Shown here in pieces: positions 1 to 64,000 of a stretch of 64,000 nt of DNA. Source of the DNA: a virus; the IMG/VR virus record IMGVR_UViG_3300032240_002575, positions 1 through 64,000 of that record; one strand, 5' to 3'. The notes beneath the pieces were generated by a model. It ran no database searches. It was not told the DNA's origin and saw only the letters and a list, made by a program, of their open reading frames with translations. Position 1 is the stretch's first letter. Each line of letters begins with the position of its first letter. The position numbers and the translations under genes are program-made.

Positions 1-2062
1 ACCAGATGAACCTGAAGTTCCTGAAGAGCCATCCGAACCGCTTGTTCCTGAGCTACCTGAAGTTCCGCTTGAACCAGATGAACCTGAAGTTCCGCTTGAA
101 CCAGATGAACCTGAAGTTCCCGATGAACCATCCGAACCGCTTGTTCCACTTGAACCAGATGAACCAGAAGTTCCGCTTGAACCAGATGAACCACTAGTTC
201 CAGAACTACCATCCGAACCGCTTGTTCCGCTTGAACCAGAAGTACCGCTAGTACCTGACGCCCCATCAACACCAGAAGTGCCAGAAGTACCATCTGAGCC
301 ACTTGTACCAGAAGAACCTGATGTTCCACTACTTCCACTCGTACCTGATGAACCACTTGAACCTGAGGTTCCACTACTTCCACTTGTACCTGATGAACCT
401 GAAGAGCCAGAAGTTCCTGAACTACCGTCCGAACCGCTTGTTCCTGATGAACCGTCTGAACCACTAGTTCCTGAACTACCATCCGAACCGCTTGTTCCTG
501 ATGAACCTGAAGAGCCAGATGTTCCTGAACTACCTGACGTACCACTACTACCATCACTACCACTTGTACCTGATGAACCACTTGAACCAGACGTTCCTGA
601 AGAACCGCTTGTCCCTGATGAACCTGAACTTCCCGATGTACCCGAACTACCACTTGTTCCGCTTGAACCTGAAGTGCCGTCACTTCCGCTAGTTCCTGAT
701 GAACCACTTGAACCTGATGTTCCCGAACTACCACTAGTTCCAGAAGAACCATTAACACCACTTATTCCACTTGTTCCTGAAGTACCTGACGAACCATCAG
801 AACCCGAAGTACCGTCTGTACCACTAGTTCCACTACTACCATCCGAACCACTTGTACCACTGCTACCATCTGACCCACTAGTTCCTGATGAACCTGAAGT
901 ACCATCCGTACCGCTAGTCCCGCTTGAGCCATCTGAACCTGAAGTTCCTGATGAACCGTCAGAACCACTTGTACCAGATGAACCTGAAGTTCCTGATGAA
1001 CCTGAAGTTCCTGATGAACCGTCCGAACCACTTGTTCCGGAGGTACCACTACTACCGCTTGTTCCTGATGAACCAGACGTTCCCGATGTTCCACTACTAC
1101 CGCTTGTTCCTGACGAGCCTGAAGTACCACTACTTCCACTAGTTCCATCTGAACCGCTTGTACCAGATGTACCATCACTTCCTGAAGTTCCACTAGTTCC
1201 ATCTGAACCGCTTGTTCCTGAAGTACCGTCACTACCTGAAGTACCGTCACTACCTGATGTTCCACTTGTTCCTGATGAACCTGAAGTTCCACTGCTACCG
1301 CTAGTTCCATCTGAACCACTTGTACCTGATGAACCAGAAGTACCACTACTACCGCTTGTTCCTGAAGAACCAGATGTTCCACTTGAACCACTTGTTCCTG
1401 AAGTTCCCGATGAACCAGAAGTACCACTGCTACCGCTAGTTCCATCTGAGCCACTTGTTCCTGAAGTTCCATCACTTCCAGATGTTCCACTAGTCCCATC
1501 AGACCCTGAAGTACCGTCTGAACCACTTGTTCCCGATGTTCCGCTCGAACCAGATGTTCCACTACTACCACTTGTTCCTGAACTTCCACTAGTTCCTGAT
1601 GAACCAGATGTTCCATCACTTCCCGATGTGCCACTTGTACCTGAACTACCCGATGTTCCTGATGAACCAGAAGTTCCACTACTTCCACTTGTACCTGAAG
1701 AACCTGAAGAACCTGAAGTACCATCACTTCCAGAAGTTCCACTTGTTCCAGATGCACCATCGACACCAGAAGTACCACTTGTACCATCAGTACCTGAAGT
1801 TCCAGATGTACCATCTGTACCACTTGTGCCTGAAGTGCCGTCAGAACCAGATGTTCCACTAGTTCCTGAACTACCATCAGACCCTGAAGTTCCACTGCTA
1901 CCGCTTGTTCCCGAAGAACCAGATGTTCCACTAGTACCTGATGTACCATCCGTACCACTTGAACCTGATGTTCCTGAAGAACCGCTAGTTCCGTCTGTAC
2001 CACTTGAACCTGATGTTCCTGAAGAACCGCTAGTTCCTGATGTTCCACTTGAACCTCGTGCT
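1..2062 (-). repeat. Second Gly-X-Y collagen-like repeat block
   Basis: The same Thr/Ser/Asp-rich Gly-X-Y pattern resumes after the second non-collagen island and runs off the left edge. A shorter block lies at about 2317-2530 between the two islands. Confidence 0.9.
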
Positions 2063-5000
2063 CCTACAAGACAAAGTGTAACTCCTGCCTGTGTTTTATA
2101 ACCAGGATTTTGAGAATATGTAATAACCGCGACTAAAGCTCCTGTTGAAGCGGTATAACCGCTAATTAAAATATCTTCTATAATATTATCAGGTGCATAT
2201 ACACTTAATGTTTGTCCTGGCGCCCATGACATATTTGGATACGAAGGTCCATTGTAGGGCTGTCCTACCGATTGAAAATAATAATCACCAGCTAAGAATG
2301 GTGTACAAATTAAAGGTGATGTTCCTGATGTTCCATCACTACCTGAAGTACCACTTGTTCCATCCGAACCACTTGTACCTGAACTTCCATCTGTACCACT
2401 TGTACCAGAAGTTCCGTCCGAACCCGATGTTCCACTAGTTCCTGAACTTCCATCTGTACCACTTGTACCAGAAGTTCCGTCCGAACCACTTGTTCCACTT
2501 GAACCATCTGTACCTGAAGTACCACTTGTCCCCGAACAAATACACTGATTTATTATTGTTGTATTTGTAGGGTCACTTGCTATTACTGAACCTTGAATTG
2601 CACAAAATACTGTAGCTACGTTAGTTATAGTTGTTGATGTCACATTGTAACAACAATCAATATATTCTACTATATTATAAGATTCTGGGATATTATAAGT
2701 AACACTGTATTGTACACATGTTGCACCGTCGGTACCTGATGTTCCACTAGTTCCATCAGAACCGCTTGTCCCGCTACTACCATCTGAACCACTTGTTCCA
2801 CTTGAACCATCTGTACCGCTTGTACCAGAAGTTCCATCCGAACCACTTGTTCCACTTGAACCACTAGTTCCTGAAGAACCATCTGAACCTGAAGTACCAC
2901 TTGTTCCTGAAGTTCCACTTGAACCGTCTGTTCCACTTGTTCCACTTGTTCCAGATGCTCCATCAATACCAGATGTACCCGAAGTACCATCTGTTCCTGA
3001 TGTACCGCTTGTTCCATCAGTACCTGAAGTTCCTGATGAACCGTCTGTACCGCTTGTTCCACTACTACCATCAGACCCACTTGTTCCGTCTGTACCTGAA
3101 GTACCACTTGTACCAGATGAACCATCCGTACCTGAAGTTCCACTTGTACCCGATGAACCATTAACACCACTTATACCACTTGTCCCACTTGTACCTGACG
3201 TACCATCTATACCTGAAGTACCACTTGAACCATCAGTTCCTGAAGTACCGCTTGTACCATCAGTTCCGCTAGTACCACTTGTACCATCGGTACCTGAAGT
3301 ACCGCTAGTTCCATCCGTACCACTTGTACCTGACGTACCATCTGTTCCGCTTGTACCATCCGTACCACTTGTTCCTGATGAACCGTCAGTACCGCTAGTA
3401 CCTGATGAACCATCTGTGCCGCTAGTTCCGTCAGTACCTGATGTACCACTAGTTCCTGATGCACCATCTACACCTGAAGTTCCGCTTGTACCATCAGTAC
3501 CTGAAGTTCCTGAAGAACCGTCTGTTCCGCTTGTACCATCAGTACCTGAAGTTCCTGAAGAACCGTCTGTTCCGCTAGTTCCTGAAGAACCGTCTGTTCC
3601 GCTAGTTCCTGAAGAACCGTCTGTTCCGCTAGTCCCTGAAGAACCATCTGTTCCGCTTGTTCCATCAGTTCCTGAAGTACCACTTGAACCGTCTGTTCCG
3701 CTAGTTCCTGAACTTCCATCAGTACCTGAAGTTCCGCTGGAACCGTCCGTACCACTTGTCCCAGAACTTCCGTCGGTTCCACTTGTACCACTTGTTCCTG
3801 AAGCTCCATCTATACCTGAAGTTCCGTCTGTACCTGAAGTACCACTTGAACCATCAGTTCCACTTGTTCCGCTTGTTCCGTCTGTACCTGAAGTACCACT
3901 TGTACCATCTGTCCCTGAAGTACCACTTGTACCATCTGTACCTGAAGTTCCTGAAGAACCATCTGTTCCGCTTGTACCGCTACTACCATCAGTTCCACTT
4001 GTACCTGAAGTTCCTGAAGAACCATCTGTTCCGCTTGTACCGCTACTACCATCAGTTCCACTTGTACCTGAAGTCCCTGAAGCACCATCTGTTCCGCTTG
4101 TACCGCTACTACCATCAGTTCCACTTGTACCTGAAGTCCCTGAAGCACCATCTAAACCTGAAGTTCCTGAAGAACCATCAGTTCCACTAGTACCACTAGT
4201 TCCGTCCGTCCCTGAAGTACCGCTTGAACCATCAGTTCCACTTGTTCCGTCAGTACCTGAAGTTCCTGAAGAACCATCAGTTCCACTTGTTCCACTTGTA
4301 CCATCCGTACCTGAAGTTCCTGAAGAACCATGCGTACCGCTTGTACCATCTGTTCCGCTAGTACCTGAAGAACCGTCTGTACCGCTTGTCCCATCAGTAC
4401 CACTTGTACCACTTGAACCGTCTATACCACTTACACCAGATGTACCTGAAGTTCCATTACTTCCATCAGTACCTGATGTTCCACTTGTTCCACTACTACC
4501 GTCAGTACCTGAAGTACCACTACTTCCATCCGTACCACTTGTTCCTGAACTTCCGTCTGTTCCACTTGTTCCTGAACTTCCGTCCGTCCCACTTGTTCCT
4601 GAACTTCCGTCTGTTCCGCTAGTTCCTGAAGAACCATCACTACCCGAAGTTCCACTAGTCCCTGAAGCTCCGTCAATTCCTGAAGTACCAGAACTACCGT
4701 CTGTTCCACTTGTGCCTGAAGTACCATCCGTACCGCTAGTACCACTTGAACCATCTGTTCCGCTTGTACCACTTGAACCATCAGTTCCACTAGTACCACT
4801 TGAACCATCAGTTCCACTAGTACCACTTGAACCATCTGTTCCACTTGTACCTGAAGTACCATCCGAACCACTAGTTCCTGATGTTCCACTTGAGCCGTCT
4901 GTTCCGCTAGTACCTGAACTACCGTCAGTACCGCTAGTTCCATCTGTTCCTGATGTACCACTTGAACCATCTGTACCTGAAGTACCGCTTGTTCCTGAAG

Positions 5001-7260
5001 CACCATCTATTCCTGAAGTACCGCTTGACCCGTCAGTACCACTTGTTCCACTACTTCCATCAGTTCCTGAAGTACCATTTGAACCATCAGTTCCCGAAGT
5101 ACCGCTTGTACCATCTGTTCCTGAACTTCCACTTGTACCATCACTACCAGAAGTACCACTTGTTCCTGATGCTCCATCTATACCTGAAGTTCCTGAAGTT
5201 CCGTCTGTACCTGAAGTACCACTTGAACCATCAGTTCCACTTGTTCCGTCAGTACCTGAAGTTCCTGAAGAACCATCAGTTCCACTTGTTCCACTTGTAC
5301 CATCAGTTCCACTTGTTCCATCCGTACCTGAAGTTCCTGAAGAACCATCCGTACCGCTAGTACCACTTGAACCATCAGTACCTGAAGTTCCTGAAGAACC
5401 ATCCGTACCCGAAGTTCCGCTTGAACCATTAGTTCCGCTTGTCCCATCAGTACCCGAAGTACCGCTTGAGCCGTCTATACCACTTACACCAGATGTACCT
5501 GATGTTCCGCTTGTTCCACTACTACCGTCAGTACCTGAAGTACCACTAGTTCCATCGGTTCCACTTGTTCCTGAACTTCCGTCTGTTCCACTTGTTCCTG
5601 AACTTCCGTCTGTTCCACTTGTTCCTGAAGAACCATCACTTCCGGAAGTTCCACTTGTTCCCGAAGCTCCATCGATTCCTGAAGTACCCGAACTACCATC
5701 TGTACCACTTGAACCATCTGTACCTGATGTACCGCTAGTTCCGTCCGTACCTGAAGTACCACTTGAACCATCAGTTCCGCTAGTTCCACTTGTACCATCG
5801 GTACCATCAACACCACTTATACCACTTGTACCCGAAGTTCCATCACTTCCTGAAGTACCACTTGTTCCGTCTGTTCCACTTGTTCCTGAACTTCCATCTG
5901 TTCCACTTGTTCCTGAACTTCCATCTGTTCCACTTGTTCCTGAACTTCCATCTGTTCCACTAGTACCACTTGAACCATCAGTCCCGCTTGTACCACTTGA
6001 ACCGTCAGTTCCACTAGTACCACTTGAACCATCTGTTCCACTAGTTCCATCAGTACCTGATGTTCCACTAGTACCACTACTACCATCTATACCACTAACG
6101 CCTGATGTACCTGAAGTACCATCAGTTCCACTTGTTCCACTTGAACCGTCTGTACCCGAAGTTCCGCTAGAACCGTCTGTTCCACTAGTTCCCGAAGTTC
6201 CGTCTACACCTGAAGTACCATCAGTTCCACTTGTTCCACTTGAACCGTCTGTACCATTAGTTCCTGAAGTACCATCAGTACCGCTAGTTCCTGAAGAACC
6301 GTCTGTACCGCTAGTTCCTGAAGAACCATCAATTCCACTTACCCCCGAAGTACCTGAAGTACCATCAGTTCCTGAAGTACCTGATGAACCAGATGTTCCC
6401 GTTCCACCAGTAAAATTAACTATTACATTCCCACCTCCATTATTGATAACAGAAGCCCCTGAAAATGTCATACCTGTAACGTTTGTTGCCGTTACACCTG
6501 ACGTGGCATCATAAACGGTTAGAGGACTTCCACCTCCACTTGTAAATCCTGTAATATTAACTGAAGAACCATCACTATTTTTTAATGTCAACGTACCTGT
6601 TCCACTATTATATGTTCCTCCAGTTACCGTACCTGTGAATCCAGTGATTGTAACTGTACCACCTGTATTATTATATAAATCTAATGTTGTTATTGCAGAA
6701 TAATATGTTCCACCTGTGATTTGAACGTCACTACCCCAAAATATTTGCCAACGGGAATCTAAACCACCTGTATATCCCTCAATAGTTGAGCCAGTCCAAG
6801 CATTTATAAACGCAGCACCTTCAGGTGTATCATCATAAACTTCATACCCTGTACCCAAATCATTAATTGAACCAACAAGTTCGGCAGCATTCCACAATGC
6901 TGTAAATGCGGTCATTGTATATTGATATACAGTATCTGTTTCTTGAACATAAACTTGCATACCTAATCTTCTACGACCAGAAGAAATTCCATCATTATTT
7001 AATTGTAAAATATTTGGAATGGAATATGGTACGTTGTATTGAAAACTAATTGGAATAGAGTTTCCTGAATATAAAACAGGTCCTCCATTAATTAGTACAT
7101 CGTTTGGTATTGTCCAATCCAAATCCGATAAGTAAAATACTTCCATGTACCCACCAATACTATTAACGGAGAATATAGTACCTGTGTCTGATTCTCTAAG
7201 TACTGAATTAGGTGCACTTACTAATATTGATGATGTCGGATTTTTATAGTGAAAGCTCAT
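1..7260 (-). CDS. Giant collagen-like tail fibre protein (C-terminus beyond window)
   Basis: The minus-strand frame starting at ATG 7260 stays open to position 1, giving at least 2,420 codons without the C-terminus; I checked the non-repeat parts and the frame at several points inside the repeats. Residues 1 to about 284 are non-collagenous, rich in Gly, Thr and Asn, and probably attach to the virion. From about residue 285 the protein is Gly-X-Y repeats, mostly GTS, GTD and GSS triplets with almost no Pro. Two non-collagen islands of about 65-85 residues, with several Cys, interrupt the repeat near 2530-2737 and 2062-2317. Phage collagen-like proteins of this kind form trimeric fibres or spikes. 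It lies downstream of the Thr/Pro-stalk and SprB-repeat proteins, in a fibre cluster. The variant TATTTAAT lies upstream instead of the usual TATTTAT motif. Function as a receptor-binding or side fibre is inferred from composition and location. Confidence 0.85.
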   Translation of the reverse strand, partial: MSFHYKNPTSSILVSAPNSVLRESDTGTIFSVNSIGGYMEVFYLSDLDWTIPNDVLINGGPVLYSGNSIPISFQYNVPYSIPNILQLNNDGISSGRRRLGMQVYVQETDTVYQYTMTAFTALWNAAELVGSINDLGTGYEVYDDTPEGAAFINAWTGSTIEGYTGGLDSRWQIFWGSDVQITGGTYYSAITTLDLYNNTGGTVTITGFTGTVTGGTYNSGTGTLTLKNSDGSSVNITGFTSGGGSPLTVYDATSGVTATNVTGMTFSGASVINNGGGNVIVNFTGGTGTSGSSGTSGTDGTSGTSGVSGIDGSSGTSGTDGSSGTSGTDGTSGTNGTDGSSGTSGTDGTSGVDGTSGTSGTDGSSGTSGTDGSSGTSGTDGTSGTSGVSGIDGSSGTSGTSGTDGTSGTDGSSGTSGTDGSSGTSGTDGSSGTSGTDGSSGTSGTDGSSGTSGTDGSSGTSGTDGTSGTSGSDGTSGTSGISGVDGTDGTSGTSGTDGSSGTSGTDGTSGTSGTDGSSGTDGSSGTSGIDGASGTSGTSGSDGSSGTSGTDGSSGTSGTDGSSGTSGTDGTSGTSGTDGSSGTSGTSGTSGVSGIDGSSGTSGTDGTSGTNGSSGTSGTDGSSGTSGTDGSSGTSGTDGSSGTSGTDGTSGTDGTSGTSGTDGSSGTSGTDGTSGTDGSSGTSGTDGTSGTSGIDGASGTSGTSGSDGTSGSSGTDGTSGTSGTDGSNGTSGTDGSSGTSGTDGSSGTSGIDGASGTSGTSGTDGSSGTSGTDGTSGTDGSSGTSGTDGSSGTSGTSGSDGTSGTSGTDGSSGTSGTDGSSGTSGTDGSSGTSGTDGSSGTSGTDGTSGTSGTDGSSGTSGIDGASGTSGTSGSDGSSGTSGTDGSSGTSGTDGSSGTSGTDGSSGTSGTDGSSGTSGTDGSSGTSGTSGTDGSNGTSGTSGVSGIDGSSGTSGTDGTSGTDGSSGTSGTDGTSGTHGSSGTSGTDGTSGTSGTDGSSGTSGTDGTSGTDGSSGTSGTDGTSGTSGTDGSSGTSGLDGASGTSGTSGTDGSSGTSGTDGASGTSGTSGTDGSSGTSGTDGSSGTSGTSGTDGSSGTSGTDGSSGTSGTDGTSGTSGTDGTSGTSGTDGTSGTSGTDGSSGTSGTDGTSGIDGASGTSGTSGTDGSSGTSGTDGSSGTSGTDGSSGTSGTDGSSGTSGTDGTSGTDGSSGTSGTDGSSGTSGTDGSSGTSGTDGSSGTSGTDGTSGTDGSSGTSGTDGTSGTSGVDGASGTSGTSGTDGTSGTDGSSGTSGTDGSSGTSGTDGTSGTDGTSGTSGTDGTSGTSGTDGTSGTSGTDGTSGTSGTDGSSGTSGIDGTSGTSGTSGISGVNGSSGTSGTSGTDGSSGTSGTSGTDGTSGSDGSSGTSGTDGSSGTSGTDGTSGTSGTDGTSGTSGIDGASGTSGTSGTDGSSGTSGTSGTSGSDGSSGTSGSSGTSGSDGTSGTSGTDGSSGTSGSDGSSGTSGSDGTSGTSGTDGATCVQYSVTYNIPESYNIVEYIDCCYNVTSTTITNVATVFCAIQGSVIASDPTNTTIINQCICSGTSGTSGTDGSSGTSGSDGTSGTSGTDGSSGTSGTSGSDGTSGTSGTDGSSGTSGSDGTSGTSGSDGTSGTSPLICTPFLAGDYYFQSVGQPYNGPSYPNMSWAPGQTLSVYAPDNIIEDILISGYTASTGALVAVITYSQNPGYKTQAGVTLCLVGARGSSGTSGTSGSSGTSGSSGTDGTSGSSGTSGSSGTDGTSGTSGTSGSSGTSGSSGTSGSDGSSGTSGTSGSDGTSGTSGTDGTSGTSGTDGTSGTSGVDGASGTSGTSGSDGTSGSSGSSGTSGSSGTSGSSGTSGSSGTSGTSGSDGTSGSSGTSGSSGTSGSSGTSGSSGTSGTSGSDGTSGSDGTSGTSGSDGTSGTSGSDGTSGSSGTSGSSGTSGTSGSSGTSGSSGTSGSSGTSGSSGTSGSDGTSGSSGTSGSSGTSGTSGSDGTSGSDGTSGTSGSDGTSGTSGSDGTSGTSGSDGTSGSSGTSGSSGTSGSSGTSGTSGSSGTSGSSGTSGTSGSDGSSGTSGSSGTSGSSGTSGSDGSSGTSGSDGSSGTSGTDGTSGSSGTSGSDGSSGTSGSDGSSGTSGTDGTSGSDGSSGTSGTSGISGVNGSSGTSGSSGTSGSSGSSGTSGSDGTSGSSGTSGSSGTSGSSGSSGTSGSSGTSGSSGSSGTSGSDGSSGTSGSSGTSGSSGSSGTSGSDGSSGTSGSDGSSGTSGSDGSSGTSGSSGSSGTSGSSGTSGSSGSSGTSGSSGTSGSSGTSGSDGTSGTSGVDGASGTSGTSGSSGTSGSDGSSGTSGSSGSSGTSGSSGSSGTSGSDGSSGTSGSSGSSGTSGSSGSSGTSGSSGTSGSDGSSGTSGSSG
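2737..6407 (-). repeat. Main Gly-X-Y collagen-like repeat block
   Basis: About 1,220 codons with Gly at every third position; X and Y are mostly Thr, Ser and Asp, with nonapeptide units such as GTSGTDGSS. Synonymous codon changes keep the 27-bp units from being identical in DNA. Such arrays are prone to length change and to assembly collapse, so the true length may differ. Confidence 0.9.
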
Positions 7261-7283
7261 GTTGTTTTTATTATTAAATATTT

Positions 7284-8906
7284 TTAGATTAATGTTCCGC
7301 CTTGCCAATATAAGTTATTTCCACTATTTGTTATGTTTACTCCAGCACCAGGTTTAGTTGTATATACTCTATAAGTTCCTGCAGGTATGTTTGTTGAACC
7401 AGAATAGTTAAACAATAATGATGAATAAACTGTATTCATCGTAAAGTTTGTTCCTGGAGGGTTTGCAGTACCTTCTTTAATTGTTTGATATGTTTGTCCA
7501 TTAGTTGCTCCTGTTGAAACTATCCAAGTGTACCAAGCAACTTCTCCAGAAGGTACAGTTGTATTTGGAACTTGAATTGTTTGGAATGTATATGCAACAA
7601 TTGAATTACCATAAGCATCCAAACCACCTGTAGTTGTTGAAATAGGTGCTGTAAATATTGGTGGTTCAGAACTTCCCCAACCATTATAGGCAACATAAGC
7701 ATTCATTTGAGCATCAAACGTCGCTTGAACATTTGATGGTGAGTTGATATTCAACCCTCTAAACGTACTTCCTTGACCCAACATGTACGTATTCAATGCA
7801 TTTCTAATAGTCACATCATTTCTATCTATGAATAGATAAGCAAATAATCCTAAAGGAGTCGATGACGGTGTTGGTGTGTGTGTTGGTGTATTTGTTGGTG
7901 TGTTAGTTGGAGTTTGGGTATTTGTTGGTGTGTTAGTTGGAGTTTGGGTATTTGTTGGTGTGTTAGTTGGAGTTTGAGTTGGTGTGTTTGTAGGTGTTTG
8001 TGTTGTAGTTGATGTTGGTGTGTTAGTTGGAGTTTGGGTATTTGTTGGTGTGTTAGTTGGAGTTTGAGTTGGTGTGTTCGTAGGAGTTTGAGTTGGTGTT
8101 GATGTTACTGTTGATGTTGGAGTAGTTGTATTTGTTGGTGTATTAGTTGGAGTTTGAGTTGGCGTGTTTGTAGGAGTTTGAGTTGGTGTTGATGTTACTG
8201 TTGATGTTGGAGTATTAGTAGGAGTTTGAGTGTTAGTTGGTGTTAGTGTAGGTGTTGGCGTATTTGTAGGAGTCTCCGTTTGACTTGGGGTTACCGTAGT
8301 AGTTGGAGTTTGAGTATTAGTTGGTGTGTTTGTTACACTTGGAGTTGGCGTATTAGTAGGAGTCTCCGTCGGTGTTTGAGTTGGCGTGTTTGTAGGAGTT
8401 TCAGTTGGTGTTGACGTTACTGTTGATGTTGGAGTGTTAGTTGGAGTTTGTGTATTTGTTGGAGTATTAGTCGGAGTTTCTGTAACTGTCGGAGTAACTG
8501 TTGAAGTTGGTGTTATCGTATTAGTTGGGCTTGGAGTTAGACCAGGTGTTTGAGTGTTAGTCGGTGTAATTGTAATTGTTGGAGTTATTGTAGGAGTAGT
8601 TGTTGGTGTCGAAGTAACGGTTGGGGTTGGTGTCGATGTTTGATTTGTTGGCGTAATACTTGGTGTTGGTGTTGGAGTTGGTGAGCCGCATTGAAGCGTA
8701 ACAACAACACCGTTCAACATTTGTGTTCTTGTTTGAGCTGATAAATAAATTACACTATCAACATAAACATTGAAAGGACCCAAAGCGTTTGAGTTTTGTG
8801 CTAACCTAACAATGTATGAAGTACAACCTGTTACTGTAACTTGTTGTTCAATTTGATTATTACATCCCGGTGCATTATTGGTAACTGTTATTGAATAAGT
8901 TGACAT
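7284..8906 (-). CDS. Virion protein with long Thr/Pro-rich stalk
   Basis: 540 residues from ATG 8906. An in-frame ATG 11 codons upstream would place the TATTTAT promoter-like motif inside the gene, so the later start is preferred. Residues 1 to about 73 form a small Cys-containing head. About 280 residues of low-complexity Thr-Pro-Asn-Gln-Ser repeats (units such as [11 protein letters not shown]) follow. The last 190 residues are a globular domain rich in Asn, Thr and Tyr. The layout of head, extended stalk and tip suits a tail fibre or adhesin. The Thr-rich stalk could be glycosylated, but nothing in the sequence proves it. It sits between the small 9007-9336 gene and the collagen-like fibre. 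I do not recognise the globular end domain. Confidence 0.75.
7853..8685 (-). repeat. Thr/Pro-rich tandem repeat (stalk)
   Basis: Tandem degenerate repeats encode TPTNTPT, TQTPT and TSTVTSTPT units. Some copies are nearly identical at the DNA level, for example several consecutive 36-bp units around 7900-8060, which suggests recent expansion. Confidence 0.85.
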
Positions 8907-8923
8907 CCGATGTTTTTTATTTA

Positions 8924-8930
8924 ATAAATA
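8924..8930 (-). promoter_or_regulatory. Candidate late promoter motif TATTTAT
   Basis: Coding-strand TATTTAT ends 17 nt before ATG 8906 of the stalk protein. It matches the motif found before many virion genes in this window. Confidence 0.5.
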
Positions 8931-9006
8931 CCACGACAATTATATTTCAATAAAAAATAAAACCGAATATTATAAAAAATAAAATGTTGTCTAATTATGA
9001 TGTTAG

Positions 9007-9336
9007 TTAGGGTACAATAGAAAATGTACAACTTGATTTTTGTATTGTTATATCCACAACACAAGAAGCTAATTGAATTGTAATTTCGAACGCACATCCG
9101 AAAGTACAATCCAAAATTTTGAACACTTGACATCCATTATCATCAACCAAGGTAAGCATGATTTCGGGTGCGGTTTCAAATATAGATGGTATGGTTGAAT
9201 TATAAGTTTGGACAGGAGGTACAGGTCCTGGATTTATGGTTCCAAGCAAAAATTGATTGTTCCCATAAACGTCAGATATGTAGGCATTTATTGGATAAGT
9301 TCCACCCGAAATATTTGTTATTCTTACTTGAACCAT
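9007..9336 (-). CDS. Small Cys-containing virion-cluster protein, unknown
   Basis: 109 residues, not recognised. The N-terminal half resembles a short beta-sandwich, with alternating hydrophobic residues and VQVRITNISGG near the start. The C-terminal half has six Cys in repeated C-x-F/V-x-I-like strands. It lies between the SprB-repeat gene, whose stop is 10 nt upstream, and the stalk gene in the fibre cluster. It may be a short fibre-attachment or tip protein; this rests on location only. Confidence 0.6.
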   Translation of the reverse strand: MVQVRITNISGGTYPINAYISDVYGNNQFLLGTINPGPVPPVQTYNSTIPSIFETAPEIMLTLVDDNGCQVFKILDCTFGCAFEITIQLASCVVDITIQKSSCTFSIVP

Positions 9337-9346
9337 TTCTTATATT

Positions 9347-11488
9347 TTAATTACATGACAAACACATGATATCATAAACAATAGTCAATTTAACAACTAT
9401 TTCTTGACCATTCAATGTATTATCACCTGGTTTTGTATTAATAATTATTTGATTATTTAACGAATCTATCGTCACTCCACCAATTCCTGGAATTGTTAAA
9501 AGTAAACTTTTAACCGTGTCGTAATACAAATTATCACTTGGAGCCATGACTAACGTTGTACCTGTGAAAAAGTTTTCACTTGTACTCAAACCTAAAGGGT
9601 TAACTGAAACTTCAACACCAAAAACCGCCGAAATTAAATCACAGTTTGTTTTGTCATTAGTCAAATCATTGAATCCTTCATTTAACATTTGAGTCAATCC
9701 ATACTTTGTTTGTGATTGTACCGTAAATTGGTCTCCAGCCATTACATATGTTTGATAAGATACATAAAGTGACTGACAATCTATTGTTGTACTTCTTGTT
9801 AAAGTACATCCATTTGAATCTACAACAGTTAAACTATATGTTCCACCTGTTAATCCTGAAACTTGGATTTCTTGTGGATTGTTTGGAACATTATTTGACC
9901 AAGAATATGTGAATGGTGGTTCTCCCGTTGATATGAGTGCCGTTAAAGTCCCATCAGAACCATTTCCACATGAGGTACTATACAAACTAAAATCTAAAGG
10001 TTGACTTTCTCCAACGTAAACTTGTGTTGTTTGACTACATCCCGTGAAATCGGTTACGGTAATTGTATGTTGACCTGATGCAACATTTGTAAATGTAACC
10101 GCTGACAATGTTGTATTCAAAACATTTTGAACTCCATCCAAAGAATAACTATATGGCGATTGACCTCCTGTTGTCTTTTGAACAAGAACGGTACCGTTAT
10201 TTTGATTACAAGTTGTCCCTGTTGTTTGTGTTGATATTTCAAAAGTATTGCTTGCAATTAACGTTATTTCATCCATATAAGAACATCCCGAAGAATCTTG
10301 CACTGCAACTCCGTATGTTCCTGAATAAAGATTACTAAATAGTTGGGCGGTTTGTGAATTTATTATATTCAAAGTACTACTATCAGGATAGATTAATGTA
10401 TAGGTATAAGGTGAAGTTCCACCAACAACCGAAATTTTAATAGAACCATTTGTACTTGAACATGTACTTCCTTGGCTTGTTATAGTAACAGATGCAAGAC
10501 CCAATGGAGTCAACAAACTTGTAGAAACTAAAATATTACAGAATGCAGAATCAGTTACCAAAACACTATAATCACCTGCGGACAATCCTGAAATCGACCA
10601 AGTCTTTGCATATTGTATTTGAACATTTCCTGTTGATGCAGAATAATAATATGGCGCAGTTCCACCTGTAATTTGAATCGTTAAAACACCATTATTTGAA
10701 AAACAAGTTGGTTGTATTGCTGTGAATGCTCCAAAACCTAAAACATCCACGTCTGAAACAACAGCGGTTTGTGTTAATGAACATCCCAAACTGTCAGTAA
10801 CTTGTACTGAATATGTTCCTGACGTTAAACCTGTAATACTACTCGTTGTAAAACCATTACTCCATAGATAGGTATATGGTGCAACACCTGTCTGTCCTGT
10901 AACAATTATCTTTCCAATTGGTGTGCCACCGCAACTCGAGTTCGGAACAATATATAATCCGTATTCGAACGGTTGACTATCTTCAACTATAAAGTTTGCA
11001 GTTTGACCGGTAGAACCACCCAAATCTTCAACAAGCATGAAATAAGTACCAGCGCTCAAGTTGTTAAAAACTACATTCGATGTATTTGTAATTGCAGAAG
11101 TGATATAAGTGTTATAACCAGAATACAAGTAAAAATTTGTTGTTGAGTAGTTTGAAGTTGATGTACCCGTAACTGAACCATTATCTAAAGCACATGTTGT
11201 GCTTTGAACCGCAACTATACTTCCACAGACTCCAGACGATACAGGTATGTTAATGTAAAATTCTTGGTTTGTGGGCAACGTACTGTCGTTAACCCTTACA
11301 CCATAAGTGTCCGCACTTAAACCAGTTCTGATTGATGGATTAAAAGTAACAACGTCTGAACCCAAGTTTGGACTAACCCATTCTACTGTATATGGTGGAG
11401 TACCACCATTTAAGGTTATTGAAATCGACCCTACATTTGTGTTAGTTGAGTCCCCTGTTACCAATATATTATACTGAAATGCTGACAT
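9347..11488 (-). CDS. SprB-repeat virion protein (fibre/adhesin)
   Basis: 713 residues from ATG 11488, placed just after the preceding stop (TAATAATG); a start four codons earlier is possible but overlaps that gene. About seven repeats of 75-90 residues fill the first 590 residues. Each has a Cys near its start, a PYTYxWSNG-like strand, a GLxxGTYxVxVTD turn and a following GC. This is the pattern of the SprB repeat of the flavobacterial gliding adhesin SprB and other large Bacteroidota surface proteins. The last 130 residues are different and end CLSCN. It lies in the fibre cluster directly downstream of the 993-residue virion protein. The likely role is an extended Ig-like fibre for host contact. 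Using repeats of host surface type suggests acquisition from a Bacteroidota host, an inference. Confidence 0.8.
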   Translation of the reverse strand: MSAFQYNILVTGDSTNTNVGSISITLNGGTPPYTVEWVSPNLGSDVVTFNPSIRTGLSADTYGVRVNDSTLPTNQEFYINIPVSSGVCGSIVAVQSTTCALDNGSVTGTSTSNYSTTNFYLYSGYNTYITSAITNTSNVVFNNLSAGTYFMLVEDLGGSTGQTANFIVEDSQPFEYGLYIVPNSSCGGTPIGKIIVTGQTGVAPYTYLWSNGFTTSSITGLTSGTYSVQVTDSLGCSLTQTAVVSDVDVLGFGAFTAIQPTCFSNNGVLTIQITGGTAPYYYSASTGNVQIQYAKTWSISGLSAGDYSVLVTDSAFCNILVSTSLLTPLGLASVTITSQGSTCSSTNGSIKISVVGGTSPYTYTLIYPDSSTLNIINSQTAQLFSNLYSGTYGVAVQDSSGCSYMDEITLIASNTFEISTQTTGTTCNQNNGTVLVQKTTGGQSPYSYSLDGVQNVLNTTLSAVTFTNVASGQHTITVTDFTGCSQTTQVYVGESQPLDFSLYSTSCGNGSDGTLTALISTGEPPFTYSWSNNVPNNPQEIQVSGLTGGTYSLTVVDSNGCTLTRSTTIDCQSLYVSYQTYVMAGDQFTVQSQTKYGLTQMLNEGFNDLTNDKTNCDLISAVFGVEVSVNPLGLSTSENFFTGTTLVMAPSDNLYYDTVKSLLLTIPGIGGVTIDSLNNQIIINTKPGDNTLNGQEIVVKLTIVYDIMCLSCN

Positions 11489-11490
11489 TA

Positions 11491-14472
11491 TTATGAACAA
11501 TTAATATTAATGTTTATTCCCACATTTAACGATATTGTATCAATTACATTTGAAGTCAAACACGCTAAATTTGTTACGGTTAATGTATTACCATTTAGGT
11601 AATATGTGTAGCCATAATTATACAATTGGGGTAAATAATTAATCAATGCATTTCTCCATTGTGTATTTGTTGGAACGTCTGACATTCCATAACCTGTATA
11701 AAAATATTCTTTAATTATTTGTTGTCCGTCAATCGTTAAATCAACATACCAATCAGTAAGGACAGAATTTTGTTGACATTGATTTAATGTTAAACCACTT
11801 TGAGCCAACATATTATTTACTCTGTTAACCAAAATACTACTGAAATTTGATACAGTTAAATCACCATTAAACCATGGATATATACTAAAATCAACGTATT
11901 CTGTGTTACATGTGTAATTAAAAATGTTTGATATTATAAAACAAGGTTCAACAGGTACAGGTATAAATTGACATCCTCTTTGTCGTCTGTAAACAAATTT
12001 TTGTTTGTTTAAGATTGAATTCTCTAATCTAACTCCTCCATTCCAAATCGTTGTTGCAGGTACCATTTGTTCAACAAGTTTTGTCCAATATGGGCCAATA
12101 CCATTCACATAATCAATTAACTTTTGATATGTGTATTTGTTGTTTGGTAATCCAACAGTTTGTTCTGATTCAATATATTTCCAAAATATCGATTGTAATG
12201 TTGGATAACCACCTGTCTTACCATCAGTTATATATTGTCTGTTTCTTGTATTAATCATGTTTTCCCAAAACGTTTGAGAAAATTCGAAGAACGTTTTTTT
12301 CTTTGGTTCAGGATTAATATATGTCCAATCAACTCCACCAGGAACTGGATAACCAACCGTCAATCCTGATTCAGGTATTGGATAATCATATTGTCTTGAT
12401 TGTACCCATACATCGTATAAAAGTCCTTGTGCAGGATTCATAAAAATGTCGACATTCTTAACATTCAAAACTAATTTTTCATTGTCTACAAAATAGTAAG
12501 CATTGTAATCACCTTGAGTTGATACTCTTATCTTGTCATCATCTGCTAACCATGATTTATTATTATCAACAACTTTTTCTAACTTGAATCCTTCATTTAT
12601 GTATGGGAACTGTCTGTATCGATTCAAATATGTTTGACCATAAGTAAATGGAGTTAGTTGTGTTTGGATATTATAATTTTGACCTGTATAAACATTTCCC
12701 GTAAGTTGAACTTCATCAGGACTTCTATGTTGTGATGTAGTTTCATACCAACCTGCACCAATTTGGAAAAAGAATGTTTCTGTGTTTGCAGGTGCTTTAG
12801 GGTATCCTTCGGCATCGATTGGGTAATCCGACAATCTTACATTAACACTTTGGTAAGTTGCTGATGATGTAAACGCAGTATATAAATGACCTTTAATTTT
12901 ATAAGTGTCACCAGGTAAATAAGCTGGTACAGTATCAACATAAGTTCCACCTGATATTTGCGCAAACTGTGTGTAGAATTGGTCGAGATTAATTTTTTGG
13001 TCGGCAAGGTAAATGTGTTCATTATATTCAATTAATGAATCAGGCGCACCAATCAATCTTAATAAAAACTCTATTGACCTTCTCGTCCCTTTTGATTTGA
13101 AAAGGTAAGAAGCATTCAAAATTAAATTTCTATAGTATGCATAGTTTAACTCTGTTGGTGTTAGAGCTCTTGCATAACCAGGATATGTTGGTGTTGACGT
13201 ATTACCAAATACTGAACTTAAAAAGTTTTCATTTGTGATTGGTGAAAAGTTTGATGACCAACCCAACGTTCTTGCCAAGTTAACCAATAATTCTGATGGT
13301 ATATCGTTTGATGGATTATAGTTAACAGAATTCATGTAAGCCAAACCATCAATGAATTGTTTTATTTGGTCAAAACTCCTACCATATATCTGAAATATTT
13401 TTTCAACTTTTTGTCCCAAAGTGTCGAATTCTTTCAAAGAATCCGTAATTAAAAATCTTGAAATCAAATTGGTTTTGAATGAATCCAAATTAACCGCAAT
13501 TTCTTGAATTTGTGTCAAATACTCATCAAAAAGAAATGAGCTGATGTCCAAATTCCATGGCCCTTGTTTTGGCCAAGTCACTTGTCTGTATTCCGTATAA
13601 ATTTGTCCGTATTCATTTTGTTGTGGGACTTGGAATGCCGCAGTATATTCAGGTCTAACCAATCTGTTAACCAAGAATTTTTCAACTTCATCAAATGATT
13701 CTTGGAAAACTTTATCAACAATATAATCATTTGGTCTGATTTGATAATCGTCAGTTATTGTTGTTGCACTTGTTCCAAAAGGAGCGCCCGAAACATAAAA
13801 TTGTAGGTAACCCAAAGATAGAGTTTCTGATGGAACAAACGATAGTACTTGATAAATGTTATCATTTATACTAACACAATAATCCAAGTAAGTGTTATAT
13901 AAGTTTCTGTATTGTGAAACTGTTATTTCCCTAACGGATAAGTTAGTTGCTGCACTTACAGAATAATCAATGTCAAATGGATTATTAAATCTGTCAACAT
14001 TAACTTTGAAATATGTTTCGTCTGTTTGTATATCATATGATATGTCGTACGCGGTAAAACCTGTATTGAACGAGTCGTTATTAAACATAACGTCTACAGA
14101 CGCAGGGAAATAATTAATAATTCTTGTAATTGAAACACTAAATCTTTTTGACAAGGAACCATACATCGAAAAGTTAAGAACTTGGGAAACATCGTAATTT
14201 GGATAAACTCGGAACTGTGTTGCAAGAATTGCCCTACTTTGTTCCAAACTATCAATGTTCATCATATCCAATGACATTGGTTCGGAGAATGCTCCTACGT
14301 TGAATGTTCTATTTACCTTTTCCGTAACTCCAGTTGTAAACTCGAAGTTACCTTGCGTAAGTCCTCCACCCTCAACAGTTTGTAATCCTACAATATTGTC
14401 GGAGAAGGTTCCCGCACCGTTTCCTGGTCTTGGTGGGTAAAAGTATTTAGTATTTTTTGTTGTTACCGCCAT
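11491..14472 (-). CDS. Large virion protein, candidate baseplate/fibre-attachment protein
   Basis: 993 residues. Its start overlaps the stop of the preceding gene by one base (TAATG), indicating translational coupling. The sequence is rich in Tyr, Asn and Phe, like the neighbouring virion proteins. Around residues 450-480 a KGTRRSIEFLLRLIG segment resembles the lysine-glycine-threonine helix of phage tail protein I-type baseplate proteins. Near residue 800 a conserved-looking stretch includes PATTIWNGG and YRRQRGC. Its position downstream of gp6 and upstream of the fibre genes fits a baseplate wedge component that carries fibres (gp7-like or gp10-like in role). No specific family is claimed. 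Confidence 0.65.
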   Translation of the reverse strand: MAVTTKNTKYFYPPRPGNGAGTFSDNIVGLQTVEGGGLTQGNFEFTTGVTEKVNRTFNVGAFSEPMSLDMMNIDSLEQSRAILATQFRVYPNYDVSQVLNFSMYGSLSKRFSVSITRIINYFPASVDVMFNNDSFNTGFTAYDISYDIQTDETYFKVNVDRFNNPFDIDYSVSAATNLSVREITVSQYRNLYNTYLDYCVSINDNIYQVLSFVPSETLSLGYLQFYVSGAPFGTSATTITDDYQIRPNDYIVDKVFQESFDEVEKFLVNRLVRPEYTAAFQVPQQNEYGQIYTEYRQVTWPKQGPWNLDISSFLFDEYLTQIQEIAVNLDSFKTNLISRFLITDSLKEFDTLGQKVEKIFQIYGRSFDQIKQFIDGLAYMNSVNYNPSNDIPSELLVNLARTLGWSSNFSPITNENFLSSVFGNTSTPTYPGYARALTPTELNYAYYRNLILNASYLFKSKGTRRSIEFLLRLIGAPDSLIEYNEHIYLADQKINLDQFYTQFAQISGGTYVDTVPAYLPGDTYKIKGHLYTAFTSSATYQSVNVRLSDYPIDAEGYPKAPANTETFFFQIGAGWYETTSQHRSPDEVQLTGNVYTGQNYNIQTQLTPFTYGQTYLNRYRQFPYINEGFKLEKVVDNNKSWLADDDKIRVSTQGDYNAYYFVDNEKLVLNVKNVDIFMNPAQGLLYDVWVQSRQYDYPIPESGLTVGYPVPGGVDWTYINPEPKKKTFFEFSQTFWENMINTRNRQYITDGKTGGYPTLQSIFWKYIESEQTVGLPNNKYTYQKLIDYVNGIGPYWTKLVEQMVPATTIWNGGVRLENSILNKQKFVYRRQRGCQFIPVPVEPCFIISNIFNYTCNTEYVDFSIYPWFNGDLTVSNFSSILVNRVNNMLAQSGLTLNQCQQNSVLTDWYVDLTIDGQQIIKEYFYTGYGMSDVPTNTQWRNALINYLPQLYNYGYTYYLNGNTLTVTNLACLTSNVIDTISLNVGINININCS

Positions 14473-15380
14473 TAACCTGTGATTGTTGTGAAGTTTTTAC
14501 TAAAATCAATATTATTACCTCTACTCTGTCTAACTTCATACAACAATGCGTTGAATTGGTCTCTAATTTCGTACAAGTTGTATTGTCTGTAGATATTGTT
14601 TTGAGTATCGTAGATAGTGTAAATACCGTCATCAATAGATTTAGTTTGATTACCGTAAAGAGCAATAGCAAGAGATGAGACATCGTACTCAACCATATCA
14701 ATCTCCAATGTTATTGGATTGAAATATGTATTACTGATAATAATACTCTGATTTGGTTGACCAATAAATGGAGTTGCATTTGGTTTGTTAGTCGGTGACG
14801 ATGATGGTGATAAAGTCAAAAATATTAAATTTGAATTTCCATCAACATATCTATATCTAATTGATTTTTGTGTTGTGTTAATTTCGTTTGTCACAACAGG
14901 CTCACAGAAAAATGATGAAGTTACAACCCTAAAAAAGTTAGGAATTTTTGAACCATCAGCATTCAAGTATTCAACTCTAAATCCAACCAATCCTTGAGGA
15001 ACGAATTTGTTTTGATATTGAACGGGAACATTTGTTACATCAATAACAATCCCTTTTACGTTTGGTAATGCACTTAACACACCACAATCTGTAATCAATG
15101 TTCTTATTTGAGCTGGTCTCAAATAAAGTGTGTAAATTCCAATCGCATTAAATTGTTCTGCAGGTAAAGTTAAGTTATATAACCCTCCCAAAATTTCAAC
15201 ATTTGCATTACCCCCTGTTTGTGTATTATTAAAGTAAGGTTTCAACAATGTTTGAGCATCAAGTTCAGTTAGGACATAGTTATCTGTAACATCTCTTGAT
15301 GGTGTGTAATTCATTATTATTTGCACGTCTTCAGGTGAAACATCACTTGGTCGAATTGTGCCGTATGAACCGATTGCCAT
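14472..15380 (-). CDS. Virion-cluster protein, unknown
   Basis: 302 residues, no recognised domain. Predominantly beta-like sequence with Tyr/Asn-rich segments; the C-terminus is more helical and polar. It is preceded by a TATTTAT motif ending 16 nt upstream and overlaps the next gene by one base (TAATG), so it opens a transcription unit that continues into the 993-residue protein. Its place between a PKD-domain protein and a large baseplate candidate suggests a baseplate or fibre component. Confidence 0.65.
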   Translation of the reverse strand: MAIGSYGTIRPSDVSPEDVQIIMNYTPSRDVTDNYVLTELDAQTLLKPYFNNTQTGGNANVEILGGLYNLTLPAEQFNAIGIYTLYLRPAQIRTLITDCGVLSALPNVKGIVIDVTNVPVQYQNKFVPQGLVGFRVEYLNADGSKIPNFFRVVTSSFFCEPVVTNEINTTQKSIRYRYVDGNSNLIFLTLSPSSSPTNKPNATPFIGQPNQSIIISNTYFNPITLEIDMVEYDVSSLAIALYGNQTKSIDDGIYTIYDTQNNIYRQYNLYEIRDQFNALLYEVRQSRGNNIDFSKNFTTITG

Positions 15381-15396
15381 AATTTCTTTTTATCTT

Positions 15397-15403
15397 ATAA
15401 ATA
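15397..15403 (-). promoter_or_regulatory. Candidate late promoter motif TATTTAT
   Basis: The coding strand reads CTATTTATAAG and ends 16 nt before ATG 15380, in the 25-nt gap after the PKD-domain gene. Confidence 0.55.
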
Positions 15404-15405
15404 GT

Positions 15406-16515
15406 TTAGTTCTTTTTTTCAACATTAAAAAATCCATAACCGTAGTTAATCATATCTCCAAGATTATCGACTTCTCCTAACCTCTGAATTCTTTCATATG
15501 CGGAGTTCTTTCCTCTTTCAATGAATATGCTCGATTGGATTTGTGCTTGGTCAACAACTTTTAACAATACTTCCTCTTTGGTGATTGGTGTTTGTGTTAA
15601 ATTGTTTTCGGTAAATCCTGATGATGGTTCAAAAAATATTGTTGTACCATCAACATAATCATAATAATTTACGTTGTTTATCGTATACGCTGTGTATATG
15701 GAATTCATATCTGTTATTATTCCCCAAATCTGTCCATTTTTAATTACAGGTGTTCCAACTTGGTATTTTACTGAACCATATAATGCCAAATCTGTTATAC
15801 TTGATTTTGTCAGTCCTGAAACCGTATATGGTACCGTAACGTAGTTAAACGATGTTTGAGCCGACACTTCATTAACCGCATCACCTGAAAATATGTAGTT
15901 ATAACTTACAGGAGTGTTAATCCAATTACCACCCGCAGGAATAAAAAACGCTTCACCATTTGGATTATTTATCACGACGTTTGAATATGGCGTAGTGATT
16001 GTTTTACTTACTCTTGTAACTCCCCAAGGATTTGTTTGTTCCAAAGTAATAACATATTGTGCGTTCGCCGTTGGGTAAGTATGACTTAACGAATTTGGTG
16101 TGTAAACTGAAATAGTTTGTTTTGGTGACCCGTCACCCCAATCTACTTTATATGCCGATAAGTCCAAAAATTTTTGGAACTCACTTGATGTATTGTAGAT
16201 ATTATAAACATACGGATTTGATGTGGTTGATGAAAAAATAAAATTGGCAACAACATCTTTTTGTAGTACCGCTCCATCGAATGGACTATAATATCCTGCA
16301 TCAACCGCAGTTTGAGTAATTAAAATTGGAATTGTTAAACCTGTTAATATTGAACTTCCGTTTGGCCCTGCAGACAAAACTTGTGTCATAGCAGAATAAA
16401 CACCAGTCGTTTCTCCTGTATAACTGGGTCCAACATTTTGACCTTGCATGTTAACCGTAAAAATATCACCCAATATTGTTTCAGGGGATACAACGAATCT
16501 ATAAAAATTTTCCAT
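15406..16515 (-). CDS. Virion protein with PKD-like domain
   Basis: 369 residues. Residues of about 120-170 carry the signature of a PKD Ig-like domain: VDWGDGS at 124-130, SHTYP at 144-148, then a YVITLEQTNPWG strand. PKD domains are common in extracellular and surface adhesins, including those of Bacteroidota. The rest is beta-rich and not recognised. The start overlaps the stop of the upstream gene (TAATG), so it is co-translated with it. Likely a baseplate or fibre component; the PKD call is from pattern only. Confidence 0.7.
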   Translation of the reverse strand: MENFYRFVVSPETILGDIFTVNMQGQNVGPSYTGETTGVYSAMTQVLSAGPNGSSILTGLTIPILITQTAVDAGYYSPFDGAVLQKDVVANFIFSSTTSNPYVYNIYNTSSEFQKFLDLSAYKVDWGDGSPKQTISVYTPNSLSHTYPTANAQYVITLEQTNPWGVTRVSKTITTPYSNVVINNPNGEAFFIPAGGNWINTPVSYNYIFSGDAVNEVSAQTSFNYVTVPYTVSGLTKSSITDLALYGSVKYQVGTPVIKNGQIWGIITDMNSIYTAYTINNVNYYDYVDGTTIFFEPSSGFTENNLTQTPITKEEVLLKVVDQAQIQSSIFIERGKNSAYERIQRLGEVDNLGDMINYGYGFFNVEKKN

Positions 16516-17357
16516 TATTTCGGATTAACATATTCATACCATTTTATGGGTACCACCGCACCCGCTCGCTCTCCGTTGTTACTATAAATTGTTTGATGTG
16601 GATTCAAATTGAACACTTGATAGTTTCTTTTATCGTAATCCAATTTAACCCTATAATAGAAATACTGTGTACTATCAAAATTAAATTTATCGCCAACAAT
16701 AGATGATTGAGGCATGTTCATCATTTTTGTGAAATAACCATTTTTTGCATCATAAAACTTTGCTGTCATATAGAATGTATCTATATCCAAAAAGTTTCTT
16801 TTCTTCAACCAATAAATAAAAAACCCTTCTTTATCACCAACATAATCAAGAACGAAATATGGTCTTTTGATATTAACCAATGTTCGTTGCATTTGAGCTT
16901 CCATTGTTAATCCTTGTTGTGTTGGTATTATAAGTGTGATGTAATTTGTTTGTCGTTTTTCATCAGGAGTATCATATAAATCCAATTTGAAAAATGAGTT
17001 TGAAAAGTTGTTTAAGTAGTAATAAATTTCAGTTGGTGTGAAACCTTCTGACATATAGTTATTTCTCCAATTTGTATCTGTATTCAATGAACCACCAGAA
17101 TAAAAATTAAATTCATATTGTATATCAGTAACTTCGTACTTGTTGTCACTAAATGGGTCAGTTATTGTAGTTGGTGCATGTGCAAACCTATCCACTTCAA
17201 AGTCACCATATTGTCCTGTGACCTTTTTAATTACTTCACCTTCATACTCATCAATACTTTGGTCCAAACCCAAATAATCCCAAGTAAGTTCAATTGGGAT
17301 TACCAATTGTTTGTTGGTAAATGTATCCTTCCTTATTTCAATTTTATTCACAGCCAT
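16515..17357 (-). CDS. Virion-cluster protein, unknown
   Basis: 280 residues, not recognised. Aromatic-rich with many Tyr and Phe. It overlaps the 564-residue gene upstream by 14 nt (ATGGCTGTGAATAA) and the PKD-domain gene downstream by 1 nt. This tight overlap places it in one operon of baseplate or fibre proteins. Confidence 0.65.
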   Translation of the reverse strand: MAVNKIEIRKDTFTNKQLVIPIELTWDYLGLDQSIDEYEGEVIKKVTGQYGDFEVDRFAHAPTTITDPFSDNKYEVTDIQYEFNFYSGGSLNTDTNWRNNYMSEGFTPTEIYYYLNNFSNSFFKLDLYDTPDEKRQTNYITLIIPTQQGLTMEAQMQRTLVNIKRPYFVLDYVGDKEGFFIYWLKKRNFLDIDTFYMTAKFYDAKNGYFTKMMNMPQSSIVGDKFNFDSTQYFYYRVKLDYDKRNYQVFNLNPHQTIYSNNGERAGAVVPIKWYEYVNPK

Positions 17358-19038
17358 CGATTAAAGGTTTTACAGGGTATGAAACTCCAAGAATTGCGGA
17401 GTTATAGTTTATTCCTTCAGGAATTAATCTAAATTGAAATTCACTAAATGGATATTGGGCAAAGTTTAAGAAGGGATAATTTACTCCTCTTCCCAAATTA
17501 TCTTTGAAACCATAAGTATATAAATCCCTCCATCTAAATTGTTGGTCAGAATTAGAGAAGTAAGCGTAGCTTGGAATGCCATCTATAAATTGTACATCAC
17601 CAGTTTCAACATAATCCGAAAAAACTCTGATAGTCATAGATGAATGTGGTTGATAGTAAAATCCTGGTATATTTGTTGAAGGTGTTTTTACGGTTTTGAA
17701 GATGTTTTGGTTGTATTTTATTTTATGGAAATACGGTGATATAACTCTTTCAGCTTGGTCATAATCATTCCACTCACAAAAATCACCATCCATTGTGTCT
17801 CCTGACATTAAGTTTTGGTTGTAATAAAATGTTTTTGTTACACCACTTGTTTTTGTATAACTTAATGTTTGAATGTTTGTATTTGAATCAAGGTTTGTTG
17901 AATCCCACCAAAAGTTTGAGCTTTTTGTTATGTTAAATTTCCATCCTTGTTTCACACCAACACCATTTGTTGGTTCATTAAAATAACCTGTATAACCTTT
18001 GTTGATAATAGTCAAAAATAATTCACTTATTGGTCTTTTCTGATTATCTAATAATCCTTTCAAATCCAAATCTCGATTAACCGTTACACTAAATGAATTA
18101 CTACTAGTTTTTTGTGAAACTCTTGAAACATTATTTGGTGTTATTGAACTGTATTCGAATTTTTTTTCTTCCAAAAACACATTTTTTTCAAAAGCATTTT
18201 TTGTCATAACACAATCTTCAAGATTGGTTATAATTTTATGTTGTCTAACATAATATTTTGATTTTGTTTCCAAAATATTTTCAGGATTTGTAACACGTTT
18301 GAAGGTTCCTGTTACAGAATTTGCAAAAGTCGCGCCGGTGTATCCAACATTATAAATGTTAAAAACATATTCATCACTACCAAATTGACCGTTGCCCAAT
18401 GAAAACACTTGGAATAAATTTATCCCATTATAGTTAAATGAAAGTTCAACGTATTCTCCGACTGTCAAACCGTGAGGTGCAATACATTGAAATGCAACCA
18501 CATTACTACCATTTTGAACCAAGTTAGTAATCGAAAAAGGTATTCCGTCTGAAGCCTTCCAATTCAAACTTGTATTGTTCAAGTTATAATATAATTGTTT
18601 ATCATAGTCATTTTGATAAGCATAACTAACGTAATAAGTCCAATTGTATGTATAAGCACTTTTAGCTTGATAAAATATATGTTGGTCACTTACATCAGGT
18701 CTATAAAAGTCGAACTCGTAATATTGCGGAAAACCATACCAAGTATTACTTTGTTTTGAGTTGACAGGGTCTAAATAATATAAAGTATTTATAAATGGAA
18801 TATATTGGGTTGTACCACTATACGTATTCGAATAAAGATAGTTTATCTTAAATGTTGGTCTGAAGACTGTACAAGCTTGTCTTTCATCATCATAAAGTTG
18901 AGCTAAACTAATACTTTGACTACGAGCATATTCAGTCATTTCCTGACTTTGTTGTTCCAAAGATAAACTAATTTCTTGGTCAACAAATGGAGCCGACTTA
19001 TATCTTAAGTTACTTGGTATTATCGTATAGTTATTCAC
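17344..19038 (-). CDS. Virion-cluster protein, unknown (GTG start)
   Basis: 564 residues, starting at GTG inside the end of the 1603-residue gene (GTGAATAA overlap of 8 nt). It is very rich in Tyr, Asn and Ser, as are its neighbours. A central stretch near residues 190-250 looks like a small beta barrel (GLTVGEYVELSF). No domain is recognised. Operon position between the 1603-residue protein and the 280-residue protein supports a role in the baseplate periphery or fibre network. Confidence 0.65.
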   Translation of the reverse strand: MNNYTIIPSNLRYKSAPFVDQEISLSLEQQSQEMTEYARSQSISLAQLYDDERQACTVFRPTFKINYLYSNTYSGTTQYIPFINTLYYLDPVNSKQSNTWYGFPQYYEFDFYRPDVSDQHIFYQAKSAYTYNWTYYVSYAYQNDYDKQLYYNLNNTSLNWKASDGIPFSITNLVQNGSNVVAFQCIAPHGLTVGEYVELSFNYNGINLFQVFSLGNGQFGSDEYVFNIYNVGYTGATFANSVTGTFKRVTNPENILETKSKYYVRQHKIITNLEDCVMTKNAFEKNVFLEEKKFEYSSITPNNVSRVSQKTSSNSFSVTVNRDLDLKGLLDNQKRPISELFLTIINKGYTGYFNEPTNGVGVKQGWKFNITKSSNFWWDSTNLDSNTNIQTLSYTKTSGVTKTFYYNQNLMSGDTMDGDFCEWNDYDQAERVISPYFHKIKYNQNIFKTVKTPSTNIPGFYYQPHSSMTIRVFSDYVETGDVQFIDGIPSYAYFSNSDQQFRWRDLYTYGFKDNLGRGVNYPFLNFAQYPFSEFQFRLIPEGINYNSAILGVSYPVKPLIDGCE

Positions 19039-22000
19039 TTACTGAATATTTTCTTTTGAATTGGTCTAATGCTGTATCACCTTTGATAGTTCCGAAATAG
19101 AAATGGAATGGTGCTCCAACAATAAATTTATTACCTGTAGCATTGAATGTGTTACTCGATTGATAGTTACCATTTGCATCTTTTGCAAAAATGTAACCTG
19201 TCGCGTATAAATCAGAAACGCTTGAAGTTGTTGGTCTAAAATAATTTGGTGTCCCTAAAAATGTTCTATCCAATGATTGGTATCTTTGGTTTTGAACTAT
19301 ATCGCTTGGTCCAGTTGCCCAATTATTCAACTGACTTCCAAAAATTAAATTATTTTGGTTGTCCTTCAGTTCCCATTTGTAATGTGGTACAACTTGTGAT
19401 TTGTTACCATATAAATAAGGATAATTTGCACTGTTGTTCGAAGTTCTAAAGTTAATTCTACCAGGTGTTAAATAATCTTTAGTTTGAATGTTTTGTGTTG
19501 TTGATGAAAACCACACCGCCATTACTGGATTACCAGGAGTACCCAATACATTTGTCGGTGAATTTGTAGGTTTTGTTGCATAATATTCAGGTGAAAAATT
19601 AACGTTACCTATTTCAGAGTTGATTGAACAAAGTTGAACAAAATCACCATCAACCCTTGCTTTTGGCGTAAAAAACCCTAAAAACCCAGCGCCATTATCG
19701 GGTCTAGAAAAAAGTATTGCAAGTGAATCATTTAAGAAACCAAAAATTCTTGATAAAAACCCTGAATCCACCATTCTGGATATAACAAACAAGTTTACTA
19801 AATCTGAAGTATCACCATATGATGTGGATTCTAAAGTCGGTATTATATACGCATTTGTTGATGGGTCAAAAACAATTTCAGAATAAAAACTATCTTTGAA
19901 ACCTAAATTAATTAATGTTGTCGGAAACATTAAATTTAATGTGTTAACCGCTCCTCCGTCTTGGTCGGACAATCTACCAACAAAGTTTTTTGTATAAACA
20001 TTATAAGGACTACTTCTGAAATAAAAGTTTACGGTATTTTTATCGTAGTAAACTAATTCATCAGGAAATACGGGGTCTTCAGGTTTGTTTGACGTATCAT
20101 AAAAAGTATCCACTTGTATTGGGAATAAGTACAGAGAACCGTTAACCCAATTATTTGTAAATGTTTGAGAAAGAACTCCTCTACATAACCCATACATAAA
20201 TCTAAATCTATACCCCCACTCTGACCATATTTGAACATCATAAACAATATTAAAAGGGTTCAAAGGGTCGTGAAATAAAATATAACAACCGTTTTTTACA
20301 AAATCATAACCAGCATCAAACGCATTACAAGGTTTTTTTACTTTGAACGTACTTCCAAACCCGTCATAACATTCAAGTGGAACCATTCCCGGACAACTGA
20401 AACTTGTTAAAACTTCACCTTCGTAAGGTTGTCCTGCAATATCAGCACTTACTTGTTTAGCACCAGAACCATACCCTTGACTGACACTAGTTGGTCCACC
20501 AGTACCCGCCAATTTATAAATGTTAAAATTAATATTTTGTTGTAATATACTTGGATTTGTGTTCCAATCTTTACCATCCAAACCATCAGAAGTCGGTAGT
20601 CTATCAGTTCTCATAACGTTTTTTGACGAGTTGTTCATAAACATATAAAACGTAGGACCAAATGCCTTTGTATAATAATCACTAAACACCGGCCATCCAC
20701 CATTATAAACAGTATTATAAGGTAAGACCGCCATAAAACTACCTCCACTGTTGTCTTCAGAGTTGTCATATTTACTACTTGATGCTGTCGAATCCCAAAA
20801 CCCATTGTTTGCCGTAGAAATTAGTTTGTTTCCACTATTTTTTAGGTATAAAGTTGGGTTGTAGTAAGGTCGATTATTAACATCCAAAGAACCATAATAC
20901 CCAATTGCTGTTGAAGTATAAGCTGTGAATTGTTGACCATAAGTTGTACTACCAGCAATACCAGGTTGAAAAAAATATGATGAGTAAAAAACCTCATTTT
21001 GTCCATTATTTGTAAAAGGTTGAACACTGATGGCAGTTGAATTCAAAGCTTGTATTGGATAATTTAATCTTGTTTGAGCCGTAATTACAACATCGTCTTC
21101 ATTAGGGAATCCTAATATTTTTCCTATACCATATTTGTTGTCATATTGAGGCGAATAAGGGTCTACTCCTCTTTGTAATATTAATATAATTTGATTGGAA
21201 TAGTTTTGATATTGTTGTAAAGGGTTAACTTTCTCAGTCTTAATAATTTGGTCTGTACCAAACTCAACCCATGTATCGATGTTGGTAGGAGTGTTCAAAA
21301 TGTTCGGAAAACTTTGGGTAGTACCAGTGTTCCATAGATTTGCCGCTTGAGATACTGTAATTGCGGTAACCACTTGAAAATATTCTATATCTCCAGCAAA
21401 CAAGTTTGTTGTTATTGTAGAACCTGTTGGAAGACTGTATGAAACCGTTGAATTTGTTGTTTGAGTGTTTGCATAATTGATATTAACTACAGTACTACCC
21501 GATGCTTTGGTTGTACCACTAATCCCGTTAATAACACCGTTGTTTGTTGATGCAGAATAATAAAAGTTTTCATCAGTACTATTCATGGGTGAGACAAAAG
21601 TCAATAAATCACCAGAATTATAAGTATTTCCATCGGTTGCAAGGATTGTTATTGTATTATCAAAATGAAATTTACCAACATTCGAATTTTCTGCAAAAGT
21701 TACTTTAATTCTATTTTGTCCAGTAAAGTAGTTACCTCTTTGATTGAATAAATTTATTCTTTCACCTATTGGTAAATCACGGGATGATGCGCCAATTTTT
21801 TGTCCATTGTAATCAAATAAAGTGTGGGTTACTGGAGTTTTATAATACAGTTGTGTTTTATCATCTGAAAAACCTCCAGTTGCAATTGAATAAACAGTAG
21901 CCAATGAGTTAATATCATTTTGAGTCCCTCCAGAAAATTTTTTCAAATAAGAGTTGAGATAATATGGTGCAAACGACAAATAACTTAAAGCCCCAGTTGC

Positions 22001-23842
22001 ATTTGGTTTATTGTTATTTGTTAATGGATTGTTATCGTTTTGACTTATCGTTGAACTACAATCACAAGTGTCACAATCGGGATATGTTAACATTGTTAAA
22101 CTCATGTCGGTGTTGGTAGATTTACAATCAATTTTCAACGCAGGACACAACCATCCGAATGGACAAATACCTAAGATACAAATACCACAAAGTGCACATA
22201 AAAATTTTATAATAACAAAATAAATAAACAAAACAATTCTGATGATGTATATAAGAGGCAAACCTATCAATTGAATTATTTGAAACAAAAAAGAGAATAG
22301 AAAAAATAAAAGGTCAAAATTCCTGAATCCTTCGTTAACCGGAAATTTGTTAATTGTTGACTGACAATCATTATTATCAATTTCTTTAATTCCAATGAAT
22401 CTACCTCTTCCACCTTTTTTGTATTCGTCAATTAATTGTGACACTGTATATACTCTGTTGAATCCGAATTCATAAAATGTATCTTCACAGTCTATTGCTT
22501 CATTTAACCTATCATAATAATCATTTCCAAAAAACCCATCAGTGTAACCGCTCCAAGCCAAACCAAAATAGTAAGAACTATTTAATTGTCTTTTGTTTGA
22601 ATTGTTTGAACTGTATAAAGGGTCTGATGCAGAATTTGACCATCCGTATTCTTTGACATTCGGAATTAAGAAATATGGTCTTCTTGTTTGCTCTGACAAC
22701 GTTGGTGGTTGTTGCCATTTGACTTTGAATCTGTATTTACCTTTTGTAGGAATTCCCATTGCAGGGTCATGAGATAAAACTTTTTCACCAAACTCGTTTG
22801 TGATATAATAATCCAAATTCATTGGTAATTCTGTCAACCAAACACCACTAGCATCTATTATGTTTCCAGCTTGTTCTAATTGATATTGTTCAAGTACTGG
22901 ATTTCCATCAGAATCTTGATTAATAGTTTGTCGTATTGCTAAAATTTGTCCTGGACCCGCAACTAATTGACACATATCACCCAACCTATCTTTTGGTTTT
23001 GCGGTAATGTTGATACCAAAGAGACCAGTACTTCTAACTCTCATGTTGTCAGGACTACTAAAGATTGAACCCATAAATGTCGCTGTGGGTTGTATATCTA
23101 TATTAGCATCGTCCCTTAAGTCAAAATCAACTCGGTTGATTGCAATAGTACATAATTCAGGGTCTCCCCAAAGTGGTGAAACTTCAACACTTTTAACAAC
23201 ATTAACTATTTGAGGTAGGGAGTTCAAGTCCGTAGAAGTTTTGAATCTGTTTCCCGCAACTTGAGCTTCTGTTGCACGACCCATCCTAATCAAATCATTT
23301 GGAGTTAGAGAAAACTCACCAATATCTGACAAGTCAACGTCCATAACTAATGAATAACTTCCTTGCGGAGCACCCATAATCATGTAATCACCACTCTCAT
23401 TTGTTTTTGCGGTGAACTTGTAATACTTGTCATAAATCTCCACCGCGGTGCCACCTGTTAAAGCATCTAACCTTGAAGGTAATGTTCCAGTTGCTGCGTG
23501 GGTTGAATATGATTTTTCGTATGGTAATAAATTGTATCTGTATCCGTCTTCATTTTTATCGTTTGGTGATTTATATGGATAGATACTTGAAATAATGGGA
23601 TTTGATTGGTCAACATTTGAAATAGGTATGAATATAGAAACTCTTGCATTTGGTATTCCAAATCCGTTGTTTGCTGTTACTCTTCCGACAACAACACCAT
23701 AATCAGCACAACTTTTTGAATAAACATCTTCTTGTTGTAGTGTCAATGATAAAATCTCCAAAAACTCAAAATCTTGGTCTAATTGGACATTAATTGATTT
23801 GTTAATACCTAGTTCCGTTCTTATTCTATATGATTGACCCAT
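19031..23842 (-). CDS. Giant virion protein with carboxypeptidase-regulatory-like domain and membrane-like helices
   Basis: 1603 residues. The N-terminus (about 49-170) looks like a carboxypeptidase-regulatory or transthyretin-like Ig fold split by an insertion: GVVVGRVTANNGFGIPNARV at 49-68, and TNESGDYMIMGAPQGSYSL at about 147-165. Residues of about 505-567 are a strongly hydrophobic double stretch rich in Phe, Ile and Leu, followed by a Cys cluster (CALCGICILGICPFGWLC). This would be a membrane hairpin in an ordinary protein. Soon after comes another Cys cluster, CDTCDC. The remaining 1,000 residues are beta-rich. It has its own TATTTAT motif upstream. Neighbours gp6 and gp25 suggest a baseplate protein; the hydrophobic segment could serve in membrane contact during injection, which is speculation. 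Confidence 0.7.
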   Translation of the reverse strand: MGQSYRIRTELGINKSINVQLDQDFEFLEILSLTLQQEDVYSKSCADYGVVVGRVTANNGFGIPNARVSIFIPISNVDQSNPIISSIYPYKSPNDKNEDGYRYNLLPYEKSYSTHAATGTLPSRLDALTGGTAVEIYDKYYKFTAKTNESGDYMIMGAPQGSYSLVMDVDLSDIGEFSLTPNDLIRMGRATEAQVAGNRFKTSTDLNSLPQIVNVVKSVEVSPLWGDPELCTIAINRVDFDLRDDANIDIQPTATFMGSIFSSPDNMRVRSTGLFGINITAKPKDRLGDMCQLVAGPGQILAIRQTINQDSDGNPVLEQYQLEQAGNIIDASGVWLTELPMNLDYYITNEFGEKVLSHDPAMGIPTKGKYRFKVKWQQPPTLSEQTRRPYFLIPNVKEYGWSNSASDPLYSSNNSNKRQLNSSYYFGLAWSGYTDGFFGNDYYDRLNEAIDCEDTFYEFGFNRVYTVSQLIDEYKKGGRGRFIGIKEIDNNDCQSTINKFPVNEGFRNFDLLFFLFSFLFQIIQLIGLPLIYIIRIVLFIYFVIIKFLCALCGICILGICPFGWLCPALKIDCKSTNTDMSLTMLTYPDCDTCDCSSTISQNDNNPLTNNNKPNATGALSYLSFAPYYLNSYLKKFSGGTQNDINSLATVYSIATGGFSDDKTQLYYKTPVTHTLFDYNGQKIGASSRDLPIGERINLFNQRGNYFTGQNRIKVTFAENSNVGKFHFDNTITILATDGNTYNSGDLLTFVSPMNSTDENFYYSASTNNGVINGISGTTKASGSTVVNINYANTQTTNSTVSYSLPTGSTITTNLFAGDIEYFQVVTAITVSQAANLWNTGTTQSFPNILNTPTNIDTWVEFGTDQIIKTEKVNPLQQYQNYSNQIILILQRGVDPYSPQYDNKYGIGKILGFPNEDDVVITAQTRLNYPIQALNSTAISVQPFTNNGQNEVFYSSYFFQPGIAGSTTYGQQFTAYTSTAIGYYGSLDVNNRPYYNPTLYLKNSGNKLISTANNGFWDSTASSSKYDNSEDNSGGSFMAVLPYNTVYNGGWPVFSDYYTKAFGPTFYMFMNNSSKNVMRTDRLPTSDGLDGKDWNTNPSILQQNINFNIYKLAGTGGPTSVSQGYGSGAKQVSADIAGQPYEGEVLTSFSCPGMVPLECYDGFGSTFKVKKPCNAFDAGYDFVKNGCYILFHDPLNPFNIVYDVQIWSEWGYRFRFMYGLCRGVLSQTFTNNWVNGSLYLFPIQVDTFYDTSNKPEDPVFPDELVYYDKNTVNFYFRSSPYNVYTKNFVGRLSDQDGGAVNTLNLMFPTTLINLGFKDSFYSEIVFDPSTNAYIIPTLESTSYGDTSDLVNLFVISRMVDSGFLSRIFGFLNDSLAILFSRPDNGAGFLGFFTPKARVDGDFVQLCSINSEIGNVNFSPEYYATKPTNSPTNVLGTPGNPVMAVWFSSTTQNIQTKDYLTPGRINFRTSNNSANYPYLYGNKSQVVPHYKWELKDNQNNLIFGSQLNNWATGPSDIVQNQRYQSLDRTFLGTPNYFRPTTSSVSDLYATGYIFAKDANGNYQSSNTFNATGNKFIVGAPFHFYFGTIKGDTALDQFKRKYSVSE

Positions 23843-23858
23843 TAGGTTACTTTAATTT

Positions 23859-23865
23859 ATAAATA
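23859..23865 (-). promoter_or_regulatory. Candidate late promoter motif TATTTAT
   Basis: The coding strand reads CTATTTATAAATTAA; TATTTAT ends 16 nt before ATG 23842, in the 92-nt gap after the gp6-like gene. Confidence 0.55.
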
Positions 23866-23933
23866 GTTTATGCGGAATTTTTAAGAGACCGACACATCAA
23901 AATAATAAACTAAAGAAAAATAAAATAAACTTG

Positions 23934-25772
23934 TTATGAGAAAGTTACTGATTGGAAATTTTTAACAGAAACTCTGATGTCTTTGTTAGGATATCTAACT
24001 TGGTAAACTTGTGAAGGTTGTGCAAATATTGTATCATCTACTGGTCCTATCAATCTTGTTTCAGCGTTTGTATAAGCCATAGATGTTTCCGCTGATGAAT
24101 ATTGCCCTCCAACTTCATTGAATACATCAATGTTCGCAACAGTCAAAACTCCATTTGTATTTTGAATAAGACTTCTAATTTCAGACAGATAAACGTTTTG
24201 ACCTAATTGTCTAATTTGAGGATTGAAATAAGTTGAAACTTTGTCAACAACACTTGAAATTACTTGTCCCGAGTTTTGAGCAGAATCCAACACGATTGAT
24301 ATATCTAAACTTAAGTCAATTACTTCTGCACTGAATATTGAAATGTAATCATTCATCATCCTGTAGTTTGATAAATAATTTGCAATGTTTTGTCTTAAAG
24401 TGTTTGAAACTATGTTTGTCAATTTACCTGATGTGTCGTAAGATAATATTTGTATTAAAATCTTATTGTCGTTTTCAGTAATTGAAACTTTTGCAGGTGC
24501 CCCAAACTGAGCCGGCATGTTTCTAATCAACGATTCATAATCTTGAACCGTAACAGCTCTTTTTTGAGCTGCGAAATTAAACGATACGTAATTTCTAATT
24601 TCTTCAAGTGAAGGTATACCCGCACCACCCACAGCGGCTGTTACGTTAACACATCTTAATGAGTTAACTACCGATGAATTGGTTGTCTCGGATGGGCCAT
24701 TAACAAAGAATGAAACTGTACCTATTTGGTTAATTACGTTTGTACCTAAATTTGTTGCCAATCCACCACCTACTCTGTACTGAACGAACAATGTTGAATT
24801 TGGTGTAAGTGTTGCGCCAAGTGAAAGGTTATTGGAATACTTTTGTAAATCTAAAGTGGCACCTAAAGTTGTGAATTGATTCAGTTGGTCTTGAGCAGTG
24901 TTTGTACCACCACCAAAAGTCATTTTTTTGAATCCTTCAGGTGTATATTCTGTGATGAATCTATTTTGTGTTTGAAGATATACTCCAACTTTAATACCTG
25001 GTTGGTCAGAAACTTTTGTTGGGTCTTCAACAAATACTCTGTCTTCTGCTAATGCATCCACTTCATACCATCTGTTATCAGCCCCCAAAAACTCTGCAGT
25101 TGTTGGTGTATTTGTATAGTTTGTCCCATTTTTCAAAAGAACACTTGTAATTCCCAAAACATTTTTTTCAGGTAAAAACAACTCGAAAAATGGTTTGACA
25201 TCGTTTGCATTGATAACTCTTTTGAAAACTTTAGTTATACCATTAACAACTACTTCTCTTTTTGTAATTGTGTAGTTAATCAAAACGTTATTAGCATTGA
25301 AATTTGGAATTTTCAATCTATTTGGATATCCTTGAGCGTTGTATGGTGACGCAAAATCAATGTCATAAACATTTTCAAACACAATACCACCACCAACAAC
25401 TTGTGAACCTCTAGCTAAAGTTCCAAGATATCTTTCATCTTCTTTGTCACCATAAGCAGGAACCGTAATTGAAAAATCAACTAAAGCAACTGATGGTCTT
25501 TGACCCGGCAATTTCAAGCCATAGGTTCTAGCTATATTGTAAATCGATGACCTTTGTTGTGCATACTGTAATACAGTTTCTTGAATGCTTCTATCTATAT
25601 TATAATTCAAGTTATCCGCAACCGCTGCGTTCAAATCCAAGAATACCGTAAAAACTGACGCATCATTAAAATCTTGAATTAAATCAGGATAATACGTTTT
25701 AGCGTAGTTTAAGAGTTCAGTTCTGATTGACTGATAGTCCCTACTTGCATATGATATTCTGTTATTTGCCAT
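23934..25772 (-). CDS. Baseplate wedge protein, T4 gp6-like (baseplate J family)
   Basis: 612 residues, close to the 660 of T4 gp6. The N-terminus reads as gp6/baseplate-J type: SYASRDYQSIRTELLNYAKT at about 7-26, then a DFNDASVFTVFLDLNAAVAD segment and a long helix with QYAQQRSSIYNIARTYG. The C-terminal half has the LEEIRNYVSFNFAAQKRAVT and DYESLIRNMPAQFG segments typical of the family. In contractile tails these proteins dimerise to form the iris of the baseplate around the hub. It follows the gp25-like gene after 5 nt, the usual gp25-gp6 neighbourhood in contractile systems. Confidence 0.88.
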   Translation of the reverse strand: MANNRISYASRDYQSIRTELLNYAKTYYPDLIQDFNDASVFTVFLDLNAAVADNLNYNIDRSIQETVLQYAQQRSSIYNIARTYGLKLPGQRPSVALVDFSITVPAYGDKEDERYLGTLARGSQVVGGGIVFENVYDIDFASPYNAQGYPNRLKIPNFNANNVLINYTITKREVVVNGITKVFKRVINANDVKPFFELFLPEKNVLGITSVLLKNGTNYTNTPTTAEFLGADNRWYEVDALAEDRVFVEDPTKVSDQPGIKVGVYLQTQNRFITEYTPEGFKKMTFGGGTNTAQDQLNQFTTLGATLDLQKYSNNLSLGATLTPNSTLFVQYRVGGGLATNLGTNVINQIGTVSFFVNGPSETTNSSVVNSLRCVNVTAAVGGAGIPSLEEIRNYVSFNFAAQKRAVTVQDYESLIRNMPAQFGAPAKVSITENDNKILIQILSYDTSGKLTNIVSNTLRQNIANYLSNYRMMNDYISIFSAEVIDLSLDISIVLDSAQNSGQVISSVVDKVSTYFNPQIRQLGQNVYLSEIRSLIQNTNGVLTVANIDVFNEVGGQYSSAETSMAYTNAETRLIGPVDDTIFAQPSQVYQVRYPNKDIRVSVKNFQSVTFS

Positions 25773-25777
25773 CTTAA

Positions 25778-26248
25778 TTAAATATTGATAATCACAAAAT
25801 CACTTTGTCCAAATGTTGAATTATTGGTTGAGTAATCGATTCTTATTTTTGCTGTGTACTCTGCGGTTCCTTTACCAGGAAATCTATATACAGGTGACTC
25901 ACTACTTCCTGCAGTATTTTGTCCCGTTGCAATATCAACTTCTTCTTGTGGGTCAGCTGGTGTGATACTCAAACTATTAACCAACAAGTTTGGCATAAAG
26001 TTTTCTATTGCATCTCTAATATCTGACTCTATCGCATTAAAAGTTAGTCCATCAAAAGGTTCAAACAAGAATTCATACAATCGAGTACCAAATTGAGGTA
26101 AAAAATATCTTGACCCTTTTCTTGTCAACAATAAATGAATTAAATCCGCCTTAATCTCTTGGGATTGAAGTTCAGTTAATTCCAAATAGTCTCCTCTTGC
26201 AGAATCTCTAAATGGAAAATTTATACCATATGTAGTACCGTTAGCCAT
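25778..26248 (-). CDS. Baseplate wedge protein, T4 gp25-like
   Basis: 156 residues from ATG 26248 (protein begins MANGTTYG). An ATG 24 codons upstream lies inside the preceding gene in another frame and is less likely. The gp25/lysozyme-like wedge fold is suggested by INFPFRDSARGDYLELTELQ at the start, then LLTRKGSRYFLPQFGTRLYE and a helical IESDIRDAIENFMPNL segment. In T4 gp25 links the baseplate wedge to the first sheath ring. It overlaps the upstream small gene by 8 nt and lies just before the gp6-like gene. Confidence 0.88.
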   Translation of the reverse strand: MANGTTYGINFPFRDSARGDYLELTELQSQEIKADLIHLLLTRKGSRYFLPQFGTRLYEFLFEPFDGLTFNAIESDIRDAIENFMPNLLVNSLSITPADPQEEVDIATGQNTAGSSESPVYRFPGKGTAEYTAKIRIDYSTNNSTFGQSDFVIINI

Positions 26249-26465
26249 TGTTAATAAATATAGTAGTATTCCCTTTTTTGTGAACTGGTGTAAAAGGGCA
26301 ATGTTTGCATGAGTTACCACAACAAGAACCTCTTTTAATGTGGAACGACTCTTTCATTACCATTTTACCATTTTCATCAAAATAAAAATCATTCGGGTTG
26401 TGTTTAGACAACGCCGTCTTTTTAATATATTCTTGGAATATCCAATCTTCTGAACTTCTTACCAT
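26241..26465 (-). CDS. Small Cys-motif protein, DUF5522-like
   Basis: 74 residues. The C-terminal half holds RGSCCGNSCKHCPF: four Cys and one His in a tight cluster that suggests metal or Fe-S binding. The arrangement resembles the DUF5522 type of small proteins that I associate with Bacteroidota; function unknown. A TATTTAT motif lies 8 nt before its start, directly after a hairpin terminator. Its last 8 nt overlap the gp25-like start, so it is coupled to the baseplate genes although it looks like a cellular-type protein. Confidence 0.65.
   Translation of the reverse strand: MVRSSEDWIFQEYIKKTALSKHNPNDFYFDENGKMVMKESFHIKRGSCCGNSCKHCPFTPVHKKGNTTIFINNG
26254..26260 (-). promoter_or_regulatory. 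TATTTAT motif just before the gp25-like start
   Basis: It ends 5 nt before ATG 26248 and lies inside the end of the upstream coding sequence (ATA TTT ATT codons), so it could be chance. If functional, the transcript would be nearly leaderless. Confidence 0.25.
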
Positions 26466-26473
26466 AACATTAT

Positions 26474-26480
26474 ATAAATA
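26474..26480 (-). promoter_or_regulatory. Candidate late promoter motif TATTTAT
   Basis: Ends 8 nt before ATG 26465 and follows immediately after the terminator hairpin at 26482-26514, so it would restart transcription for the CCGxxCxHCP gene, gp25 and gp6. Confidence 0.5.
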
Positions 26481-26481
26481 A

Positions 26482-26514
26482 AAAAGGAATATGTAATTTA
26501 CACATATTCCTTTT
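26482..26514 (-). terminator. Hairpin terminator after the ribonucleotide reductase gene
   Basis: A 13-bp stem (AAAAGGAATATGT pairing with its complement) with a 7-nt loop, followed on the minus strand by a T run (TTTTTTATTTA). It lies 22 nt after the reductase stop and separates the replication island from the baseplate genes. Confidence 0.75.
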
Positions 26515-26535
26515 ATTTTGTTTAATTAAATTATT

Positions 26536-28395
26536 TTATTTGATTTCGCAAGCTCCACCAGCACATGCTAGTTCACCACTCAAATCAGTATTATCTTGTA
26601 ACTCAATAACTTTACTTAAGTCAATTGAATGAAGTTTTGAAAATAATCTTTCAAATTCTTCTTGAGTACAGTCTTCAAATGGAGCTTGGATATAACTGCC
26701 TCCGTCAAAGGGTAGTACAGAAAGACCATTATAAAAATCTCTGTTTTCCCACATCCAATCACCAGCTAACTCCCAATCTTCAGGTTTCAAACTAATTGTT
26801 GCAGATACGTTGTGACTGTTTGAACCAGTTCTATGACCAGGTTTAACCCATTCTTGTGTAATTTTTTTAACACGTTCTAATAATTGGAATGGACTTTCAG
26901 TTCTTAATATTGCTCCTTCTGGTGCTTTTTGTGGAACTGAAATAACCGCCGTATCGTGTGGACGGAAAAATTCATCTTCAACCAATTCAGGGTGATTTGT
27001 TGCCAAATAGTTATAGATTGCTTCATTCTTACCAACACGAATTCTACGGATGTAGTAATCATTGTGCCAAGCGTGAATACCTGATGAAGTTCCCAATGTC
27101 AATGAAGTTGTTCCTGCTGGTTTAACAGTTGTCATACGAGCCGATTTGTTAATACCAATAAGTTCAGCAACTCTTGCATTTTCTTCTTTAACAACTTTTG
27201 CTGCTTCTTTCATATTGTATCCCAATACCACACCTGAACCGATACCTGTCATGGATACACCAATCAATGCATCTTTTTCAGTTGTTCTTTTCCAAACATC
27301 TCTTAAGTAATGGAAATCTGTATAACCTGCTTGAAGTGTTCCGATAAACGCCGCAGCTTTAACACGAGCGTTAAGGTCTTCTTGTGACTCAATATCAGAT
27401 ACATTAACCTCACATAAGTTACAGAATTGGTTTGGTCTCAACGCGATTTCACAACATGGGTTTGTTCCCCAATCTTTATCGTTTGTAAAATATATACCTG
27501 GTTCACCAGCACCTGATGCTTCAACACGTTTCCATAAATCCAAAAAGAATTCTTTTGTAATTTTGTGTCTAACAAGTACTGCAGAGTTATTAGCTCTACC
27601 TCTTTGTGCATTTTGTTCCCACCATGCACCTGATTTACAAGCAATCATTTCACTATCATCAGCGCTGAACAAAGAAATAAGTGCCGCTCTACGGATACCA
27701 CCAGCCAATACAGCATCAGCGATATGACAAACCATATCATGAACTTCGATTGGAGTTAGTTTTTCACCATCTTCTTTTGCATCCATCATACCTTTCAATT
27801 TGTGCAAACAATCTTTCAAAGGTTGAGGACCTGGAGCTTTACCACCTGATGTTACAAGTTGAGCACCTTTTGGTCTGATATCAGAAAAATCGAATTCTGG
27901 TGTTGATAAGTTGTCACCAAAATATGATTTGAACAATACTTTAATTGCATCTGCCCATCCTTCAATTGAATCACCAATCAAAAATCTTCTAACTCTGTTT
28001 GGATTTGGTTTTCTGATTTCAGGTAATTTTTCAACATGATGTTTTTGAACTGAATACCCAACACCTGTTCCACCTAATAACAAAAACATTGCTTCAGCGA
28101 ATGCATCCAAATGGTCTATCGGTAAGTAAGCACAATTATAAATTCTGTTTGGAGAAATCTCGATTGGTTTACCACCAAATTGCATTGACCTCATTGAAGG
28201 CAATACCTTTTTATCATATACCATTTTGTATACTTCTTTAATCTCATCTTTCAATGATGGGTATTTTTTAATATGCATGTCCATATTACGGGTTACCAAT
28301 TCCTCCCATGTTTCACGTCTGTTCAATTCAGGTACGAATTTTGCGTACTTCATATAAACAGTCAAGTCTGACAATATCTTTTGTGATGCGTCCAT
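26536..28395 (-). CDS. nrdJ: Class II (adenosylcobalamin-dependent) ribonucleoside-triphosphate reductase
   Basis: 619 residues; reduces ribonucleotides to deoxyribonucleotides for phage DNA synthesis. It resembles the monomeric class II (RTPR) type. Seen in the sequence: an early Cys in NRIYNCAYLPID, a GGTGVGYSV glycine-rich segment, the active-site NPCCEIALRPNQFCNLCEVN with Cys and Glu (usual form NPCGE), a KPAGTTSLTLGTSSGIHAWH loop, and a C-terminal Cys pair C611-x4-C616 like the RTPR swinging-tail reductant. No class I radical-subunit gene is seen in the window. It is shorter than the Lactobacillus enzyme (739 residues). It sits downstream of the helicase gene and no TATTTAT motif is seen before it, consistent with earlier expression. 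Confidence 0.9.
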   Translation of the reverse strand: MDASQKILSDLTVYMKYAKFVPELNRRETWEELVTRNMDMHIKKYPSLKDEIKEVYKMVYDKKVLPSMRSMQFGGKPIEISPNRIYNCAYLPIDHLDAFAEAMFLLLGGTGVGYSVQKHHVEKLPEIRKPNPNRVRRFLIGDSIEGWADAIKVLFKSYFGDNLSTPEFDFSDIRPKGAQLVTSGGKAPGPQPLKDCLHKLKGMMDAKEDGEKLTPIEVHDMVCHIADAVLAGGIRRAALISLFSADDSEMIACKSGAWWEQNAQRGRANNSAVLVRHKITKEFFLDLWKRVEASGAGEPGIYFTNDKDWGTNPCCEIALRPNQFCNLCEVNVSDIESQEDLNARVKAAAFIGTLQAGYTDFHYLRDVWKRTTEKDALIGVSMTGIGSGVVLGYNMKEAAKVVKEENARVAELIGINKSARMTTVKPAGTTSLTLGTSSGIHAWHNDYYIRRIRVGKNEAIYNYLATNHPELVEDEFFRPHDTAVISVPQKAPEGAILRTESPFQLLERVKKITQEWVKPGHRTGSNSHNVSATISLKPEDWELAGDWMWENRDFYNGLSVLPFDGGSYIQAPFEDCTQEEFERLFSKLHSIDLSKVIELQDNTDLSGELACAGGACEIK

Positions 28396-28415
28396 AATTG
28401 TGTTTTAAGTTTATT

Positions 28416-29801
28416 TTAATTTGTGTTATTGTTTTGTTGTTCTCTTTGTTTTCTTTTTTCCAATAGTTCTTTAACCCTATCTCTTTTTCTTTCTTCTTGT
28501 TGTTCTTCAAAACCCAAGAATGTTACTGAACTTTCGGTATCAATTTCCAAAAGTTCGTTGTTGAATTTGCAGTTTTCAAAAACCACACCATCTTTTCCGA
28601 TACGTGATTTTGTGATTGCAATAGTTGCCAAATTCATTTCTTTTTGTTGCAATGTTTTTGCAACTGATATAATAACGTGACCAACTTGAGCCTTCTTAAT
28701 AGAACCACCCATTTGGTCTGTAGTTACAACTTCTGATGAAATTGATGACCTGTTACCTTGTGTTGCAGTCCAACCTACCAACGATAACTCATGACACATC
28801 GCCTCAAATCCTCTCATCACAGAACCCTCTGCTTTCCATTCATCCTTACTTGAACTTTCAGGTACCACACAATCGATATAGTCCAACAATACCAAATCAA
28901 TTTTCGTTCCATCAGCAATCATCTTTCTGATTTGGTTTTTGATTTGATTCATAGACATTGAATCTGAAGGGAGTTTTTTCAATATCAACTCATTCTTCAT
29001 TGTTTCTTTAATCTCTGTAATTTTACCCATTACAGTTTCTTTGTGCTGAACCAAATTGTCTGGTTCAATACCTGTCCAAAGGGTAAAGTGTTTACGTTGA
29101 ACAATCTTTGGATTGTCCTCAAAAAAGATTTGAAGAACATTATATCCAAGATTAAATGCAGTGTTTGCAATCTTTGTGAGGATAGTTGTCTTACCAACAC
29201 CTGTTGGTGCCAATATAACACCTATTTCCCCTTTTGCAAGACCACCTTTAAGTAATCTGTCTATACCTGGTATTCCCATTGGAATTGGGTGTCTAAAATC
29301 CTCATCGAGTACAGTATCCAAGTTGGAAAAGATGTCTGTTAAACCAGTGTCTCTTTCCCCAACTTGTAATGCTTCACGTACCAACCCTTCAACTTTATCA
29401 TAAGATTCAAAGTCACCTTCAGTGATAATCTTTTGTGCCTTGTCCATCGCCTTTTGAAGTTCTTGTTGTTTACAAAACTTCAAAGCCTTTTCCTGAACAA
29501 ATTGGGTTCCTTCGAATGGTGCTCCCTTAACTTGGGTTATGGTGTCAAGAACTATTTTGGCAACCAGTTCTTGTGAAATTTCTGATTTTACGATTTGCTC
29601 AAGAGTTTCAAAGTTAGGGGTAGATTGGTATTTTACATAATATTCCTTAATCATCTGTAAAATGATTTTGAAATATTTGTTATCAAAATACGAACTCTCA
29701 ATAACGTCCATTATAGACATCGAAAATTCTTTATCTACAATAAGTTGGTTTAATAATTGTATTTGAAATGTGTTCCCTAAATAATCAAAATTCTTGTTCA
29801 T
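28416..29801 (-). CDS. Replicative DNA helicase, DnaB/T4 gp41-like
   Basis: 461 residues; hexameric 5'-3' helicase of the phage replisome. Walker A is APTGVGKTT at 198-206 and Walker B LVLLDYID at 303-310. The N-terminal 100 residues form a helical DnaB-like domain, with the RecA-like core from about 170 to 430 and a charged, Gln/Asn-rich C-terminal tail. A purine-rich AGGGGGAGA lies 13 nt before the start, unlike most leaders here. Upstream neighbours are a small hypothetical, an exonuclease and UvsX; downstream is the reductase. No separate primase is recognised in the window. Confidence 0.9.
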   Translation of the reverse strand: MNKNFDYLGNTFQIQLLNQLIVDKEFSMSIMDVIESSYFDNKYFKIILQMIKEYYVKYQSTPNFETLEQIVKSEISQELVAKIVLDTITQVKGAPFEGTQFVQEKALKFCKQQELQKAMDKAQKIITEGDFESYDKVEGLVREALQVGERDTGLTDIFSNLDTVLDEDFRHPIPMGIPGIDRLLKGGLAKGEIGVILAPTGVGKTTILTKIANTAFNLGYNVLQIFFEDNPKIVQRKHFTLWTGIEPDNLVQHKETVMGKITEIKETMKNELILKKLPSDSMSMNQIKNQIRKMIADGTKIDLVLLDYIDCVVPESSSKDEWKAEGSVMRGFEAMCHELSLVGWTATQGNRSSISSEVVTTDQMGGSIKKAQVGHVIISVAKTLQQKEMNLATIAITKSRIGKDGVVFENCKFNNELLEIDTESSVTFLGFEEQQEERKRDRVKELLEKRKQREQQNNNTN

Positions 29802-29836
29802 ATATCGTTTTTGTCTCCCCCTGTTTTATTAAATAT

Positions 29837-30289
29837 TCACTTACTCAAGTCAATTCCCAAATAATCAAAACTTAATTTTTGGGCTGAAAAAATGTCAGTC
29901 AACTCTCGAAGAATATCTTTCAAAATTGGTCGTACGTCAACGGTATAACGAACCTTCGGCGGAAATAATTTTCCATCAAAATATCTATGACAAATTGTCT
30001 GTTCGCCAATTTTGATGTAAAGATTGAATTGTTCACTTCCTTCAGTAAAAGAAGTATTCATGATTGCTGGGTCAGCAACGATTGATTCTTTGTTGTCAAT
30101 CATATAGATAACCGTTTTCATTTTGAGTTGATACTCAAGTTCATTCTTGAGATGTTTCATGTAATAATACAACTCTAATGAATTTTTTGCCTTTGGATTA
30201 AAACCTCTAACGTTGAAAAATCTTTGAACTACAATGTTGTCGTTCAACGTTAAAAGGAACTCCATTTTGGTGCTGTCTTGTTCTTTCAT
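29837..30289 (-). CDS. Hypothetical protein in replication cluster
   Basis: 150 residues, not recognised. Mixed alpha/beta, with RFFNVRGFNPKAKNSLELYY near the start and a conserved-looking HRYFDGKLFPPKVRYTVDVR segment. It starts 3 nt after the exonuclease stop and precedes the helicase gene, so it is probably an accessory replication protein. A role such as helicase loader would be a guess. Confidence 0.6.
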   Translation of the reverse strand: MKEQDSTKMEFLLTLNDNIVVQRFFNVRGFNPKAKNSLELYYYMKHLKNELEYQLKMKTVIYMIDNKESIVADPAIMNTSFTEGSEQFNLYIKIGEQTICHRYFDGKLFPPKVRYTVDVRPILKDILRELTDIFSAQKLSFDYLGIDLSK

Positions 30290-30292
30290 AAT

Positions 30293-31294
30293 TTAATTTT
30301 TATTTGTGTTACGTTTTTCTTTTCTTGTCAATTTCATGAATGGTTTTAGGAAGTTAACCCAAGCTTCATCGTCTTTAGGTAGGTACTTAAATAGTCCATC
30401 TTCCATCATCATTCTCATTAAGTTTTTGTATCCCCTATCTGTTGGGTCAATTGTGTCAGTTAATATTTGTTCAACCAATTCTTTACCATCTTCAGTAATA
30501 AGTGGATTTGTCAAGTCAACAATCGTTTTATTAGTGCGGTAAAATAACTCTCCAATTATAGTTGATTTTGTTTTTCCAGACAAAATATTGTTGAGTGTTT
30601 TTATAGGTTTCTTTTGCGGGATGTTTCGGGCATAATCCAATATTTCTTCGATAGTGCATGGTTTTTCCTGCACTTGTGGAAATAATTTGACTAAAGTTTT
30701 TTCTCCAAGTCCTTCAATACCACTAATGTTATCAGATTTGTCGCCAGTAAAGATTTTGGTAAGCAAAACATTATAGTGGGGAATTTCAACTTTATTAATT
30801 AAAATCATATCCCCATTCTTATAATATTGTTTTGATGTGGGTGAATATATGGTTACCCTTTCTGAAATTAATTGGGTTAAATCTTTATCTGCGGAAAATA
30901 TAATGATATCCTCGTTGTTGGATATTTTACAATAATAAGCAATCAAGTCGTCAGCCTCGTTGTTACTCATTTCAACTTGACGAACAAATATTTCCTCCAA
31001 GTATTGTTTTACTCGAGATTTTTGTTCAAGATACGATTCATACTTAAACTCATTCATATCTTGTCTTCTGTTTGCCTTATATTGGGGATAAAGAGATTTT
31101 CTCATGGACGAATTGGAATCACCATCCCAAAATACAACAACCTTATCATGGTTGTGTTCTTCAAGGAATTTGCGGAGTATATTCACAAAGTGATATACCC
31201 CACCCACATGAGCTCCGTCGTTATATACGTCTTTCGCCCCGTGAAACCCTATCTTAAATAAGTTGTCCCCGTCTACTAATAATGTTTTAATCAC
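30293..31294 (-). CDS. 5'-3' exonuclease / RNase H (T4 Rnh-like, FEN family)
   Basis: 333 residues, starting at GTG 31294, as no in-frame ATG lies before VIKTLLVDGDN. It removes RNA primers and flaps during lagging-strand synthesis. Acidic metal-binding motifs appear in order: LLVDGDNLF, VVFWDGDSNS, EADDLIAYY, FSADKDL, then GDKSDNISGIEGLGEKT, which combines the last Asp pair with the helix-3-turn-helix. The RRQDMNEFKYE region forms the arch. The C-terminus is basic (LTRKEKRNTNKN). Its place between UvsX and the helicase fits a replication-repair operon. Confidence 0.88.
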   Translation of the reverse strand: MIKTLLVDGDNLFKIGFHGAKDVYNDGAHVGGVYHFVNILRKFLEEHNHDKVVVFWDGDSNSSMRKSLYPQYKANRRQDMNEFKYESYLEQKSRVKQYLEEIFVRQVEMSNNEADDLIAYYCKISNNEDIIIFSADKDLTQLISERVTIYSPTSKQYYKNGDMILINKVEIPHYNVLLTKIFTGDKSDNISGIEGLGEKTLVKLFPQVQEKPCTIEEILDYARNIPQKKPIKTLNNILSGKTKSTIIGELFYRTNKTIVDLTNPLITEDGKELVEQILTDTIDPTDRGYKNLMRMMMEDGLFKYLPKDDEAWVNFLKPFMKLTRKEKRNTNKN

Positions 31295-31323
31295 GTTTGT
31301 GATTTATAGTGTGATACAATATA

Positions 31324-32328
31324 CTAATCTTCTTTTTCTTCTTTCAAATCAAAATCTAACGATGTTACTCCAAGAATATCTTTCCAATAGTCGGCATATT
31401 CTTTTTTGTAAGCCTCAATAGATGCTTTTTCTTCTGATGCCTCTTTTCCTGCCAAGAAACCGTGTGGCGTTACAATTATCTTTCCATCTTCATAACCCAA
31501 TCCATTGATGTGGTTTTTCATAACAGAAACTTTTGTTCTAATTGCGAACTTAACACTTCTCTTGTCTTTTGTTGCGGTAATCTTGTTTGTTCCCGCACCT
31601 TTTTGGTTACCAAATAAGAAAACCAAAGATGAGTTTAACCAAATGGCTTCACCACCTTTTGCTTTGATTTTTGGTTGACCAAATGGATTGTCAGGTAACT
31701 CAACCCAAGGCTGATTAACAATAACCAATGTGTTTTCGTATTTTGAATCCGCTTTACGAGAACCTGAAATACGTTGGTTGATACCCATACCAATCTTGTC
31801 TGCCAATACCGACGCGTTGTGTTGTTTACCACCTTTGCCTTCATAAGTCATCTTACAAGGAACAGAACCAACAGAATCCCATAAGAAAAGCAAACTATAA
31901 TCTAACTCACCCTTTTCTTGTGCATCCAACAATTCGTTGATATAATCTGTAATTTGCTCTATGTAGTCAAAGTCATTATTGAAGATGTAGAAACCGTCCC
32001 AATCAACTTCACCTGATGTTTCATCAACAACTTCCTCACATTCAAAACCCATAAGTTTTGCATGTTCAAAAGACCATTTTTGTTCCGTGATAATGAACAC
32101 TGGAAGAATACCTTTCTTTTGTGCATCAACTGCGGTCTTAACCAAAGCAGTTGTTTTACCCGTATCCGAGTGACCCAAGAACATATTCAAGTGTCCGATA
32201 GCCGGACCTGGTAAACCTACCGCATCCAAGAAGTCAGGACCCAAATCAAAGAATCGTTGGGGTTTGTATTTTGCGGAAGTCGAGAATTTTTTCTTGACTG
32301 AACCGAAGTCATTTTTTTTAATTGCCAT
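31324..32328 (-). CDS. uvsX: UvsX/RecA-like recombinase
   Basis: 334 residues. Forms filaments on single-stranded DNA for strand exchange and recombination-dependent replication. Walker A is GHSDTGKTT at 52-60; Walker B is LLFLWDS ending at D151-S152. A NQPWVELPDNPFGQPKIKAKGGEAIW stretch corresponds to the L2 region and following motif. The C-terminus is acidic (DLKEEKED), a common regulatory tail. It lies downstream of the SSB gene, separated by a terminator hairpin, and upstream of the exonuclease. Confidence 0.92.
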   Translation of the reverse strand: MAIKKNDFGSVKKKFSTSAKYKPQRFFDLGPDFLDAVGLPGPAIGHLNMFLGHSDTGKTTALVKTAVDAQKKGILPVFIITEQKWSFEHAKLMGFECEEVVDETSGEVDWDGFYIFNNDFDYIEQITDYINELLDAQEKGELDYSLLFLWDSVGSVPCKMTYEGKGGKQHNASVLADKIGMGINQRISGSRKADSKYENTLVIVNQPWVELPDNPFGQPKIKAKGGEAIWLNSSLVFLFGNQKGAGTNKITATKDKRSVKFAIRTKVSVMKNHINGLGYEDGKIIVTPHGFLAGKEASEEKASIEAYKKEYADYWKDILGVTSLDFDLKEEKED

Positions 32329-32352
32329 AATGTTGTTTTGTTAAAATTAAAA

Positions 32353-32387
32353 AGCATGGACACAATGTCTTTGCAAGTGTCCATGCT
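32353..32387 (-). terminator. Hairpin terminator after the SSB gene
   Basis: An 11-bp stem AGCATGGACAC / GTGTCCATGCT with a 13-nt loop, followed on the minus strand by TTTTAATTTT. It starts 8 nt after the SSB stop and 24 nt before the UvsX start; it may end an abundant SSB transcript. Confidence 0.8.
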
Positions 32388-32395
32388 GAAAATAA

Positions 32396-33253
32396 TTAGA
32401 ATGGTAAATCCGAATCTATATCATCATTTGCTTGTGGGTCAATGATTGGAGCTTTATCAGCTTTTTTACTTCCACCCATTGATGTTGTAGATTCCATGTC
32501 GTTACCGTAAGTGTAACCACCTTTTTCACTATCCCACTTTGGAGTTTCTCCGCGAGCAATAGCTTCAAGATATTCAACAGGTTTTTTTGAATATACATCT
32601 AACCATGTTAATTCATCGTTAATCCAAGCATTTGCTTGTTCTTTTTCTTCGTGTACAGGTGCTGGGTCATCATACATAATTGTTGATACACTTGTGTATT
32701 CTTTACCTGCAGGTGTTTTAGATTTCGTTAATTCAATAATAAGGTCACGTCCTTTTTCAGGGTCAGTGATATCACCTTTATTTCTCCAAATTGGAATGAT
32801 TTTATCTAAAATACCGTCGTTCTTATAGTTGTGTTTGAATCTCCAAAACTTTGGACCATCTTCTTCGTGGTCTCTGTCTATAACTTTTACAATATAGAAT
32901 TTACGAGATTTGTATTGTTTTGCTAATTCTTTGTCTGACTCTTTACCTGTAGACATCAATTCCTCATAAACTTCGTTTAATGGTGAACGTTCGTTGTCAT
33001 TTTTTCCTGGGTCATAGAATTTTTGCCATTGTCCACCTACTTGGATTTCGTGATACCAAGCTTCTTTGAATGGTGAACTACCATCTTGTGTTGGAAGGAT
33101 ACGTACTCTACGTTGTCCTGATTTCTCTTTATCACTTAAGATTAAAGCGAAATACTTTTTCATTCTTTCGTCTTGCGACATTTTACTTTGGGCCCCGCCC
33201 CCTTGTTGTGCTTTTTCGTACTGTGCCAATACGGCGTCTAATGAACTCATCAT
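32396..33253 (-). CDS. Single-stranded DNA-binding protein, T4 gp32-like
   Basis: 285 residues. Coats single-stranded DNA and interacts with polymerase, helicase loader and UvsX. Basic N-terminus; an OB-like core with KSGQRRVRILPTQDGSSPFK and FWRFKHNYKNDGILDKIIP segments; a flexible low-complexity region; and the acidic C-terminal tail DDIDSDLPF typical of SSBs. T4 gp32 has a structural zinc site with three Cys and one His; this protein has no Cys, so it lacks that site. Adjacent to uvsX and followed by a strong terminator. The upstream motif is TATTTAC rather than TATTTAT. Confidence 0.85.
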   Translation of the reverse strand: MMSSLDAVLAQYEKAQQGGGAQSKMSQDERMKKYFALILSDKEKSGQRRVRILPTQDGSSPFKEAWYHEIQVGGQWQKFYDPGKNDNERSPLNEVYEELMSTGKESDKELAKQYKSRKFYIVKVIDRDHEEDGPKFWRFKHNYKNDGILDKIIPIWRNKGDITDPEKGRDLIIELTKSKTPAGKEYTSVSTIMYDDPAPVHEEKEQANAWINDELTWLDVYSKKPVEYLEAIARGETPKWDSEKGGYTYGNDMESTTSMGGSKKADKAPIIDPQANDDIDSDLPF

Positions 33254-33321
33254 GTTTTTTAATTTTTAATTGTTAAGTTATTGTGTAAATATAGTTTGAT
33301 TTTGTGGGTTTGTCAAATAAA

Positions 33322-33344
33322 AAAGCCACCTCTTGGGTGGCTTT
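33322..33344 (-). terminator. Hairpin terminator after the 224-residue gene
   Basis: A 9-bp GC-rich stem AAAGCCACC / GGTGGCTTT with a 5-nt loop and a T-rich tail on the minus strand (TTTTTTATTT), 17 nt after the stop at 33362. Confidence 0.85.
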
Positions 33345-33361
33345 CATCTTAAATTAAAATA

Positions 33362-34036
33362 TTATTTATTGTATTTGAAATCATCTTTGAACCCGTTTCC
33401 TTGAAATGAACTTTTGATATCATTGACGTTAATGTCAGTTACATCATCAGGAGTCAAAACATAATCATTTTTTCCTGTTTTTTCCATCTCTTCTTGTTTG
33501 TCATCAAAAAATTGTGAAAGTTTTTGGTTAAATGGATATGAATCATAACTTCTTAATTCCAATTTTTCTTGAGGTGTCTTTTCTCTGTATTTTTCAATTT
33601 TGTTTTCAAGAGCATTAAGTTTGTTCATAATTGCATCCATCTCACCTAATTTTGATTCTAATTTGTTGAGTTGCCCAAATAAGTTTTCAAAATAATCATC
33701 TTGTTTTGTTTGAATATCTTTTTGAGCCGTAACCAATTCAGTGATGTCTAATTCTTCTGAATCAGATGAATCGTCTTTTTTTTCGTCAGATTTTCCTTCA
33801 TCATCAATTTTTTCAACATCAGGGTCGTTTTCAACATCAATAGGTTGTGAGCCCGTTGGTTCTGCAGGTGGTGGTGGAGGTGTTACTCCGGCACCTGCAG
33901 GTGGTGGTGGAGGTGCCGCTCCTGCTTCAGGTGCTAATGCTCCCAAATCAGGTACTGCAGCATCTTGTTCCAAGATATAATTGTTGATACTTTTGTATCT
34001 ATTAATTTCGTTTAATATTTTTCTATCTAAACTCAT
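33362..34036 (-). CDS. Pro-rich, acidic, coiled-coil protein, unknown
   Basis: 224 residues. The N-terminal 30 residues are helical; residues of about 35-70 are Ala/Pro-rich with poly-Pro runs; 70-105 are strongly acidic (Asp/Glu/Lys/Ser); about 105-165 form a predicted coiled coil (FGQLNKLESKLGEMDAIMNK). The C-terminus is polar. This is a scaffold- or linker-like layout, possibly virion-associated, but no family is recognised. It follows the 74-residue gene by 6 nt and ends at a strong terminator that separates virion genes from the SSB gene. Confidence 0.65.
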   Translation of the reverse strand: MSLDRKILNEINRYKSINNYILEQDAAVPDLGALAPEAGAAPPPPPAGAGVTPPPPPAEPTGSQPIDVENDPDVEKIDDEGKSDEKKDDSSDSEELDITELVTAQKDIQTKQDDYFENLFGQLNKLESKLGEMDAIMNKLNALENKIEKYREKTPQEKLELRSYDSYPFNQKLSQFFDDKQEEMEKTGKNDYVLTPDDVTDINVNDIKSSFQGNGFKDDFKYNK

Positions 34037-34042
34037 TTTGGT

Positions 34043-34267
34043 TTACCCGTTTAATAATTGTTTTATTCCTTTTGAAGTTTCTACCCTAACTTTTCTGTTA
34101 GCCGTAGTTTGGTGACCAGCTCTTTCAATAAGACCATCTCTTTCTCTTACAGTGTAACAATCACCAGTATCTAAATCACACACTTGTTTAGTTCCGTCAC
34201 CGTTGTCTTCTTCTGAAAATCTTATAGATTTTCCAAGATAGTTGTCTAAAGTTGCTTTTAAGTTCAT
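34043..34267 (-). CDS. Small protein, unknown
   Basis: 74 residues with two Cys in a VCDLDTGDCYTV hairpin-like segment and a basic C-terminus (KVRVETSKGIKQLL). Not recognised. It has a TATTTAT motif 14 nt upstream and is followed after 6 nt by the Pro-rich protein gene, so both form a short late unit. Confidence 0.6.
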   Translation of the reverse strand: MNLKATLDNYLGKSIRFSEEDNGDGTKQVCDLDTGDCYTVRERDGLIERAGHQTTANRKVRVETSKGIKQLLNG

Positions 34268-34281
34268 AAAATTCTTTTTAT

Positions 34282-34288
34282 ATAAATA
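34282..34288 (-). promoter_or_regulatory. Candidate late promoter motif TATTTAT
   Basis: The coding strand reads TATATTTATATAAAAAG, ending 14 nt before ATG 34267, in the short gap after the 2443-residue gene. Confidence 0.55.
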
Positions 34289-34308
34289 TACGATTAGAGT
34301 GATAAGTT

Positions 34309-37300
34309 TTACTTTAATAATATCGGCATAGTAAATGGAAGATAAACATCGAGAATAATGTCTTTAGGGTTGCCAGTTGTATTGAATTTTGTTAATGAGT
34401 TTGGTGACACCGCAACAAAATTAAACGTATTATAAATTCTTGATGCTGTTTTTAATTCTTCATCCGTTATAACACCTACTTTTTTTATTTTTTCTATAAC
34501 TTCGTAATCCGAAACAAAGAATTTTTGTTTGTCGGCAGTAAAATTACCAACAAAATCATTTTTCATGTTTTTTTCCGAATCTATCACTCGTTCTTCAAAA
34601 GTATTGTTTGGTCCTTCAACTATCTTCACAACTTTCCAAGTCCACGTTAAATCGTAAGGAGACATTTCCCAAAGTCCTGCAGCAAGATTAACACCTACTG
34701 TAAGTTCTTCAACACTTCCAGTTAAATTAGTTTTGGTGTTCCCAGTCAAAACAATTGGACCAGTTTGTTGCGGTTGTGTGTTCACATTTGGTGGTGCGCC
34801 CGGTATTGGTGGAGGCGCTGTTGGAGTTTTTTGATTTGGATTGTATGTGAAATTACCTAAACTAATTCCATCTCCGTGTACACCATGGACAATTATCGGG
34901 TTATTTTGTGGAAGACCCGTACTACTAAAAGGAACTATAACAGTCATATTTGTAGAACTTATACTAGTAATACCTGTTGTGGTTAAAACATTGTTGATAG
35001 TTACACCAGTAACAGTATCCAAGTTTGCGCCTATAATTGATAAGATAGTTCCTGTAACACCAGTCAATGGACTAAAAGATTTAATTGTTGGTGGTGGACA
35101 CGAAACCACTGCTGTATTTGTTGTATTAACGTTGTTAGGCGTTGGTTTAACTCCTGCATTAGCATCAACAATCGCTTTGGTTTGTTTTGCGTTTTGTTTT
35201 TTAGCTAATGTTGTTGATTCAACGTTCAATCCAGCATGTCCTGCAGAATTAAATGCCTCTTGTAATTTTGCATCCAATGTTGTATATTGTGAAATATTTG
35301 CATCATAATACGATTCTGCAACATTATCTACGGGCCAATGACACACATAAAATTTGGTAATACCAATAGCATTATCACCAAAAACTCTATCAACTTGAGG
35401 TGATAATCTTGAAACCATAAAATCCATAAATTTGGTAATTGTATCAAAGTTTGCTATAGGTTGGGATGTTTGTTGTGTTGTTGAGTTAGAAATTTTAAGA
35501 CATGAATATTTGTTTTTTGAAAAATAAGAATCGGAATATCCATAATCCACGGTTAAAGTTATGTTTGCAAAATTGTTATTGTAACCATAAAATTGATTTT
35601 GTTGAAATGTTGTTACATAACTAATCATGTAAATTAAAGTTTGTAAATTTACATTGTTTGGTACTCTTTTCTTTATCTCTGCTACGAATTCTTGAGGAGA
35701 AAGTCCGACTGAAGTTGAAGTTTGAACATCTCCCCAATCTGTAAATGGTGATACTAAATTAGCTCTACATGAATTTTGTGCCGCAGCAGCATTCTTACCA
35801 GACTGGTCAACGTATTTAGATTTATCAATATTTGTTTCAGCTTTAGCTGTAACGTCATCTTTGCTTGTTTTAACAATTGCTTCAATTTTTGACAACAAGT
35901 TTTGATTGATACTTTGTAAATAATTTTCTATCGATGGCATATCGTAGATTCCTTGTCTAATTCCTGTAAAAGCCGTCTTGAAATCACCTTGAGTAATTGT
36001 ATGATTTACTTCGGTAATTAAATAAGGCCCATTAAACATGGGTACGTGTCTTAAATTGAAATACATAGTTGGTTGTAACAAAGCGTTACCTAAACATTGA
36101 ACTTGACATTGATAACTTCTTTGTTTGTATAAGTTATATAATCCAACGTTTTGAGTTGCAACATTTCTACCTTTGGCTTGGTCAATCATGTTCAATTGTG
36201 TTTGGATTGTTTCGGAAGTTGCTTTACCACTATCCATAGAAACGTTCAAACCATAAAATATATTTTGATTTCTAGTCCCAACATCAACATTAAATCCAAC
36301 ACATTTGTTTGAAATAGCCCAATCTTTTTTATTTGTTTGATTTTCTATTAAAGGGTTTTCTGAAGCTCTCCTCAACTCAAAAGCATCGTCTCTAAATCTT
36401 GAGTTACCTTTTGGTAAATCCAAAATTGTTGATGGTTTTCCGGCATAAAAACAAATCATTTTAGGACCAGAATTTCTATAATCAACATCCAAAAAGGTTC
36501 CCCACATATTATCTGCAAATTCTAATTGTCCTTCAGGTTGTGGTATAGTTGTACCATCAACATCTTGTATGTTATAAAAATTTACGTATGCCGGTAATGG
36601 CATTACATTAAATTTATTTTTAATTAACAATCCACTCATGAATGTGAAGACACTCATTTGCATGTTTAACGCATTTTCAGTGAACATGTTTTTCAAATCA
36701 AATATATCAACAATAATTGTGTCTCCGATATTTCTTGATGCTCTATCCAAAAACAATATGTCTTCGAACAAAGTTTTAGATTGATAGTCTGAACCAGCAA
36801 TCCATTTATCATTTAAGGCTTTGAAAACTTCATAATTTTCAACTTTACTTTGTTCTCCATCAATCACACTTGCAACTGCTTTTTCAGGTAACTCTTGTTG
36901 GTCAGGTAATTTGTTTCTCACTTGAGTTAAAACCAAATCCAAGATATTGTTTTGAAACTGTGTTGTATTGTTCAAATAAGTTTGAATATCATTTTTGAAC
37001 ATCGAAGGAGTTATTGATGGGTTATATAGTTTTTGTGTCGCATACATTTTAATTAATGGAGCTAGCAACACAACGTTGTTCGAACTAAACTCTATATTAT
37101 TATCGATGAAAAAATCTGTTATGTAAGAACCATTATCAGTGTATGTTAAATTTGTAATCGTTGAAAAACCAACTTCAGTTTCCAATGCCAACCACGCTTG
37201 TGAATATTTTGATTTAGATTGTACAATTGTTGTGGTACCTCCTTTAGAAGGTAAACTTCCTTTTACATATGGGTTAAATGTTATTGGGTCTTGGATTGGA

Positions 37301-40300
37301 TTTGTTCCACCTCCTTGAGCCAAATAAGACGCAAAGATTCTTCTTTTATATTGTGCAGGATTTCCATATTTCAAAATCACATCATATTCCAAAAATGACT
37401 TTATTGTGCTTGCGAATAAACTTAATTGTTTATCACCAATGTTTTTGAAATATTCACCGTTTGTTATTGAAGGATTCTTACTTTCAATTTCCATCATACT
37501 TGTAAAAAGATATTGGAAATTCTTAAATAACGCATTCGGGTCTACAGGTGACTGACCAATTCCTACTGTTGGTTGATTACCCAAATCGATGTTTCCAACA
37601 GGTTTACAGAAGTTCAAAAATTCTTGTTCGAATTTGTCTAATATACTTTTATCAAAGACAGAAAATATTTCTTCAATTTTTGAGTAGTCATCAGCAATCA
37701 ACATCTTAAATGGAGCTTGTTGTGTGTTACCACTTGTAAATTTGTTTAGATATGAGTCTGGTTGTGGTTTTTTAATTTGGTCGTTGTTAAAATATCCATA
37801 ATTTGGTGATGACCATAACAATCTAACTGAACCATTATATATTGATGGATTATCTGCAAATGGACAAACGGGTATACCTCCAACCAAACATTCAGTGTTT
37901 ACTTGGTTTAGTTGAGTTCCAAATGATGGAACAACATAGTATTTTAACCCTGCAGTGTTGTTTGATGGATTACAATTAGCCCCATTTGTGATTGGGTCTA
38001 ATGGAATATTTGGTACGATTACTGACCACGTTTGTATACTAGATGTTAAAATTGGAGTGTTTTGCGGGAAAGCAATTGTTTGAGCATTTACATTTGATTC
38101 TGTAAAATTATAAACTTTAACACCATAATCTATACTAGCTTGAATTTCGGCGTCATTATAATTCACATACAAATCGTATCCATTATAAAAAACATTAAAA
38201 TCGTTGATTACTTTTGGATAAAATCCTGTTTGTATTGAAGTAGAATTGCTCGATACTTTCTGAAGGGTAATGTTGTTTTTTCCCTCAAAATTGAAAGTAT
38301 AAGTTTTTGTATCTGAACTCGTTATTGGGTCAAAATTTGTTTTATAGTCAAAATTTTGCCAAGCAGAGTCTAGTATATCAACATTTGTATTTTTGTAAGT
38401 TTTATATCTATACCATATAGAACCAAGTTTCAAAACCCAAGCATAAGGCATTTTGTGAATTGCCCCAAACTTTTTGAAACAAGACGCAATGTAATCCAAA
38501 TCACTCGGAGCATTGTATGTCTTATATTTTTCTTTTAATGACGCAATTGGCAACGAGTTAATAAAAAGATAAGCGGCCTGTGTATATGGATATGGGTCTT
38601 TTTTTCTCCAATTATAAACACCGTTTTGAATTGAATTTACAAAATAAGGTGTGTTTAACATTGAGGTTGTTGTTTCAACATTAATGTTTTTATTTGGAGA
38701 TAAATAATTGACATAACTTTCTGTTGGTACAAAAACTGTTGGGTCTTTTCTTGTATCATAAAACACCGTCAATCCTACTGAATTTATTTGGTTAGTAGGA
38801 TTAGAAACTTTCAAATAAGAAAAATTGGTTACAGGTCTATTTGTTGAGTAGTCATAAACACTTTCAAAATTAGAAATAACATCTCTATCTTCAAATACTG
38901 TCAAAACTTTACTTGTGTTGTAGACAGAATTTTTAGTGTTTGTCACACTATTAGCCATGTTTTTGGAAACCCATGAAGGGTCTGTAAATGGATAAGTATC
39001 AATTATTATTGGGTCATTTGTGCTAGTTTTTGCCAACTGAATCAATCCATCATATTTTGTATTTGTTTGTGGTTCCTTACCCAAATCGTTCAAACTCAAA
39101 ATGTTAAATGAGTTTTCAGTTAAGTTTTTGATATAGGGTGTAACATAAAAATCTCTTATAAAATCTTGATAAGCTCTACCTGTTCCTTGATTTGAAATGT
39201 TTTCTAGAAATAAAGGATACTGTTTGGCGTTCAAACCATAATTTTTTAATTTGAAAGTTATGAATGGTGAACTGATTCCAAGTCCTGTAACGATGTTGTT
39301 TGTTTCAGCACTTAAGATAGTTTTTGTAAGTTGGTCTAACTGGTTGTTTGTTGCTCTGATGAAACCTGAATAATTTGCCGTCAAATATTGTCTTTCCCAT
39401 ATTTCGTAGAAAAATTTTACTTCTTGTTTGTTGGCGTATGCAATACCTTGTGATGGATATTCAATTGCGTTGATGTTAATTACATGTGTTGTACTCTGAC
39501 TATCAATTGGTGGTTGTGTTGTAGGTTGAATAAATTTTTGAGTTAAACCCCTCATATATTCTTCAACAAATTCAACTTCAGGCCACTTTTTATATAGGTA
39601 TCCTTGAGTTATGTCTACGTTTCTTGGGTCAGCAATGTATCGTAGTTGGAATCTACCCTTTTTATCTTCAGGTGTTTCAACAAAGAATTGTGGCCATGGG
39701 TAAACCGGTATTTGTCCGTTAACCAATCCTTGATTATCACTTTGGGCTTGTGGTGATATTTTTACATCGTCCCTTGTTTCGGTACTTGGTGCCGATGCTG
39801 GATTATTCAAAATTGCCAACTGTCTTACAGGGTCATATCTAACATTCCATGCATTTGTATGAACCTCGTCCAGTAATCTAATAAATCCTTCGGCAGATGC
39901 CATGATAACTGCACATACGTTTCTAACTGTGGGTTTGAATCCAAGTCCAGTTGCACTGTCTTCTATTTTCTTCGCCAAATCTGACGTTATCGCAGTTTCA
40001 TATTCCGACAACTTCTGATTAGCAATCGTTTCCATTTTTGATAACAAATCTCTAAATTCACTGAAAACAAACAATGGAGGTACAACCACGTTCCCAAAAA
40101 TGTTTTCAAATCTTGTGTCTGCGGTGTCCTTTTCTAAAACAGGTTTAATTTGTTTTTCTATTAAAGTTTGAGTTAGTTTTAGGTCGGCTTCCGTTGGGGT
40201 TAAAATACCTGTCTGAGCTGTTGTAGTTTTTACTAAATCAATATCCGTTAAAGCAACTTGTTTTATGAACGTGTTTTTAGTAATACTATTCTTGATTGGT

Positions 40301-41640
40301 GTTTTACCATAAATCCCAAGTGTTTGGTTGTCAGCCAAAAGTTTGTTGAAATCTGTGGTCATTCCACTCAACTTACTAGCGGCATCTTGTTTTTTTACTG
40401 GGTCGTCTATATACTCTTGTCTGAAAATATAAACTTCTTGTCCTGTACCTTTTAATATTACAGGTTTGGTATTCATGTATTTGTTGAACCAAGAATCTTT
40501 GTTACCATAAATTTCGTTATAATAATTCCCTAAAGTTTCTTTATAATTTCTAATATTAGTCAACGGTTCTACGTCAGCCTTTGTATATGAATTTTGAATT
40601 GTTTGTTCGAAAGTATTCAACAAGTTCATCAACTCTGCCATCGTTAATTCTGGAAAATCAGGGCTTATTAAACCTTTAGCTTTATATTCACTATAAACTT
40701 CTAAAATTTTTTGATAACCTTTTTCTGTAACTAATTCGGTTGTAACATTACTTGTTGAATTCGTCGCAGTTTTTGCAACAGCTTTATCAACCAAATTTAA
40801 TTGTGCCTGAATTGTTGCTCCACCAGCTCCTTCTGATGCTGTTGGCGATTGTGAAACATTGAACGTTTTATTATACATGTGTGGTGTAGCAAATAAACTA
40901 CCCATCGATATTTCATTCAAAATGTTGAATTTATAACCAACAAATTCTAAATCAATTTGATAGTTACCACTAAACGTGTTGAATCGTGCATTGAATTTAA
41001 GAAGGTTTAATTGAAACCTCACAGCTTGACCATAGTATCCTTTGAGTGTTAAATAAAATGGGCAGTATGGTAAATTGAAAAATGCGGAATATGGTGAATA
41101 ATCTCCAAGTTGGAATAATGCTCTGCCTTGGATATCCTCTAACGTCATGGTGACACTTGGTACGAATGAAGTGTTTGTTTTTACGTTTATACTCGTAATT
41201 CCTAACAATCCGTTGTCGGTTGCCTTCCCACCTGGGTCAGTAACAACCATTTTGTGATATGGTTTGGTTCCATCTTTTGGGTCAATTATTTTGTCCTCCA
41301 TTTGATTAACCCCTAAACCGTTTACAGTGTTTTCACCAGTCAGTTCGTCATAATATCCTGTTGTTAAATTTTTACCTTCTGTTGGTCTCAAAAAATTCAT
41401 TTTTGCAACAGAAATTGTTCTAACTCTATCTTCAGGACTTCCACCTACAGATAGTTTTGTTCTTGGCACAACTTCAGCCTCAAGATTGGCAAACATGACC
41501 AAATTTTCATGGTCAACCAATCTTTCTCTAATGTTTCCAAATGCATCAATAGTTTTGTTTGGGTCAACCACAATAATATTATTATAGTCAAACTCAACTA
41601 AAATATTTCCGCTGTTGTCTCCTTGAACGTTACCTGCCAT
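34309..41640 (-). CDS. Giant baseplate-hub-like protein with IPT/TIG domain
   Basis: 2443 residues. The N-terminal 250 residues include a LTLKGYYGQAVRFQLNLLKF stretch that looks like a hub/tail-tube-like beta domain. Residues of about 1835-1890 (QCQVQCLGNALLQPTMYFNL, then GPYLITEVNHTITQGDFKT) resemble the second barrel of gpD/gp27-type hub proteins. Residues of about 2178-2266 form an IPT/TIG domain: PTIKSFSPLTGVTGTILSI, then GANLDTVTGVTINN. A Pro/Asn/Gln-rich linker precedes the last 120 residues. It overlaps the gp53-like start by 11 nt. A hub or central-baseplate role is inferred from the barrel-like segment and from neighbours; at this size it must combine several functions. Confidence 0.65.
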   Translation of the reverse strand: MAGNVQGDNSGNILVEFDYNNIIVVDPNKTIDAFGNIRERLVDHENLVMFANLEAEVVPRTKLSVGGSPEDRVRTISVAKMNFLRPTEGKNLTTGYYDELTGENTVNGLGVNQMEDKIIDPKDGTKPYHKMVVTDPGGKATDNGLLGITSINVKTNTSFVPSVTMTLEDIQGRALFQLGDYSPYSAFFNLPYCPFYLTLKGYYGQAVRFQLNLLKFNARFNTFSGNYQIDLEFVGYKFNILNEISMGSLFATPHMYNKTFNVSQSPTASEGAGGATIQAQLNLVDKAVAKTATNSTSNVTTELVTEKGYQKILEVYSEYKAKGLISPDFPELTMAELMNLLNTFEQTIQNSYTKADVEPLTNIRNYKETLGNYYNEIYGNKDSWFNKYMNTKPVILKGTGQEVYIFRQEYIDDPVKKQDAASKLSGMTTDFNKLLADNQTLGIYGKTPIKNSITKNTFIKQVALTDIDLVKTTTAQTGILTPTEADLKLTQTLIEKQIKPVLEKDTADTRFENIFGNVVVPPLFVFSEFRDLLSKMETIANQKLSEYETAITSDLAKKIEDSATGLGFKPTVRNVCAVIMASAEGFIRLLDEVHTNAWNVRYDPVRQLAILNNPASAPSTETRDDVKISPQAQSDNQGLVNGQIPVYPWPQFFVETPEDKKGRFQLRYIADPRNVDITQGYLYKKWPEVEFVEEYMRGLTQKFIQPTTQPPIDSQSTTHVININAIEYPSQGIAYANKQEVKFFYEIWERQYLTANYSGFIRATNNQLDQLTKTILSAETNNIVTGLGISSPFITFKLKNYGLNAKQYPLFLENISNQGTGRAYQDFIRDFYVTPYIKNLTENSFNILSLNDLGKEPQTNTKYDGLIQLAKTSTNDPIIIDTYPFTDPSWVSKNMANSVTNTKNSVYNTSKVLTVFEDRDVISNFESVYDYSTNRPVTNFSYLKVSNPTNQINSVGLTVFYDTRKDPTVFVPTESYVNYLSPNKNINVETTTSMLNTPYFVNSIQNGVYNWRKKDPYPYTQAAYLFINSLPIASLKEKYKTYNAPSDLDYIASCFKKFGAIHKMPYAWVLKLGSIWYRYKTYKNTNVDILDSAWQNFDYKTNFDPITSSDTKTYTFNFEGKNNITLQKVSSNSTSIQTGFYPKVINDFNVFYNGYDLYVNYNDAEIQASIDYGVKVYNFTESNVNAQTIAFPQNTPILTSSIQTWSVIVPNIPLDPITNGANCNPSNNTAGLKYYVVPSFGTQLNQVNTECLVGGIPVCPFADNPSIYNGSVRLLWSSPNYGYFNNDQIKKPQPDSYLNKFTSGNTQQAPFKMLIADDYSKIEEIFSVFDKSILDKFEQEFLNFCKPVGNIDLGNQPTVGIGQSPVDPNALFKNFQYLFTSMMEIESKNPSITNGEYFKNIGDKQLSLFASTIKSFLEYDVILKYGNPAQYKRRIFASYLAQGGGTNPIQDPITFNPYVKGSLPSKGGTTTIVQSKSKYSQAWLALETEVGFSTITNLTYTDNGSYITDFFIDNNIEFSSNNVVLLAPLIKMYATQKLYNPSITPSMFKNDIQTYLNNTTQFQNNILDLVLTQVRNKLPDQQELPEKAVASVIDGEQSKVENYEVFKALNDKWIAGSDYQSKTLFEDILFLDRASRNIGDTIIVDIFDLKNMFTENALNMQMSVFTFMSGLLIKNKFNVMPLPAYVNFYNIQDVDGTTIPQPEGQLEFADNMWGTFLDVDYRNSGPKMICFYAGKPSTILDLPKGNSRFRDDAFELRRASENPLIENQTNKKDWAISNKCVGFNVDVGTRNQNIFYGLNVSMDSGKATSETIQTQLNMIDQAKGRNVATQNVGLYNLYKQRSYQCQVQCLGNALLQPTMYFNLRHVPMFNGPYLITEVNHTITQGDFKTAFTGIRQGIYDMPSIENYLQSINQNLLSKIEAIVKTSKDDVTAKAETNIDKSKYVDQSGKNAAAAQNSCRANLVSPFTDWGDVQTSTSVGLSPQEFVAEIKKRVPNNVNLQTLIYMISYVTTFQQNQFYGYNNNFANITLTVDYGYSDSYFSKNKYSCLKISNSTTQQTSQPIANFDTITKFMDFMVSRLSPQVDRVFGDNAIGITKFYVCHWPVDNVAESYYDANISQYTTLDAKLQEAFNSAGHAGLNVESTTLAKKQNAKQTKAIVDANAGVKPTPNNVNTTNTAVVSCPPPTIKSFSPLTGVTGTILSIIGANLDTVTGVTINNVLTTTGITSISSTNMTVIVPFSSTGLPQNNPIIVHGVHGDGISLGNFTYNPNQKTPTAPPPIPGAPPNVNTQPQQTGPIVLTGNTKTNLTGSVEELTVGVNLAAGLWEMSPYDLTWTWKVVKIVEGPNNTFEERVIDSEKNMKNDFVGNFTADKQKFFVSDYEVIEKIKKVGVITDEELKTASRIYNTFNFVAVSPNSLTKFNTTGNPKDIILDVYLPFTMPILLK

Positions 41641-41953
41641 AATAATAAAAATAATTTGCTAATGCTGCTTTGTAATCTTGTAATGAAGGTAATAGAGGAA
41701 ATGGAATAATCAATACAGCACCATCATATATGTAATTTTCAAGACCTCCAAACTCTGGATTTGCTTGCAAAATTAACCAACCAAAATATGGTGAGTTATA
41801 AAATTCTTGCGATATAACGTCCAACCTACTTCTCCCAACTTTATAAATGTAAGTTTTATCAGTTGTTTTTTGGGGTATATTAACAAACGGAACAACAGTT
41901 TGTTCACCATTTATTAAAAAATCACTATATCGGTTCCAATATTGATATGCCAT
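41630..41953 (-). CDS. Baseplate wedge protein, T4 gp53-like
   Basis: 107 residues. Matches the gp53 pattern: short N-terminal aromatic segment (YWNRYSDFLING), then a LysM-like fold with YKVGRSRLDVISQEFYNSPY and WLILQANPEF, ending in VLIIPFPLLPS. In T4 gp53 joins neighbouring wedges around the hub. It is shorter than T4 gp53 (196 residues). The start overlaps the stop of the 1666-residue gene by one base (TAATG) and its end overlaps the hub-like gene by 11 nt, so the three are translationally coupled. Confidence 0.8.
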   Translation of the reverse strand: MAYQYWNRYSDFLINGEQTVVPFVNIPQKTTDKTYIYKVGRSRLDVISQEFYNSPYFGWLILQANPEFGGLENYIYDGAVLIIPFPLLPSLQDYKAALANYFYYYGR

Positions 41954-44900
41954 TAGTTAAGTTTTGCTTTTGATATAAATACGTTTGCAGGATTTTCGTC
42001 AGTCCAAGTTTTATTGTTTGTGTTTTGATTTTCAATCCAACCCAATCCTTTTATTAATTTTTGTTGTGCATCTGTGTTTGCCCCTTCTGTTGTATATTCA
42101 AACGTTCTTTTCTTTTTCAAAGTAAACGGAGTGTATTTCAAGAATTTTTGTAATTTTTCTTTTTCCATGTAATCCAAAAATTCTTTAGTTATATTGTTTT
42201 CTTCAACAAAGGCCGGTTTTGCAATTGTGTCCCAATATACGTTGAACTCCTCTGCAATATTTTGTGCCCCTTTTCCTATAATACCGTTATTATTAATAAT
42301 ATTACCAATCAAAGCATTTTTGAAGGTTTCGTATTTTTTTGAATCAACATCATCAGAAACACACATATATACTCTTCTGAAAATTTTATCTTGATATAAA
42401 GAACTTGTACTGAATGGCTTAAACACGTCTGATGTTGAAAACTTATATGATTGTTCAAAGACCATTATTCCCGTATATTTTTGTTTATCCCCTGTATATG
42501 TAAATTCCGTTGGTGTATAAACAACATCGTTAAATTCTTTGATGTTAGTGTTGATTTGGATAACATCATTTTGAAATTCAACTAAAGTATTGTTAGCCCC
42601 CGTAGATGTTGGGTCAATATCTTTTGTTGGATACAACACGTACGAAGTTACTTTTCCATCTTTTAATTGGTATCCATCTGTGAAAGTGTCTGCAATTGCA
42701 GGATAATTAATGGTATTGATTCTTCCCAAATATCCAATATAACTTTGTTGAACATCTACCATATTATTAATAATTGTTGTGATGCCGTTTTGGAATGTAC
42801 TTCTTTTATTTTTTACAAAATTTGAGTAATTTTCTTGTACTTGTTTTATTAAACGTTTTGAAAAATTCAACTTGTCTTGCGAAATGAATTGAATGAACCC
42901 TTCGTCTCCGTTTTTAATGTTTTTAACAAGTTCATCAAAAATTTCATTTGTTCTTTTTTCAATGTTATATGATTTACCGAATAAAGTGGTTGGTAAGTCT
43001 TTTGTAATTAAAAAATGGCCGTCCGTATAAGTTCTTTCCATCATCCATTGTTGACGAACTGCGTTATTATATTGATTTACCGTTTCTTTAGATTTATTCA
43101 AAACGTTAGTAAAATAGTTTTGAGTTTCTCCAACTACTTTATCCATAAACACACTATAGTTTATAGTACCAGTTTGTCCTGTTTGTGATACAACATTACT
43201 TGTTACGTCACCTATCGGTTTATCATTACTTTGGCCGTTGTTTGGTGTTGACTGATTAATAGTTGGAGGTGCTTGGTTACTTGCGCCCAATTTCAAAAAT
43301 TCAGCATCGATAACTTGATAACTCAAATCTGTTGCATCTGCTCTATCATCATATATTTCCGTGTTTGCATAATAGTTAAATGTCAAAGCATTTTGGAGTT
43401 TGTCAACTGACTCTTTAAGTCCACTTCCTCCAACAAAGTTGAACGCCAAAGTTACATTTGCAATCATTGGTTGGACACCGATACCTTCCGGATTTATATC
43501 CAAATTTTCGTAACTAAGAGAAAGTGAAGTTGGTATAATTTTAGTATTATAAAAATCCCCAACTCTCAAAATTAACACAGGTGGAGCACCAAAAGCAGTG
43601 TTTGTAGCATTACTGTAATCAGGTGAAGGCGTACCATTAATTGCTTTAATTGTTGGTATTGTATCACCTGGTCTCATACATTGTTGTAAAAATGTCAATC
43701 TAGAATTAAGCCCTTCTGGGGTAATTGAATGAAATGCTGGTTGAAAAAACCTGAGTTTATCTCTCAAATTATCGTATACCATCGGGGTATCTTGTTTTAT
43801 TGTTTCAAAATAATCACACTCTGAAAGCAAAGCTCTCAAAACTCTTTTACTTATGTTATCTCTATCTACAATTTTAGTTTCTGTAGTTGGTTTCGTCTCT
43901 GTTTTTGTAACAACATTTCCAGTTACCACAGTTGTTTTTTTCGGTGGTAGTACCGTGTTTGGTGCCTTTAACGTAGATTTAATACTAGAAATGTAGGCCC
44001 TTCTACAAGCCATCGCGTTTGTGGTGTATATTTCTTTGTTTGGACTTACTTGGTCGTCATTATCAGTACAAGTTACATTTCCTTTAGGGAAAAAAGATTT
44101 CGTTTTTTCATCATACGAAAGTGGTTGTGCACTTTCACCAAGATTTTTACCAGGTACAACTATAAGTCTTTTTTCTTTAACATATTGGGAAACTTTAGTA
44201 TTACCTGTAATATAAATTGCTGCTGAATCTATTCTTCTTGAAGCTAACTTTTTGTTATAGTCTTTTTTTGCCGCAGCTGAAGTTGTTGCGTCTATAGTTA
44301 TTGTGATGGTTCCCTCTTTGTCTTGACTATTTGTAAATTGTTTCACAATTTCATTAATTAAACCATCAATTTTATCTTTGTTTGCGGTAACAACACTACC
44401 AAAAAATGAACTAGTTTGAGTCGCAGTACTAGGTGATTGTTTCGCATAATAGTCTTTTTGTGAAACATAAGGTCCATAAACATCTCCAAAGTTCACTTGG
44501 TACTTTGTTGGGATGTCATTGTCAAAATAAAATCCTAGTTGTTCGTAACTTTTTAAGGTTGTTTCGGGCGCACCTCCAATACTGTTGTCGCTTGATAATT
44601 GGTCATCAGTTTTGAGTGTACTTACAGTGTATTCTAATTGTTCTTTAGTTAATTGTTTAGATGAAATTGCTTGTTGAATATCATATAAGTCGTTAGGTGA
44701 AATCATATAATATTTTTTTGCCAATTCATACAAATCATATTTTCTACATCCTGCAAAAAACGACTCTAAAATACTGTCTATTCTGACTTTGTTTGTTTCA
44801 TTTCCGAGTACTTTATTTACAATAACATTCAGAACTGAAGGGTGGTCTACAACTATTTTCCAACTTAAACTGCCAGTTCTATTAGTATTTTTGTATGTAT

Positions 44901-46953
44901 AGATTGGTTCAGGTCTTCCAATAAAATCATTTCCTTGCCAATTTGCGGAAACACTTTCTGAAAATTTCAAATCATACGGTGGAAACCACATAACTCTACC
45001 TCCGTTTGGTCCTCTTTCACAAACAGGTAAATCACCTACAGAATAACCAGGTGTGTTTGAAGTTCTCCAAGCCAAATTTTCTAAAGAAAACATGTACTTT
45101 TTTGCTTTGGCATTATTATAACTTCCAATTAAGTTGGTGGAATCTTGTCCACCTTCTTGTTTGTTAGGCGCAATGTTAAGATTATATGTTTTATCTAAAA
45201 CCGAGTATGAGAATCTCCTTCCCTCTGTTACTATACCATCTTGTTTTTGTAAGTCATTGTATTGAAGATATGGTATATCTTTAGCAAAAACCCTACAATA
45301 CTCTGTCCCCACTTCTTGTCCGATACTTCCAGTGTATCGTAGAACCCTAGAACCTTTTGTTAATTCTTTGTACCCATCATTGAAAACTTTACTTACTTGG
45401 TCAATCGCATTACCTACGTGTTGTAGTCTTTTACCACCTTGTGGTTGGCTATCAATTATTCTTTGTGTTTTATCAAGTATTGAACCTTGTTTGAATGTTC
45501 TTTCGGTTGATTCTGTTGAATTGTAAGATGATGGTTTGAAATCAGCATCCTGATTAGTTATTTCACCACCAATACCAACTTTTTTTCCGGCATTACCTTT
45601 GTATTTTGGAGATACCCATGTGAATCCACCTTCGATACCACCACCATCACTGTAAGTTGGTCCGTTAGCACCTAAACGTATATCTTTACTTGGTCCTTCA
45701 TATAGTTGAGCTAATTCAGAAGGCCCATAAACAGGTGTTTGTTGTTCGTTACCAAACGGGTCAACTGGAAGTGCTCTACTTGGTGAAAATACTCTTGATG
45801 GGTCAGATGTATCCGAACCCACATAAAAATTAGAATTGTTAGTTTGGGTTCCAACAACCACACCACCAAGTCTGTCTAATAAAGTTCTATCGTAGTTTGG
45901 TTTATATCTATTGTAATTTATGTTTTTCCACAATATAGATTTTTGACCCGCACCCGTGTTGTTATAAAAAATTTGAGTACCAGTTTTTCCCGCACCCAAC
46001 AGATTACTTACAAAATTACCAACAGCAGCAATCGGGTTTGCAATTAAAGATTGTGCAATTGTTGATGGTGTTGGTGGGTTGATGTTTGGGTCAAAGTACG
46101 AACCGGGTATTAATGAAAATGGAACTATACTACCTTCTAATCTCAACAAGAAATCCGCAGATGCTGTTAAAGGATTTGACGGTACCGTAATTTGATAATT
46201 TGGTTCAATTAACGGTACCCTTCCCGTTAATATATTTGTTAAGTTTGTACTACTATTAATGTTTAATATGTTCGCACGACCTATAGTTTCCCTAATAATA
46301 GCTCTACCGATACGGTCTTCAAACTCTTTCTTAAGAGTTTTGGCACCCAAACGTGCAATGAATGAATCTGAACTTAATAAACCATCACTTCCTTGTGGGT
46401 CTGGATTTAATAAAATCGACGAAGGTGTGTAAGTTGATGGTACAAATATTGACGGATATGGTTGATTGTTGTATAACTGTCTAGCGCCGCCAGGTATAGC
46501 ATTTGATATACTTTGTGGGGTTGTGATAAAAACTCCGGCATCATATTGTTGTAGTCCTCCACTACCAAATGCATTCAGTGGTTGCCACGGTGGTGAGATT
46601 GTCCCAAAACCTTGTTTTGCGGCAATTTGAGCCTCGTCTATCAAGTGTGCGTTTTGTTGTCCTGGTCCGTATTCACCTTGGTTTGAAACGTTATTATTCA
46701 GACCGGTTGGGTCAATTACTTGTTGGTATCCCCCGTTTGCGCCCCATTCATTTAATGGATATAAATTATTTGCAAATATTGGGCTGTCAATCAAACTATC
46801 AGGACTGTCAACTACAGAATAGTCAGATTGTGTTACTTCGTAGGTAATTGGTGGCGTAGCAGGGTTTGGAGATTTAGCATAAGGTACTAAATTCCTTGTT
46901 ATAAGTTTTTTTCTAAAAACTTCACTACTGATATAATCTAAAGGACTACCCAT
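41953..46953 (-). CDS. Giant tail/baseplate protein with OmpA-like segment
   Basis: 1666 residues. The N-terminal 400 residues are Pro/Asn/Gly-rich with little predicted helix. A middle region near residues 650-760 has an aromatic SVSANWQGNDFIGRPEPIY segment. Residues of about 855-1000 resemble an OmpA C-terminal peptidoglycan-binding domain: ITITIDATTSAAAKKDYNKK, then LASRRIDSAAIYI, and later ACRRAYIS. A further beta-rich domain near 1130-1210 contains GDFYNTKIIPTSLSLSYENL and LAFNFVGGSGL. The C-terminus is helical and charged. It is between the tape measure and gp53, suggesting a hub or central baseplate component that may contact the peptidoglycan. The OmpA call is from pattern only. Confidence 0.65.
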   Translation of the reverse strand: MGSPLDYISSEVFRKKLITRNLVPYAKSPNPATPPITYEVTQSDYSVVDSPDSLIDSPIFANNLYPLNEWGANGGYQQVIDPTGLNNNVSNQGEYGPGQQNAHLIDEAQIAAKQGFGTISPPWQPLNAFGSGGLQQYDAGVFITTPQSISNAIPGGARQLYNNQPYPSIFVPSTYTPSSILLNPDPQGSDGLLSSDSFIARLGAKTLKKEFEDRIGRAIIRETIGRANILNINSSTNLTNILTGRVPLIEPNYQITVPSNPLTASADFLLRLEGSIVPFSLIPGSYFDPNINPPTPSTIAQSLIANPIAAVGNFVSNLLGAGKTGTQIFYNNTGAGQKSILWKNINYNRYKPNYDRTLLDRLGGVVVGTQTNNSNFYVGSDTSDPSRVFSPSRALPVDPFGNEQQTPVYGPSELAQLYEGPSKDIRLGANGPTYSDGGGIEGGFTWVSPKYKGNAGKKVGIGGEITNQDADFKPSSYNSTESTERTFKQGSILDKTQRIIDSQPQGGKRLQHVGNAIDQVSKVFNDGYKELTKGSRVLRYTGSIGQEVGTEYCRVFAKDIPYLQYNDLQKQDGIVTEGRRFSYSVLDKTYNLNIAPNKQEGGQDSTNLIGSYNNAKAKKYMFSLENLAWRTSNTPGYSVGDLPVCERGPNGGRVMWFPPYDLKFSESVSANWQGNDFIGRPEPIYTYKNTNRTGSLSWKIVVDHPSVLNVIVNKVLGNETNKVRIDSILESFFAGCRKYDLYELAKKYYMISPNDLYDIQQAISSKQLTKEQLEYTVSTLKTDDQLSSDNSIGGAPETTLKSYEQLGFYFDNDIPTKYQVNFGDVYGPYVSQKDYYAKQSPSTATQTSSFFGSVVTANKDKIDGLINEIVKQFTNSQDKEGTITITIDATTSAAAKKDYNKKLASRRIDSAAIYITGNTKVSQYVKEKRLIVVPGKNLGESAQPLSYDEKTKSFFPKGNVTCTDNDDQVSPNKEIYTTNAMACRRAYISSIKSTLKAPNTVLPPKKTTVVTGNVVTKTETKPTTETKIVDRDNISKRVLRALLSECDYFETIKQDTPMVYDNLRDKLRFFQPAFHSITPEGLNSRLTFLQQCMRPGDTIPTIKAINGTPSPDYSNATNTAFGAPPVLILRVGDFYNTKIIPTSLSLSYENLDINPEGIGVQPMIANVTLAFNFVGGSGLKESVDKLQNALTFNYYANTEIYDDRADATDLSYQVIDAEFLKLGASNQAPPTINQSTPNNGQSNDKPIGDVTSNVVSQTGQTGTINYSVFMDKVVGETQNYFTNVLNKSKETVNQYNNAVRQQWMMERTYTDGHFLITKDLPTTLFGKSYNIEKRTNEIFDELVKNIKNGDEGFIQFISQDKLNFSKRLIKQVQENYSNFVKNKRSTFQNGITTIINNMVDVQQSYIGYLGRINTINYPAIADTFTDGYQLKDGKVTSYVLYPTKDIDPTSTGANNTLVEFQNDVIQINTNIKEFNDVVYTPTEFTYTGDKQKYTGIMVFEQSYKFSTSDVFKPFSTSSLYQDKIFRRVYMCVSDDVDSKKYETFKNALIGNIINNNGIIGKGAQNIAEEFNVYWDTIAKPAFVEENNITKEFLDYMEKEKLQKFLKYTPFTLKKKRTFEYTTEGANTDAQQKLIKGLGWIENQNTNNKTWTDENPANVFISKAKLN

Positions 46954-46966
46954 CTATGTTTTCTTA

Positions 46967-46973
46967 ATAAATA
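46967..46973 (-). promoter_or_regulatory. Candidate late promoter motif TATTTAT
   Basis: The coding strand reads CTATTTATTAAG, ending 13 nt before ATG 46953, in the 46-nt gap after the tape-measure gene. It would start the 1666-residue / gp53 / hub operon. Confidence 0.6.
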
Positions 46974-46999
46974 GGTTGATGGTTATTTTTTAAGACCAT

Positions 47000-48847
47000 T
47001 TATTTATGTTTTTCCAACTCTTTCGATTTTTGGGTGAAGTATTCATAAATTTTCTTTTTGAACTCTTCTGACTCAAAATATGTTTTGAATTGTTGTTCAC
47101 TTACTCCTGCAGGTGCATCAACTTTAATTGTTATTGTACCTCCAAAGTCAACTTGTGAATTCACTTGAGTTGTTTTGGTTTTGGTGTCCGCTCCTGTTGA
47201 TGAAGCACCTTTTCCAAATACGGCGCTTCTTGTTAAAGGTTCCGCTGTTGTGGTTCCTTTAATAGGTGTGGTTTGTTTAGGAACTTTTGTTGCACTTTTG
47301 GTTCCTGTTAAAATTTCTGAAGTATATCTTTTGAATTCTTTTTCTATTTCACTATTACCCGTTATTTTTTTGTTAGTTTCTTGTAAAATATCTTTGAGAG
47401 CGTTAATTCCCTTTTCACCATATAAGTTAGCTTTACCTCTTATTTGGTCTTCCAAATCAGATATTTTTTTTGTAAAGTCCGCGTCACTTATTTTTCCCAT
47501 ATCTTTTTTGCTGAACAATTCAACCATCTGTGAAACAGAATTGTTCACACTTTTGGTTATTTCAGAACTTTCAGGAATATTTTTATCAACAGCACCGGTT
47601 ACCGCTCTTGTAATTCTTTCTGCACCCACCAGATTTCCTCTTATAATTGAAGAGCCTGCAATACCGAAAGTACCTTTGGCAATGTTTGCATCCAAAGAAG
47701 CTTGTATGTTTTTTAATACATCTAATTGGCTTTCTTGAATTTCTTCCAAAGTTTGTGGTCCTTCTTCTTGCGCTTTCCTTAATTTTTGAAACTCTTCTTG
47801 TGTAATGTCAGTCAATTTCTTTTGTTCAAATTCACCCTTTTCGTTTTTAAGTCTGACTGTATATTCACCTTCACTGTTCATTGTAGCCATATTGGCTAAA
47901 AATTCTTTGTCTTCAGGTTTTTCAAATTTTAATGATGGGCTAATTTTAGAAATTCTATTATCTAAATCAGCAGCGGCAAGTGCAGTTTTGGACAGTTCTT
48001 TAGCACTTATGCCCGTTACATCGGCCATTTCTTTTAACATTAAAATACCCTGTGGGTTAATTTTGAATGTTTTTGTTTTTTCATCGAATTCTGTAAACTG
48101 TTTTGTTGCTTTAATAATACTATCTTGTAATGCTCCAGGGTCATTGATAGCATCATTCATCAAAGAGAATGGGTCAACTAAATTTCCTATGTTGACACCC
48201 AATCTTTGGAAACCCGCAGCTGCCTCTATAGCTTTTTCAGGAGACATAACTTTGTCAGCAAATTCTGCAGTTCTATTCATATCAAATCTCAACATTGATG
48301 CTTGAGCTGCCATTTTAGTTAATCCTTGAACTCCATCGGCAAAATTGAATCTGTTCATCATATCCATATTTTGCACTACGTCTTTTGTCACTACTTTTGC
48401 ATTCAACCCAATACTTTGGACATACTGAATTGACCCTTCTAAATTTTTACCTATCAATGCTGCGTCAATACCTGCACTCTCAAAATTTTCTACTAAAGTG
48501 GCGGAACTAGTTCCTAAAATTTTGGATGCTGCATAAAGTTTGCTAACTTGTTCTTCGGTTGCAATGACGTTTCGTCTTGCTCCTTCAGAAATTTCTTGCA
48601 TGGTTTCACTAACGTTGGTTATATCACCACCTAATCGAATTACACCCGCCGCGGCTTTTGAAACCGCATCGTTCATTTCTTCTAACCTTGTTCTTCCTTG
48701 AAGGAACGCATTGTTAAGTTTATCGGCCTCACTATACATGTCGCCAATAGCATTCAATATTTCCGTTACAGGTTGACCAAGTTTTTTTATACTTTCTTCA
48801 AGGTCCTTTGCACTACCTCTGTCGTTGGGGTTGTCGTTAACTGCCAT
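47000..48847 (-). CDS. Tail tape-measure protein (T4 gp29-like role)
   Basis: 615 residues, similar in length to T4 gp29 (590), which sets a tail of about 100 nm. Largely helical and charged with few aromatics; N-terminal helices contain LGQPVTEILNAIGDMYSEAD and NDAVSKAAAGVIRLGGDITN. A Thr/Lys-rich linker near residue 530 precedes a small C-terminal beta-alpha domain (GGTITIKVDAPAGVSEQQFK, then a helix). The tube, chaperone, tape-measure gene order is the usual one for tailed phages. It has its own TATTTAT motif. No transmembrane segment is evident. The call rests on order and composition. Confidence 0.75.
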   Translation of the reverse strand: MAVNDNPNDRGSAKDLEESIKKLGQPVTEILNAIGDMYSEADKLNNAFLQGRTRLEEMNDAVSKAAAGVIRLGGDITNVSETMQEISEGARRNVIATEEQVSKLYAASKILGTSSATLVENFESAGIDAALIGKNLEGSIQYVQSIGLNAKVVTKDVVQNMDMMNRFNFADGVQGLTKMAAQASMLRFDMNRTAEFADKVMSPEKAIEAAAGFQRLGVNIGNLVDPFSLMNDAINDPGALQDSIIKATKQFTEFDEKTKTFKINPQGILMLKEMADVTGISAKELSKTALAAADLDNRISKISPSLKFEKPEDKEFLANMATMNSEGEYTVRLKNEKGEFEQKKLTDITQEEFQKLRKAQEEGPQTLEEIQESQLDVLKNIQASLDANIAKGTFGIAGSSIIRGNLVGAERITRAVTGAVDKNIPESSEITKSVNNSVSQMVELFSKKDMGKISDADFTKKISDLEDQIRGKANLYGEKGINALKDILQETNKKITGNSEIEKEFKRYTSEILTGTKSATKVPKQTTPIKGTTTAEPLTRSAVFGKGASSTGADTKTKTTQVNSQVDFGGTITIKVDAPAGVSEQQFKTYFESEEFKKKIYEYFTQKSKELEKHK

Positions 48848-48863
48848 AGTTTACTTTTTCTAT

Positions 48864-48870
48864 ATAAATA
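48864..48870 (-). promoter_or_regulatory. Candidate late promoter motif TATTTAT
   Basis: The coding strand reads CTATTTATATAG, ending 16 nt before ATG 48847 and lying directly after the hairpin at 48874-48897. Confidence 0.6.
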
Positions 48871-48873
48871 GAA

Positions 48874-48897
48874 GAAGGACTAAAAATTTAGTCCTTC
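48874..48897 (-). terminator. Hairpin at the end of the chaperone region
   Basis: A perfect inverted repeat (GAAGGACTAAA with its complement and a short A/T loop) overlaps the stop of the small overlapping frame. The following tail TTCTATTTATA has a poor T run, so termination is uncertain. Confidence 0.45.
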
Positions 48898-49067
48898 CTG
48901 TTATCTTCAATCCATTTATCCAATAAATATTTTCTTACAAAAATCGGCATTTGGACAAAATCTTGATACGTAATTTTCATTAAATTATTCAAATAATAAA
49001 ACTCATCTATTTGACTTTTCCTATAATCAGAAGAAAGGGCGAAAAAATTCGACCCCAAACCCAACAT
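48888..49067 (-). CDS. Overlapping +1-frame ORF: probable frameshifted extension of the tail chaperone
   Basis: This frame is +1 relative to the gp26-like gene, overlaps its last 41 nt and continues 139 nt past its stop, up to the tape-measure leader. It could start at ATG 49067 (59 residues) or ATG 48980 (30 residues), or be joined to the gp26-like protein by +1 slippage at the T6 run (49042-49047), giving a product of about 293 residues. The C-terminus (DEFYYLNNLMKITYQDFVQM, then PIFVRKYLLDKWIEDNRKD) is helical and charged and looks like the extension part of tail assembly chaperones that recruit the tape measure. Its position between tube and tape measure is where such extensions are found. 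Confidence 0.6.
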   Translation of the reverse strand: MLGLGSNFFALSSDYRKSQIDEFYYLNNLMKITYQDFVQMPIFVRKYLLDKWIEDNRKD

Positions 49068-49770
49068 TCACTGTTAGTTTTTCTCCAGACGGGGCCATAA
49101 TAGTTTTATTCATATCCAATCTTGGTTCGTTTTCATTCATAAAGTTTCGGATGAATTTTGAATCGGAAATTGGCATTGATTCAATAAATTTTGCAATCGT
49201 TGCTTTATCTGTTGAACCATCAACTTCGACCATTTCCTTTTGCATTCTCCATGTAACCTTGGGAACAACCCTTCCTTGAGGGTAAGTTTCCGCCATTTTA
49301 CTAATTTCCATAATTTCACCGTATGTCAATGGTTTCAACTTTATAGTTGATTGACTTTTTGGTAAAGTAACCGTAAACGTACCATCTTCATTTGGTTGTT
49401 GTCCATTAATAATTGTAAGTTGGTCCAACATTACCGTTGTTTGAAATGTTTTTTTAGTTGCCGGGTCAGTCAAATTTAATGTAATATCAGGACCAAATCC
49501 TGTGTTTCTTAAAAATATCAAAATCGCTTCAACATCGCCCTCAATCAAATCTTCAACTCTGATATCTGGTTCATATATTTTAGCTCTCAACAAATTTAAT
49601 GTTAAATCGTTTGAACCGCCCATGATGATGTTTTCATCTGCGGCTGTTAAATAACCAACTTTTATTGATTTTTTTTTGTTTCTGTAAAAAATACCTTGTG
49701 ATGGTAAAGGAACCACATCGTGTGGTAGTGTGAAATTTTGTTGACCGTAGTCATTTGTTTGATTATCCAT
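49027..49770 (-). CDS. T4 gp26-family tail/baseplate assembly chaperone
   Basis: 247 residues. Resembles the T4 baseplate gp26/gp51 family: LPHDVVPLPSQGIFYRNKKK at about 15-34, GYLTAADENIIMGGSNDLTL next, a beta-rich middle, and FIRNFMNENEPRLDMNKTIM near the C-terminus. It lies between the tail-tube gene (with a strong terminator in between) and the tape measure, the position of tail assembly chaperones. The 3' end carries a T6 run eight codons before the stop and a +1-frame extension. No TATTTAT motif precedes it; the leader has TATTTAACC, which is part of the terminator stem. Confidence 0.75.
   Translation of the reverse strand: MDNQTNDYGQQNFTLPHDVVPLPSQGIFYRNKKKSIKVGYLTAADENIIMGGSNDLTLNLLRAKIYEPDIRVEDLIEGDVEAILIFLRNTGFGPDITLNLTDPATKKTFQTTVMLDQLTIINGQQPNEDGTFTVTLPKSQSTIKLKPLTYGEIMEISKMAETYPQGRVVPKVTWRMQKEMVEVDGSTDKATIAKFIESMPISDSKFIRNFMNENEPRLDMNKTIMAPSGEKLTVNVGFGVEFFRPFF
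49041..49047 (-). other. Candidate +1 frameshift site (T6 run)
   Basis: On the coding strand GAA TTT TTT CGC: two Phe codons form six consecutive T. Slippage by +1 lets Phe tRNA re-pair on TTT/TTC and opens the frame running to 48888. The -1 frame stops after 11 codons, so only +1 gives a meaningful extension. Confidence 0.45.
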
Positions 49771-49779
49771 ATAAAAAAA

Positions 49780-49810
49780 TTAACCGTAAAGTTTATCGCT
49801 TTACGGTTAA
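49780..49810 (-). terminator. Strong intrinsic terminator after the tail-tube gene
   Basis: A 12-bp perfect stem TTAACCGTAAAG / CTTTACGGTTAA with a 7-nt loop, followed by seven T on the minus strand. It lies 32 nt after the tube stop. Together with a dedicated upstream motif it makes the tube gene a single-gene transcript. Confidence 0.88.
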
Positions 49811-49842
49811 ATATAATTAGAATTGGTTTTTTGTAAATACTA

Positions 49843-50331
49843 TTAGTATACTAAAACACATCTGTCCATTCTCAATGTTGCAGATATTGTAGCTAACCCG
49901 TCAGTATTATATGCTAACGAATCAAAGTTAACGTCAGTTAAAAATGTACCATATAAAATCCATTTTTCAACAACAACACCTGTTGGGTCCAACATTTCGA
50001 GGTCAATATCTTTTTTGTAACCCGCAGCATAACCCATACGACCTGTTACTGATTCAGCATGTAAACGAACCCACTCCATAAGAGCTTGAGCTGCAGAAGG
50101 ACCAATTGGGTCACGAAATTTAACTGGAATTGTTTGCCAAGTAAATCTACCCGCAACGTACGTAGACGTATTCAAAAACGGAATTTCTGTAGCAACAATT
50201 TGAATGTGTGGTCTAGCCGTTGATTCTACGAACCATTCGTTAATACCCAAACTTGATGGAAACCTTAAGATGAAACGATTCTGTCGTTTCGGTTCGTAAG
50301 GTATCGGCATTTTCATTAATAAATCAGCCAT
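49843..50331 (-). CDS. Tail tube protein, T4 gp19-like
   Basis: 162 residues, essentially the length of T4 gp19 (163). N-terminus PYEPKRQNRFILRFPSSLGI; middle FLNTSTYVAGRFTWQTIPVK and a PSAAQALMEWVRLHAES helix; C-terminus DLEMLDPTGVVVEKWILYGT then a final beta strand ending RMDRCVLVY. Hexameric rings of this protein form the inner tube through which DNA passes. It is flanked by its own promoter-like motif and by a strong terminator, as expected for an abundant structural protein. It is separated from the sheath by a HAD-family gene. Confidence 0.9.
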   Translation of the reverse strand: MADLLMKMPIPYEPKRQNRFILRFPSSLGINEWFVESTARPHIQIVATEIPFLNTSTYVAGRFTWQTIPVKFRDPIGPSAAQALMEWVRLHAESVTGRMGYAAGYKKDIDLEMLDPTGVVVEKWILYGTFLTDVNFDSLAYNTDGLATISATLRMDRCVLVY

Positions 50332-50368
50332 GTTATTTTAATTTTTTGTTTCTTTTTTGTTTATAACT

Positions 50369-50375
50369 ATAAATA
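50369..50375 (-). promoter_or_regulatory. Candidate late promoter motif TATTTAT
   Basis: The coding strand reads CTATATTTATAG, ending 37 nt before ATG 50331. The longer A-rich leader fits a highly expressed tube gene. Confidence 0.55.
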
Positions 50376-50427
50376 TAGCACTATCAAAAAATTTTTCCCT
50401 TTACTTTTTTTTTTGAAAAATTATTCT

Positions 50428-51258
50428 TTATTTATACTCCTTCTTAATGCCTCCAGCAGTAGAATAAGTCTTAACTATATTATCTGGTTTGTTTTTGAAA
50501 TGTTTACTCATTACTTCTACATTCTTTATATCATCATCTGAAAATCCTATAACTGGTCGCTCTGGTATAAATTCATTGGATATTTTATTTTTTATATAAG
50601 CTTTTTTGTGTAGTATTCCGGCTAAACCCTTGATATAAGCAACAAAATCTTCCATTGCTCGAACTTTTGCTTCTTCAGGATTTGTTGCACCTTGTTCGTC
50701 ACCAAAAGACACGGGGTGGAATTTACAAAGTTCTAAATAAGACTTTATCAAATCATCATCACTCATATCCTCCTCATCGACAAACGTCCTATACTTTTTT
50801 AAGTTTTTCACTAGTTGTTCTTTGTCTATACCATTGAAACCACTAATGATGTAATTGTACACCGCTTGTTTTATAGTTTCAGGATTGTGTCCTCTAGCTG
50901 TGATTATTGAAAAAATGGAACCATTGTTGATAGCTTCTCTAAAATCACCAAAAGCAGGACCTTCTTTAGCTCTCATTGAGTCAATTAAAAAATCTTTATC
51001 TCCTTCAGTTCTAAAATTTCTGAAAGGGTTTTCAGCAAATTCTACAATAGTTTCCCCTTTGTATTCAAAAGGTTTTTTTCCAATCTCACTTCTATATTCG
51101 GCAAAGTCATCAGTACTCATACCAATCTCATCACCATTGTCATTTTTTAATATTATTTTTGTCGGCATATGAACAATATTATCATCCCAATCAAAGGCAT
51201 AATATTTCATATCTGGTGTTCCTTCACCCTTAAATCCTTCTTTAAGTTGTCTTTTCAT
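50428..51258 (-). CDS. HAD-superfamily phosphatase-like protein between sheath and tube genes
   Basis: 276 residues from ATG 51258; a TTG three codons upstream is a weaker start. Motif I is YYAFDWDDNIV with D23-x-D25 and an extra D26; motif II is SIITARG with T120 and R122; the acidic motif IV is GFSDDDIKN with D241-D243; K198 or a nearby Lys could serve as motif III. This is the HAD pattern of phosphohydrolases such as 5'(3')-deoxyribonucleotidases and polynucleotide 3'-phosphatases. A long insertion between motifs I and II resembles a cap. It lies between two abundant tail genes yet has an enzyme signature. Substrate unknown. Confidence 0.7.
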   Translation of the reverse strand: MKRQLKEGFKGEGTPDMKYYAFDWDDNIVHMPTKIILKNDNGDEIGMSTDDFAEYRSEIGKKPFEYKGETIVEFAENPFRNFRTEGDKDFLIDSMRAKEGPAFGDFREAINNGSIFSIITARGHNPETIKQAVYNYIISGFNGIDKEQLVKNLKKYRTFVDEEDMSDDDLIKSYLELCKFHPVSFGDEQGATNPEEAKVRAMEDFVAYIKGLAGILHKKAYIKNKISNEFIPERPVIGFSDDDIKNVEVMSKHFKNKPDNIVKTYSTAGGIKKEYK

Positions 51259-51272
51259 ATTTGGCAATTAAA

Positions 51273-51292
51273 GGGGATACCAAAGTACCCCC
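51273..51292 (-). terminator. Hairpin after the sheath gene
   Basis: An 8-bp stem GGGGGTAC / GTATCCCC (one G-T pair) with a TTTG loop, followed by TTTAATT on the minus strand, 10 nt after the sheath stop. The T run is short, so termination may be partial and let the HAD gene be transcribed at a lower level. Confidence 0.65.
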
Positions 51293-51302
51293 ATTAAATT
51301 TA

Positions 51303-54300
51303 TTAGATGTTTTCAAACGAAGCACCTGTTGGTGTGATAAAGAATTCAATATCGATGAACTCTAAAGCTTTTGTAGGTTTTAAGTATATTTTACCAACCA
51401 ATCTGTTAGCATCCAAATCTTCAGGTGTAGAAGATACTGTTACACGGAAATCGTAAAGACCTCTATCTCTTCTGATTGAATCCAAAATTGGATTAACACT
51501 ATCCAAGAATTGTTGTCTAACAATTTGGTCGTTTTGTTCGAACAATAATCTTACCGCAACTGCTGAAATCAATTTACGAGCTTGAAGTAATAATCTTCTT
51601 ACGTTCAATCTGTTAAGTGCTGTGTCAGCAACTTGTAAAGTTTTGTTACCCCAAATTACAGTTCCAACATCAGAGAACGTTGCGATAGGGTTAATTCTAC
51701 CTTGATATAATGTATCTCTGTCAGTTTGTGTTAGTTTTTGTCTAGCTTTGATAGAATTTACAAGACCTCTTGTGTAACCCGCTGACGCGAACCAAGGGAA
51801 TGAAATGTTATCAGTTAGAGCCAAGTTTCTACAAACTTCACCTGTTGGAGGTAAATAAATTTGTGTATTGTTAACTGTATCACGAACTAATATCCAAGGA
51901 TAATATGTAGCGGTATAGTTAGAGTCAATTCCTGTGTTATCCAAGTTATCAACAGCTTCTTGTGAGTAAATGATATCTTGAGGATTTGTTGAATCTGGTG
52001 TGTACATGTTGTAGTCAGGAGTTGTAGCGATATAAACCGAGTCAGCTCTTGAGTATTGTACCATGTCAATTGCCTCTTCAACAAGGTTTGAGTTATTTAC
52101 ATAATCAATTGCCGTTGTTGCAAAAACGTTGATGTTAGTTGATTCAGGATTTGCAAATGTTAAGATACCAAGTAAGTAAGCGTAGTAGTCGGTGTTTGCA
52201 AAATCTTGTGTATTATTTTGAACCACAATTCTTTTGAATAAACCATCACCTGTTGCCGTTGGGTATCTTGAGGATGCCGCAGCACCTGCTAAATAACCTG
52301 AAGCTCCTAATTGGAATCTATCTTCATTTGTTCTCCATTCTCTGTAGATATCCCATCCATCAAATCCACCCGCGAAACATACTGTATATTTTCTTGAGTA
52401 AATGAAGTAGTATGGATTTTCTTGAGTTGCAGGGTCTTCTCTGAATTCTGCAACACCACATTCGAATGCTGTTTGTCCACTTGACATAGCAGTATTTGCA
52501 ATTGTTACCACAGTTGCACCAGAGTCCATGTGGAAACCTTTACTTAATACGTTCCAAGGTTGACCCTCAACCAATGGATTTGAAATCCAACCTGGAGGGG
52601 TTTGTTTACCTTTGTAAGTTAAGAAAGATTCATCAATTCCAAATTGACTTGAAAAACCTAAATAACTTCTTCTTATGATGTCACCTGCAGATTCTACAGG
52701 AGCACCTCCAGCATTAGCACCAAATGGAGGATTATAAATTACCTCACCTGGGTAATAATATTTAGTTTTGAATTTTGGATATGGTGAAGGGTAAACATCA
52801 AAACTTTCATATTCTCTTTGAGTGTATCCGTAGAAACCACAAGGTAATGAATCGATAGGATAGTTTGGAGCCATCTCAATCATTATATATTTTGAAATTA
52901 ACGCAAACTCACCATTCGAAGAACCAATTTTTTTAGCGACAAAGTTATTTGAAGCCGGGTCCATTGTACAGTTTGTGAATTTTTCAATTACGACAGGATT
53001 TGCATCTGTATCATAAAAGTTTCTAACCAAAACATCAAATGACATACTGTTGAATGATAAGTTAGCTATTGAAACTTTAATTTCAGTGTTTGCTGAATCT
53101 CCGTCAGAAATTGATATAAATTTGAATAAGTTATATACTTTATTACCTCTCAATTCAGAAACCAAATAAGGAGTTTCAGGTGATTGGTATCTTTCCAAGT
53201 TATACGCTATTGAAGATGTGTTTTGACTTCTTGCGTCTGGTAAAGCAATTAAATCACATGCTAAACCACGAATATAACCTTGATTGTATGCGTAATCTAA
53301 AGAACCTTGATAAGCTTCTTCAACAAAGATAGGAGTTTGGAATCTTGACTTACCAAAATTGTCAACACCTAATACTTTTGTAATGTATTTTGCGGAAGAC
53401 GCTAACAAAGATGTTTCAAGAGAAAATACGTTGTTATCTTTAGTAACACCTGACAACAAGAAAGTTGCGTAAGGTGAATTAGTAATTCCTGAATATTGAC
53501 CTGTACAAATTAATTGAAGATTGTTAGGAACCCATGCATTACTATTATTGTAATCAATACCTACTTCATAAACAGGTCCATGATTTATACTTGAACTACT
53601 ATTAGAGTATTCTGAAATACCTCTCGAACGTAAAGTTCCAACAACCATGTTGTTAAATTCAGAATAAGCAGTTCCTGTAAATGTATAAGAATTACCAGTA
53701 ACTGTACCTGTAAATGAATTTGAAGCTCCTGAAGTCAAACTTGATACCGCATAGTAAAAAGAATAACCTGTATAATTACCTGTTAAAGAATCATAATTTT
53801 GGAACTCAAAGTTAGCATAAAACCAAGAGTCATTACTACCAGCAGTCAAATCGTTTTCAAAAAAGTTGTTTTCACAACCAAATGGATTTTTAATTGTTGA
53901 ATATTCACCAGTTACTGTAAAGTAATCCGTACTTGGTATTGCTCCGTAAATTACTGCAGTAGTTGCTGAAGTAGAAGGAGAGTCCAATATTCCACCTAAA
54001 TAATTGTTAAAGTCAGTTTGTAAAGTTGAAGTACTTCCGTCAAGTAATCTATACTGAACATTCAAATTTGCACTTACTTCAATTGGTAAAGCCCCACTAA
54101 CAAAAGTCACTGTGTTTCCAGTTGAGTTTCCTGTGAATGTTGCAGAGAATGGTGTTGCCGATGATGGGTCACCAATAGTTGTTGGGTCTACATTGGCAGT
54201 AACAGTAAGTGACCATGATGGACCTGCATCATAACCTGACAATCCCAAAACTCTTGTTACAAACAATTGATTTGATTGTTGTAAATATGATTTAGCAATA

Positions 54301-54545
54301 TATGCAGCTTCATATTTTGGTATTTGAGTGTTATAAAATTTTACGGGTTCGGTCCCACCAAAGTAAGCTTGGAACTCATCATAATTCGTTATGAATACTG
54401 GTTCGAATGCTGGACCCTTAATTGTTTCTCCAACAAGACCTAATGTCGTTACACCCACACTTTGGGCTACGAACGATAAGTCGGTTTCAGATGTGTAAAC
54501 GCCTGGTGATACGAATACTTTTTGATTTGCTTGTGCTGTTGCCAT
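51303..54545 (-). CDS. Tail sheath protein, T4 gp18-like
   Basis: 1080 residues, much longer than T4 gp18 (659). The N-terminus has VFVSPGVYTSETDLSFVAQS then GLVGETIKGPAFEPVFITNY, typical of contractile sheaths. The C-terminal 350 residues include YPWILVRDTVNN, the conserved GYTRGLVNSIKARQKLTQTD segment, LLFEQNDQIVRQQFLDSVNP and the final YDFRVTVSSTPEDLDANRLV strand. Between about residues 110 and 420 lies extra Ser/Thr/Asn-rich beta sequence not needed for the sheath core, probably surface-exposed domains. A TATTTAT motif with a 34-nt leader precedes it and a hairpin follows. Confidence 0.93.
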   Translation of the reverse strand: MATAQANQKVFVSPGVYTSETDLSFVAQSVGVTTLGLVGETIKGPAFEPVFITNYDEFQAYFGGTEPVKFYNTQIPKYEAAYIAKSYLQQSNQLFVTRVLGLSGYDAGPSWSLTVTANVDPTTIGDPSSATPFSATFTGNSTGNTVTFVSGALPIEVSANLNVQYRLLDGSTSTLQTDFNNYLGGILDSPSTSATTAVIYGAIPSTDYFTVTGEYSTIKNPFGCENNFFENDLTAGSNDSWFYANFEFQNYDSLTGNYTGYSFYYAVSSLTSGASNSFTGTVTGNSYTFTGTAYSEFNNMVVGTLRSRGISEYSNSSSSINHGPVYEVGIDYNNSNAWVPNNLQLICTGQYSGITNSPYATFLLSGVTKDNNVFSLETSLLASSAKYITKVLGVDNFGKSRFQTPIFVEEAYQGSLDYAYNQGYIRGLACDLIALPDARSQNTSSIAYNLERYQSPETPYLVSELRGNKVYNLFKFISISDGDSANTEIKVSIANLSFNSMSFDVLVRNFYDTDANPVVIEKFTNCTMDPASNNFVAKKIGSSNGEFALISKYIMIEMAPNYPIDSLPCGFYGYTQREYESFDVYPSPYPKFKTKYYYPGEVIYNPPFGANAGGAPVESAGDIIRRSYLGFSSQFGIDESFLTYKGKQTPPGWISNPLVEGQPWNVLSKGFHMDSGATVVTIANTAMSSGQTAFECGVAEFREDPATQENPYYFIYSRKYTVCFAGGFDGWDIYREWRTNEDRFQLGASGYLAGAAASSRYPTATGDGLFKRIVVQNNTQDFANTDYYAYLLGILTFANPESTNINVFATTAIDYVNNSNLVEEAIDMVQYSRADSVYIATTPDYNMYTPDSTNPQDIIYSQEAVDNLDNTGIDSNYTATYYPWILVRDTVNNTQIYLPPTGEVCRNLALTDNISFPWFASAGYTRGLVNSIKARQKLTQTDRDTLYQGRINPIATFSDVGTVIWGNKTLQVADTALNRLNVRRLLLQARKLISAVAVRLLFEQNDQIVRQQFLDSVNPILDSIRRDRGLYDFRVTVSSTPEDLDANRLVGKIYLKPTKALEFIDIEFFITPTGASFENI

Positions 54546-54579
54546 TATTAAATTATTCTGTTACAGATTTATTTTATTG

Positions 54580-54586
54580 ATAAATA
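54580..54586 (-). promoter_or_regulatory. Candidate late promoter motif TATTTAT for the sheath gene
   Basis: The coding strand reads ATATTTATCAAT, ending 34 nt before ATG 54545. Confidence 0.55.
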
Positions 54587-54623
54587 TTAGATATTATATG
54601 AAAAAACTTTACTTTTACATAAG

Positions 54624-54630
54624 TATTTAT
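54624..54630 (+). promoter_or_regulatory. TATTTAT motif before the small plus-strand gene
   Basis: The plus strand reads GTATTTATAAACGG, 35 nt before ATG 54666. It has the same orientation relative to its gene as the other copies. Confidence 0.4.
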
Positions 54631-54665
54631 AAACGGTAGGAATATTTTCTGCCTTTTTTCATACC

Positions 54666-54827
54666 ATGAAAACCAAGAAAGAAATCAAAAACATAAAAAT
54701 ATCCCCCGAGTCCCACGAAATACTAAAAAAGTACTGTGATAAGAGGGGGATAAAAATTTATAAGTTTTTAGAAAACTTAATTATCGAAAAGTGTAAAGAA
54801 AAAAAAGATATATACGGAGAAGATTAA
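54666..54827 (+). CDS. Small ribbon-helix-helix-like protein
   Basis: 53 residues on the plus strand in the otherwise empty sheath upstream region. After a basic start (MKTKKEIKNI) comes a short strand KIKIS, then helices SHEILKKYCDKRG and IYKFLENLIIEKCKEKK. This is the layout of Arc/CopG ribbon-helix-helix DNA-binding proteins, with the strand IKNIKIS as DNA reader. The last 4 nt overlap the end of the convergent 54824-55867 gene. A regulator of phage late genes is a possible role, unproven. It is the only plus-strand gene inside the minus-strand virion block. Confidence 0.6.
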   Translation: MKTKKEIKNIKISPESHEILKKYCDKRGIKIYKFLENLIIEKCKEKKDIYGED

Positions 54828-55867
54828 ACTAACTTGTTATCGAAAGTTATTTTAGATTCTTTTGAGTTGTCTATTTTGGTCACTTCTATTCTTAATATAT
54901 CATTTGTGGTAATTTGAATTACATTAACATCACTACCATAATAATCATCATTAATATATACATCATAAGTTGATACGTTATCGGAACCAACAATTGACAT
55001 GTTAGCTGTAAAATCAATCATATCAACTAATGTGGTATTACCCGATACAAATAAAAAATTGGTTTCAAACTCATTTGGGTTTTCAGGGTATTTGTTTCTT
55101 CTTTGTTTTCTTGTTGATGTATCTAACTCAAATAATTGTGTAATCCTTTGAATTGCGGGTTTAACTTCAAATTCATCCTCATCTATCAAATAACCCAACA
55201 TTGTAAAGTCATAATTTTGAATATAATATTTTCTTGAATCAATAGTCAGTTGAGATTCATCAGATACATTATCTAATATAATTGGTACGTATTGACCTTT
55301 AATAAATGTATAAGCTTGTCTTGATGCAAAGGTTTGCATTACCGTCTTATTAAGTTGGTTCAATTCTCTCATTCTATTACAAATGATTTTCATACTATAT
55401 TTTAAATCGATTGGAACTGGTTGCGGAATTGTATAAATGTCCATACCTTGTTCATTACCATTCCAAGTTGGAACCGACGCATAGTAAAATTGTTTTCTGT
55501 TTGGGATATTATAAACTAAAGCAGGATTTGAACCGTACTTTACTTCAGGAATTCTAACCAAAGTAATAAATGGAGGTGATGGGTTAAAATCCAAATCTGT
55601 AAATAAAGCAGTTTCAGTATATTGTGCCCAATTTTGAGTTGTGATTATAATATCTAAAAAAGGAACCGTTTGTCCCGCGGTTACTACTTTCAACTCTTCT
55701 TTGCAAAAATTCAACATACCCTTATCCAAGTCAGCATGCAATACCGACTTTGGAAGGTAAGTTCCGTCATCTTTAATATATTCCAAAAGTTGTTCTCTTC
55801 TTGCAGATAACTCTTTCTTTGGAACTAAAGGTAATGTTGGTTTAACTATGTTTCTTGGTAACGGCAT
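54824..55867 (-). CDS. Candidate tail terminator / sheath-completion protein (gp15-like)
   Basis: 347 residues. The middle region has PQPVPIDLKYSMKIICNRMR then a helix and SRKYYIQNYDFTMLGYLID, resembling the pattern of T4 gp15-type terminators, where a beta hairpin precedes a helix and a strand ends in a Gly-Tyr-Leu-like segment. The N-terminus has LPRNIVKPTLPLVPKKELSA, and the C-terminal 80 residues are an acidic beta domain. It is the first gene upstream of the sheath on the minus strand, following two small genes of probable neck function. The gp15 role is an inference. Confidence 0.5.
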   Translation of the reverse strand: MPLPRNIVKPTLPLVPKKELSARREQLLEYIKDDGTYLPKSVLHADLDKGMLNFCKEELKVVTAGQTVPFLDIIITTQNWAQYTETALFTDLDFNPSPPFITLVRIPEVKYGSNPALVYNIPNRKQFYYASVPTWNGNEQGMDIYTIPQPVPIDLKYSMKIICNRMRELNQLNKTVMQTFASRQAYTFIKGQYVPIILDNVSDESQLTIDSRKYYIQNYDFTMLGYLIDEDEFEVKPAIQRITQLFELDTSTRKQRRNKYPENPNEFETNFLFVSGNTTLVDMIDFTANMSIVGSDNVSTYDVYINDDYYGSDVNVIQITTNDILRIEVTKIDNSKESKITFDNKLV

Positions 55868-55871
55868 TTTA

Positions 55872-56282
55872 TTATTTTACAACAAACAGTTTATCTTTTG
55901 AATTTATCATATCAATTTCCTGAGCTCGATATACAGGTTCTTCTGTATTTTTAAATACAAAAGTATCATATTTGTATGGGTTATAAGTTACAATCTTATC
56001 GGATGACGGGTTTGGTATTTCATCACATGGATATTCACAATAATCTAACAATTTACCTATCACAAAGGCATGAACATTTTTCCTTTGTTCATCCCTAACT
56101 TTTTCTTTCCCTACTTGTCTAACTCTAAACTCAACGTCACCAAGTTTAACATAATCAGCATACATAATAACCTTACTATCGTATGTAACTGAAAAAGTAT
56201 GTTTATGTAAATTGTAATATACCATTACTTTTTTACCTAAAAACAAATTATCAAATTGTGATTCTGTAATAACAACTTTCAT
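55872..56282 (-). CDS. Small protein upstream of tail genes, unknown
   Basis: 136 residues, not recognised. Begins MKVVITESQFDNLFLGKKV and continues with short beta strands; two Cys in a DYCEYPCDE segment; ends NSKDKLFVVK. The start overlaps the stop of the upstream gene by one base (TAATG) and the stop is 4 nt from the next gene, so it is co-expressed with the neck/tail candidates on either side. Confidence 0.6.
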   Translation of the reverse strand: MKVVITESQFDNLFLGKKVMVYYNLHKHTFSVTYDSKVIMYADYVKLGDVEFRVRQVGKEKVRDEQRKNVHAFVIGKLLDYCEYPCDEIPNPSSDKIVTYNPYKYDTFVFKNTEEPVYRAQEIDMINSKDKLFVVK

Positions 56283-56794
56283 TATAATCCTCTAAATTCA
56301 TTTTCACTTACGTATGTTGCTGTTATAGTTCTATAAAAAGGTTTATAACCACCATAAGTATGTTTATTATCCGACTTAACAAGCCCGTCATCAATTACTG
56401 TGTAATATCTAACTCGGTCTTCACTTTCATAATATCCAAAATAGTCACCCATATAAATGTTAACACCTAAATCATCAAGTGTTTTTTGATAAATAGAAAA
56501 TTTCATATTACCAGGTTCACCTTGTAATACTTTTGAACTACCAAGTAATTTGTTTGTTGGAGCCATAACTTGGACATAACCTTTAAGTTCAATCGGTGCC
56601 ATAAACTGAATGCCGTCCTCTAAAACTTCACCATAGACATCATCAGTTTTTGTCCTATATCTATCAACACGATATAATATTACGGTAAAGTTCATATCAC
56701 CTAACAACCACTCCTCACCCATACTAATATCCAAGGCATAATCTTCGGCTCCGAAGAATTTACCTAATCTTGTAATTGGAACTAATTTTTGCAT
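56282..56794 (-). CDS. Candidate neck/head-completion protein, unknown
   Basis: 170 residues. Aromatic-rich beta sequence with LPI-type start (MQKLVPITRLGKFFGAEDYA), WLLGDMNFTVILYRVDRYRT, and a central YVQVMAPTNKLLGSSKVLQG. It opens the minus-strand operon leading to the tail terminator candidate. Its order upstream of the tail terminator suggests a neck (gp14-like) or head-closure protein, but no motif proves this. A TATTTAT motif ends 6 nt before the start. Confidence 0.5.
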   Translation of the reverse strand: MQKLVPITRLGKFFGAEDYALDISMGEEWLLGDMNFTVILYRVDRYRTKTDDVYGEVLEDGIQFMAPIELKGYVQVMAPTNKLLGSSKVLQGEPGNMKFSIYQKTLDDLGVNIYMGDYFGYYESEDRVRYYTVIDDGLVKSDNKHTYGGYKPFYRTITATYVSENEFRGL

Positions 56795-56800
56795 ATATTG

Positions 56801-56807
56801 ATAAATA
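56801..56807 (-). promoter_or_regulatory. TATTTAT motif, minus direction of divergent region
   Basis: Ends 6 nt before ATG 56794, leaving an almost leaderless transcript if used. It forms a divergent pair with the plus-strand copy at 56823-56829. Confidence 0.45.
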
Positions 56808-56822
56808 CTTTATTTTCACTTA

Positions 56823-56829
56823 TATTTAT
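56823..56829 (+). promoter_or_regulatory. TATTTAT motif, plus direction of divergent region
   Basis: Located 21 nt before ATG 56851 of the SNF2 helicase, oriented toward that gene. The 56-nt region between divergent genes thus holds one copy per direction. Confidence 0.5.
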
Positions 56830-56850
56830 TCAAACGTTTATTAAAAAAGA

Positions 56851-58602
56851 ATGGAAGTAAGTTTGGAGTCGAAAGCGATGGCGATTCTTGAAACATATGA
56901 AGGTGGTAACAACTACCTTTTAGAATTAAAACGTAAATCACAGATTAACAAAAAATTCTACCCGACAAGAAGCCAATCCGAATACATTATATCATTCCAC
57001 GATAAGCAACCAAAGGTTGCCAAGAAGTGGGTGATTCTTGATGCTTACTTTGCCCAAAAGATGGCTGACGACAAGTTATACACAGAAATTCCGCAGAAAG
57101 TTTGGGTTGAAAAATTATTAGCAGATAAAGAAAAGGCTTACCATATTTGGGGAAAAGTTTTTGATAATGAAGAACTTCACGATTTTTGGTTACCAAAGGC
57201 TGCGATTATTAAAGACAATTCTGTAAAGGATGTTGTTATCGATTATTCAAAATATTCCAAACGTCCTCCTCTCAACCACCAAAAAGAATCAATTCAAAAG
57301 TTAGTTGAAAACAAAAAATTTATTCTGGCTGACGACATGGGTCTTGGTAAAACAACTTCGACGATAATTGCGGCGTTAGAAACAGGAGCAAAAAAAGTTT
57401 TGATTATTTGTCCAGCAACATTAAAAATTAACTGGAAAAGAGAAATTGAAAACTATTCAGACAGAAGTATTTTCATTGCTGAAGGTAAAAATTTCAGTAC
57501 TGAAGCTGACTTCGTAATTACCAATTACGACATTATTAAAAATTTTCACGACCCGAAGAAAAAAGATGATTCACAAATTTTGGCATCAAATTTTGATTTG
57601 GTAATTGTTGACGAAGCTCATTACATCAAGAACGCAACTGCTCAAAGAACAAAACTTATCAATGACATTGTTAAAAAAACTGAAAGGTTATGGATGTTGA
57701 CAGGAACCCCAATGACATCAAGACCGATGGATTATTTCAATTTGTTGAGTTTGGTTGAATCACCTGTCGCCAAGAACTGGATGGCCTACGCTATTAGATA
57801 CTGCGCGGGTTATCAATTCAAAGTTGGGAACCGTAAAGTTTGGAACGTCACAGGTGCTTCAAATTTGGAAGAATTAAGAGACCGAACTTCAGGATTAACA
57901 TTAAGACGATTAAAAGAAAACGTTTTGGATTTACCTGACAAAATTATCACACCAGTTTACTTGAGACTAAAATCAAAACAATATGAAGAGGTCATGGGTG
58001 AATACTATGATTGGTACGACAAAAACCCCGAAGAATCAAAATCACTAACGGTTCAGTTTTCCAAATTAACAAAAGTTAGACAAATCATTGCTGACGAAAA
58101 AATTGCACAAACAATTGAAATTGCGGAAAACATTTTGGAACAAGATAAAAAAGTAATCATCTTCTGTAACTTTACCGATTCGTTAAATAAAATTACCGAA
58201 CATTTTGGAAAAGCTGCGGTTAAATTAGATGGTTCTATGACAAAACCTGAAAGACAACACTCGGTAGACCAATTCCAAGAAAACCCAAAGGTAAAAGTTT
58301 TTGTGGGTAATATTAAAGCTGCAGGTGTGGGAATTACATTGACCGCTGCGGAAGCTGTTATTATGAACGACCTGTCTTTTTTACCTTCAGACCATGCCCA
58401 AGCGGAAGACCGAGCGTACAGATACGGACAAAAAAATAATGTATTGGTTTATTACCCAATATTTGAAAACACAATCGAAGGTATTATCTACGATATTCTT
58501 AACAACAAAAAACAAGTGATTGCTACCGTGATGGGTGATAACTTAAACCCAGCCGACGCAGCAGAAGAAATTCTTAAAAGAATTAACGACTTGCGAAAAT
58601 AA
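56851..58602 (+). CDS. SNF2-family DNA helicase/translocase
   Basis: 583 residues. N-terminal 130 residues are not recognised (possibly a HARP-like DNA-binding region). Motif I (Walker A) is DDMGLGKTT at 161-169; motif Ia includes LIICPATLKINWKRE; DEAH at 254-257; motif III LTGTPM at 283-288; motif IV near VIIFCNF; motif V GVGITLTAAEAVIMND; motif VI near residue 525 QAEDRAYRYGQ. The order is that of SNF2-type translocases; SMARCAL1-like annealing helicases are a possible relation. T4 uses UvsW for fork regression, so a similar repair role is plausible. It is on the plus strand next to virion genes, not in the replication island. Confidence 0.88.
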   Translation: MEVSLESKAMAILETYEGGNNYLLELKRKSQINKKFYPTRSQSEYIISFHDKQPKVAKKWVILDAYFAQKMADDKLYTEIPQKVWVEKLLADKEKAYHIWGKVFDNEELHDFWLPKAAIIKDNSVKDVVIDYSKYSKRPPLNHQKESIQKLVENKKFILADDMGLGKTTSTIIAALETGAKKVLIICPATLKINWKREIENYSDRSIFIAEGKNFSTEADFVITNYDIIKNFHDPKKKDDSQILASNFDLVIVDEAHYIKNATAQRTKLINDIVKKTERLWMLTGTPMTSRPMDYFNLLSLVESPVAKNWMAYAIRYCAGYQFKVGNRKVWNVTGASNLEELRDRTSGLTLRRLKENVLDLPDKIITPVYLRLKSKQYEEVMGEYYDWYDKNPEESKSLTVQFSKLTKVRQIIADEKIAQTIEIAENILEQDKKVIIFCNFTDSLNKITEHFGKAAVKLDGSMTKPERQHSVDQFQENPKVKVFVGNIKAAGVGITLTAAEAVIMNDLSFLPSDHAQAEDRAYRYGQKNNVLVYYPIFENTIEGIIYDILNNKKQVIATVMGDNLNPADAAEEILKRINDLRK

Positions 58603-58610
58603 GAAACAAC

Positions 58611-58637
58611 GGATTATTTATATAAAACGGATAATCC
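58611..58637 (+). promoter_or_regulatory. TATTTAT motif inside a hairpin
   Basis: TATTTAT at 58615-58621 lies 22 nt before ATG 58644 and sits partly in one arm of an inverted repeat GGATTAT / ATAATCC (13-nt loop). It could be a promoter for the superoxide dismutase fusion, or a weak hairpin after the helicase gene. Confidence 0.45.
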
Positions 58638-58643
58638 AATTTT

Positions 58644-60170
58644 ATGAAAAAAACAGAAGAAAAAATCCAACAACTCGAAACACAAATACTTGAAAACCAC
58701 GTTAACAAAGAGAAGGAGTTGTTGATTACAGAAATGAAAAAAATAGGGATAGAAAAATTACCTTACTCCTATTCAGCCTTGAAACAGTTTATTGACCCAG
58801 AAACAATGAACTTCCATTACAACAAACATTACAAGGGATACGTGGATAAACTTAACGATGCGTTATCAAAAAAGAAATACGGGGATTTAGATTTAGAAAA
58901 AATCATCAAGACCATAAGTCGTTTTGATAAGGATATAAGAAATAATGCTGGTGGAGCATTTAACCACGCACTGTTTTGGAACATGTTAACCCCTGAACCA
59001 AAAAAATTAGATGGTGAACTTTATAAAAAGATAACCAAACAATGGGGAACCTTTACAAATTTCAAAAAGGAATTTGAAAAACAAGCCAAAGATAGATTCG
59101 GGTCAGGATGGGTATGGTTAGTATTAACTTCAAAAAATACTTTGAAAATTATGTCTACTCCCAACCAAGACAATCCTTTAATGAATGTGATTGAAAATGG
59201 TGGATTCCCATTACTTGGGTTAGACTTGTGGGAACACGCTTATTATTTGAAATATAAAAACAAAAGAGACGAGTACATCGCAAACTTTTGGAAAGTAGTC
59301 AATTGGGATTTTGTAAGTAAAATGTACGAAATGAAAATTGAAACAAAGTTAGCCGAATCTACAAAAATGAAACAAGTTTTGAGTGAAGGAAAATCTGAAA
59401 TGTGCTCCCAATCGGAAAATGAATTTTACAGAGTTTTGTTTAATGTAAATTCAGATGTTAAATGGACATTCATGAATGGTATAAACAAAATCATAAAAGA
59501 AGTTTTCCCTGAAAACTACATATCAAATCCTGAAAACGATGAACTTCCAGGTGTTTATAATCTTGAAGGACCCGGTAGGTCTGTAATAAATAAATTGAAC
59601 ACGAATTATACTGCATTTTGTATTTTAGTCAAAGACATCAACAAAGTCATTGCAACAATTCCAATCAAATTTACCGATAAAACACCAGCACAACAAAGAA
59701 AAGAAGTTGAAAGATTTGTAAAAACCATTGACCATTTCAAATATAGAATATTTGATAAAGACAGCTCAACTTTACATAACTTATTAAGAACCCTAACGGA
59801 AAAAAATAAAGCCGGTTCAAAAAGAGAGGAAATCACCGCAGCAATCATGAGACGATATTTTGGTGACAAAGTTCAAGTTGATGTTGTTGGAGAGTTGGGA
59901 AGTAAAAAAGATGCGATTCAAGGAGTAGATTTGGAACTGACAAAAGAAGATGGTCAAAAATACACAGCTCAAATCAAACCTTTTAGGAATATGATTGTTG
60001 GTGAAGACGGGATAACTTTGGAAGGGACTGCAAGTGTTAAAATTTACAACACCGATTTGATGATTTTCCAAAAAGGAAAAAATGTTTTGATATTCAATAA
60101 AAAACCAAAAATAGTAAAAGGTAATTTTGTTTTTCCTGTTGATTCGTTGATGTATAATATACAATCATAA
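58644..60170 (+). CDS. Fe/Mn-type superoxide dismutase fused to a nuclease-like C-terminal domain
   Basis: 508 residues. Residues 1-35 look coiled-coil. Residues of about 36-225 are an iron/manganese superoxide dismutase: metal ligands H58 (MNFHYNKHYKGYV), H108 (GGAFNHALFW), D194 and H198 (LDLWEHAYYLKY), with second-sphere H62, Y66 and Q175 (STPNQDNPLM). Gln at 175 and Gly104 follow the manganese-type pattern. Superoxide dismutase converts superoxide to oxygen and hydrogen peroxide. The remaining 280 residues are different; the end (about 395-505) has E417, D429 and Q443-x-K445 in a strand arrangement resembling PD-(D/E)xK nucleases. No stop or frameshift separates the parts. A TATTTAT motif upstream and neck-candidate neighbours suggest late expression. 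The nuclease call is tentative. Confidence 0.85.
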   Translation: MKKTEEKIQQLETQILENHVNKEKELLITEMKKIGIEKLPYSYSALKQFIDPETMNFHYNKHYKGYVDKLNDALSKKKYGDLDLEKIIKTISRFDKDIRNNAGGAFNHALFWNMLTPEPKKLDGELYKKITKQWGTFTNFKKEFEKQAKDRFGSGWVWLVLTSKNTLKIMSTPNQDNPLMNVIENGGFPLLGLDLWEHAYYLKYKNKRDEYIANFWKVVNWDFVSKMYEMKIETKLAESTKMKQVLSEGKSEMCSQSENEFYRVLFNVNSDVKWTFMNGINKIIKEVFPENYISNPENDELPGVYNLEGPGRSVINKLNTNYTAFCILVKDINKVIATIPIKFTDKTPAQQRKEVERFVKTIDHFKYRIFDKDSSTLHNLLRTLTEKNKAGSKREEITAAIMRRYFGDKVQVDVVGELGSKKDAIQGVDLELTKEDGQKYTAQIKPFRNMIVGEDGITLEGTASVKIYNTDLMIFQKGKNVLIFNKKPKIVKGNFVFPVDSLMYNIQS

Positions 60171-60179
60171 ACTAAAAGA

Positions 60180-60186
60180 TATTTAT
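60180..60186 (+). promoter_or_regulatory. Candidate late promoter motif TATTTAT
   Basis: Ends 5 nt before ATG 60192, in the 21-nt gap after the superoxide dismutase fusion. A short or absent leader is implied if it is used. Confidence 0.45.
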
Positions 60187-60191
60187 TAGAT

Positions 60192-61313
60192 ATGTCAGTT
60201 ATACCAGAACCAGAAAGGTCAAAAATTTATACCAGAATTAAACACTTGTTGGGCGCACCAATTAGAAGTGTAGAAATCGAAGATGAGATGATGGATTCTT
60301 TGATGGAATTATCTATTCAAGATTATGAAGAATATGTTTTGAATTGGTTAATTGATAGTCAATGGGTTAACTTAGTTAATCTTAATATGACTGAGAAATC
60401 TGTTGCAAAAGCATTGATTACAAGAACAATGGATTTTGAACAACAGTTTTCATACGCATATTCAAAGATTGTTGGATTACAAGCTCAAGGGCCTTGGGTA
60501 TTAAAGAAAGATTATATCATTCTTGAAGAGAATAAACAAAACTACGAAATTCCAGCTGGTCGTGAAATTAATGAAGTTTTATGGTTCAGTAATCAACCGT
60601 GGACCGCATTTGGTTTAGGTGGTATTGGTGGATTTGGTGGTGTTGGTTTAGGTGCCAACGAAGCAGGTTTCGCCCAAATGGGTTATCAAGGTTCTTACTT
60701 TATGATGTCAGGTTTTGACTACTTAATAAGAATGCAAGAAGCAAATATTTTGAACAGAATTCTTGGTGGTCAATTAACTTATAGAATTACCGCATTACCT
60801 GACGGTAAAAAAGATTTACAACTATACAACGCTCCTGGTAATAATTTTAATTGGAATAATTATAGTGGTTATGTTGGTAAAGCAGTTTGGTATTGGTATT
60901 ATGATGTAACTCCTGATAGTAGAGCAGATTGTTTGAAAAACAACCCTGACGTAATCAAAATGCCAAATGATGTTCCTTTGCAAGAACTTACTTGGACGGA
61001 CTTGAATGTTCCGGCACAACAATGGGTAAGAAGATGGTTTACCGCTTATGTGAAAGAAACTTTAGCTAGAGTTAGAGGAAAATATAGTGGTAATTTGAAA
61101 ACACCTGATTCTGAAATTACAATGGACTACACAAGTTTATTGACAGAAGCAAAAGATGAGAAATCAAAATTATTAGAAGAACTAACAGGTCCTGAAGGTT
61201 GGTTAACAAGATTAAGACCTGAAAAAGTTATGGAAAGAGAAGCATTGATTGCAGAGAACTTAAACAAACAAATGAAGTTCAGAGCAATGCCTCGTCAAAT
61301 ATATGTAATTTAA
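60192..61313 (+). CDS. Candidate neck/head-tail connector protein (gp13-like role)
   Basis: 373 residues. The N-terminal 110 residues are helical (SKIYTRIKHLLGAPIRSVEI, then IQDYEEYVLNWLIDSQW). A Gly-rich loop FGLGGIGGFGGVGLGANEAG lies in the middle, then a Tyr/Asn-rich beta region. The C-terminus has QQWVRRWFTAYVKETLARVR and then EITMDYTSLLTEAKDEKSKL. The WVRRWFTAYVKETLARVRGK-type helix followed by a beta strand and an acidic helix resembles neck proteins of T4-like phages. Position next to other head-tail candidates supports this; not proven. Confidence 0.5.
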   Translation: MSVIPEPERSKIYTRIKHLLGAPIRSVEIEDEMMDSLMELSIQDYEEYVLNWLIDSQWVNLVNLNMTEKSVAKALITRTMDFEQQFSYAYSKIVGLQAQGPWVLKKDYIILEENKQNYEIPAGREINEVLWFSNQPWTAFGLGGIGGFGGVGLGANEAGFAQMGYQGSYFMMSGFDYLIRMQEANILNRILGGQLTYRITALPDGKKDLQLYNAPGNNFNWNNYSGYVGKAVWYWYYDVTPDSRADCLKNNPDVIKMPNDVPLQELTWTDLNVPAQQWVRRWFTAYVKETLARVRGKYSGNLKTPDSEITMDYTSLLTEAKDEKSKLLEELTGPEGWLTRLRPEKVMEREALIAENLNKQMKFRAMPRQIYVI

Positions 61314-61317
61314 TATT

Positions 61318-61653
61318 ATGGCAATTATAAGAACAATACCCTCAAGGAGAATTATAAACGGAGAAGTTATAAATACATCAGAAATTTCTATAGTTTCTGA
61401 AAAAGAATACGTTACAAACGGTGAAGAATGTATCATTGTAAGAAATGTTGCAGAATCTACAATCATTTTGGATTCTAAAACAACTGACCACACTGTGGTA
61501 AAAGCAATGACAAGAATAACAATCAAACCGGACACTGGTAAAATAGATGAGGACTACGATGAAATCGTTGCCGACAAATACGCTTGTATTGAGTTTAGAT
61601 TCTGCTCGGGTAACTGGTACATCTTATCTTCAGACGGTCTGAAGAACTCCTAA
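61318..61653 (+). CDS. Small beta-rich virion-type protein, unknown
   Basis: 111 residues. Repeated beta strands with IIVRNVAESTIILDSKTTDH and a final RFCSGNWYILSSDGLKNS, the type of C-terminus seen in small phage decoration and fibre-tip proteins. It starts 4 nt after the neck candidate stop, so it is co-transcribed with it. Its last 24 nt overlap the end of the convergent polymerase gene. Function unknown. Confidence 0.6.
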   Translation: MAIIRTIPSRRIINGEVINTSEISIVSEKEYVTNGEECIIVRNVAESTIILDSKTTDHTVVKAMTRITIKPDTGKIDEDYDEIVADKYACIEFRFCSGNWYILSSDGLKNS

Positions 61654-64000
61654 TTTAGTTTCCCAACCTTCTTCCGCTAAATCATACATGTAATTAGGTT
61701 TCAAACCTCGTTTTTCCCAGTATGACATTTCAGCATCTGTAATGGTTAATACATCTTCCAATTTATCTTGGTCTGCTTCTTCAAAAGGTTGACCATTAAT
61801 AAGCTCACATTGTGATGTGGTAAATATTCCTCTTTTTTCGGGTTCATTTACAATCAAACCATTTCTAACATCTTCCTTGAAACAAACCAACAAAGGCTCA
61901 ATTCTTTTATTGAACGTTGTTATTGCTCTTGGAACATTGTAGTCACCTGTTAAGTTAGGGTCATTATCCAAAATGTCTTTATCCAACATATAACAATTAA
62001 TCTGAACACCGTCACCTTTCTTCTGAACATCACCATGTGAGGCTTTAACTCCGTTGTTAACATACATGATTACATCACCCAAACTAACATTAAGATTAGC
62101 AGCCATTGCAAGTTCCATATGAGCCATACGACTCATACTGTTACCTGCTTTAGTTTTTTCTGTTAGACGTTTTTTGTAATCTTCCATAGTCAATTTGACT
62201 TTGGCTCTTTGTGCAATTTTACTCAAAGGAATTTGTTTGTCATAAATCTTTTGTAAGTATTCATAATAATATTCAACAAAAGACTTACCATCACCTTCCA
62301 ATAACATCTTCACTCCTTTATCCAAAAATTCCTCTATGTATAGTGGTAGTTTCTTGGATTTGATACTATTACCTGTTAATTTGATTTTTCCTTTGGCATC
62401 CATAACCGCATAATTTTTACGAGCCAAGTTAATACATGAAGGCCAAACCCCATCCGTATCAAGAGCCATTTCACCTCTCATGAATATATCGTTGTACTCG
62501 GCAACATCAGCCTCAGGACCATAATACTCTTTACCTAACTTAACTTTCCAATTTAGACCACGACCAACATAAACTCGGTCTTTTGCTTCAGGAGGAGTTG
62601 AGAAGTTAACACCGTCCGTATCCATTACCAATGGAACATATCCTTTGGACATAAAGAACTTAATCATCTGACGAAGGTATTGTCTACCCGTACAAGTGAT
62701 TTGTTCTCCCATGTACATGTCACCCCAAGCATAAACCTGTGGAGCTGACAACGCACCGAACATTGAGTTGATGAAGATTTTGATAGGTAATTGTTTGTTC
62801 CCGTAAGATTCAGATTTTTTACGGTCTGTTTCGTAGTATTGTTCGGCCAATTGTTTGTATTTGATACGGGTATCACGGAACCATTTCAACATTCCTTTCA
62901 TTGCACCTGTTACGTCACAATCAGGGAATACATCATGTACCAACTGAATAGATGGGTATAGAGACGAGAAGTCAAGTTTCAATACATCTTTAGAGTAACC
63001 AACCTTAAGTAGTCGAGAAAGACCTCCTACGAAGTCAGTTTTACCTTGTTTTGCTGGTATTGCAAGTCCATGTTTGTATGACCAAGCCAACATCAACATT
63101 TTCCATAATGTGGCGGTACCCATGGTAGAAACCCTTTCATACGTTGTTGGAATCATCGCAGCTAGCAAGAACGAACCTTGATTGAACTCTTGGTCAACCT
63201 TTAGGGTTTCATCCAAGTCATCGTCAAGATACATTTCAACTAATTTGTCACCTGTAATCTTTTTGTATATGTCACTACGTTTTTCACAAACCTCATCAAT
63301 CTTTGGGTCTGCTCCAACTTTTTTATAGTTACCATTTTTTTCATTCAACCAATATTCTTCTTTTTTTACATAGAATGGGCCGATGTCCAAATGGTCAATG
63401 TAAACACGGTCAGGTGCCTCGGCGTTAATGTATTTGGTTATGTATTTCAAACCTGCGGCCTTGATACTTGAGTTAATCGCTTGAGCCCTACGAACAGCAT
63501 GGATAATATCAATTACGTTATAACCCCAAATTGAAGTTTGAGTAAATGTCTCAACCTCATTTGCAAGTTTCAACATACTATCTTTTCTTGTAAATGAATG
63601 GTCTGGGTGCAGTGACTTACATATTTTTCTTGGGTCAATTCCCAAAATTTTACATCTTTCAAAAATCCAATGCCAGTCGAAGTTTGCCGAGTTATACCCA
63701 CCAATGATACTTGGTTTTAATTCATTGATAACCTTAAAGAATTCAATGATGGCATTCTTTTCTTCCGCCTCATCCATACATTCGATAACTCGGTGATATC
63801 CCTTGTTTGTCTTAATTCCAATCATGAAGATACGACCATCCTTTGGTTCAAGTGCGGTTGTTTCCAAGTCATATACAAGTCGAGTCACTTCGTCATAATT
63901 TTCGAAGCCCTTAAATAAACGTTTTTCTTTTGAGATTAGATATTGTTCTACAGGAGGTAGAATCATTACTTTGTCTTTTGTTTTCTCACCCCACGGGTCA
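61630..64000 (-). CDS. Family B DNA polymerase, T4 gp43-like (N-terminus beyond window)
   Basis: Replicative polymerase with proofreading. The frame is open at the right edge; ATG 63966 is probably internal because codons before it (DPWGEKTKDKV) continue the frame. Counting from that Met: ExoI is VYDLETTAL (D33, E35), ExoII NSANFDWHW, ExoIII-like YLDDD (Y-x3-D); motif A is DFSSLYPSIQ (near residue 332), motif B KIFINSMFGALS (near 397), and motif C MDTDGVNFS (near 447). All catalytic residues appear intact. The C-terminus overlaps the convergent 61318-61653 gene by 24 nt. About 100 N-terminal residues of a T4-type polymerase would lie outside the window. Confidence 0.93.
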   Translation of the reverse strand, partial: DPWGEKTKDKVMILPPVEQYLISKEKRLFKGFENYDEVTRLVYDLETTALEPKDGRIFMIGIKTNKGYHRVIECMDEAEEKNAIIEFFKVINELKPSIIGGYNSANFDWHWIFERCKILGIDPRKICKSLHPDHSFTRKDSMLKLANEVETFTQTSIWGYNVIDIIHAVRRAQAINSSIKAAGLKYITKYINAEAPDRVYIDHLDIGPFYVKKEEYWLNEKNGNYKKVGADPKIDEVCEKRSDIYKKITGDKLVEMYLDDDLDETLKVDQEFNQGSFLLAAMIPTTYERVSTMGTATLWKMLMLAWSYKHGLAIPAKQGKTDFVGGLSRLLKVGYSKDVLKLDFSSLYPSIQLVHDVFPDCDVTGAMKGMLKWFRDTRIKYKQLAEQYYETDRKKSESYGNKQLPIKIFINSMFGALSAPQVYAWGDMYMGEQITCTGRQYLRQMIKFFMSKGYVPLVMDTDGVNFSTPPEAKDRVYVGRGLNWKVKLGKEYYGPEADVAEYNDIFMRGEMALDTDGVWPSCINLARKNYAVMDAKGKIKLTGNSIKSKKLPLYIEEFLDKGVKMLLEGDGKSFVEYYYEYLQKIYDKQIPLSKIAQRAKVKLTMEDYKKRLTEKTKAGNSMSRMAHMELAMAANLNVSLGDVIMYVNNGVKASHGDVQKKGDGVQINCYMLDKDILDNDPNLTGDYNVPRAITTFNKRIEPLLVCFKEDVRNGLIVNEPEKRGIFTTSQCELINGQPFEEADQDKLEDVLTITDAEMSYWEKRGLKPNYMYDLAEEGWETKLGVLQTV

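Follow-up and report, generated by a model that had tools for sequence, protein, structure and literature searches.

The gene of interest lies in the 64,000-nucleotide stretch of DNA analyzed here (the window; positions 1 to 64,000 of the IMG/VR virus record IMGVR_UViG_3300032240_002575), where an uninterrupted open frame on the plus strand (58644-60170) encodes a 508-residue protein composed of a Mn/Fe superoxide dismutase (SOD) and a subsequent 270-residue domain that we predict to be a nuclease. The gene is the second in a four-gene plus-strand island. Directly upstream lies a gene for an SNF2-type helicase (56851-58602; phrog_62, E 3e-114, and synteny), and directly downstream a gene for a T4 gp13-like neck protein (head-tail adaptor Ad2; 60192-61313; phrog_211, E 5e-11), which also matches the annotated neck protein of Erwinia phage FBB1; the last gene, recognized by synteny, encodes a conserved protein of 111 residues (61318-61653). 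The island is flanked by minus-strand tail genes on one side and by a minus-strand family B DNA polymerase gene on the other, and all relatives inspected share its gene order, apart from contig ends and one or two relatives with broken frames. At two related loci (L182 and L186) the SOD-nuclease or helicase frame is in pieces, reflecting either sequencing error or decay. On the minus strand at 55872-56282, a 136-residue protein matches the Pfam family Phage_L5_gp82 (E 1e-30) and is found in the same place in some relatives and undetected in others.

The original prediction held that a single frame joins the two domains, with an assembly join as one way in which it could fail. IMG/VR was searched using three kinds of query, namely the full protein, C-terminal-half alignments and divergent members. 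After filtering for full length, 193 open frames with the intact fusion remained, representing 87 distinct sequences on many contigs, which bears out the fusion and rules out an assembly join. The most distant of these proteins share approximately 47% identity overall and 38-46% in the C-terminal module, and even at that distance no separate SOD or nuclease halves were found among the IMG/VR relatives. Each of the 13 records tested carries exactly one SOD. Purifying selection acts on both halves (dN/dS of 0.02-0.09 in the SOD half and 0.06-0.16 in the nuclease half), with the C-terminal half the less conserved. PHROGs contained no match to the fusion, and the nuclease half had no match in cultured phages or GTDB genomes in scans whose reach is limited to close relatives. 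The fusion is thus a real protein common to a widespread group of freshwater T4-like phages.

The SOD domain (residues 36-230; 58749-59333) is matched by both Pfam SOD families, Sod_Fe_N over residues 36-115 (78.1 bits against a curated cut-off of 27) and Sod_Fe_C over residues 124-226 (136.1 bits against 20.9), the two E-values being 5e-40 and 7e-22. Its closest solved structures are bacterial SODs, many of them deposited as MnSOD (best E 5e-58). Across an alignment of 149 proteins, and likewise across a wider set of 26 whose identity falls as low as 47%, there is no variation at the metal ligands H58, H108, D194 and H198 or at Y66 and Q175, all of which were named when the domain was first called; in the wider set, H62, E197 and Y201 are invariant as well. 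We take Y66 and H62 to be the gateway tyrosine and histidine, Q175 to be the second-sphere glutamine of the Mn type, and the E197/Y201 set to include the interface glutamate. By its sequence, this half therefore keeps the catalytic and dimer-interface residues of an MnSOD. Compared with bacterial Mn/Fe SODs (6pro, 6gsc and the E. coli MnSOD 1d5n), the whole domain can be aligned with all ligands and the Mn-type glutamine in place, whereas the phage protein adds an N-terminal helix and the C-terminal module, and carries GGA before the second-ligand motif where two aligned bacterial SODs carry GGH.

The C-terminal module consists of a helical part (residues 256-374; 59409-59765), delimited by the AlphaFold model and by the invariant positions of a GRSxxNxLNTNY motif, and a PD-(D/E)xK-like core (residues 375-508; 59766-60167), delimited by Foldseek matches and invariant residues. 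The model of the domain is confident (pLDDT 90.7, pTM 0.86; 21 relatives), and Foldseek places it with PD-(D/E)xK-type proteins at probabilities of 0.94-1.00 and E-values of about 4e-4 to 0.1. Against viral models the top match is A0A6J5L953 (TM-score 0.86) and the second A0A8D9CCA0 (TM-score 0.81), followed by NO VEIN C-terminal, phage P60 Holliday junction resolvase, VRR-NUC, DUF4365 and Mrr-like proteins, all of which we take to be PD-(D/E)xK families. The informative matches in the PDB are I-Ssp6803I (2ost, probability 0.98), BsaWI (4zsf) and AvaII, though their E-values are weak (best 0.035) and count against the support for the fold. At the level of sequence, no named nuclease family was matched above its cut-off; some members gave weak matches to DUF6602 (best E 0.0012), MC4 (4.6e-5) and EcoO109I (0.011), and a Pfam scan of the protein returned none of the RuvC, RusA and Endonuclease VII families.

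The catalytic residues proposed for this domain required partial revision. D429 (59928-59930) and the Q443-x-K445 motif (59970-59978) are present and invariant in the 149 sequences and the wider set of 26 down to 47% identity, but E417, the remaining acid of the original prediction, is a glutamate in 117 of 149 relatives and a glycine or lysine in 32; the invariant acid is instead E395 (59826-59828), which sits in a long helix of the model. D423, Y468 and D471 are invariant in the same two sets. Invariant columns make up only a quarter of the domain, and the complete retention of E395, D429 and QxK against this background argues for catalysis. On the strength of the model, we conclude that the domain has a PD-(D/E)xK core fold with an E-D-QxK set and is a predicted nuclease, in agreement with the earlier nuclease call and not with its counter-case, a structural fold devoid of nuclease residues. 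Its likeness to I-Ssp6803I, BsaWI, the P60 resolvase, NO VEIN, VRR-NUC and DUF4365 proteins is confined to the core fold and the E-D-QxK pattern, and it differs from PD-(D/E)xK nucleases in having its own helical N-terminal subdomain with the LNTNY motif. The whole module, subdomain included, finds a counterpart in A0A8D9CCA0, a much larger protein (1113 residues) from an uncultured marine phage, although at 18% identity, without close sequence similarity and in another setting.

A short sequence element bears on the probable timing of expression. The heptamer TATTTAT occurs 43 times on both strands of the 77.6 kb record, and 19 of these occurrences lie in the right orientation no more than 60 nt ahead of an inferred start, in stretches that account for only 1.9% of strand-bases. 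Those found 10-44 nt upstream of starts include minus-strand sites at 15403, 23865, 34288, 41981, 46973, 48870, 50375, 54586 and 56807, and plus-strand sites at 56823, 58615 and 60180, which precede the helicase, the SOD-nuclease (58615-58621, 29 nt before the start codon) and the gp13-like gene (12 nt), respectively. The genes that follow the element are mainly structural, tail genes among them, and it is absent before the ribonucleotide reductase (RNR), DnaB, exonuclease, UvsX and SSB genes. Of 66 distinct regions upstream of the SOD-nuclease in relatives, 62 retain it, including those of divergent relatives in which the remaining upstream sequence differs. The reverse complement of the heptamer corresponds to most of the T4 late element TATAAATA. 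TATTTAT may thus be a late promoter element of this phage group and, because it precedes many structural genes but not replication genes, the SOD-nuclease is likely expressed late in infection. The shared motif and the neighboring neck gene support the initial description of the surroundings as a late region.

This setting bears on one account of the protein, in which it is an auxiliary metabolic SOD that raises the superoxide defence of the host, with a C-terminal domain that merely tethers it to DNA or the nucleoid and whose nuclease activity has disappeared or does not matter. SOD genes are known from freshwater phages, where they have been read as oxidative-stress helpers (PMC6802176), and the stronger conservation of the SOD half would fit such a role. 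Nevertheless, a late-type promoter and a neck-protein neighbor are not typical of an ordinary metabolic gene, and E395, D429, Q443 and K445 never vary, even in relatives with 47% overall identity, although most of their domain drifts, such that we regard this account as improbable. The converse proposal, that both domains serve as folds rather than enzymes in a structural neck or head-completion component, draws on the gp13-like neck gene that always adjoins. It is opposed by the complete invariance of both catalytic sets and by the lack of relationship to the head-completion protein gp4 of T4: homology to this nuclease was considered and rejected (hhalign probability 0.3%), and a search of related records with the gp4 PHROG gave no match, its control being likewise empty. 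We consider a purely structural role highly improbable.

The fixed position next to an SNF2 helicase and a gp13 neck protein would also suit an intracellular enzyme of late DNA processing. The SOD would dimerize and shield a DNA end or junction from oxidation while the nuclease, working near the neck and with the helicase, would resolve branched DNA or trim ends during packaging, and the protein would stay fused and would not be ejected. The retained SOD interface residues would suit such an arrangement, as many PD-(D/E)xK nucleases act as dimers, and the fold search also matched a phage Holliday junction resolvase. Furthermore, RuvC, RusA and above-cut-off Endonuclease VII are absent from 13 records of the group, including those of 182 and 190 kb, though this is weak evidence given that the contigs may be incomplete and that other resolvase types exist. 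The missing profile link to T4 gp4 speaks against this proposal too, and it leaves the need for an SOD unexplained. In addition, the cultured Microcystis phage Mel-JY01, which is 68% identical in ribonucleotide reductase and more weakly similar in gp13, lacks an SOD-nuclease and carries PhoH ahead of its gp13 gene, indicating that the function is not universal. From this arrangement, the helicase/SOD-nuclease pair was probably either inserted in the SOD-nuclease lineage or lost in Mel-JY01. Taken together, we judge the intracellular role to be rather unlikely, though it is the main rival of the reading that we favor.

The reading that we tentatively favor, to which we assign somewhat less than even weight, sees in the protein a bifunctional precursor, made late in infection, that enters the prohead, is cut there by the prohead protease and leaves the particle with the DNA. 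This is prompted by the placement of [LI]xE motifs, which resemble the (L/I)xE sites of the T4 prohead protease. Only four such motifs are conserved in 88 aligned proteins, one inside the SOD fold and the others at residues 28-30, 236-238 and 246-248. The first of these three, present in 100% of the 88 sequences, ends an acidic N-terminal segment (residues 1-30; 58644-58733; pI 5.3) that is largely contained in a model helix spanning residues 2-33 and that we regard as a candidate propeptide. The other two lie in the interdomain linker (residues 231-255; 59334-59408), where E238 and E248 are invariant in the 88 sequences, of which 82% and 97%, respectively, have a small residue at P1'. In the full-length model, which is poor for the SOD half (pLDDT 77.9 overall) and was used only to show the flexibility of the linker, pLDDT falls below 50 at residues 236-246. 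The putative mature parts, in contrast to the acidic N-terminal peptide, are basic. The abundance of [LI]xE motifs was set aside as evidence for packaging because neighboring proteins have as many (0.79 conserved motifs per 100 residues here against 0 to 1.07), and the case therefore rests on motif position and the P1' residue.

A prohead protease is found in related phages. Both it and a capsid protein bearing LINE|A near residue 60 are encoded by two related genomes (182 and 190 kb), and in the related genome G001, whose SOD-nuclease is approximately 89% identical, the prohead protease and capsid protein are matched with E-values of 1e-33 and 6e-77. Neither gene was located in the window's own record, which is partial. 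In T4 the capsid protein is cleaved after residue 65 (PMC9958956), and T4-type prohead proteases, cutting after (L/I)xE, set internal proteins free for ejection along with the DNA (PMC9958956, PMC9026906, PMC5694885); proteins bearing a CTS are packaged, cut by gp21 and ejected (PMC9026906, PMC9958956). By analogy, the MnSOD, the flexible linker and the PD-(D/E)xK module would be made as one bifunctional precursor, driven by its own late-type promoter together with the structural genes, and collected into the prohead, where the protease would cleave after residues 30, 238 and 248. Two basic products, an SOD and a nuclease, would then accompany the DNA into the next host, where the former would limit superoxide damage and the latter would act on DNA. 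The late timing, the enzyme activities, the packaging, the cleavage and the target are all steps that we infer. The proposed likeness to the T4 internal proteins IPI-III and Alt comprises an N-terminal peptide that ends in [LI]xE, basic mature parts and the prohead protease of the related genomes; the phage protein differs in having no known sequence similarity to them, in combining two enzyme domains in one precursor, and in that packaging is established for the T4 proteins and proposed here.

Several points count against packaging. The P1' residue at the residue-30 site is a methionine, and the N-terminal peptide is not shared: no capsid-targeting peptide in common with other phage proteins was found in the two genomes compared. 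A nuclease stored with the phage's own DNA would also need restraint, though it appears tolerable in principle, since Staphylococcus nuclease placed inside T4 heads cut phage DNA only once Ca was added (PMC9026906). The earlier suggestion of a virion or injected protein gains only indirect support, from the [LI]xE motifs that flank the domains, the prohead protease and the capsid [LI]xE site in related genomes, while nothing was found to favor its companion suggestion, an effector aimed at rivals. The broader proposition that the incoming genome brings its own superoxide defence and a nuclease directed against host or competing DNA, both derived from a head-packaged, protease-matured polyprotein, we advance more cautiously still, as a possibility. 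The linker also resembles an N-terminal leader (KLTES...VLSEQ) of other proteins in related phages, as if the nuclease gene had once begun at the linker. In G001 and G002, several proteins (loci L212-L231; for example G001 108576-109043) start with a leader like KLTES..LVKRVLSEQ, and the density of twin [LI]xE motifs within the first 30 residues is about 3-4 times that found elsewhere. The leader could be a capsid-targeting leader or a sorting leader of another kind.

Each half of the protein is of a known kind, and it is their combination, conservation and setting that appear to us to be new. A search of the open-access literature found no published description of an SOD-nuclease fusion. The same fusion is present in the UniProt entry A0A6J5L953 (501 residues, from an uncultured Caudovirales phage; 48% identity over 476 aligned columns), which is annotated as a superoxide dismutase only, and no description of its second domain was found. 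Phage SOD genes are usually filed as auxiliary metabolic genes, yet here an SOD is joined across a whole lineage to a nuclease with an intact site, and its place in a fixed, probably late island beside a neck gene points to a dedicated step of the phage cycle in which protection from oxidation and DNA handling are coupled. The SOD and nuclease may thus represent a new kind of ejected enzyme pair. Several short unannotated records in the phage collection (OR84xxxx-OR85xxxx) carry ordinary bacterial SOD genes and may represent host contamination. With respect to the host of these phages, matches to Flavobacterium, Salinibacter and Fluviicola, together with an apparent lack of Shine-Dalgarno-like sequences, hint at a member of the Bacteroidota. 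Near the DNA polymerase gene, a minus-strand frame (4847-7180 of locus L172; about 64846-67179 of the record) encodes a 777-residue protein with weak matches to DNA methyltransferase PHROGs, which could modify phage DNA and thus matter for a nuclease.
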